From Clostridia bacterium (GTDB lineage: Bacteria; Bacillota; Clostridia; Oscillospirales; CAG-272), in assembly GCA_017428635.1 (NCBI GenBank), contig JAFRQK010000075.1, positions 1-32,912 on the forward strand: DNA of 32,912 bases. Reading direction: 5' to 3'. A program made the position numbers and the translations under genes. Below are positions 1 through 32,912 of this stretch, in pieces. Numbering within the stretch: position 1 is the stretch's first letter; every line of letters begins with the position of its first letter. The notes beneath the pieces are model-generated. The model ran no database searches, had not been told where the DNA came from, and was given only the letters and a program-made list of their open reading frames with translations.

Positions 1-1358
<1,358 letters not shown>

Positions 1359-1374
1359 TCAATTATCATCGTAT

Positions 1375-1962
1375 TCAATTTGCTACCTTGACCATCGCGT
1401 GTCTTATCACGCGGTCGCGGTATTTGTAGCCTTTTTGGAGGATCTCGACGATCTCGCCTTCGCCGAGAGCGTCGTCTTCGACGTGCATAACGGCGTTGTG
1501 GATCTCGGGATCGAACGTGTCGCCCGGCTCGCCGAACGCGGTAACGCCCATCTTTTCAAGCGCCGCCGGGAACGAATCGATTATGAGTTTCACTCCCTCG
1601 GCGAACTTGTCGGGATCGGCGCCCGTGTATTTCTCGGCGTACATCAGATTGTCGAACACCGGGACCAGACCCATTACGGCGTCTGACACGCCGTCGGAGT
1701 AGACGGTCTCTTTTTCTTTCTGAGACCGCTTTCTGAAATTATCATATTCCGCGAGGACCCTTTTATACCGGTCGTCGTTCTCCGCCGCGGCGCCCTCGAG
1801 TTCCTTTATCTTCTTTTCCGCGGCGTCAAGTTTGCTGCGCAGCTTTTTCGATTCCTCGTTCTTTTTCGGAGCCTTCTTTTCGTGCTCCGCGCCATTATCT
1901 TCTTCTTTTTTTTCGTTAGGCTCTTCTTCGGGGATCATTTCTTCCTTTTTTTCTTCTTCCAA
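1375..1962 (-). CDS. grpE: Nucleotide exchange factor GrpE
   Basis: GrpE releases ADP from DnaK in the Hsp70 cycle. The protein has an acidic/lysine-rich low-complexity N-terminus, a long coiled coil (roughly residues 40-90, ending in EYDNFRKRSQKEKE) and the C-terminal beta-wing with GDTFDPEIHNAVM and GYKYRDRVIRHAMVKV, all diagnostic. The start is uncertain. The frame opens at a GTG at 1971, but that codon overlaps the ribosome site AAAGGAG (1971-1977). I prefer the TTG at 1960-1962, 8 nt after that site; the ATG at 1936-1938 is an alternative. The hrcA stop is at 1964-1966, immediately before this start, so translation is probably coupled. Confidence 0.96.
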   Translation of the reverse strand: MEEEKKEEMIPEEEPNEKKEEDNGAEHEKKAPKKNEESKKLRSKLDAAEKKIKELEGAAAENDDRYKRVLAEYDNFRKRSQKEKETVYSDGVSDAVMGLVPVFDNLMYAEKYTGADPDKFAEGVKLIIDSFPAALEKMGVTAFGEPGDTFDPEIHNAVMHVEDDALGEGEIVEILQKGYKYRDRVIRHAMVKVAN

Positions 1963-1963
1963 G

Positions 1964-3043
1964 TCAATCACTCCTTTCGTCGCCCTCCTCGATGAGGTTG
2001 GAAACGCCGCTCGACAGGTGATCGATCATCGCGATGACTCGCGAGTAATTCATTCTCGTGGGTCCGATGACGCCGATCGCTCCGACGAGGATGCCGCCCC
2101 TCTTGATCGGTTTATAGACAAGTGTCGAATTATCCATCGTCTTGACGAGGTTTTCCCTGCCGATGTAGATCTTGACCGAGCCGTCGTCGCCGGTCTGCAT
2201 CTCCGTCTCGGAGAAGACGTCGAGCAGATCCTGCTTGCGCTCGAAAAGGGTGAGCATATCGCGCAGCCGCTCGCCGCCGTAGACCTCGGGGTACGACAGG
2301 AGCCTGTCGATGCCGTCGAACCTCAGCTCGCCGCCGTCGAAAGCCGATATCGTCTCGCAGATCCCCTTTACGACCGGCTCGACGAGGTATTCGTCCGCGC
2401 CCATCTCTCTCTCCATCTCCATCATCAGCGGCATTGTGATCTCCGCCGCCGTGAGACCGGTGAGTTTTTTGTTGAGGATCGCCTCGAGCCGTCCCGACGC
2501 TTCGTCGCCGATCGGGACGCGGGAGCGGATCGCGCGCGTTTTGACGATCCCGCCGATAAGCAACACGAGGATCATCGAGCGTTCGTCGGTCCTGATTATC
2601 TCAAAGTGCGAAACGGTGACGCGCACCTTTCTCGGTTTCGCGGCAAGCGCGGTGTAATCCGTCATCGACGAAGCCAGACGGATCGCCGTATCGAGGATCG
2701 AGTCGAGTTCAGCCTGCTTTTTGCGCAGACTTGTTCTGAGTTCCTCGATCTCGCGCTCGGTAAGACGGTAACTGTCGATCAGCGAGTCGACGTAGAGCCG
2801 GTACCCCGCCTCGGACGGAACTCGCCCGGCGGATGTATGCGGCTGTTCGAGATACCCCATGTTCTCGAGCTCCGCCATCTCGTTGCGTATGGTAGCAGAC
2901 GAGCAGGCTATGTGCTTATTCGATGTGAGGTATTTGCTCCCGACGGGCTCGCCGAGTTCGATGTGAGCTTCGATTATCGCCTTAAGTATTTGTTTTTTTC
3001 GTTCGCTCAGTTCTCTTTTAGAACCGCTGTTTTCCGATCCCAT
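1964..3043 (-). CDS. hrcA: Heat-inducible transcription repressor HrcA
   Basis: Repressor of class I heat-shock genes; binds CIRCE and needs GroEL for activity. The 359-residue length is normal for the family. It has an N-terminal winged helix (about residues 12-80) with the hallmark SSATIRNEMAELENMGYLEQ followed by HTSAGRVPSEAGYR, then the GAF-like central and C-terminal domains (PIKRGGILVGAIGVIGPTRM). The ATG at 3041-3043 follows AAGGAGG at 8 nt spacing. First gene of the operon, so it represses itself together with grpE and dnaK through the CIRCE just upstream. Confidence 0.98.
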   Translation of the reverse strand: MGSENSGSKRELSERKKQILKAIIEAHIELGEPVGSKYLTSNKHIACSSATIRNEMAELENMGYLEQPHTSAGRVPSEAGYRLYVDSLIDSYRLTEREIEELRTSLRKKQAELDSILDTAIRLASSMTDYTALAAKPRKVRVTVSHFEIIRTDERSMILVLLIGGIVKTRAIRSRVPIGDEASGRLEAILNKKLTGLTAAEITMPLMMEMEREMGADEYLVEPVVKGICETISAFDGGELRFDGIDRLLSYPEVYGGERLRDMLTLFERKQDLLDVFSETEMQTGDDGSVKIYIGRENLVKTMDNSTLVYKPIKRGGILVGAIGVIGPTRMNYSRVIAMIDHLSSGVSNLIEEGDERSD

Positions 3044-3094
3044 TCCTCCCGCCTCCTTGTTCCAGACCTTTTGAGGGACGTTATCCGGAATATT

Positions 3095-3121
3095 TTAGCA
3101 CTTGAAATGCCTGAGTGCTAA
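3095..3121 (-). promoter_or_regulatory. CIRCE operator of the hrcA-grpE-dnaK operon
   Basis: Inverted repeat read on the minus strand as TTAGCACTC, 9-nt spacer, AAGTGCTAA. This is the canonical CIRCE (TTAGCACTC-N9-GAGTGCTAA) with a single mismatch in the second arm. It lies just downstream of the promoter -10 and about 50 nt before hrcA, the standard position for HrcA repression. Confidence 0.97.
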
Positions 3122-3131
3122 CTACCAGTAT

Positions 3132-3160
3132 AATTTACCACCTTTGAGCCCGTTAGTCAA
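3132..3160 (-). promoter_or_regulatory. Housekeeping-sigma promoter of hrcA operon
   Basis: On the minus strand TTGACT (3155-3160), 17-nt spacer, TAAATT (3132-3137). Transcription would start within or next to the CIRCE, so HrcA binding would block initiation. Confidence 0.75.
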
Positions 3161-3189
3161 TAAAAAACGGCGTTTTATTTGTTAAATTA

Positions 3190-3213
3190 TTGTTAATTTG
3201 ATCACATTAACAA
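3190..3213. promoter_or_regulatory. Perfect dyad TTGTTAAT-N8-ATTAACAA, possible operator
   Basis: Perfect 8-bp inverted arms (3190-3197 and 3206-3213) around an 8-nt centre, in the divergent hrcA/guaA intergenic region. The arms match Rex half-sites (TTGTTAA/TTAACAA), but the spacing between those half-sites is 10 rather than the usual 4, so I do not call it a Rex site. It sits 29 nt upstream of the hrcA -35 and about 70 nt upstream of the guaA -35. Confidence 0.45.
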
Positions 3214-3241
3214 GCAGAGTGACAATTCGTCATCGATCAGT

Positions 3242-3278
3242 CCTGCGACCGGCAACGGAAATCGCCGGGAAACGCAGG
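3242..3278. repeat. Bipartite inverted repeat upstream of guaA promoter
   Basis: CCTGCG (3242-3247) pairs with CGCAGG (3273-3278). Inside it CCGGC (3249-3253) pairs with GCCGG (3264-3268) around a loop of about 10 nt. It ends 6 nt before the guaA -35. It is not followed by a T-run and no gene reads into it, so it looks like a protein site or a structured untranslated element rather than a terminator. Confidence 0.5.
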
Positions 3279-3284
3279 TTTCTA

Positions 3285-3312
3285 TTGACACGGGGGCGTC
3301 GGTTATTATAAA
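3285..3312 (+). promoter_or_regulatory. Promoter of guaA and the downstream operon
   Basis: TTGACA (3285-3290), 16-nt spacer, TATAAA (3307-3312), about 38 nt before the guaA ATG. It is the only clear plus-strand promoter before the gene run 3351-10016. Confidence 0.75.
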
Positions 3313-3350
3313 ATATTATATTGAAAAAGTATATCCAACAGGAGATCCGT

Positions 3351-4892
3351 ATGGGCTATCAAACCGTGGCGATCCTCGATTTCGGGGGTCAGTATAAGGA
3401 GCTGATCGCTCGCAGAGTCAGGGAGTGCGGCGTATACTCCGTCATCCTTCCCTCCACCGTCGGGATCGACGAGTTGAGAAGGCTCGATCCGATCGGGATC
3501 ATATTCACCGGAGGACCCGACAGCGTTTATGAAAAAGACGCGCCTTCGTGCGATCCCGCCGTTCTGTCGCTCGGCGTCCCGGTTCTCGGGATATGTTACG
3601 GGATGCAGCTTCTCTGCCACATGACGGGCGGCGAAGTCACTCCGTGCGAGGTGAGCGAGTACGGCAAGCGGGAGGCGTCGCTCGACGCGTCTTCCCCGCT
3701 ATTCGAGGGGATCGATCCCCTGACCGACGTGCTGATGAGCCATACCGATTTCGTATCCCGTCTTCCCGACGGATTCAAGATCACGGCAAAAACGAAAAAC
3801 TGCCCCGCGGCGGCGTGTGAGGACGCGGCGCGGAGGTATTACGGCCTGCAGTTCCACCCCGAGGTCGAAACGACCCCGCGCGGAACGGAGATCATAAGGA
3901 ATTTTCTCTTCTCCGTATGCGGCGCGGCGGGCGACTGGTCGACGGGCGACTATCTTAAAGAGCAGATAGCGGCGGTGAGAGAGCGCGTGGGCGACGGAAA
4001 GATACTGCTCGGTCTGTCGGGCGGCGTCGACTCGTCCGTTTGCGCGGCGCTCCTTTCCGAGGCGGTCGGCGACCGGCTCACGTGCATCTACATAGACCAC
4101 GGCTTTATGAGAAAGAACGAAACGGACGCCGTCAAGGCGGCGTTTGAGGGACGGCGGCTCAACTTCGTCCCCGTGGACGCGTCGGAACGGTTTTTCTCGG
4201 CTTTGAAGGGCGTCACCGATCCCGAAAAGAAAAGAAAGATCATCGGAGAGCAGTTCGTCAGAACGTTCGAGGACGAATCGAAAAAGTGCGGGAACCCCGA
4301 ATTCCTCGCGCAGGGGACGATATACCCCGACGTGGTGGAATCGGGCGCGAACAAATCCGCCGTCATAAAGAGCCATCACAACGTAGGCGGTCTGCCGAAG
4401 GATCTCGGCTTCAAGGGAGTGGTCGAACCGCTCCGCGGCCTGTTCAAGGACGAGGTCAGAGAGATCGGGCGGATGCTCGGCCTTCCCTCCGCTCTCGTCG
4501 AACGTCAGCCGTTCCCGGGACCAGGACTCGCGATCCGGGTGATCGGCGAGGTGACGCGCGAGAAGTGCGATATCCTGCGCGACGCCGACCTGATATTCAG
4601 AGAAGAACTCGACCGGGCGGCGAAGGAAGGACTGACCGACCGCGCCGACCAGTATTTCGCGGTGCTGACCGACACGAAGAGCGTCGGCGTCATGGGCGAC
4701 TTCCGCACGTACGAGTACACGCTTGTGCTACGCGCCGTCCGTACGTCCGATTTCATGACGTGCGAGTTCGCGCGGCTGCCGTGGGACGTACTGTCAAAAG
4801 CGTCCGCGAGGATAACGGGCGAGGTGAAGGGCGTCAACCGCGTCGTTTACGACGTCACGAGCAAGCCGCCGGCAACGATAGAATGGGAATAA
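3351..4892 (+). CDS. guaA: GMP synthase (glutamine-hydrolysing), full length
   Basis: Converts XMP, glutamine and ATP to GMP in the cytosol, the last step of de novo guanine nucleotide synthesis. The 513-residue length is normal. The N-terminal class I glutamine amidotransferase has the nucleophile Cys82 (LGICYGMQ) and catalytic His169/Glu171 (GLQFHPEVE). The ATP pyrophosphatase domain has the PP-loop SGGVDSS (223-229), and the C-terminal dimerisation/XMP domain ends in KPPATIEWE. The frame is open upstream to a TTG at 3321, but the ATG at 3351 has AGGAG 6 nt before it and aligns with family starts. A second, half-length GMP synthase lies at 25471. Genes for partner switching follow after 41 bp with no visible terminator. 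Confidence 0.98.
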   Translation: MGYQTVAILDFGGQYKELIARRVRECGVYSVILPSTVGIDELRRLDPIGIIFTGGPDSVYEKDAPSCDPAVLSLGVPVLGICYGMQLLCHMTGGEVTPCEVSEYGKREASLDASSPLFEGIDPLTDVLMSHTDFVSRLPDGFKITAKTKNCPAAACEDAARRYYGLQFHPEVETTPRGTEIIRNFLFSVCGAAGDWSTGDYLKEQIAAVRERVGDGKILLGLSGGVDSSVCAALLSEAVGDRLTCIYIDHGFMRKNETDAVKAAFEGRRLNFVPVDASERFFSALKGVTDPEKKRKIIGEQFVRTFEDESKKCGNPEFLAQGTIYPDVVESGANKSAVIKSHHNVGGLPKDLGFKGVVEPLRGLFKDEVREIGRMLGLPSALVERQPFPGPGLAIRVIGEVTREKCDILRDADLIFREELDRAAKEGLTDRADQYFAVLTDTKSVGVMGDFRTYEYTLVLRAVRTSDFMTCEFARLPWDVLSKASARITGEVKGVNRVVYDVTSKPPATIEWE

Positions 4893-4933
4893 ACCTCAGA
4901 TAAACATACGAACGAAATAACAGGAGAGAAAAA

Positions 4934-5233
4934 ATGCTGAACATTAACAAAACCGTTGAAAACGGAAAGGCGGTCTTCGCGCTGGAAGGAAGGCTCGATA
5001 CCGTCACGGCTCCGGATCTTGAAAACGAGGTAATGGGCTCGATCGAGGACGTGAACGAGCTGACGCTCGATTTCGCGGGCCTCGATTACATCTCCTCCGC
5101 GGGGCTCCGCGTACTGCTCGCCGCGCAGAAGAAAATGAAGGGGCGCGGCAGCATGACCGTCACGAACGTGAACGGCAGCATCATGGACATTTTCGAAGTC
5201 ACCGGTTTTTCCGAGATCCTGACGATCGAATGA
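4934..5233 (+). CDS. STAS-domain anti-sigma factor antagonist (SpoIIAA/RsbV type)
   Basis: A 99-residue stand-alone STAS domain. In this family the dephosphorylated antagonist binds an RsbW/SpoIIAB-type kinase and frees its target. The usual phosphorylation-loop region is visible as FAGLDYISSAGLRVLL, making Ser54 or Ser55 the likely phosphosite. AGGAGA precedes the ATG. The stop overlaps the next gene's ATG (ATGA), so it should be translated together with the phosphatase that would activate it. Which sigma factor or other target it controls cannot be read here. Confidence 0.93.
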   Translation: MLNINKTVENGKAVFALEGRLDTVTAPDLENEVMGSIEDVNELTLDFAGLDYISSAGLRVLLAAQKKMKGRGSMTVTNVNGSIMDIFEVTGFSEILTIE

Positions 5234-6885
5234 CGAACGAGAAGAAAAACGGTAAGATCCGCGCCGGAGTTGCTGTCAACATAATCGGCGCGATAGTGAT
5301 ACTGCTCGCGGTCTTCGGAGTCGTGGTCAGTTTCATCGGTTACGCGAGTTTCACGACCGCATTCAAGGAGGAGTACGCCGTCTCGACATATCACATGGCC
5401 GACACGGCGACCACCCTGATCAACGGCGACCATCTCGACGCGTATCTCGCGGGTGATGAAGCGGAAGAGTACGAAAGAACGCAGAATTATCTGGACGTCT
5501 ACTGTAAAAAAATCAGCGTCTCGCTGATCTACCTCATTCAGGTGGACAGAAGCGACTACGGACGCTTCGTTTCCATATTCAATTCGGTCGACAACTCGGT
5601 CGACGACAGCACGTACACGCCGTGGGAGCTGGGCCACGAGCGCGACACGACGAACGACGAATACAGGCAGAAATACGAGGCCCTGTACGCCGGCGAATCG
5701 GCGTACGAGACGGTCTACCGCACCAAAGTCTCGGGCGGCGTCCACCCGCACGTCACGACGATGGTCCCCGTGAAAAACTCGTCGGGCGAGGTCGTCGGCA
5801 TCCTCTGCATGCAGCGTCCGATGCGCGAGATACACGACGCGCAGAGACCGTATCTGCGCAGAGTCGCCGTATCGACGGTCCTGCTCGCCGTCGTCGCTTC
5901 AGTTTTCGCCGCTCTGTTTATCCGCAGGCAGTTCGTCAAGCCCATCAGGAAAGTGGCGAACGAGACGGCGCGTTTCGCAAAGGAAAATACCAAGGGGGAG
6001 CCGCTCCGCGGGATCAGCAGATACCGGGAACTCGCCGCCCTTGCCGAATCGATCGACACCATGGAAACGGATATGGTATCGTACATTGAAAACCTGACCG
6101 AGGTCACGGCGGAAAAAGAACGTATCGGCGCGGAAATGACCCTCGCGAGCGAGATCCAGATGAATTCCATTCCGAACGTTTTCCCCGCTTTCCCGGAACG
6201 GCGTGATTTCGATATTTTCGCCTCGATGGATCCCGCCAGAGAGGTCGGGGGCGATTTCTACAACTTCTTTATGATCGACGACGACCGGATCGCCATGATG
6301 ATCGGAGACGTATCCGGAAAAGGCGTCCCGGCGGCTCTGTTCATGATGGTCACGAACATCCTGGTCTCGGACAGAACGTATATGGGCGGGACTCCCGCGG
6401 AGATTTTGGAATTCGTCAACGTAAACATCTGCGCGCACAACAAGGCGGAGATGTTCGTTACCGTGTGGCTCGGGATACTCGAACTTTCCACCGGAAAACT
6501 GACCGCGTCAAACGCCGGTCACGAATACCCGGTGATCAAACGCGCGGACGGCTCCTTTGAGATACTCCGCGACAAACACGGATTCGTCATCGGCGGCCTT
6601 GCGGAATCAAAATATAAGGACTACGAACTGACGCTTTCCCCGGGCGACAAGATCTTCGTTTATACGGACGGAGTGCCCGAAGCGACCGACGCCGAGAACA
6701 ACTTGTTCGGACAGCAGAGAATGCTCGACGCGCTCAACGGCGCCGCGGACGAAACGCCCGAGCAGATACTGAACAACGTGCGGCGCGAAGTCGACGCGTT
6801 CGTTAAAGACGCTGAACAATTCGACGATCTGACGATGCTCTGCATCGAATACAAAGGACAAGGAGAAGAAAAAAATGACCATTAA
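5230..6885 (+). CDS. Membrane sensor PP2C-type phosphatase (RsbU/SpoIIE family)
   Basis: Predicted to dephosphorylate a STAS antagonist in response to an extracellular signal. A cytosolic N-terminus is followed by a membrane helix (about 13-37), an extracytoplasmic sensor region (about 40-210, Cache-like in layout), a second helix (about 212-231), a HAMP-like linker with VKPIRKVANETARFAKEN, a coiled stretch (TAEKERIGAEMTLASEIQ) and the phosphatase domain (about 310-550). Metal-binding motifs are visible: VGGDFYNFF (Asp342), GDVSGKGVPAALFM (Asp360), NAGHEYPVI and VYTDGVPEA. It overlaps the STAS gene by 4 bp and the next gene by 11 bp, so the three form one tightly coupled module. Confidence 0.95.
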   Translation: MTNEKKNGKIRAGVAVNIIGAIVILLAVFGVVVSFIGYASFTTAFKEEYAVSTYHMADTATTLINGDHLDAYLAGDEAEEYERTQNYLDVYCKKISVSLIYLIQVDRSDYGRFVSIFNSVDNSVDDSTYTPWELGHERDTTNDEYRQKYEALYAGESAYETVYRTKVSGGVHPHVTTMVPVKNSSGEVVGILCMQRPMREIHDAQRPYLRRVAVSTVLLAVVASVFAALFIRRQFVKPIRKVANETARFAKENTKGEPLRGISRYRELAALAESIDTMETDMVSYIENLTEVTAEKERIGAEMTLASEIQMNSIPNVFPAFPERRDFDIFASMDPAREVGGDFYNFFMIDDDRIAMMIGDVSGKGVPAALFMMVTNILVSDRTYMGGTPAEILEFVNVNICAHNKAEMFVTVWLGILELSTGKLTASNAGHEYPVIKRADGSFEILRDKHGFVIGGLAESKYKDYELTLSPGDKIFVYTDGVPEATDAENNLFGQQRMLDALNGAADETPEQILNNVRREVDAFVKDAEQFDDLTMLCIEYKGQGEEKNDH

Positions 6886-8428
6886 ACTGAACGGCAGGAT
6901 AGATTCAAACAACGCCGCAGAGATCGAAAACGATATCCTCGCTCAGCTTTCCGGGCAGGAAGGCGCGCCCGTGGAGATCGACGCTTCCGGGCTCGAATAC
7001 ATCTCTTCCGCGGGGCTCCGGGTACTTCTCCGCATCAGAAAGAACCATCCCGATATGCGTATCACCGGCGTCAATTCCGAGGTATGGGAAATACTGGACA
7101 TGACCGGTTTTACCGAGATGATCCCGGTCGAAAAAGCGTACCGCGTCGTCTCGATAGAGGGAGCCGAAGAGATAGGCCGCGGCGCAAACGGCACGATCTA
7201 CCGCATCGACCGCGACAACGTAGTGAAGGTATACAACAACGCCGACGCGCTCGCCGACATTCAGCACGAGAGAGAGGTCGCCAAGCTGGCGCTGATCCTC
7301 GGCATCCCCACGGCGATCTCCTACGACGTCGTAAAGGTCGGAGAAAGTTACGGTTCGGTATTCGAACTGCTGAACGCGAGATCGTTCTCCAAGATCCTTG
7401 CAAACGAGCCGGAGCGGATGGACTGGTGCGTCAAAGAATACGTGGAACTGCTCGGCAAGATCCACTCCACGGTCGTTCCCGAGGGGAAACTTCCGGATAT
7501 GAAAGACACGGCGCTCGCATGGGCGCGTTTCATGCAGGACCATCTTCCCGCCGAAGCGGGAAACAAGCTTCTCGCTCTGATCGGATCGATCCCTCACGAC
7601 GACCATATGATCCACGGGGATTATCACACGAAGAACGTGGAACTGCAGAACGACGAAGTTCTGCTCATCGACATGGACACGCTGGCGGTCGGTCATCCGA
7701 TCTTCGAACTCGCCTCCATGTTCAACGCGTTCATCGGCTTCTCGGAATACGATCACGAGAACATCAAGAGATTCCAGGGATTCGATTTCGAGACCGGTTC
7801 GACCTTCTGGCACAAGACCCTTTCGGCATATCTCGGAACGCGCTGCGAGACCAAGATACGCGAGGTCGAGGACAAGGCGCGGATCATCGGCTATACGCGC
7901 CTGATACGCCGAACGATCGTACGCGGCGAGACGGAGACCGAGGAAGGCCGCGAAAAGGTGAAAATGTGGACGGAGGAGCTTCTCGGACTGCTGGATAAAA
8001 CGGACACTCTGCTTTTCAGCCGCAACGAACTCGAACTGGAGGCGGCGACGGGAAATCTCGACGAGGTACAGCTTTTCGTCGACGAACGGCTGGCTGAGGT
8101 CGACTGCCCTCCGAAAGCGCAGATGCAGATCGGCGTCGCGGTGGAAGAGATATTCGTGAATATCGCAAGCTACGCCTACGCGCCCGACAAGGGAAAGGCG
8201 ACCGTGCGCGTAGAGGTCACCGAGGATCCGGTCACGGTGACGGTCACGTTCGTAGATCACGGCGTGCCCTACGATCCGCTCGCAAAAGAGGATCCGGACG
8301 TCACCCTCCCCGCGGAAAAGAGGGAGATAGGCGGTCTCGGCATCTTTATGACCAAACAGATAATGGACGACGTCGCGTACGAGTACCGTGACGGTCAGAA
8401 TATCCTTACGCTGAAAAAGAATCTGTAA
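6875..8428 (+). CDS. Three-domain fusion: STAS, APH-like kinase, RsbW-like ATPase
   Basis: A 517-residue cytosolic protein with three parts. Residues 1-90 are a second STAS domain, with the same loop as its neighbour (EYISSAGLRVLL, Ser44/Ser45). Residues about 93-375 are an aminoglycoside-phosphotransferase/choline-kinase-like fold: glycine loop GRGANG (101-106), Lys118 in VVKVY, catalytic loop HGDYHTKN (Asp249, Asn254) and metal site LLIDMD (Asp266). Residues about 385-517 are a GHKL ATPase of the RsbW/SpoIIAB kind: N-box EEIFVN (424-429), DHG (461-463), GGLGIFM (486-492). One chain thus holds an antagonist, an anti-sigma-type kinase and an unrelated kinase-like domain. AAGGAGAAG precedes the ATG; the 11-bp overlap couples it to the phosphatase. 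The APH-like domain's substrate is unknown. Confidence 0.92.
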   Translation: MTIKLNGRIDSNNAAEIENDILAQLSGQEGAPVEIDASGLEYISSAGLRVLLRIRKNHPDMRITGVNSEVWEILDMTGFTEMIPVEKAYRVVSIEGAEEIGRGANGTIYRIDRDNVVKVYNNADALADIQHEREVAKLALILGIPTAISYDVVKVGESYGSVFELLNARSFSKILANEPERMDWCVKEYVELLGKIHSTVVPEGKLPDMKDTALAWARFMQDHLPAEAGNKLLALIGSIPHDDHMIHGDYHTKNVELQNDEVLLIDMDTLAVGHPIFELASMFNAFIGFSEYDHENIKRFQGFDFETGSTFWHKTLSAYLGTRCETKIREVEDKARIIGYTRLIRRTIVRGETETEEGREKVKMWTEELLGLLDKTDTLLFSRNELELEAATGNLDEVQLFVDERLAEVDCPPKAQMQIGVAVEEIFVNIASYAYAPDKGKATVRVEVTEDPVTVTVTFVDHGVPYDPLAKEDPDVTLPAEKREIGGLGIFMTKQIMDDVAYEYRDGQNILTLKKNL

Positions 8429-8454
8429 ATCAAGGAACTAACGGGGGCCCCGCC

Positions 8455-9324
8455 ATGAATCACACCGAAATGATCGATCTGCATATGCACACGACGTGCT
8501 CCGACGGAACTGATACGCCGGAGGAAATAATCGCGCGCGTACGGGAATCCGGGATCGGGCTTTTTTCGGTGACGGATCACGACGGGATCAAGGCCGCTTC
8601 GATCATCCCTCCCCTGCTCTCGGGAGACGACCCCGCGTTTATCACCGGCGTTGAGTTTTCATGCCGTGACGCCGAGGGCAAGTATCACGTACTCGGTTAC
8701 GGGTACGATCCCGACGCCCTGCCGATCCGGCAGATCGTCGAACGCGGCCACCGTCTGCGCATAAGTAAATTCAAAGCGCGGCTGGAGCTTCTCAGAGAAA
8801 AGTTCGGTTTTACGTTTCCCCGGGAAGACACGGAAGAACTGTTTGTTCTCGACAATCCCGGAAAACCGCATATAGCGGCTCTGATGGTCCGCCACGGTTA
8901 CGCGGAGAGCAAGGAGCAGGCGTTCAACGATTATCTGAACCGGCTGAGTCTCAACTACGAATACATCAGCCCGGAAGACGCGATCAGCGGGATCGCCGAA
9001 AGCGGAGGCATCCCCGTTCTTGCGCATCCCTGCTACGGAGACGGCGATCAGCTGATACTCGGCGAGGATATGGAAAAGCGGCTACGACGCCTCACCGGTT
9101 TCGGTCTGAAAGGCGTGGAGGCCTTCTATTCGGGCTTTACGCCCCGGCTGTGCGCGGAGATGACGTCGTTCGCGGAGCGGTTCGGTCTGTACGTCACCGC
9201 GGGAAGCGACTATCACGGGAAAAACAAGATGATCGCGCCGGGCGATATCGGTCCGGCAGACGTATCCGACGCGCCCGACGGACTGCGAAGATTTCTGTCC
9301 GACGTGACGATAATAAACGGGTAA
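8455..9324 (+). CDS. PHP-domain metal-dependent phosphoesterase (TrpH/YciV-like)
   Basis: A 289-residue PHP phosphoesterase; relatives hydrolyse nucleotide phosphates or RNA ends. Metal ligands are visible in order: MIDLHMHTTCSDGT, SVTDHDG, ITGVEFSC, PVLAHPCYGD and AGSDYHG. A small inserted domain around residues 95-165 is typical of the YciV group. The ribosome site is weak: AAGGA lies too far from the ATG at 8455, and the ATG at 8470 is an alternative start. It follows the fusion gene by 26 bp on the same strand and is probably read from the same transcript. The exact substrate is not predictable. Confidence 0.9.
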   Translation: MNHTEMIDLHMHTTCSDGTDTPEEIIARVRESGIGLFSVTDHDGIKAASIIPPLLSGDDPAFITGVEFSCRDAEGKYHVLGYGYDPDALPIRQIVERGHRLRISKFKARLELLREKFGFTFPREDTEELFVLDNPGKPHIAALMVRHGYAESKEQAFNDYLNRLSLNYEYISPEDAISGIAESGGIPVLAHPCYGDGDQLILGEDMEKRLRRLTGFGLKGVEAFYSGFTPRLCAEMTSFAERFGLYVTAGSDYHGKNKMIAPGDIGPADVSDAPDGLRRFLSDVTIING

Positions 9325-9356
9325 AAGGATCGGGCAGGAATGATCAGGAGCAAAAG

Positions 9357-10016
9357 ATGAGGACAGAATACAAAAACGACGTTACGGCGGACCCCTCCGG
9401 TTTCGTACTGCTGGCGGACTTCGTACCGCAGATCGTGCAGGAGATCCGCTATTATTCCACCTATAATTTCATAGGCGAGAGGATCAACGGATACGAGGAA
9501 CCGTGCGCTCTTCTGACTATCGAAGCGGCGCGCGCGCTCAAGACGGTCGCGGGCGAGGCGTTCGTTCAGGGTTACCGCCTAAAGATCTTCGACGCCTACC
9601 GCCCGTCGTGCGCGGTAAAGCAGTTCGTCCTTTGGGGCATCGAGGATCAGGACGTCAGAATGAAGCAGTATTTCTACCCCGACCTCGAAAAGCAGGAGCT
9701 GTTCGCGGGGGGATATATCGCAAAGCAGTCGAGCCACAGCCGAGGCAGCGCGGTCGATCTGACGCTTCTCGACATGAAGACGGGCAAGGAGGTCGATATG
9801 GGTTCCCCGTTCGATCTGTTCAGCCCGATATCCCATCCCGACTGCCGGGACGTCACGGACGAACAGTACGACAACAGGATGCTACTGCAGCGCCTTATGG
9901 TCCGCAGCGGATTCAAGCCGCTCGAGTGCGAATGGTGGCATTTCTCGCTTGAGAACGAACCGTACCCGGACACTTATTTCTCCTTCCCCGTCTCGTCGGA
10001 GTATTTGAGAAAATAA
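9357..10016 (+). CDS. D-alanyl-D-alanine dipeptidase, VanX/DdpX family
   Basis: A zinc dipeptidase of peptidase family M15D that cleaves D-Ala-D-Ala. The family signatures are clear: DAYRPS (substrate-binding Arg), SSHSRGSAVDLTL (the SxHxxGxAxD zinc motif) and ECEWWHF (catalytic Glu and zinc His). The 219-residue length is normal. The frame is open further upstream, but the ATG at 9357 with CAGGAG 6 nt before it is the sensible start. There is no signal peptide, so it acts in the cytosol, most likely in peptidoglycan dipeptide recycling; no vanH/vanA ligase is nearby, so resistance is not implied. Its last 36 coding bases recur at 16619-16654. Confidence 0.92.
   Translation: MRTEYKNDVTADPSGFVLLADFVPQIVQEIRYYSTYNFIGERINGYEEPCALLTIEAARALKTVAGEAFVQGYRLKIFDAYRPSCAVKQFVLWGIEDQDVRMKQYFYPDLEKQELFAGGYIAKQSSHSRGSAVDLTLLDMKTGKEVDMGSPFDLFSPISHPDCRDVTDEQYDNRMLLQRLMVRSGFKPLECEWWHFSLENEPYPDTYFSFPVSSEYLRK
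9977..10012 (+). repeat. 36-bp direct repeat, copy 1 (3' end of vanX-like gene)
   Basis: Encodes the last 12 residues of the dipeptidase (FSFPVSSEYLRK). It matches 16619-16654 at 35 of 36 positions (G at 10001, A at 16643), with no similarity on either side. The arrangement of an intact gene end plus a detached copy resembles attL/attR after integration at a gene's 3' end. Confidence 0.9.
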
Positions 10017-10045
10017 AAAACGCCGTTACAAATGGCTTGAAGTTG

Positions 10046-10079
10046 AAAAAGGCGATCGCAATTTGCGATCGCCTTTTTT
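10046..10079. terminator. Bidirectional terminator between vanX-like gene and anti-sigma gene
   Basis: GGCGATCGC (10051-10059) pairs perfectly with GCGATCGCC (10065-10073) around a 5-nt loop, with five A before and six T after. It serves the convergent genes on both sides. Confidence 0.95.
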
Positions 10080-10858
10080 CATCCGAGACTCTCAGCAATT
10101 TTTAAAATGTCTTCGCCGCTGACGTTCATGCCCTGCATGTAGACCGTAAAGTTCTTGTCGCCGAACTCGAGTCTGGTGCTTTCGTACTGTTCACCCTCGC
10201 TTTCAAAGAAGAAGTCGAACATCAGAGCGGCCATTCCGTTGACTGTGGTCTCTTTAGAAATCGCGAGCGCTTCATCGGAATAACCGGTTTCCTGGTTACC
10301 CTCCCGAACATATATAATAACAAACGGAGGGCGCGTATAACCCGGCTCGCCCGGCGCGGTAACGTCGGCAGGATCGCATATTACGAAAAAACGGAACTGA
10401 TATCCCAGAGTTTCATCATACTCGGCGTCTGCAGAATCGCACAGAATAAGTCCTTCCGGAACATACCCAACGGAGAGGTCGGAGATCGTTTTTCCGTCAA
10501 ATACAGAATTACCCGAACCCGGGGAAAACCTGACCCAGACGTAGTCGTCGACGAATCTGTAGACCGTTCCGGTCACCGCCGCTCTCACGTTTTTGTTAAG
10601 CATCAGAGCTGCGGAACTGGCGGAAATCAAGATCAGAACTATAACCGCCACACGCCTTAAAACCTTGAACACAGCAGAGACGCGTTTCTTTTTCTTCATT
10701 AAACGAACGTACTTCAGACAGTCTTCTTCGTTCGGAGGGAACGCCTCACGCAGTTCCTCATCCGAAGGAAAAGTTTCATCTTCACTGAGAACGTACTCCC
10801 CGAACGCCTTCTCGAGAAGGATATCAAGTTCTTCATCTTTTTTCTTTTTTCTATTCAT
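10079..10858 (-). CDS. Membrane anti-sigma factor with C-terminal DUF4367-type domain
   Basis: A 259-residue partner of the adjacent ECF sigma factor. Residues 1-60 are a charged cytosolic region that would bind the sigma factor, with no clear zinc (HxxxCxxC) motif. Residues about 66-87 form one membrane helix, and the extracytoplasmic C-terminus (127-258) resembles DUF4367, typical of Clostridia/Bacilli anti-sigma and germination proteins. The ATG overlaps the end of the sigma gene by 8 bp, so the pair is translationally coupled. That C-terminal domain is about 79% identical to residues 249-377 of the SLH protein at 11744 (hand alignment, 27 differences in 129 positions), and the DNA is also very similar, indicating a recent duplication. 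Confidence 0.85.
   Translation of the reverse strand: MNRKKKKDEELDILLEKAFGEYVLSEDETFPSDEELREAFPPNEEDCLKYVRLMKKKKRVSAVFKVLRRVAVIVLILISASSAALMLNKNVRAAVTGTVYRFVDDYVWVRFSPGSGNSVFDGKTISDLSVGYVPEGLILCDSADAEYDETLGYQFRFFVICDPADVTAPGEPGYTRPPFVIIYVREGNQETGYSDEALAISKETTVNGMAALMFDFFFESEGEQYESTRLEFGDKNFTVYMQGMNVSGEDILKIAESLG
10085..10480 (-). repeat. Duplicated DUF4367-like domain, copy in anti-sigma factor
   Basis: Codes for residues 127-258 of the anti-sigma factor. The other copy, inverted relative to this one, is at 12488-12877. The last 67 residues differ at only 5 positions. Confidence 0.92.
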
Positions 10859-11393
10859 GATATCCCTCCTTTCTCAGCACTTCTCTGAGCAGCATCTTTC
10901 CTCTGTGGATCCTCGTGCTCGCCGTTCTCTCGGGAAGACCGAGAAGCTCGGCGACTTCCTTTTCTTTATATCCGTGCACGTATTTCAGCACGCACGCGTC
11001 ACGGTAGAGTTCCGGCAGCGACTTTATCGCATCGAGAATATCTCCGCCGACAACCGACTGCTCCGTGAAGGGTTCCGCGGACGAAGCGTCTTCCGGCACT
11101 TCGGAGAGCGGGACGCTTCTTTCATCCCTCTTACGTAATCGGTCGAGCGCGCAGTTACGGGCGACGATACAGCAGAGGTTTTTTAGTTTCTTTTTATCGG
11201 AAGCATCAATGATCCCGACGTTTTTGATGATCTTCAGCATCGCGTCATGGACCGCGTCCTCCGCTCCCTGACTGTCCCGGCAAAGCGCCCGACCTGCGAC
11301 GTATCGCATAATCGGATAGTATTGACGGTAGATATATTCGATTAGTTCTTTATCCGACCGATCGCCGGCGGTCAGGGTAAAAAAAGCGATCAT
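10851..11393 (-). CDS. ECF-type RNA polymerase sigma factor
   Basis: A 180-residue group IV sigma factor. Region 2 spans about residues 16-85 (LIEYIYRQYYPIMRYVAGRA through IVARNCALDRLRKRDE), and region 4 about 120-178 has the helix-turn-helix LPELYRDACVLKYVHGYKEK and LLGLPERTASTRIHRGK. It carries no extra C-terminal domain. It is followed in an 8-bp overlap by its membrane anti-sigma factor. The ATG at 11391-11393 has only a weak GGGGTGG ribosome site. Its promoter is probably in 11394-11470, where a dyad lies; autoregulation is the norm for the family but I could not identify a convincing ECF -35/-10 pair. The opposite-strand SLH genes are candidate targets. Confidence 0.92.
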   Translation of the reverse strand: MIAFFTLTAGDRSDKELIEYIYRQYYPIMRYVAGRALCRDSQGAEDAVHDAMLKIIKNVGIIDASDKKKLKNLCCIVARNCALDRLRKRDERSVPLSEVPEDASSAEPFTEQSVVGGDILDAIKSLPELYRDACVLKYVHGYKEKEVAELLGLPERTASTRIHRGKMLLREVLRKEGYHE

Positions 11394-11427
11394 AGAGCCA
11401 CCCCGAAGAGTCTTTTCATTTGTTAGT

Positions 11428-11451
11428 ACGACGATAGCCGTCGTTTTTTTT
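11428..11451 (+). terminator. Hairpin followed by T-run upstream of ECF sigma gene, role unclear
   Basis: ACGACG (11428-11433), 5-nt loop, CGTCGT (11439-11444), running into eight T (11444-11451). It has terminator form on the plus strand but no known plus-strand gene ends here. It may instead be a dyad operator in the sigma gene's promoter region. Confidence 0.4.
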
Positions 11452-11672
11452 CAAATAATTGAAATTTTTTTGAAAGAAACGGTTTCCCCGTTCCGTATTA
11501 ATAAACAGAAGACGTCCGCCGCCGTTTTCTTCGCGGAATAAGGCATTATTTGAATCTGTAAGTGGGGTTTCCATTCATATTTTACCAAAAATCCGCGATG
11601 AAGTAAACAGTTTTCGGACGTTCTCCCGCGCGGATCGGAAGGCTCACGCCGCCGACCGCGCACGTTAATTCG

Positions 11673-11701
11673 TTACCGAGGGCGACGACCCACGGTATTA
11701 T
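11673..11701 (+). promoter_or_regulatory. Weak candidate promoter of first SLH gene
   Basis: TTACCG (11673-11678), 17-nt spacer, TATTAT (11696-11701), about 42 nt before the ATG. The -35 is poor, so ECF-dependent or activated expression is possible. Confidence 0.3.
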
Positions 11702-11743
11702 CCGGTTGCGTGGCATTCGTCACAGAAGAAAGGAGACAAAAGA

Positions 11744-12895
11744 ATGAAAAAAGTCGTTATGTTGACTGCGGTCGCGCTGGCGGCGCTAATGCTGCTCCCG
11801 CTTTCCGCGTTCGCATCGAAGAACGGCGACTCCCTGCCCTTTTCCGACGTCAAGAGCGGAGAATGGTACTACGACGACGTCAAAAGCGTCTACGAGTCAA
11901 AACTCATGAAGGGCACGTCCGCTACCACGTTTAATCCCAAAGGGACGCTGACCCGCGGTATGTGCGCCACGATCCTTTACCGCGCGGCGAAAGAACCCGC
12001 CGTCAAAGCGGCGGCAACGTTTTCCGACGTCGACGCCGGCGCATACTACGCAGACGCCGTCGCCTGGGCGCAGAGCGCAAAAATCGTGACGGGCAGGACG
12101 GCGACCGAGTTCGATCCCGACGGAAACATCAACCGCGCCGAATTCTCGACGATGATGTACAGATATCTTGACGCCGAGGGGCTCGAACTTCCCGAGACTC
12201 GCGACGGTAAACCCGCGGACGCCGAAGATATCCCCGATTACGCCGCAGAGGCGGTCGACGCGCTGTACGGTGCGGAAGTCATCAACGGCAGAGAAAACGG
12301 AGAGTTCGACCCCGACGCGGATATCACCCGCGCCGAGACAGCGGCTGTTCTGGACCGTTTCTTCGAAAGAGTTACCGTTAGATGGACCGAGTTCTACAGG
12401 GCGTTTAACGATACCATGGATTACTACGCCTGGGTCACCTTCGATCAGAGTCCGGACGGCGGATTCTACAAGGACGCTGATTTAGCCGACCTCTCCGTCG
12501 GATATATTCCGGACGGACTGATTCTGTGCGGTACTGCGGAAGTAAACTATTGGCCTGAACTGGGATACAGTACAAGAACCTTCATCATCTGCGATCCCGC
12601 GGATACAACCGCGCCTGGTAAAACACATCCTCCGTTCGTTATAATCCACGTTCAGGAGGGCGACCGGGAAGCCGGATATTCCGACGAAGCGCTCGCGATC
12701 TCCGAAGAGATCACGGTCAACGGAATGGCCGCCTTGATGTTCGACTTCTTCTTTGAAAGCGAGGGCGAACAGTACGAATGCACAAGACTCGAGTTCGGCG
12801 ACAAGAACTTCACGGTCTACATGCAGGGTATAAACGTCAGCGGAGAAGACGTTTTAAAGATTGCCGAAAGTTTGACGGTAATTCCCGTCGAATGA
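11744..12895 (+). CDS. Exported SLH protein carrying an anti-sigma-type DUF4367 domain
   Basis: A 383-residue predicted S-layer-type surface protein. It has a signal peptide (1-25, ending AFA), then three SLH motifs at about 32-78, 92-138 and 155-208 (FSDVKSGEWYYDDVK; FSDVDAGAYYADAVAWAQ; the conserved TRGM, NRAEF and TRAET ends), which in the family bind pyruvylated wall polysaccharide. Residues 249-378 are a close copy of the extracytoplasmic domain of the anti-sigma factor at 10079-10858. AAAGGAG precedes the ATG at 11744. It is divergent from the ECF sigma gene and ended by the hairpin at 13021. A wall-bound copy of a sigma-control sensor domain suggests ligand sharing, competition or feedback with the anti-sigma factor; that is inference. 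Confidence 0.9.
   Translation: MKKVVMLTAVALAALMLLPLSAFASKNGDSLPFSDVKSGEWYYDDVKSVYESKLMKGTSATTFNPKGTLTRGMCATILYRAAKEPAVKAAATFSDVDAGAYYADAVAWAQSAKIVTGRTATEFDPDGNINRAEFSTMMYRYLDAEGLELPETRDGKPADAEDIPDYAAEAVDALYGAEVINGRENGEFDPDADITRAETAAVLDRFFERVTVRWTEFYRAFNDTMDYYAWVTFDQSPDGGFYKDADLADLSVGYIPDGLILCGTAEVNYWPELGYSTRTFIICDPADTTAPGKTHPPFVIIHVQEGDREAGYSDEALAISEEITVNGMAALMFDFFFESEGEQYECTRLEFGDKNFTVYMQGINVSGEDVLKIAESLTVIPVE
12488..12877 (+). repeat. Duplicated DUF4367-like domain, copy in SLH protein
   Basis: Codes for residues 249-378 of the SLH protein; partner of 10085-10480 on the opposite strand. The flanking residues (YAWVTF versus YVWVRF) are also related, so the duplicated unit includes a short stretch before the domain. 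Confidence 0.92.
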
Positions 12896-13020
12896 TTATC
12901 GAAAGAATCTCCCTTTCAGTCGGGTAAAGTGACCGCGCATTTTGACCGGATATAAATCTCTGTGACTTGTTTGTTCCGATTTGCCACGCGCATAAAAAAG
13001 CGCGCACGAACCCGACAGTG

Positions 13021-13077
13021 AAGACTTCCCGACGACGTATTCATCGTCGGGAAGTCTTTCACGCGTTTTTTCGGATT
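13021..13077 (+). terminator. Strong terminator after first SLH gene
   Basis: A 15-bp stem, AAGACTTCCCGACGA (13021-13035) with TCGTCGGGAAGTCTT (13044-13058) around an 8-nt loop, followed by CTTTC and then a run of six T at 13065-13071. It separates the first SLH gene from the next. Confidence 0.85.
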
Positions 13078-13118
13078 ATTTGTCACGACTCTTTTCTTGA
13101 ATAAACAGGAGAAAAAGA

Positions 13119-14570
13119 ATGAAAAAACTGCTGTCTCTCATCTCGCTTTTTTTGGCGATCGTTATCGTTATTCCCATCTTCGCGACGGCGGCGGGAAATA
13201 TGGCGTTTTCGGACGTAAAGGCGGGGGATTGGTTTTTTGACAACGTCAAATACGTTTTTGAAAACGGAATCATGAACGGCGCGTCCGCGACGAAGTTTGA
13301 TCCGTACGGAACGTTGACCCGCGGCATGTGCGCGGCGATCATTTACCGAATGGCAGGCAGTCCCGATAACGGGACTACAAACAAGTTTGCCGACGTTAAG
13401 CCGAGCGAATATTACTCGAAAGCCGTCGCATGGGCATACGGCAAGGGGATAGTCAACGGTAGGACTGCGACGGTATTCGATCCGAACGGTCTTATCACCC
13501 GGGCGGAATTCGCGACGATGCTGTACAGATTTCTCTTCGCCGCGGATCTCGTTCTTCCGGTGACCCGGGACGGCAAACCGGCCGACGCCTCCGTTATCCC
13601 GGCGTTCGCCTCCGATGCGGTGATCGCTCTTTTCCGCGCAGGGGTGATAAACGGAAGAGGAAGCGGCGCATTCGATCCCTACGCTTCGGTAACGCGTGCT
13701 GAGACCGCAGCGATGATCGAGAGGTTTATCAAAGCCGCGGAAAGCAAACCCGCAGACACGGGGTCCAATCCCGATCCGGACCCGTACACTCCTACCGTTC
13801 CGAACGGCGACGAGCTGGACATCGCGTTTTTCGGGAACAGCTACGTGTGGGTCCCGGAAACGCCCAATCATTTTAAAGCCATCGCCGAAGGGAAACATGA
13901 TGTCAAAGTCTACAACCGCACCCGAAGCGGGTGGAGTCTCAAGGATTTCTATGAATACTGGGGCAAAAGATCAAAGGCGGCGATCGCATATATCGTAAGC
14001 AAGTGGGACGTTATAGTTCTGAACGAGACAGCCGATTCGTCCATGCTGCAGTCAAGCGGATTATACTACAAACAACTTACGAAGATGTTCGGAGAAGACA
14101 AAGAATATTATAACCTTTGCGGATCGACTTTACTGAAAGACGAAAGCAAAATGAAACTTTCCGATAACAAGATGATGCGAACCACCATAATAGGTGATGA
14201 TGGAAATTCACCGTACTACCAAAAACTTGAATATTCAAACAAATGGTGCTTTGAAAAACGAGACTGGTTAAAAGAAAACTGTAACGTAAACAGGATCATG
14301 CTGAACCTCGCTTGGTTTGATCCGGATAATCCGCTTGATCCTCGGTACTTTGATTACTTGCCTGAGGATTTTCATCCCAACCGTCTGTACGGTTACTGTC
14401 ACGCTCTTGCGCTGTACTGTACGATCTTTAACGAACCGTGTATAGAACAGAACAACGGAATACTTAAAAGCGACGAGATCCCCGGCAATACGCCCGCGGA
14501 AAAAGAGGCGTTTATGATAATGCTGAAAAACCACGTTCAGGAACAACTCGACTTTCAGAAGGCGCACTGA
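13119..14570 (+). CDS. Exported SLH protein with SGNH-hydrolase-like (DUF4886-type) domain
   Basis: A 483-residue surface protein. It has a signal peptide (1-25), three SLH motifs at about 28-78, 89-137 and 155-205 closely related to the preceding SLH protein, a short Pro/Asp-rich linker (211-229) and a C-terminal domain (about 232-483) with SGNH/GDSL-like landmarks: DIAFFGNSYVW with candidate nucleophile Ser241, DVIVLNET as the block with conserved Asn/Glu, and EDFHPNRLYGY with candidate Asp417/His419. DUF4886 is my best family guess, from memory. Such enzymes usually remove acyl groups from carbohydrates. AGGAG precedes the ATG. Codons for about residues 305-385 are clearly AT-richer than the rest, which hints at a separate origin for this domain. 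Confidence 0.85.
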   Translation: MKKLLSLISLFLAIVIVIPIFATAAGNMAFSDVKAGDWFFDNVKYVFENGIMNGASATKFDPYGTLTRGMCAAIIYRMAGSPDNGTTNKFADVKPSEYYSKAVAWAYGKGIVNGRTATVFDPNGLITRAEFATMLYRFLFAADLVLPVTRDGKPADASVIPAFASDAVIALFRAGVINGRGSGAFDPYASVTRAETAAMIERFIKAAESKPADTGSNPDPDPYTPTVPNGDELDIAFFGNSYVWVPETPNHFKAIAEGKHDVKVYNRTRSGWSLKDFYEYWGKRSKAAIAYIVSKWDVIVLNETADSSMLQSSGLYYKQLTKMFGEDKEYYNLCGSTLLKDESKMKLSDNKMMRTTIIGDDGNSPYYQKLEYSNKWCFEKRDWLKENCNVNRIMLNLAWFDPDNPLDPRYFDYLPEDFHPNRLYGYCHALALYCTIFNEPCIEQNNGILKSDEIPGNTPAEKEAFMIMLKNHVQEQLDFQKAH

Positions 14571-14591
14571 TGAGATCGTGAGGAATTGAAA

Positions 14592-16580
14592 ATGAAAAAA
14601 ATAATAACGATAATTTCGGTTTGTCTTGCTATCGTTTTGATCCTGCCTCTTGCCGCCTCCGCCGGTGAAACGGGCGGCGATCTGCCGTTTCGAGACGTAC
14701 CGCGAACGAGTTGGTTCTTCGACGCGGTAAAAACGGTGTACGACAGGGGCGCGATGAATGGGATCTCGAGCGACGTTTTCGGACCGAATAAACCCATGAC
14801 AAGAGCGCAGTTCGTCACTATTATCGCCCGCGTGTCGGGCGAAAATTACGTCGGATTCGCCAACGAAGCGAATTTCAAGGACACCGAAAAAAACGGTTAT
14901 TACAACGATGCGCTCGGATGGGCTGTAAAAAACGAGCTGATCAACGGATACCCAGACAACACGTTCAAGCCCGGAGCACCGATCCTGCGTCAGGAATTCG
15001 CCGCCGTCTTTGCCCGGTATCTCTCTTACGGAAAAATCGAAATAACAGGCGAGGACGTCTCGCCCGGCTTCCGCGACATGTCTTCTTTTCCCGAGTATGC
15101 AAAGGGATCAATCGAGACGCTGCGCAAAACCGGACTAGTTAAAGGCGACAGCGCGGGGAACTTTAACCCCCAGAATAATATGACGAGAGCGGAGATCGCT
15201 CAAGTCATCGCCCGTTTTCTCGAGGCGATGGCCGAAAAGAAAACTCTCGAGGAAAAAGTGACGGAATTTCTCGATAAATATCTTTGCGAGGAGCACGGCA
15301 CGCTCGAACTGTTCTTCAACTACGCCGACTCTTCTCTCACGGAGGAAAACGTGGCGTTTCTTTTGAGGGGTCTGATCGGTCTTGACGGTGCTGCCACCGT
15401 GGAATTCGACGATTTCGGGGCGCTCGTCAACGGTTATTCGGCAAAAGACGGCGCAGGAGATCCGGGCGCCGGATGGTCACGGATCGACGGGGTCAAAATC
15501 ACTTTCACCGATCCCAAGACGCAAGAGACGTACACGGCAAATATCGACTTCTCACTTCGCACGGTCATCCCGACGAGCGAACTTGACGAGTATAAAAACG
15601 GCGCGCTCGGAATCTGCCCCGAAAGAGCTAACGAAAAAATGAAAAACGCATATGCAAAGGTCAACGAGGCGGCGACGGACGGGGAGATATACGCGGGTTA
15701 CAACGGGCGCTACAGCGCGAAAGATATTGAAACGTTTTTCCGCAAACTCACCGGCCTGACCGATAAAAACGAATACGAGTTTATCCTCGCGGGATTCGAT
15801 CCCAAAAAGCCCGGCCAGCCTTTTTACCCCACGTTCAGAGATCGAAAGAGGACGGATGGACGCCTTGACATGATTTGGATCAAGACCGCGCTCGAGGGTA
15901 CGGTCGAGCAGGTACCTCTTGAATGCCTGGTCGAAAACTTTATCGACGACTATACCTGTTTCGCCCACGGCAAGATTGACCTTTTCTTCAACTATACCGA
16001 CACTTCCCTGACCGAGGAAAATATGGCCGCGCTTTTGCGGGATCTGATCGGTCTTGACGACGGAGTAGCTGTGGAATTCGCAGATTTCAACGAGCTTCTC
16101 GACCGTTATCGGGATATCGGGGACGGTGCGGGAGCTCCCGGAAACGGGTGGACGTGGTATGAGGGCATCAAAGTCACGTTTTCCGACCCATCCACGAGGG
16201 AAAAATACACGGTGGGGTTTGACTTCTCTCTCCGCAAGGTCCTGCCGCTGGGCGAGATCGAAGAGTACAAAAACGGCGTCGCCGGTCCCTGTCCGGAAGC
16301 GTCAAACGAGGAAATGAGAGACGCGTACGACGCGTTCAACAAGGTCGCGACGACCGACGGAAAAATATACAAAGGTTACACGGGAGGATACAATGCCGCC
16401 GAGATCGAGGCGTTCTTCCGCAAGCTGACCGGACTGACCGATAAAGACGCCTTTGAGTTCATCCCGGTAGGGTTTGACCCCTCGGCTCCCGGCAAGCCGT
16501 TTTATCCAATGTTCAGAGACCTGAACAACGAATACGGCAAAGTCGACGTGATCTGGATCGAGACCGCTTTTGAACCTTAA
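14592..16580 (+). CDS. Exported SLH protein with two tandem copies of an unrecognised domain
   Basis: A 662-residue surface protein. The frame opens at a TTG (14586), but the ATG at 14592 after GAGGA is preferred. It has a signal peptide (1-24, ASA), three SLH motifs (about 32-80, 94-142 and 158-212; GLVKGDSAGNFNPQNNMTRAE is typical), then two tandem units of about 217 residues at 219-435 and 442-662. Each unit carries HGxxxLFFNYxDxSLTEEN, a GAGxPGxGW motif, DFSLRxVxP and a closing FRKLTGLTDK...FYPxFRD...WIxTAxE block. I do not recognise the unit. Only 21 bp separate this gene from the upstream SLH gene, so they are probably co-transcribed. Confidence 0.88.
   Translation: MKKIITIISVCLAIVLILPLAASAGETGGDLPFRDVPRTSWFFDAVKTVYDRGAMNGISSDVFGPNKPMTRAQFVTIIARVSGENYVGFANEANFKDTEKNGYYNDALGWAVKNELINGYPDNTFKPGAPILRQEFAAVFARYLSYGKIEITGEDVSPGFRDMSSFPEYAKGSIETLRKTGLVKGDSAGNFNPQNNMTRAEIAQVIARFLEAMAEKKTLEEKVTEFLDKYLCEEHGTLELFFNYADSSLTEENVAFLLRGLIGLDGAATVEFDDFGALVNGYSAKDGAGDPGAGWSRIDGVKITFTDPKTQETYTANIDFSLRTVIPTSELDEYKNGALGICPERANEKMKNAYAKVNEAATDGEIYAGYNGRYSAKDIETFFRKLTGLTDKNEYEFILAGFDPKKPGQPFYPTFRDRKRTDGRLDMIWIKTALEGTVEQVPLECLVENFIDDYTCFAHGKIDLFFNYTDTSLTEENMAALLRDLIGLDDGVAVEFADFNELLDRYRDIGDGAGAPGNGWTWYEGIKVTFSDPSTREKYTVGFDFSLRKVLPLGEIEEYKNGVAGPCPEASNEEMRDAYDAFNKVATTDGKIYKGYTGGYNAAEIEAFFRKLTGLTDKDAFEFIPVGFDPSAPGKPFYPMFRDLNNEYGKVDVIWIETAFEP
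15246..15896 (+). repeat. Intragenic tandem repeat unit A
   Basis: First copy (residues 219-435 of the SLH protein) of the roughly 217-residue domain; partner is 15915-16577. Shared landmarks include LFFNY, SLTEEN, DFSLR, RKLTGLTDK and PFYP. Confidence 0.9.
15915..16577 (+). repeat. Intragenic tandem repeat unit B
   Basis: Second copy (residues 442-662) of the same domain, ending at the protein's C-terminus. It has diverged from unit A by many substitutions but only short length changes, so it is an old duplication. Confidence 0.9.
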
Positions 16581-16590
16581 ACACGGTCAA

Positions 16591-16613
16591 AGACACAGAA
16601 CCGTCCCCTGTCC
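16591..16613. repeat. Short REP-like imperfect palindrome
   Basis: Contains GACACAG, ACCGTCCC and CTGTC: imperfect arms CACAG/CTGTC around a GC-rich centre. From memory, near-identical short palindromes are scattered in many clostridial genomes, often beside REP-type transposases. I cannot verify copy number here. Confidence 0.4.
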
Positions 16614-16618
16614 TGCTT

Positions 16619-16654
16619 TTTCTCCTTCCCCGTCTCGTCGGAATATTTGAGAAA
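16619..16654 (+). repeat. 36-bp direct repeat, copy 2 (orphan vanX 3' end)
   Basis: Matches 9977-10012 with one mismatch. It would still encode FSFPVSSEYLRK in frame but has no upstream vanX sequence and no stop at the homologous place. It starts 5 nt after the REP-like palindrome and lies just before the terminator at 16678. Confidence 0.9.
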
Positions 16655-16675
16655 GTGATTCACTCGTTTGTAATA

Positions 16676-16711
16676 AAAAAAACCGCGCTCCCGTATTGGA
16701 GCGCGGTTTTT
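16676..16711. terminator. Bidirectional terminator between SLH genes
   Basis: CCGCGCTCC (16683-16691) pairs with GGAGCGCGG (16698-16706) around a 6-nt loop, with a run of A before and five T after. It serves the minus-strand SLH/EF-Tu-like gene and any read-through from the plus-strand SLH genes. Confidence 0.93.
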
Positions 16712-16720
16712 CATATAAAG

Positions 16721-18805
16721 TTATCTCAGTTTTCCGGTTACGGTGAACGTGCCGTACGTCATACCGCCGCCGCGGATCGCGATCTGCATTCCCTGATAGA
16801 CCAGCATAGGACGGATCAGTTCAATTACGACGCCTTCGCGGATCTCACCCGGGAAGATATTGACTTCGGCATTGGAGATGGGATAGTTCATGTCGATGAA
16901 ACTGCCGGTGACGTCAGTCGTCGCCACGTAATACTGGAACTTGTTATCCTTCGTCATCGGGGTCGATCTGACCTTCGGATCGGAATAAACCGTACCGACG
17001 AACTTGCCCGTATACGGTTTCAGGCGGCTGCCCGCTTTGACTATGGCGTCGCCGCGCACGATCTTATCTTTCAGCGAAACGTCGCCTACAAGGATACCGA
17101 TCTTGTCGCCTTTTACGGCAATGTCGATCGTTTTCGAATTCTTCGCTAAAGCGATAGCTTTCGCATCGATTGCGACAGATTTACCGTCGGAGTCACAGCA
17201 GTAAATGACGAGGTTATCGCCCGTTTTGATACTGCCGTTGGTGACCTCACCGTAAACAGCGGTACCACGTCCGGTGATTCTAACGACTTCTTCTGCATAG
17301 AGCAGGAACTCGTCGCCGAGGGAGTTGACCGGGAACTCGGTCGGTTCGGGAACCATTCCTCTGCAGAGGAACGTCACGATCTGGCCTCTCGTGCAGGTCG
17401 CGTTCGGAGCGAAGATCGTGTCGGACATACCGTTGGTGATGCCGTTTTCGACCGCCCAGAGAACGGCTTTATAGTAATACTGACCCGCTTCGACGTCGGT
17501 GAAAACGTTGGTCGCCACAGTGGGTTCCGGCTGGCCGAACGCTCTCCACATAAACGTGACGACCTGACCTCTGGTGCAGCCCTTGCCCGGCCCGAAATGA
17601 GTTGCGTCAACGCCGTTGGTAACGCCGTTCTCAACTGCCCAAAGCACCGCTTTATAGTAGTACTGGTCGGACGGAACGTCGACGAAAGGATTGGTCGTTG
17701 AGGCCGGTTCGGGTTCGCCGAGCGCTCTCCACAGGAACGTAACGATATGGCCTCTGGTGCAGGTCGCTTTCGGAGAGAAAGTAGTTTCGGACGTTCCCTT
17801 TGTCACGACGGGATCGTGATTGACAGCCCATCCGACGGAGTCTGCGTAGTACTCGCTTCCCGACACGTCGGTAAACGGATTCTTGCCGCTGACGACGAAC
17901 GTCACGGTGTGATCCATGACCTCGCCGATGAAGTTGACGACGTGGAACGTCGCCTTATACATGCCCGCTTTCGTGGGAGTCCCGTAAACGTGAGGTCCGT
18001 CGACCTCGCTGAAGCTCCACGTCATTCCGTCGGGAACGGAGCCCGAGGTTACCCACGCGGAACGGGTCTGATCGGTGTTTTTGTCCTTGAGGTAGCAATT
18101 GTAATGCTTACCCGGTTCAAAGACGAGTTTCTCGTCGGACTTGACGGTCTTCACCGGGTTGACGATGAATTTGACCGTGTCCTCAACAACGTTTCCGTCG
18201 TACTGAATAATACGGAATTTCACGACCTCCTGCTCGGCGCATTCGGGAGTGCCGTAGACGCGGGGCGATTCCACTTCGCCGTAACCCCAGTTCATACCTC
18301 TGGGAAGATATCCCTCGACGATTTCTGCTCGGTAAAAAGATTCTGTAAAGACGGAATCATCAATTCCTTCTCTGTGAAGAAGATAGACCGTCTGATTCTT
18401 CATCGCGTCGAGATATATCGTCTCGCTTCTCGTCTTAACGGACGGATTGGTCACCATAAGATAGAAGTTGATGACAATTTCTCTCCCGTTTAAAAGAGTT
18501 GCAGTGAGCGAGAATGAGAACCAACCCGCTTCGGTCGGCGTTCCGTCGAGCCACGGGCTGGTAGCGGACGCCCAGTGCCAGTTCATTCCGGATGGAAGTT
18601 CGCCGCTTCTGACCGTACAACTTTTGACGATGATCCCGCCTCTGTCGATATCGGAATCGATCGCGGCGACCTTCCCCTTTTCGATTATTCTGGAAACGTT
18701 CACCCAGTTGTCATCCGCCGAAACGGTCGCCGCAAAGGCGGCGAGCAAGCCGGTGAGCATGGCGAGCGTCATCAGGAGGGACAGGATCTTTTTGGTTCTT
18801 GTCAT
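16721..18805 (-). CDS. Exported SLH protein with Ig-like repeats and EF-Tu domain II-III-like C-terminus
   Basis: A 694-residue protein with a signal peptide (1-30, VSA). Three related Ig-like repeats (about 34-120, 125-216, 222-306) share LPxGMNWxxxxxxSPxxxGTP, a putative-Ig (He_PIG-like) pattern. Three SLH motifs follow at about 309-484. Residues 498-694 line up end to end with EF-Tu domains II and III: FLLYAEEVVRITGRGTAVYG against EF-Tu's EDVFSITGRGTVVTG, KGDKIGILVGDV, IVRGDAIVKAGSRLKPYT, FQYYVATTDVTGSF, VVIELIRPM and GMQIAIRGGGMTYGTF. The GTPase domain (P-loop, NKxD) is absent, so it cannot act as an elongation factor. SLH anchoring plus a signal peptide places it on the cell surface; adhesion or structural use of the barrels is inference. 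AAAGGAG precedes the ATG. Confidence 0.92.
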   Translation of the reverse strand: MTRTKKILSLLMTLAMLTGLLAAFAATVSADDNWVNVSRIIEKGKVAAIDSDIDRGGIIVKSCTVRSGELPSGMNWHWASATSPWLDGTPTEAGWFSFSLTATLLNGREIVINFYLMVTNPSVKTRSETIYLDAMKNQTVYLLHREGIDDSVFTESFYRAEIVEGYLPRGMNWGYGEVESPRVYGTPECAEQEVVKFRIIQYDGNVVEDTVKFIVNPVKTVKSDEKLVFEPGKHYNCYLKDKNTDQTRSAWVTSGSVPDGMTWSFSEVDGPHVYGTPTKAGMYKATFHVVNFIGEVMDHTVTFVVSGKNPFTDVSGSEYYADSVGWAVNHDPVVTKGTSETTFSPKATCTRGHIVTFLWRALGEPEPASTTNPFVDVPSDQYYYKAVLWAVENGVTNGVDATHFGPGKGCTRGQVVTFMWRAFGQPEPTVATNVFTDVEAGQYYYKAVLWAVENGITNGMSDTIFAPNATCTRGQIVTFLCRGMVPEPTEFPVNSLGDEFLLYAEEVVRITGRGTAVYGEVTNGSIKTGDNLVIYCCDSDGKSVAIDAKAIALAKNSKTIDIAVKGDKIGILVGDVSLKDKIVRGDAIVKAGSRLKPYTGKFVGTVYSDPKVRSTPMTKDNKFQYYVATTDVTGSFIDMNYPISNAEVNIFPGEIREGVVIELIRPMLVYQGMQIAIRGGGMTYGTFTVTGKLR

Positions 18806-18843
18806 TTCTTTTTCTCCTTTCGGTACCTGTGATAATATAGGAC

Positions 18844-18857
18844 GGGGCGTCCGCCCC
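18844..18857 (-). other. GC-rich hairpin in the leader of the SLH/EF-Tu-like gene
   Basis: GGGGCG and CGCCCC form a compact stem about 18-32 nt after the predicted transcription start and about 38 nt before the ATG. There is no T-run, so it may stabilise the transcript or affect translation rather than terminate. Confidence 0.45.
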
Positions 18858-18875
18858 GGGGGTCGTTCTGTTTTG

Positions 18876-18904
18876 ATGATACCATATTATTACTGAAAAG
18901 TCAA
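18876..18904 (-). promoter_or_regulatory. Promoter of the SLH/EF-Tu-like gene
   Basis: On the minus strand TTGACT (18899-18904), 17-nt spacer, TATCAT (18876-18881). A good housekeeping promoter, consistent with strong expression of a surface protein. Confidence 0.8.
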
Positions 18905-18950
18905 CAAAATGTGACCGCTATCTTCGGCGTAATCCGTACAATTCAACAAG

Positions 18951-18983
18951 AAAAACAGGGCTCGCCCCGGAAGGGTGAGCCCT
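18951..18983 (-). terminator. Terminator of the glycoside hydrolase gene
   Basis: An 11-bp stem with one G-T pair: AGGGCTCGCCC (18957-18967) with GGGTGAGCCCT (18973-18983). On the minus strand it is followed by GTTTTTC. It lies 20 bp past the hydrolase stop. Confidence 0.88.
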
Positions 18984-19003
18984 GTCGACTTTTCATACCG
19001 TTT

Positions 19004-20479
19004 TCAGACGCGGAAAACGGATCGTCCCGCGGGGACGTCGATGGAGACGGGATCCCAGAGATATTTGGTGCCCACGACGAGGCGGAACGGTTTTTCCGCT
19101 TCGGTCTCGATCACCGTCTTATCCCTGAACGACTGATACTCCGTACATTTGACGGATATATTGTTTCCGTTGAATATCATATTCTCGAGGCCGCACTTTT
19201 CCCTGCCGTCGAGGTTGAACGTGACGGTATTCGACGGAGCGTCGAACTCGAGCCCGATGATATTTTCGATAAGCATCGTGATCGGCGCGAGACCGCCCCA
19301 GCCGACGAATTCCGACCTGACGAGTCCTCCGTCCTCGGTCGTCGCGGGTCTCGAATCCTCGGGCGCGTAGCACTCCCAGATCGATCCGTACGCGGGGTCT
19401 GTCGCGACCTTCGCCATGCCTTCGATCATTCTGACTGCCGCCGTCCGGGCGAGTTCCCTGTAACCGGTCTCGCACAGTCCGCGGACAGCCGCGTAGTTCG
19501 TCGGCGGCCAGACGCCGCCGAGCCAGTAACCGCCGGTCTTGTCGTAGTTCGGGTCGTCTCTTGACAGCGACGCGAACGGGATCTTCGTGAAGAACTCGTC
19601 CTCGGAGAACATGTGATCCTTCATCGCCTCGCGCCGCTCGCCCGTCGCCGCTCCGCAGATGAGCGCCCAGAACGCCGCAGCCGTTTTCGAGTTGATGAAT
19701 TTTATCTTCTGCCCTCTCACGTCGCGGGAGAAGAAATCGAAGTACCATCCCGCTCTCCCGCTCCAGTGGCGGGCGTTGATAAGAGCGTTTATCCTCTCTT
19801 TTTCGCTTCTGTAAAACGCGGCTTTATCGGTCTGCCCGAGGACTTCGCACATTTTTGCGAGGCGGTCGGCGCTCAGCGCCTGCTGGCACGCAAGGTCGAT
19901 ATGGCAGACGTCGCTGCCGTCGAGATGCTTCGCGAAATAACCGCCGCGCGGCGAGTTGTCCATACCGGAAGAACCCGGGTCCTCGAACCAGTAGAGATCG
20001 CAGTCGTCCCTTCTGCGCTTGTTCTCGATGAAGGAATAGATCCCCTCGAGCGCGGGGAGAACTTTCTCAAAGCGCGAGGAGTCGCCCGAGACGAGATAAT
20101 GCTGCCACTCCGCCCATGCCATCAGCGGCGGGTTGATCCGCTCGCCGTACGCCGGTTCTCCCGTTTCGATTACGTACGCCATCGCCATGAATCCGTCCGA
20201 TTCGCGCCTCAGCATATAGAGATTGTCGAGGTTGTTGAAAGCGTTGAGCGTACAGTTCGAGTAGTTCGTGATGAACGTCATGATGCAGGAGTCCCACTGC
20301 CACGTTATCCCGACGCCCGGCATACAGGTCATAATGTCAAGCCATCCCGGCTTGTCGAGATACTCGACGTTCTCGAACGCGAGTTCCCACGCCTTGTAGT
20401 AAAGGTCGATCCAGTCGTCGTGTCCCTCCAGTATCGGCCTCGGCAGTTTCGTTTTATCGAAAATGTATTTTTCGCCCAT
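19004..20479 (-). CDS. Trehalase-fold (alpha/alpha)6 glycoside hydrolase, MGH1/GH37/GH63-like
   Basis: A 491-residue enzyme without a signal peptide, so probably cytosolic. Hallmarks of the six-hairpin fold of trehalases and GH63 enzymes are PGVGITWQWDSCIM near the N-terminus, YWFEDPGSSGMDNSPR in the middle (Asp candidate general acid), KTGGYWLGGVWPPTNYAAVRG, and IWECYAPED with candidate Glu base. The C-terminal 80 residues form a beta-rich tail. The frame is open 23 codons upstream, but the ATG at 20477-20479 with AAGGAGA 5 nt before it is the clear start. It has its own promoter and terminator. The substrate (trehalose, mannosylglycerate, glucosides of processed glycans) cannot be fixed from the sequence. 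Confidence 0.87.
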   Translation of the reverse strand: MGEKYIFDKTKLPRPILEGHDDWIDLYYKAWELAFENVEYLDKPGWLDIMTCMPGVGITWQWDSCIMTFITNYSNCTLNAFNNLDNLYMLRRESDGFMAMAYVIETGEPAYGERINPPLMAWAEWQHYLVSGDSSRFEKVLPALEGIYSFIENKRRRDDCDLYWFEDPGSSGMDNSPRGGYFAKHLDGSDVCHIDLACQQALSADRLAKMCEVLGQTDKAAFYRSEKERINALINARHWSGRAGWYFDFFSRDVRGQKIKFINSKTAAAFWALICGAATGERREAMKDHMFSEDEFFTKIPFASLSRDDPNYDKTGGYWLGGVWPPTNYAAVRGLCETGYRELARTAAVRMIEGMAKVATDPAYGSIWECYAPEDSRPATTEDGGLVRSEFVGWGGLAPITMLIENIIGLEFDAPSNTVTFNLDGREKCGLENMIFNGNNISVKCTEYQSFRDKTVIETEAEKPFRLVVGTKYLWDPVSIDVPAGRSVFRV

Positions 20480-20513
20480 ATATATCTCCTTGCGCGTTAA
20501 TCTCACTTTATAA

Positions 20514-20542
20514 ATCGTACCATAATTCCCGTAGTAAATCAA
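20514..20542 (-). promoter_or_regulatory. Promoter of the glycoside hydrolase gene
   Basis: Minus strand TTGATT (20537-20542), 17-nt spacer, TACGAT (20514-20519), about 35 nt before the ATG. Confidence 0.65.
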
Positions 20543-20557
20543 CCGCAATAGAATCCG

Positions 20558-21355
20558 TCAACTCTTTTTTCGGTTTTTGATCCCCGCTGCTATGAGCCAG
20601 ATCAAGGAAAAAGCGGCGAAATAAAGAATCAGCATCAGCAAGGGGTTCAAAAAACCGAGACCGCGCTCCGTGAGATCCGACGCGACGCCTTCGAAAAACG
20701 GTACGCCGCCGAGATCCTTGTACATCATAAAATCAAAGTTCCAGATATAGTTGATCGGAATCACGATCGCCGAGGCGGCGAGATGGAAAAGAAATCCCTT
20801 CGTGACGATGGAAAACGGAATATTTCGCGGGGTGACGACGAGGACGAGCAGACCCATGAAAACCATAAGAAAATGCCAGATCATCGAGTAAAACGCGCCG
20901 AATGACAGGAAGGGATAAAAGTTAAACGCTTTGAGGAAAAGCATCGTTGCAAATCCGCCGACGATCCCTCCCGTGGCGATCCACGCCTCCGCGACTTCCC
21001 TGACCTTGCCTTTTGCGAACCCCGCGATGATTGCGGCGGGCATTATAAGCGAGCACGAATCGAACGGAAGAAGCCAGAAATTGAATCCGCCGTTTTGAGT
21101 TATATCGTAATATGACTCCCACGACGTTTTTCCGATATAAAAAACAGTCATGAAAACACCGATAAAGCCGATGATCCGTCTCATCCTCTCGTGCGACGTC
21201 TTTCTCAGAGCGATGAGCAGCGCGACGAGAAGTACAGCCGAGATCGCAAGGTACAGATACTGAGCGATCCCGCCGTAATCCTGACCTGAGTATCCGGGAA
21301 TGTTGTATTTGTAAGCAAAGAAATTATAGTTTCCGGTAAACATTTTTTCTCTCAT
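20558..21355 (-). CDS. YwaF/TIGR02206-family integral membrane protein
   Basis: A 265-residue protein with about seven hydrophobic segments, beginning with YLAISAVLLVALLIAL and ending IWLIAAGIKNRKKS. The conserved block LLPFDSCSLIMPAA near the third helix, the GG...FATMLF region and the IWHFLM segment fit the YwaF/TMEM164-like family. The family's function is not established in bacteria. Start choice is uncertain: the ATG at 21353-21355 has no ribosome site, while the ATG four codons later is preceded by GAGAG. A promoter lies just upstream. The hydrolase gene downstream has its own promoter, so they need not be an operon. Confidence 0.83.
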   Translation of the reverse strand: MREKMFTGNYNFFAYKYNIPGYSGQDYGGIAQYLYLAISAVLLVALLIALRKTSHERMRRIIGFIGVFMTVFYIGKTSWESYYDITQNGGFNFWLLPFDSCSLIMPAAIIAGFAKGKVREVAEAWIATGGIVGGFATMLFLKAFNFYPFLSFGAFYSMIWHFLMVFMGLLVLVVTPRNIPFSIVTKGFLFHLAASAIVIPINYIWNFDFMMYKDLGGVPFFEGVASDLTERGLGFLNPLLMLILYFAAFSLIWLIAAGIKNRKKS

Positions 21356-21383
21356 TGACTAAGTTAAGATTTATATAGAGTAT

Positions 21384-21414
21384 ATTATATATTCGACCTG
21401 ATTTCAATGGTCAA
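21384..21414 (-). promoter_or_regulatory. Promoter of ywaF-like gene
   Basis: Minus strand TTGACC (21409-21414) with TATATA at 17 nt (21386-21391) or TATAAT at 19 nt (21384-21389). Confidence 0.6.
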
Positions 21415-21424
21415 AATCCACATA

Positions 21425-21452
21425 TTGATTATGCCGGAAAATATGATATAAT
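21425..21452 (+). promoter_or_regulatory. Promoter of the zinc-ribbon gene and downstream genes
   Basis: TTGATT (21425-21430), 16-nt spacer, TATAAT (21447-21452). Divergent from the ywaF promoter. Confidence 0.65.
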
Positions 21453-21486
21453 TGAAAAAAGACCGAAAAAGGCGCGGTGACACGAT

Positions 21487-21681
21487 ATGGTGAAAAAGGC
21501 GCGATGGATAAGAAAAACGCATTTGTTCCGCAGGGACGAATACGAGTGCTCCGCGTGCGGATACCGCGCGAAAAAACCGTCGCCGAAGTGCCCGCGGTGC
21601 GGAGCGGCGGAGAGAGGCGTTAAGTACGACCCGTCGTGGGTCGACGAAATGGAAGATTTCGACGCGATCTCGGGCGAGTGA
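21487..21681 (+). CDS. Small zinc-ribbon protein
   Basis: A 64-residue basic protein with one four-cysteine ribbon, CSACGYRAKK then CPRCG (Cys21, Cys24, Cys35, Cys38), and an acidic tail. The spacing fits a zinc ribbon or a rubredoxin-like knuckle. The ribosome site is weak, but a good promoter and the intact ribbon support it as a real gene. Function not predictable; nucleic-acid or protein binding is the usual role of such ribbons. Confidence 0.75.
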   Translation: MVKKARWIRKTHLFRRDEYECSACGYRAKKPSPKCPRCGAAERGVKYDPSWVDEMEDFDAISGE

Positions 21682-21743
21682 AGCATCAATCGGGTCGGAC
21701 GTCCGTACTACGAAAGCAAACTTGAATAAGGGGGTATCCTACG

Positions 21744-22631
21744 GTGAACGCTAAGAGAATATTAACGGCAGCGGCCGCCGTTCTTCTCGTTCTGCCGCTT
21801 TTATGCTGCGGGAAGGCCGAAAACGCGAAAGCTCCGGAACTGAGCGGCGGGATATATACGGAACACGGCGGCTCGACCGGACCGTACGTGTTTTTCGACA
21901 CGGCGGAGAAAACCTGGAGGATCGGAGCGGGGATCGGCGTCTCTTATTCCGTCGGTGGATCGTACGCGACGGACGGAAAAACGGTGACGGCGTCCGACGA
22001 CGGCGAGGACGGGTTTACGGTCGTTTTTGAGATCGAGACGAACAGGAGAGTCCGCGCGGTCTCCGTTACGGGCGCAGAGGGACAGCCCTGCTCCGAGTGG
22101 ATCGAAGAGGGAAAAACCTACGAAACACTCGAGATCGGAACGCTGTTTTACGAAGTACACGAGCCGGGCGAAGCGTACGAGGCGGCGAAGAGTTTCCCGG
22201 TCGTACTCAGTGAGGGCTCGGGTGTCGTTTCGGGCGAAGATCTGTGGGAGGAATTCCTCGAGGCCGCGGGCGAGGGGATACCGTCGACCGTTCTGATCGC
22301 CGATCGGACGGATATCGAGTCGTATCCTCCTCCGGACGTCGACGACCCGGATCATCAGATGATCTTCATCCTCCTCGAATACGACGGCGAGACGTTCAGT
22401 GCGTCGGAACGGGTCAGCACTGAGAAAGAGATCGAAAGCGAACGCGAACTGCCGTATCTGGTCCGCGTGGAAAAGGCAATGCCCGAGGGCTCCGCAAGCA
22501 AAAACTACGTTGGCTATTTTCTGTCCGACAAGGCGGATCTGACGATGGATGAGATCATGGCGGTATGGAAGTCGTCTTCGGTCGATCCCGACGCGCCGGA
22601 GTTTTACTCACTGATATCGCTCTATTACTGA
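21744..22631 (+). CDS. Putative lipoprotein, unknown function
   Basis: A 295-residue protein starting with GTG at 21744 behind AAGGGGGT. A hydrophobic N-terminus ends in VLPLLCCGKAE, an atypical lipobox with Cys21/Cys22, so lipidation is likely but not certain. The mature part begins with SGGIYTEHGGSTGPYVFFDT and is rich in Glu/Asp and beta-strand patterns; the second half (from about residue 155) reads as a separate small domain. No family is recognised. It lies 62 bp after the zinc-ribbon gene and 22 bp before the HAD gene on the same strand. Confidence 0.8.
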   Translation: MNAKRILTAAAAVLLVLPLLCCGKAENAKAPELSGGIYTEHGGSTGPYVFFDTAEKTWRIGAGIGVSYSVGGSYATDGKTVTASDDGEDGFTVVFEIETNRRVRAVSVTGAEGQPCSEWIEEGKTYETLEIGTLFYEVHEPGEAYEAAKSFPVVLSEGSGVVSGEDLWEEFLEAAGEGIPSTVLIADRTDIESYPPPDVDDPDHQMIFILLEYDGETFSASERVSTEKEIESERELPYLVRVEKAMPEGSASKNYVGYFLSDKADLTMDEIMAVWKSSSVDPDAPEFYSLISLYY

Positions 22632-22653
22632 TTTTGAAAAGAGGCGGCGGAAG

Positions 22654-23301
22654 ATGAACGGATACAAATACCATGCGGTGATATGGGACTACAACGGGAC
22701 GCTCGCGGACGACGTCGGCGCGTCGCTTCTCGCGTCCAACGAGATCATCGTCCGCCACGGAAAAGAACCGATAACGATGGATCAGTATTACGAATACGTC
22801 GATTATCCGATCAGTCGGTTCTGGGAACATATTTTCAACCTCGACGAGTTCCCGATGGCAAAGATAGGCGAGGAATACTACAAGGCTTACCCCCGGTATT
22901 TCCGCGGCCTCTCGGACGGCGCGGCGGAACTTGTGCGCAAACTTCGCCGCGCGGGGATCGTTCAGATGATCCTGACGTCCGCTCATCCGAGGCTGATCGG
23001 CGAGACGCTGCGCGAGGCGGGGATAGAAGACTGCTTCGACGCGGTATCCTCTTCCTCCGACCTTCTCGCCGGAAGTAAGATCGACCGGGGCGTCGCATGG
23101 CTCAAAAAAAGCGGGATAGCACCCGAACGCGCAGTGACGGTCGGTGACACGCTCCACGATTTCGACGCGGCGCGGACGATGGGAACGGACTGCGTCCTCT
23201 GCTCTTTCGGCCACCAAAGCAAGGAACGGCTGATGACGGCGGGCGTGCCGGTCGTCGATTCGTTCGAACAGATCGAGGGATATTTGAGAATTGACAATTG
23301 A
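22654..23301 (+). CDS. HAD-superfamily hydrolase, phosphoglycolate-phosphatase-like
   Basis: A 215-residue haloacid-dehalogenase phosphatase with an alpha-helical cap. Motif I is VIWDYNGTLADD, with nucleophile Asp12 but Asn14 where most members have the general acid Asp. Motif II is MILTSAH, motif III the Lys in LAGSKIDRG, and motif IV VGDTLHDFDAA. The substrate is unknown (phosphoglycolate, pyrophosphate and nucleotides are typical in relatives). The stop codon overlaps the -35 of the following fur-family promoter. Confidence 0.9.
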   Translation: MNGYKYHAVIWDYNGTLADDVGASLLASNEIIVRHGKEPITMDQYYEYVDYPISRFWEHIFNLDEFPMAKIGEEYYKAYPRYFRGLSDGAAELVRKLRRAGIVQMILTSAHPRLIGETLREAGIEDCFDAVSSSSDLLAGSKIDRGVAWLKKSGIAPERAVTVGDTLHDFDAARTMGTDCVLCSFGHQSKERLMTAGVPVVDSFEQIEGYLRIDN

Positions 23302-23327
23302 CGGGAAAAGTCGGTTTGTGATACAAT
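23298..23327 (+). promoter_or_regulatory. Promoter of the Fur-family gene
   Basis: TTGACG (23298-23303), 18-nt spacer, TACAAT (23322-23327). The -35 overlaps the stop codon of the HAD gene. Confidence 0.6.
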
Positions 23328-23355
23328 ATGTGCAGTAAAAAAGGGAGGTGAGGTC

Positions 23356-23802
23356 ATGCCGGCGTATTCGACGAAGCAGAGAAAGATACTGCTCTCTTAT
23401 CTGGCCGCGCACGCGGACGAGGAACTTCCCGCCGACCGGATCTCACGCGACCTTTCGGACGAGGGGATCAGCGTCAGCGCGGTCTACCGCAACCTCGCCA
23501 CGCTTGAGGCCGAGGGCCAGATACAAAAAGTCACCAAGAGCGGCGAGAGACGTGCGTTCTATCGTTTCTCGGGCTCGGACGAGTGCCGAAAGCACATCCA
23601 TCTCTACTGCACGGGATGCGGCAAAACGTATCACGTCGACGTGCCGACGACCGACCTCGTGGCGGACAGTATCGCGTCTTCCGCGGGATTCGAGGTCGAC
23701 CGCTCGAAGACCGTCATCAGCGGTATCTGCCGCGACTGCGGGAAAGCCGCCCGAGGCGGCGGGAACTCCGGGGACGCAAAGGGAAAAACAGGCAAAAAAT
23801 AA
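23356..23802 (+). CDS. Fur-family transcriptional regulator (Fur/PerR/Zur type)
   Basis: A 148-residue metal-responsive repressor. The winged helix covers about residues 5-80 (STKQRKILLSYL; SVSAVYRNLATLEAEGQIQK as recognition helix), then the dimerisation domain with HIHLYCTGCG and GICRDCG, giving two CxxC pairs for a structural zinc. The His-rich sensing site is only partly recognisable, so iron, zinc and peroxide sensing cannot be told apart. AAGGGAGGTGAGG precedes the ATG. The Lys/Gly-rich tail (from about 130) is unstructured. It has its own promoter and terminator. Confidence 0.92.
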   Translation: MPAYSTKQRKILLSYLAAHADEELPADRISRDLSDEGISVSAVYRNLATLEAEGQIQKVTKSGERRAFYRFSGSDECRKHIHLYCTGCGKTYHVDVPTTDLVADSIASSAGFEVDRSKTVISGICRDCGKAARGGGNSGDAKGKTGKK

Positions 23803-23846
23803 ACGGGATATTCCGGCGGACGTAAGCTGCGAAATATTCCGTTTTT
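23802..23846 (+). terminator. Terminator of the Fur-family gene
   Basis: AACGGGATATT (23802-23812) pairs with AATATTCCGTT (23833-23843) with one G-T pair, followed by five T. It begins at the last base of the stop codon. Confidence 0.8.
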
Positions 23847-23860
23847 ATTTCTTTTCCCGC

Positions 23861-23890
23861 TTGAAACAGGGGCGCGTTCTGTGTTAAAAT
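23861..23890 (+). promoter_or_regulatory. Promoter of ybjQ-cofE-like-guaA2 operon
   Basis: TTGAAA (23861-23866), 18-nt spacer, TAAAAT (23885-23890), about 35 nt before the ATG. Confidence 0.65.
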
Positions 23891-23925
23891 ATTCCCGAGA
23901 ATAATAAACGCACGGAGGAAATAAA

Positions 23926-24240
23926 ATGATCATCACAACGACCGATTTCATTACGGGAAAAGAGCTCGAAACGCTCGGTATCGTCAAGGGCAGCACGGTC
24001 CAGACGAAGAACATCGGACGCGACATCGCAGCGAGTCTCAAGAACCTCGTGGGCGGAGAACTGGCGGGTTATACCGAGATGATGAACGAGGCGCGCGCCA
24101 TTGCGACGGACAGAATGATCCTCGAGGCGCAGGTGCTTGAAGCGGACGCCGTCGTCTGCGTCAGATACGCGACCTCCTCGATAACTCAGGGCGCTGCGGA
24201 AGTCATCGTTTACGGCACCGCGGTGAAATTTCTGAACTGA
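23926..24240 (+). CDS. YbjQ family (UPF0145) protein
   Basis: A 104-residue protein matching the YbjQ/DUF74 fold over its whole length: MIITTTDFITGKELETLGIV, then GSTVQTKNIGRDIAASLKNLVGGE, then the beta-strand AVVCVRYATSSI and C-terminal EVIVYGTAV. The family forms pentamers and is often labelled heavy-metal-binding, with little direct evidence. GGAGG precedes the ATG. It is the first gene of a probable three-gene operon, 20 bp before the CofE-like gene. Confidence 0.93.
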   Translation: MIITTTDFITGKELETLGIVKGSTVQTKNIGRDIAASLKNLVGGELAGYTEMMNEARAIATDRMILEAQVLEADAVVCVRYATSSITQGAAEVIVYGTAVKFLN

Positions 24241-24260
24241 ACCGAAAGGATAAAATAAAA

Positions 24261-25457
24261 ATGAGCGACAACAGAAGAGTCGGTACCGTCTCGCGCGGTA
24301 TCCGCTGCCCGATCATCCGCGAGGGCGACGACCTCGCCGCGATCGTCGCGAACTCCGTCCTCGAAGCCGCGGGGTCTGAGGGCTTTTCCATCAACGACCG
24401 CGACGTGATCGCCGTGACCGAGTCGGTCGCGGCGCGTTCGCAGGGCAACTATGCGACGGTCGACGATATCTCTTACGACGTAAAGCGCAAACTCGGCGAC
24501 GGGACGATCGGCGTCATTTTCCCGATCCTCTCACGAAACAGATTCGCGATCTGTCTGCGCGGTATCGCCCGGGCGGTAAAGAAGATCGTCCTGATGCTCT
24601 CCTACCCTTCCGACGAGGTCGGAAACGAACTCGTTTCCCTCGACGCGGTAGACGAGGCGGGCGTCAACCCGTTCTCCGACGTTCTCTCCCTTGAAAAATA
24701 CCGCGAACTGTTCGGCGTCGTACGCCATCCGTTCACCGGAGTTGACTACGTAGAATATTACGGCGACCTCATCAGGGAATGCGGAGCGGACGTCGAGATC
24801 GTTTTCGCGAACGATCCGCGCGCGATCCTCAGATACTCCGACGTCGTGCTGAACTGCGACATACATACAAGAGCGAGGACGAAACGGATCCTTCTCGCCT
24901 CGGGCGCGAAGACCGTCGTGTCTCTTGACGGAATTCTCAACGAGTCCGTGAACGGAAGCGGTTTCAACGAAAAGTTCGGCCTGCTCGGATCGAACAAGTC
25001 GACCGAAGAGAAGATAAAGCTCTTCCCGAGAAACTGCCGCGAACTCGTCGCCGATATTCAGAAGAAGATCTTCGACGCTACGGCCAAAAAGGTCGAGGTC
25101 ATGGTCTACGGCGACGGCGCGTTCAAGGATCCGCAGGGCAAGATCTGGGAACTCGCCGATCCGGTCGTCTCGCCCGGATACACCGACGGACTTATCGGCA
25201 CGCCTAACGAACTGAAACTGAAATATCTCGCCGACAACGATTTCAAAGACCTGTCCGGCGACGAACTTAAATCTGCGATCGAGAGCAAGATCCGCGCGAA
25301 GAGCGGATCGCTCGTCGGCAACATGGCGGCGCAGGGCACGACTCCGAGGCAGTACACCGATCTGCTCGGCTCGCTGTGCGACCTGACGTCCGGTTCTGGC
25401 GACAAGGGCACGCCCGTCGTGCTCGTTCAGGGCTATTTCGACAATTATACGGATTGA
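24261..25457 (+). CDS. CofE-like protein (coenzyme F420-0:L-glutamate ligase superfamily)
   Basis: A 398-residue cytosolic protein resembling F420:gamma-glutamyl ligase in its N-terminal two thirds ([66 protein letters not shown], a conserved metal/GTP-binding region). It is longer than archaeal CofE (about 250 residues). No other F420 genes are in the window and Clostridia are not known F420 producers, so it more likely adds an amino acid to another acid. AAAGGA precedes the ATG. It sits 13 bp before a second GMP synthase subunit, which suggests linked roles. Confidence 0.82.
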
Positions 25458-25470
25458 GAGGAAGGATAAA

Positions 25471-26448
25471 ATGAGCAACAAAAGACCCGACGATATGATA
25501 AGGATCACGACTCCCGAGCTCGCGGAGGCGTTTATCGAGGAACAGATCGCGGCGATCCGCGAGCAGGTGAAGGACGGCAAGGTGCTTCTCGCCCTCTCGG
25601 GCGGCGTCGACTCGTCCGTCGTGGCGGCGCTCCTCATCCGCGCGATCGGCGAGCGTCTCGTCTGCGTACACGTCAACCACGGTCTGCTCCGCAAGGGTGA
25701 GCCGGAACAGGTCATCGAAGTTTTCCGTAATCAACTCGGCGCGAACCTCGTTTACGTCGACGCCGTCGACAGATTCCTCGACAAACTCGCGGGCGTCGCG
25801 GAGCCGGAAAAGAAGAGAAAGATTATCGGCGCGGAGTTCATCCGCGTGTTCGAGGAAGAGGCGAGAAAGCTCGACGGGATCGGTTTCCTCGCACAGGGAA
25901 CGATCTATCCCGACATTCTCGAGAGCGGTCCGGTCAAGGCGCACCACAACGTCGGCGGTCTGCCCGACGACCTGCAATTCGAACTCGTAGAACCCGTGAA
26001 ACTCCTCTTCAAGGACGAGGTCAGAGTCGTCGGCAAGGCGCTCGGCCTGCCCGACTCGATGGTATACCGTCAGCCGTTCCCGGGCCCGGGACTCGGCGTC
26101 AGATGCACCGGCGCGATCACGTGCGACAGGCTTGAAGCGCTCCGCGAGGCGGACGCCATCCTGCGTGAGGAATTCGCCGCCGCCGGCCTCGCCGGCAAAG
26201 TCTGGCAGTATTTCACGATCATTCCCGACTTCAAGACGGTCGGCGTGAAGGAAGGACTGCGCTCCTTCGAGTGGCCCGTCGTCATCCGCGCTGTGAACAC
26301 GCGCGACGCGATGACCGCGGAGATCGAACAGATCCCCTACCCGCTTCTCGCCCGGATCACCGGCAGGATCACGAAAGAGGTCAGGGGCGTCAACCGCGTG
26401 CTTTACGACGTGACCCCGAAACCGACCGGGACGATCGAATGGGAATAA
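25471..26448 (+). CDS. GMP synthase PP-ATPase subunit without amidotransferase domain (GuaAb-like)
   Basis: A 325-residue ATP pyrophosphatase plus dimerisation domain equivalent to the C-terminal two thirds of GuaA, as in the split archaeal enzyme. The PP-loop [42 protein letters not shown] and the C-terminal KPTGTIEWE are all intact, so XMP amination looks possible. The glutaminase half is missing and no separate GuaAa is next to it; ammonia or another amidotransferase would be needed. It is redundant with the full-length GuaA at 3351 and clearly diverged from it. GGAAGGA precedes the ATG. Last gene of the ybjQ operon, ended by a hairpin. Confidence 0.93.
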
Positions 26449-26458
26449 AGATCATCAA

Positions 26459-26494
26459 TAAAAAAACCGCTTCCGTTTTCCGGAAGCGGTTTTT
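26459..26494. terminator. Bidirectional terminator
   Basis: CCGCTTCCG (26467-26475) pairs with CGGAAGCGG (26481-26489) around a 5-nt loop, with a run of A before and five T after. It ends both the ybjQ operon and the minus-strand operon from 32391. Confidence 0.95.
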
Positions 26495-26504
26495 AATTTT
26501 GAAA

Positions 26505-27479
26505 TCAAAGCGATTCGTGCAGTTTTTTGAACTTCGGCGATTTGGAGTCGAGGAGTTTGAAGGAATCCTCGGAGGGGACCTCGTCCATACCGGATTCGAG
26601 GTAGTTGCGGAGAACTCCGGTGAGAACGAACGGCTTGATGAGCGTGGAGTGGATGATGCTCCAGACGATGATACCGCCGATCGCGGCGAACGCGATGGGG
26701 AGAGTCGCTCTGTTCTGAAGGATGGCGGTGAGCCAGTTGGGATTGGAGGAGTTCTGCATCGCCTCGGCGACTTTATCGAAGAAGACGGACAGGTTCGTGG
26801 AGAAACTCGATATAATTAGATAGAAGATACCGGTAAAGATCCCGCCTATAAGAAGAAGGGTGAGAAGACCGATACCGAAAACGCGTCCCATATTCTTGGC
26901 GAGCGTCTTACCGTGCTTGAAGAAGAGGACCGCGCCTTCGCAAGTCGCCTTGCCCGCGTTCACTTCCTTGCGGTAGAAGACCCAACCGAGGCAGCAGTCG
27001 CAGAGGTAGTTGACGAGCGTGCTGATCGCCGATCCCACGGCGTCTCCGACGGCTCCGCCGGCGTTTCCGCCGACCGCCTGACCGACTTTCGAGATGCCCT
27101 GACCTATCTGGTTGAAAATGCCCTTGATGACTTTGGTCGCGGCGAAGTAAAGAGCGACCGTCGCGAAACGCTCGCGGACGACCTTTTTGCCCTCTTTGAC
27201 GACGTTGTCGGGAAGTTCGCCCTCGGTGACTCCGCGGGTGATCATCGCGATCTGTCCGGCTTTCAGCGAGTACGACACGAATCGCAGGATTATGATCACG
27301 GGGATGAGTCCGACGATCGCGCCGATCGCAAGACCGATATAACCGTTCTGCCCCATCTTGTTAAGGATAAAGTACCCGAGCGTCGCAAATCCGAGGATCA
27401 CGGCGATGCAGATCACGTCCCAGAGAACGCGTCTCAAAGAGAATACCAGAGTCTTTTTGTAGATCGTTTTGTTATCCAT
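26505..27479 (-). CDS. Integral membrane protein, unknown function
   Basis: A 324-residue protein with four to five hydrophobic segments (about 19-39, 46-67, 206-228 and 262-285, with a weaker one near 150-168 holding LCDCC). A glycine-rich stretch at about 124-150 (GKVGQAVGGNAGGAVGDAV-like) resembles a glycine-zipper. The C-terminus is cytosolic and charged. I do not recognise the family. AAAGGAGAAGG precedes the ATG. It is the last gene of a five-gene minus-strand operon with gaps of 13-16 bp throughout. Confidence 0.82.
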   Translation of the reverse strand: MDNKTIYKKTLVFSLRRVLWDVICIAVILGFATLGYFILNKMGQNGYIGLAIGAIVGLIPVIIILRFVSYSLKAGQIAMITRGVTEGELPDNVVKEGKKVVRERFATVALYFAATKVIKGIFNQIGQGISKVGQAVGGNAGGAVGDAVGSAISTLVNYLCDCCLGWVFYRKEVNAGKATCEGAVLFFKHGKTLAKNMGRVFGIGLLTLLLIGGIFTGIFYLIISSFSTNLSVFFDKVAEAMQNSSNPNWLTAILQNRATLPIAFAAIGGIIVWSIIHSTLIKPFVLTGVLRNYLESGMDEVPSEDSFKLLDSKSPKFKKLHESL

Positions 27480-27495
27480 ATCCTTCTCCTTTATT

Positions 27496-28968
27496 TTATT
27501 GAATCGTATGTTTTATATTGACGTGCGAAAGACGCTCGTACTCGTCGAAATCGACTGCGCGGAGGATATTGTCGAGTTCGTCGTCGCCCATGACCGTCGT
27601 TCTGCCGTCGGCGTATTCGGCGTCGACCGCCTCCTTGATCTTCGCGACGAGCGGAGAACGCTTGTCGATCGCGTCGGCTCCGCTGAGAGAGAAATAGCCG
27701 TTGAGCCAGTGGGCGATACCGGCGGCGCCGCTCGAGTGTCCGACCGCGACGAGCGGCGGACGGTTGAGGATCTTGCCGGTATTGAATATGTTGTAGATCT
27801 CCTCGTCCTTGAGCATTCCGTCCGCGTGGATGCCCGCGCGGGTCATATTGAAACTTCTTCCGACGAAAGGAGTGTGAGGCGGGATCTCGTAACCGATCTC
27901 TCTCTCGAAATATTTAGCGATCTCGGTGATGACGGAGAGGTCCATTCCGTCGTCCGTGCCGCGCAGCGAGCAGTACTCGATGACCATCGCCTCGAGCGGA
28001 CAGTTGCCCGTTCTCTCGCCGATACCGAGCATCGAACAGTTGACGGACGAAGCGCCGTAAAGCCACGCGGTCGCCGCGTTGGTGACGACCTTGTAAAAGT
28101 CGTTGTGGCCGTGCCACTCGAGCAGAGCGGACGGGATGTCGGCGTAGTGCAGAAGACCGTAAACGATACCCTGCACCGAGCGCGGGAGCGCGGAGCCGGG
28201 GTAGTTGACGCCGTATCCCATCGTGTCGCACGCCCTGATCTTTATCGGGATGCCGCTCTCGAGCGAAAGTTCGCGGAGCGCGGAAGCGAACGGAACGACG
28301 AATCCGTAGAAATCGGCTCTCGTGATGTCTTCGAAGTGGCAGCGCGGGCGGATCCCGCGGTCGAGGATCGACTTGACGATGCCGAGATACTTGTCCATCG
28401 CCGACTTGCGCGTGAGCCCCATCTTCTTGTAAATGTGATAGTCGGAGCAGGAGACGAGCACGCCCGTCTCTTTTACGCCGAGTTCCTTTACGAGTTCAAA
28501 ATCCTTGTCCGACGCGCGGATCCACGTCGTGACCTCGGGAAACTCATATCCGAGTTCCATACACTTTTCAAGGGCGTCGCGGTCCTTTTTCGTGTAGACG
28601 AAAAACTCGCTTTGGCGGATCAGTCCCTTCGGCCCGCCGAGTTTGTACAGATACTTGTAGAGATCGACTATCTGCTTCGTCGTGAAGGGAGAAGTCGACT
28701 GCTGGCCGTCGCGGAACGTCGTGTCGGTGATCCAGATCTCCTTCGGCATGCTGACCGGCACGTGTCTGTGGTTGAAGACGACCTTCGGTACGCTCTCGTA
28801 GTCGAAAAGATATCTGTACAGGTTCGGGTCTTCCCTCTCCTGAAGCTGGTATCTGTAATTCGCGTGCTCGAGCAGGTTGCTCTTGTCCGAATACTCTATC
28901 TCAAACCGTCCGTTGGCGACGCCGATCTGGTTCTTACTGCCGCGCGGTTTCTTTTCATCGTTTGCCAT
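27496..28968 (-). CDS. DRE-TIM metallolyase: isopropylmalate/homocitrate/Re-citrate synthase-like
   Basis: A 490-residue enzyme of the alpha-isopropylmalate synthase family, which condenses acetyl-CoA with a 2-oxo acid. The metal- and substrate-binding motifs are intact: ITDTTFRDGQQS (82-91), the HxH pair in LEWHGHNDF (His286, His288), and GIGERTGNCPLE (315-326). It has an unusual long N-terminal extension (about 75 residues) before the barrel. The C-terminal part after 390 does not read as the LeuA regulatory domain to me. Clostridial Re-citrate synthase belongs to this family, so citrate formation is possible; the sequence alone does not decide. No leucine or TCA genes are adjacent. AAAGGAG precedes the ATG. 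Confidence 0.85.
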   Translation of the reverse strand: MANDEKKPRGSKNQIGVANGRFEIEYSDKSNLLEHANYRYQLQEREDPNLYRYLFDYESVPKVVFNHRHVPVSMPKEIWITDTTFRDGQQSTSPFTTKQIVDLYKYLYKLGGPKGLIRQSEFFVYTKKDRDALEKCMELGYEFPEVTTWIRASDKDFELVKELGVKETGVLVSCSDYHIYKKMGLTRKSAMDKYLGIVKSILDRGIRPRCHFEDITRADFYGFVVPFASALRELSLESGIPIKIRACDTMGYGVNYPGSALPRSVQGIVYGLLHYADIPSALLEWHGHNDFYKVVTNAATAWLYGASSVNCSMLGIGERTGNCPLEAMVIEYCSLRGTDDGMDLSVITEIAKYFEREIGYEIPPHTPFVGRSFNMTRAGIHADGMLKDEEIYNIFNTGKILNRPPLVAVGHSSGAAGIAHWLNGYFSLSGADAIDKRSPLVAKIKEAVDAEYADGRTTVMGDDELDNILRAVDFDEYERLSHVNIKHTIQ

Positions 28969-28981
28969 TTCCGTTCTCCTT

Positions 28982-30451
28982 TCAATCGTCCGTCGGGAGG
29001 ATAACCGTCTGCGCGAACGCCTCGACGACTCCGCTCATCTGCTCGGTCGTCTGTCTGTACGACTCCTCTGCGTGCGCGACGCCGAAATCGCTCGCGTACA
29101 GCCCGTACTCGCCCGGTGAGTTCACCGCGGCGGGAAGCGGAACGATAATGTGATAGTTCTTCCAGGTGGCCGAGTCGGTATATCTGTGCACCCAGGTGGG
29201 GACGATCTCGACGTTCGTCACCATCGTCTGTCCGTCCGAATACTTCCTTATCGTCAGGATGACGGTAAGGCCGTTTTCGGTATATTCGCTCTCCCATCCG
29301 GAATCCATCGTGAGTCTGTTCTGATTGGACACGTAATTGCCGAGCGAATAGAAGCAAAGCGTCTTCCTCTTCGGGTCGACCGTTGAGGTGAGCACCTCGG
29401 CGTCCTCGACCACGTGAGGATGACCACCGATTATGACGTCCACGCCGAGGTCGCAGAGTTTCTGCGCAATCGCCTCCTGCGCTTCGTTGTGAGTCAGGTG
29501 GTATTCCTCTCCCCAATGGATATAATAAACGATCAGGTCGGCGCCCTGCGACTTCAGGTCCGCGACGGCAGCCGAGACCCGGGCGTAAAACGCGTCGAGT
29601 TCGCCGAGATCGAAGATATCCATCAGTTCGCCGTCGCCCGCCGCTATCGTGATGCCGTTGATGGTCCCGGGGGCGGCTCCGTACGAGATATCGTCCGTCG
29701 AGTTGAGAATGCCGAGACGGACGCCTTTAACGTCGACCGTCCGGTACGTCTTACCGGTCGGGTCAAGACGCGCGCCGACGTAATCGAATCCGAAATTCCC
29801 GAAGTTCTCCTGCGTACGGATCAGACCGAGATGTCCCGTGTCGTAACAGTGATTGTTCGCGAAAAGAAGCATATCGAACCCGGTGTCCTTCAGAACGGAC
29901 ATACCGGAGTCGGGAGTATTGAAAGCGGGATAGCCGGAATACTCAAGCGCGTCTCCGGCTGTAGTGCACTCGAAATTGACGACCGCATAATCGGCGGAGC
30001 TGACGAGATTTTTGACGTATTGATACGTCGGGGAGAAATCGTACTCTCCCGTCGCGTCGTTATACGCCTCGTAAAGCTGAGGGTTGTGATACATGACGTC
30101 GCCCGCGGACAGGAGCGTGATCTCCGTGTACGTAAGAGGCAGGCCGCCCGGCGAAGCCGTCTCGGCCGGGGAGCCGGTCCCTCCGGTATCGTACGGAAGG
30201 ATCACCGGTTTGTTTCCGCCCTTTCTGCCGCTTCCCGCGACGACGGCGATAACGATTATCACAATAACGAGGACAGCGATCGCGCCGACTATCAGCCACT
30301 TGCCCGACCCGCGGCGTCCGGGCTGTCTGCCGCCTCCGCCGTTTCCGGCCGTCGGACGTCTGCCTGAGACCGACGGCGCGCTGCGTCCCGCCGCGGGTCT
30401 TACGCCGCCTGCGGGTCTGCCCTGCCCGGGTCTTTTCATATTACCGTTCAT
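28982..30451 (-). CDS. CapA-family membrane-anchored putative metallophosphatase
   Basis: A 489-residue protein. The cytosolic N-terminus (1-50) is Arg/Gly/Pro-rich and disordered. One membrane helix (about 52-72) leaves the catalytic domain outside. The CapA/PgsA fold (about 108-430) shows LLSAGDVMYHNPQ, VVNFECTT, LFANNHCYDTG, YIHWGEEY, IIGGHPHVVEDAEV and YSLGNYVSNQ, all metal-site blocks. Relatives act in poly-gamma-glutamate or capsule export, but no pgsBC genes are nearby, so that role is not implied. GGAGG precedes the ATG. Third gene of the minus-strand operon. Confidence 0.92.
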   Translation of the reverse strand: MNGNMKRPGQGRPAGGVRPAAGRSAPSVSGRRPTAGNGGGGRQPGRRGSGKWLIVGAIAVLVIVIIVIAVVAGSGRKGGNKPVILPYDTGGTGSPAETASPGGLPLTYTEITLLSAGDVMYHNPQLYEAYNDATGEYDFSPTYQYVKNLVSSADYAVVNFECTTAGDALEYSGYPAFNTPDSGMSVLKDTGFDMLLFANNHCYDTGHLGLIRTQENFGNFGFDYVGARLDPTGKTYRTVDVKGVRLGILNSTDDISYGAAPGTINGITIAAGDGELMDIFDLGELDAFYARVSAAVADLKSQGADLIVYYIHWGEEYHLTHNEAQEAIAQKLCDLGVDVIIGGHPHVVEDAEVLTSTVDPKRKTLCFYSLGNYVSNQNRLTMDSGWESEYTENGLTVILTIRKYSDGQTMVTNVEIVPTWVHRYTDSATWKNYHIIVPLPAAVNSPGEYGLYASDFGVAHAEESYRQTTEQMSGVVEAFAQTVILPTDD

Positions 30452-30467
30452 TTCATATTCCTCCGAA

Positions 30468-31262
30468 TCAGAGCGGGTCGCTGACGAATCCGTCCTTCGT
30501 CAGCCGGTCGACCGACTTGAAGCCGACGTCCTTCAAAAGCGACGCGACGAAATCAAAGCCGAATTTTATACATTCAACGTTGTGACAGTCGGAAGACGGG
30601 ATCACCGCCGCGCCGATACTTTTGAGTTTCTCGAGAACGGGACGTATCGGATACGGCCAGGGCCTCTGTCCGCGTCCCATCGCTCCGGTGTTGATCTCGA
30701 ACCGCGGACACCACTTCGCCGTCTGCTCGGCGTAATACACCGCCATCTCCACGTACTCGGGATCTTCTATATCGACGCCTCCGTGAAGCTCGATCAGGTC
30801 GAAGTGACCGATTATATCGGGGCGGGTCCGTTTCGCGTGGTCGAGGAGCGCTTTGAAGTATTCCTCGGCGAGGCGGTTCGAGCTGCCGCCGAGATAGCTG
30901 TCTTTGACCTCGTTGCAAATGAGATGTCCGCAGTCGATCTGATATCTTCTTTCGCCGAACTCTAAAATGTGGACGGACGCGATGACGTAATCGTAAAGCT
31001 CGCGGCGGCACTCCGAGAGCGCGTCGAGCTCGAGTCCGCAGAAAACTTCGATCTTACCCTTGTACTCTTCAGCCGCTTCGCGGACAGCGGAGACGTACTT
31101 CAACTCGTCCGGACCGATACAACCGTCGTCGCCCTCAAGATAACTGTGGTCGGAGATGCCGAGCGATACGAAACCGGCGCGCAGAGCCGCTTCTATATTT
31201 TCTTTTACCGTCCCCCTGCCGTCGGAGAGCGTGGTGTGCGTATGCAGGTTCGATCTTATCAT
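30468..31262 (-). CDS. PHP-domain phosphatase (histidinol-phosphatase-like)
   Basis: A 264-residue PHP phosphoesterase. Metal ligands are visible in order: NLHTHTTLSDGRG, GISDHSYLEG, VFCGLELDAL, YVIASVHILE, IIGHFDLIE, FEINTGAM and PSSDCHNVE. The layout is like HisK/YcdX types. No histidine-biosynthesis genes are adjacent, so the substrate is open. It is the second PHP protein in the window and is not closely similar to the one at 8455. It lies 13 bp after the CDF gene. Confidence 0.9.
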   Translation of the reverse strand: MIRSNLHTHTTLSDGRGTVKENIEAALRAGFVSLGISDHSYLEGDDGCIGPDELKYVSAVREAAEEYKGKIEVFCGLELDALSECRRELYDYVIASVHILEFGERRYQIDCGHLICNEVKDSYLGGSSNRLAEEYFKALLDHAKRTRPDIIGHFDLIELHGGVDIEDPEYVEMAVYYAEQTAKWCPRFEINTGAMGRGQRPWPYPIRPVLEKLKSIGAAVIPSSDCHNVECIKFGFDFVASLLKDVGFKSVDRLTKDGFVSDPL

Positions 31263-31275
31263 CCTTTTTCCCTTC

Positions 31276-32391
31276 TCAGTCCGAATAGTCGTAATCCACG
31301 TGGACCGAAACAGAATATCCCGGAGCCGCGTTCAACGCGGCGTTTTTCACTTCTTCTCTCAGTTTTTCCTCGTCTTTTACTCCGAAATCGACGACGACGT
31401 CGAAACGGACGGTCTTTTCGGATTCGTCGCAGTAAAAGCCGTGGATGCTCAAAACGTGCTCTATCCCGCGCACGGCGGTGACGATAGGTTCGCGCACGAG
31501 CGCCGTCCCGTCGTCAGAAACGTTAAGCGAATAGACGCCGATCGCCGTGAGGACGACGCCGTATTCGCGCTCTACTCTGTCCGCGATCCTTCGGCTGACG
31601 ACGTCGATCCGGTCGGCGCGCCACGAGTCGGGGACCTCGATATTGACCGAACCGATCAGAAGATCGGGCCCGTAACTGTTGAGGATCAGATCGTACGCGC
31701 CGCATACTCCCTCTTCCTCGCAGACCGTTTCCTTGATCGAGCGGGAGAGGTCGCCTGAAACGCGCTCGCCCATGATCTTGCTGATCGTTCCGACGAACAT
31801 ACCGATACCGGCCCGGATGATGACGGCTGAGATCACGACGGCGAGATACGCCTCAAGGTTGATCCCGAAAAAGCGAAAGATCACTGCTGCGACCAGAACG
31901 GACGTCGAGATCACGGCGTCGAGCAGCGCGTCTCTTCCTGAGTTAACGAGCGCCTCGGATGAGAGTTTCTTTCCCTCTCTGACGGTGACCGTCCCGAGGA
32001 CGATCTTGACGGCTACGGAGAGCGAGACCACGATGAACGTGAAAACGGTGTACTCCGGTATCTCCGGGGAGACGATCCTTTTTATCGCCTCTACGAGCGC
32101 GGTAACGCCGGCGTAAAGAATGACGGCGGCGATTATAGCGGCGCTGATATACTCCACTCTTCCGTGACCGAGCGGGTGCTTTTTGTCTGCGGGCCGTCCG
32201 GCGATCTTCGTCCCCGCCACGGTGACGGCGGACGAAAGAACGTCCCCCGCGTTGTTCACACCGTCCAGAACGATCGAGATCGAGTGAGCGAGAAGGCCGA
32301 ACGTCAGCTTCAGCGCGGATACGGCGAGATTCGCCGCGATCCCCGCGATACCGACCTTTATGATCCTTTTTTCACGGCTTCCGGAAGCCAT
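31276..32391 (-). CDS. Cation diffusion facilitator (CDF) family metal transporter
   Basis: A 371-residue membrane antiporter exporting divalent metals such as Zn, Mn or Fe. About six helices occupy residues 12-205, with the metal-site motif of helix 2 as LDGVNNAGDVLSSAV and of helix 5 as NSGRDALLDAV. The usual His of the HxxxD motif in helix 5 is Asn here, as in some Mn/Fe-type members. KKHPLGHGRVEYIS is the typical cytosolic loop. The C-terminal domain (about 210-371) is longer than usual and holds two ferredoxin-like metal-binding units by eye. GAGGTG precedes the ATG. First gene of the five-gene minus operon, behind a strong promoter. Confidence 0.92.
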   Translation of the reverse strand: MASGSREKRIIKVGIAGIAANLAVSALKLTFGLLAHSISIVLDGVNNAGDVLSSAVTVAGTKIAGRPADKKHPLGHGRVEYISAAIIAAVILYAGVTALVEAIKRIVSPEIPEYTVFTFIVVSLSVAVKIVLGTVTVREGKKLSSEALVNSGRDALLDAVISTSVLVAAVIFRFFGINLEAYLAVVISAVIIRAGIGMFVGTISKIMGERVSGDLSRSIKETVCEEEGVCGAYDLILNSYGPDLLIGSVNIEVPDSWRADRIDVVSRRIADRVEREYGVVLTAIGVYSLNVSDDGTALVREPIVTAVRGIEHVLSIHGFYCDESEKTVRFDVVVDFGVKDEEKLREEVKNAALNAAPGYSVSVHVDYDYSD

Positions 32392-32442
32392 TCAAAACAC
32401 CTCGGAACGCGTAATTTATCTTCTAAAAATATATTATCCTTT

Positions 32443-32471
32443 ATTTTAACTCATTCCCGTCTCCGTGTCAA
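32443..32471 (-). promoter_or_regulatory. Promoter of the CDF-PHP-CapA operon
   Basis: Minus strand TTGACA (32466-32471), 17-nt spacer, TAAAAT (32443-32448). It has a perfect -35 and a near-perfect -10. Confidence 0.8.
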
Positions 32472-32524
32472 TCACAAAAAAAGCGTGAAAAACCCGTGTT
32501 TTCCGCATATTTTCGCACTTTGCA

Positions 32525-32541
32525 CAACGAAAGTTTCGTTG
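32525..32541. promoter_or_regulatory. Perfect 17-bp palindrome overlapping the -35 of the last SLH gene
   Basis: CAACGAAA (32525-32532), central G, TTTCGTTG (32534-32541). Its right arm overlaps the TTGACA at 32539. A repressor bound here would block the SLH promoter. Confidence 0.6.
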
Positions 32542-32567
32542 ACACGGCCTATATTGTATGTTATTAT
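32539..32567 (+). promoter_or_regulatory. Promoter of the last SLH gene
   Basis: TTGACA (32539-32544), 17-nt spacer, TATTAT (32562-32567), in an AT-rich stretch about 42 nt before the ATG. Confidence 0.8.
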
Positions 32568-32609
32568 ATATATAATATTTCTATTTTGCGCGAGAAAGGC
32601 GACGAACGC

Positions 32610-32912
32610 ATGAAAAAACTCACGAAAATGCTAGCGATCCTGATCGCCGCGATCTTCCTCATCGGGGCGTTTCCGGTAACCGTTTTTTCGGAAGGCGCCC
32701 TTCCCTTCAAGGACGTAAAAGAGGGAGACTGGTTCTACCCTTACGTTTCTTACGTGTATGAGAACGGTCTGATGAACGGAACGGGCGGGAAGACCTTTTC
32801 TCCGAGGGACACCCTCACCCGCGCGATGTTCATAACGATCATCGGACGTCTTGTCGGAGGCGGGAGCGACGCTCCCTCGCCTTTCAAGGATACGGCGGCG
32901 AATTCCTGGTAC
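32610..32912 (+). CDS. Exported SLH protein, N-terminal part, cut by window edge
   Basis: 101 codons are present. A signal peptide (about 1-28, MKKLTKMLAILIAAIFLIGA then FPVTVFS) is followed by one whole SLH motif (FKDVKEGDWFYPYVSYVYEN; LTRAMFITIIGRL) and the start of a second (PFKDTAANSWY). It is most like the N-terminal SLH motifs of the proteins at 13119 and 14592. AAAGG precedes the ATG at 32610. The payload domain lies outside the window. Confidence 0.93.
   Translation, partial: MKKLTKMLAILIAAIFLIGAFPVTVFSEGALPFKDVKEGDWFYPYVSYVYENGLMNGTGGKTFSPRDTLTRAMFITIIGRLVGGGSDAPSPFKDTAANSWY

Follow-up and report, generated by a model that had tools for sequence, protein, structure and literature searches.

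The window, a stretch of 32,912 nucleotides (contig JAFRQK010000075.1) from a Clostridia bacterium whose genome is labelled G000 here, carries on its minus strand an open reading frame of 694 residues, the window copy, in which a putative signal peptide, three Ig-like repeats and three SLH motifs are followed by domains II and III of EF-Tu (Table 1). An earlier note, which named no strand, had described these parts from the sequence. The SLH motifs were recovered by Pfam as described, with the sequences TRGHI, TRGQV and TRGQI at residues 350, 411 and 472. Two of the Ig-like repeats were also detected by Pfam; the third, like the signal peptide, was recognised by eye. Positions 16721–17314 encode residues 498–694 together with the stop codon.

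Table 1. Features of the surface-protein gene and its upstream flank, in window coordinates.
Feature	Position	Strand	Basis
Whole gene, 694 residues: putative signal peptide, Ig-like x3, SLH x3, EF-Tu domains II and III	16721..18805	minus	Open reading frame and profile searches
Putative signal peptide, residues 1–30	18716..18805	minus	By eye: basic N-terminus, then a hydrophobic core and small residues
Ig-like repeats x3, residues 31–306	17888..18715	minus	Pfam He_PIG, 2 stretches, E 1.1e-8; repeat 3 by eye
SLH motifs x3, residues about 309–482	17360..17881	minus	Pfam SLH, 3 stretches, E 7e-27
EF-Tu domain II, residues 498–591; amino-acid pocket degraded	17033..17314	minus	Pfam, NCBIfam, phmmer, Foldseek
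EF-Tu domain III, residues 600–694, ending at the stop codon	16724..17008	minus	Pfam, NCBIfam, phmmer, Foldseek
Ribosome-binding site AAAGGAG, 8 bases before ATG	18814..18820	minus	Sequence
Sigma-A-like promoter TTGACT-17-TATCAT, 10/12 of consensus	18876..18904	minus	Consensus match only
Terminator-like hairpin 3′ of the upstream gene	18956..18969	minus	Such sites no commoner than expected here
Upstream neighbour, MGH1-like/GH63-type glycoside hydrolase	19004..20548	minus	Profile search

The colinear alignment of residues 498–694 with EF-Tu domains II and III, on which the earlier note was built, is borne out by Pfam, NCBIfam and phmmer. When these residues were searched alone, GTP_EFTU_D2 scored 30.9 bits against a cut-off of 30.3 and GTP_EFTU_D3 27.9 bits against 27; within the whole protein both were slightly under the curated cut-offs (28.4 bits, E 2e-6, and 24.6 bits, E 3e-5, respectively). 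The NCBIfam EF-Tu models aligned EF-Tu positions 205–392 at E 9e-26 with the domain alone, and solved EF-Tus were matched colinearly by phmmer at E 1e-24. Chance similarity is ruled out by the strength of the NCBIfam match and the colinearity, and another translation factor as the source by the much poorer matches to EF1A (E 8e-7) and SelB (E 2e-5) with the same domain. A weak match (E 0.001, domain alone) to the NCBIfam model NF041207, Pbp11, covers domain II only and reaches 19 bits against a model cut-off of 100. Pbp11, by its model name an archaeal tRNA-binding protein, resembles the window protein in having a domain II-like barrel without a GTPase domain.

A motif search of the 694-residue frame revealed neither a P-loop nor NKxD, in agreement with the earlier note, nor DxxGH, and Pfam gave no match to the GTPase domain in it, for which reasons the protein is not classed as an EF-Tu. 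It is like the product of tuf in being colinear with it over about 190 residues to the C-terminus, but has no GTPase domain and carries instead a putative signal peptide and SLH motifs; the identity to the EF-Tu of its own genome is 34%. Within G000 domain III was found in two places, this EF-Tu (on contig C54 and cut by the contig end) and the window frame, while domain II gave eight matches in seven frames. NKxD is present in all six of the other domain II frames found, so that within this genome, of which the assembly is 96% complete, the window frame alone was seen to have domain II without a GTPase.

An AlphaFold2 model of the domain from an alignment of two rows was poor, with a mean pLDDT of 48.8. 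After 24 EF-Tus from viral contigs had been added to the alignment, the model reached a pLDDT of 90.6 and a pTM of 0.84, and the best Foldseek matches of this model were EF-Tus (E 1.1e-16, TM-score 0.82 on query length, rmsd 3.5). By title the best 50 matches were EF-Tu, reconstructed EF-Tus or complexes that contain EF-Tu. The model of the window copy has the same two-barrel fold as EF-Tu, as the earlier note would predict, though it was aided by the added rows, which may have pushed it into this fold.

Whole-length matches to the window protein are present in four of the 12 genomes of the genus (G000, G086, G151 and G153), with intact copies in G151 and G153 that are 67 and 54% identical to the window copy. 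The copy of G086, in a stretch identical to the MAG RGIG6051 from sheep omasum, is interrupted by a single in-frame TAG in its third Ig-like repeat (about positions 6856–6858 of locus L003). No whole-length match was found in the other eight genomes, including G023 and G130, each about 95% complete, and given this absence and the TAG the gene looks dispensable. The TAG, together with the origin of the window in a 79-contig assembly, might also be taken to mean that the gene is an artefact of assembly or binning or a decaying pseudogene. This is most improbable, given the complete and intact orthologues in two further genomes, the upstream neighbour common to three species, the promoter-like and ribosome-binding sites and a dN/dS well below 1; an assembly artefact is rejected in view of the orthologues in other genomes.

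Across the family 128 of 146 genomes gave a match, of which only those of G000 and G086 were clearly better than EF-Tu; the others were judged from frame length to fit EF-Tu or pieces of it, with 28 family loci inspected. NKxD lies upstream in 55 of the 56 EF-Tu frames inspected in all, the remaining one being cut by its contig. Among 394 genomes of the order the own genome was the sole match at E ≤ 1e-35, a threshold that would miss members as diverged as the second gene of G517 (1.6e-28 with the same profile). Scanning genome contigs with short exact peptide patterns returned one relative, at L003.

The glycoside hydrolase gene upstream adjoins the surface-protein gene also in G086 (L003) and G151 (L036), and thus in three of the four species. 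Its product is 91 and 96% identical to that of the window in these two genomes, whereas the surface protein is only 78 and 67% identical. G153 has another gene in this position, nucleoside-hydrolase-like by eye. The promoter-like site, one of six in the region where 1.5 were expected from shuffles, and the AAAGGAG sequence suggest that the surface-protein gene is transcribed separately. On its 3′ side the opposite (plus) strand encodes three more SLH proteins, at 11744–12895, 13119–14570 and 14586–16580. The last of these apparently contains two copies of a repeated unit, as seen by eye, and Pfam detects only SLH in it. The SLH repertoire of G000 is very large for a genome of 2.3 Mb: the whole query protein gave 90 matches, those listed lying, apart from the frame itself, in or around the SLH part, and more than 100 matches were obtained in three sister genomes.

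Pyruvylated wall polysaccharide serves as the anchor of SLH domains, according to a review (PMC8056022), and a gene of the pyruvyl-transferase family is present at one place in the own genome (PS_pyruv_trans, PF04230, E 1.7e-32, a family-level match). The window protein is similar to the SLH-anchored S-layer-associated proteins treated there in its putative signal peptide, its three SLH motifs and the variable nature of the further domains; it differs in having, among these further domains, two barrels from a translation factor. The words 'elongation factor' do not occur in the review.

Searches for proteins combining SLH motifs with the EF-Tu barrels found this architecture both in the genus and in other families of the Clostridia. 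Among 118 genomes of the class, long GTPase-less frames were found in three, G535, G585 and G517, with eleven weaker matches (E 1e-11 to 8e-7, frames of 98–745 residues) outside this count. With D2 and D3 denoting the two EF-Tu domains, the order is SLH-D2-D3-Ig in G535 and G585 and SLH-Ig-D2-D3 in each of two tandem genes in G517. Despite their different family labels G535 and G585 are counted as one lineage, since a stretch of about 13.7 kb (L096 339–14000 and L097 313–14022) is 99.4% identical between them, the number of PEPTKE repeats differing; the sharing of this stretch may reflect transfer or misbinning. Frames that by eye are SPFH/zinc-ribbon-like, TPM-like and TMEM43-like lie around the SLH/EF-Tu gene in both.

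A profile of the full-length fusion matched 12 of 391 class genomes at E ≤ 1e-60, and ten of the 12, from other Clostridia families, encode an SLH protein with domain II and without the GTPase domain, in some cases with domain III. Domain II is over the Pfam cut-off in seven (G517, G535, G801, G774, G550, G856 and G632) and below it in two (G855, 26.8 and 29.2 bits, and G685, 20.5 bits), while G585 is counted through the identity of its stretch to that of G535. SLH motifs with both barrels and no GTPase domain are seen in G517, G535/G585 and G774, where domain III scores 28.7 bits against a cut-off of 27, and SLH motifs with domain II alone in further genomes. Domain II was not found in the frames of G852 and G620, nor in the second or third frames of G632 and G517; it was found at locus L108, along with a chance NKxD, and not in the available part of the frame at L111, which runs off the locus. 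Only genomes already known matched in the families of G774 (two of 16) and G517 (one of six), so that the trait is patchy.

In the phylum the full-length profile matched two of 398 genomes, through SLH alone, with no D2-D3 match at E ≤ 10 in L184–L186. The D2-D3 profile matched 258 of the 398, and among the matches listed only the window frame stood out, the listed frames being judged by length as EF-Tu or contig-edge pieces, with a few longer ones of up to 522. Among plasmids, the 20 records listed of 84 were annotated as tuf or elfamycin-resistant EF-Tu or were without a feature, and the four records of a second search were all tuf.

It had been proposed in the earlier note that EF-Tu domains II and III were genetically recruited into a dedicated, wall-anchored protein. 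The occurrence of such genes in four of 12 genomes of the genus and in other Clostridia families supports this, with the amendments that the architecture recurs and that the barrels do not look like a recent copy of the EF-Tu of the same genome. Forcing the four copies of the genus together with the own EF-Tu and three others of the own family made the tree 36 log units worse (AU p 0.004), which, with the caveat of long branches, speaks against such a recent copy, as does the identity of 34% to the own EF-Tu. In the trees a branch with a support of 100/99 separates the D2-D3 copies from the EF-Tus, both for seven copies with 56 EF-Tus, where the bootstrap had not settled, and for eight copies with 20 EF-Tus. 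The substitutions P213Y, V291A and G386F (E. coli numbering without Met), scored in the D2-D3 copies only, are present in all eight, and the derived residues occur in none of 80 EF-Tus (0/56 and 0/24). The 56 EF-Tus all have P, V and G at these sites; the 24 from viral contigs have P, A, S or F at site 213, with V at 291 and G at 386 throughout. The window copy has the complete set of family traits, namely SLH motifs, domains II and III, no GTPase domain and the three substitutions.

The one-sided trees, the three shared residues and the rejection of the own-family grouping lead us to favour one old capture as the probable, if not proven, source of the fusion copies. As the branches are long, the grouping may be due in part to long-branch attraction, and the same three substitutions could arise by a convergent response to the loss of domain I. 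The alternative, that 3′ ends of EF-Tu genes were captured several times, independently and within single lineages, is a possibility that we hold to be the less likely one. It would account for the different domain orders (Ig-SLH-D2-D3 in the genus of the window, SLH-Ig-D2-D3 or SLH-D2-D3-Ig elsewhere), for an identity of only 28–38% between the window copy and those of other lineages, and for the long branches, but not readily for three substitutions found in eight of eight copies and in none of the EF-Tus, the branch support, or the AU result. The identity of 28–38% is no higher than that of the copies to EF-Tu (33–42%), which also weighs against a single capture. A phage origin is rejected, the domain having no PHROG match and the 128 pattern matches on viral contigs including no relative when judged with the fusion profile.

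The amino-acid pocket in domain II of EF-Tu consists of E215, D216, F218, T228 and N273 (numbered without Met; with Met in PMC6386890). The window copy has EEVYK in place of EDFTN and so keeps one of the five. Seven relatives retain 33 of 35 pocket residues, compared with 159 of 280 at the remaining D2 sites with a conservation of 95% or more in EF-Tu (site permutation p 0.02); for four lineage representatives the figure is 19 of 20 (p 0.02), and with the window copy included p rises to 0.055 for all eight. A list of nine pocket sites gave the same picture as that of five, and three tRNA-contact sites in domain III were 83% kept, compared with 44% elsewhere (p 0.04). By eye the members with domain II alone appear further degraded. 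With 33 of 35 residues kept in the relatives and one of five in the window copy, the relatives may still bind something via the pocket, while such binding is improbable for the window protein. The description of these domains as tRNA/EF-Ts-binding barrels was therefore overstated for the window copy, though the seven relatives have kept the pocket. It is conceivable, if rather doubtful, that most D2-D3 members, the window copy excepted, have an exported aminoacyl-end-binding barrel with a pocket that still functions extracellularly. Domain II would then bind an amino-acid ester, such as the D-alanyl esters of wall polymers, or the 3′ end of a charged tRNA, such as scavenged tRNA, at the surface, and the window copy would be a reassigned branch that lost the pocket.

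Among the intact members of the genus dN/dS is 0.42–0.50 for domain II, 0.36–0.47 for domain III, 0.21–0.30 for the SLH region and 0.32–0.37 for the Ig part. The open piece of the G086 copy, paired with G000 only, gives 0.38, 0.34 and 0.14 for domain II, domain III and SLH, respectively. The barrels are under purifying selection that is weaker than that on the SLH anchor. Domain II evolves faster than the SLH region (0.38–0.50 against 0.14–0.30), and the protein diverges far faster than the product of the neighbouring gene (67 against 96% in G151), which would fit either a relaxed filler or an adapting binding face.

On balance it would seem likely that the window protein is a wall-anchored module for binding or display that lacks a GTPase. 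Such a protein would be secreted and fixed to the cell wall through its SLH motifs, with EF-Tu domains II and III displayed at its C-terminal end. Its barrels would descend from EF-Tu barrels that long ago, within the Clostridia, passed from translation into SLH surface proteins; later variation would have left some members without domain III and rearranged the partner domains. The faces of the barrels would bind an external partner, which might be a host or feed surface, a neighbouring cell, a wall polymer or a neighbour in the surface layer; since the pocket is degraded in the window species, a partner there, if any, would probably be bound elsewhere on the barrels. The direct basis is the domain content, the predicted fold, the lack of a GTPase domain, the conservation in related species and the recurrence in other families, while secretion and wall anchoring we infer from known SLH biology and the pyruvyl-transferase-family gene. 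Ligand binding was put forward as conjecture in the earlier note and keeps that standing here.

The main rival of this binding or display role is that of a structural spacer, in which the barrels would be compact beta domains that extend or pack the protein like the Ig-like repeats, with no specific ligand. A spacer could well have lost the pocket, as in the window copy with its one residue of five, could evolve faster in domain II than in SLH, and could exchange its position with the Ig domains or do without domain III, as several relatives do; a pure spacer would have no need of the 33 of 35 pocket residues in the seven relatives (p 0.02, or 0.055 for all eight copies), and we regard it as unlikely.

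When EF-Tu is met at the bacterial surface, the usual explanation is that cytosolic protein has arrived there with no secretion signal and binds ligands of the host. There is a precedent for binding by parts of EF-Tu: fragments are reported to bind host proteins, and in Mycoplasma the fibronectin-binding regions take in the end of domain I, the start of domain II and most of domain III (PMC5593925). The moonlighting EF-Tu described there resembles the window protein in that the barrels are outside the cell, with fragments keeping host-protein binding; it is the cytosolic tuf product, said to lack a secretion signal, whereas the window protein has a gene of its own, which encodes a putative signal peptide and a predicted wall anchor. 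No description of the combination of SLH motifs with EF-Tu barrels was found in open-licence literature, including passages of PMC8056022, PMC5593925 and PMC3901451, although domain labels for such proteins may already be assigned by automatic annotation. SLH surface proteins are themselves known; as far as this literature goes, what is new is one with an outer module from a translation factor. The family offers a clean natural case, in that two EF-Tu barrels are carried without the GTPase on predicted secreted, wall-anchored proteins; a pair of domains central to translation has apparently become an extracellular building block. Similar genes in its relatives suggest that in this gut Clostridia bacterium and its kin EF-Tu barrels have taken on a heritable role outside the cell. 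Whether the barrels are useful there can be tested directly, as the gene should be removable without harm to translation.

Several other features of the window lie outside this family. A SpoIIE phosphatase (5230–6885, plus strand) is followed by a frame (6875–8428, plus) with STAS, APH-type phosphotransferase and HATPase_c_2 in one chain, an unusual anti-sigma-type regulator. There are two GMP synthases (3321–4892 and 25471–26448, plus), one complete with its amidotransferase and the other the synthase part only, and a protein of the F420-0:gamma-glutamyl ligase family (24261–25457, plus; E 1e-55) is encoded in this Clostridia genome. Among the viral contigs, the EF-Tus of ten (L171–L180, 36–533 kb) have EGVH instead of EDVF at the amino-acid pocket and are possibly EF-Tus of large phages with an altered specificity.
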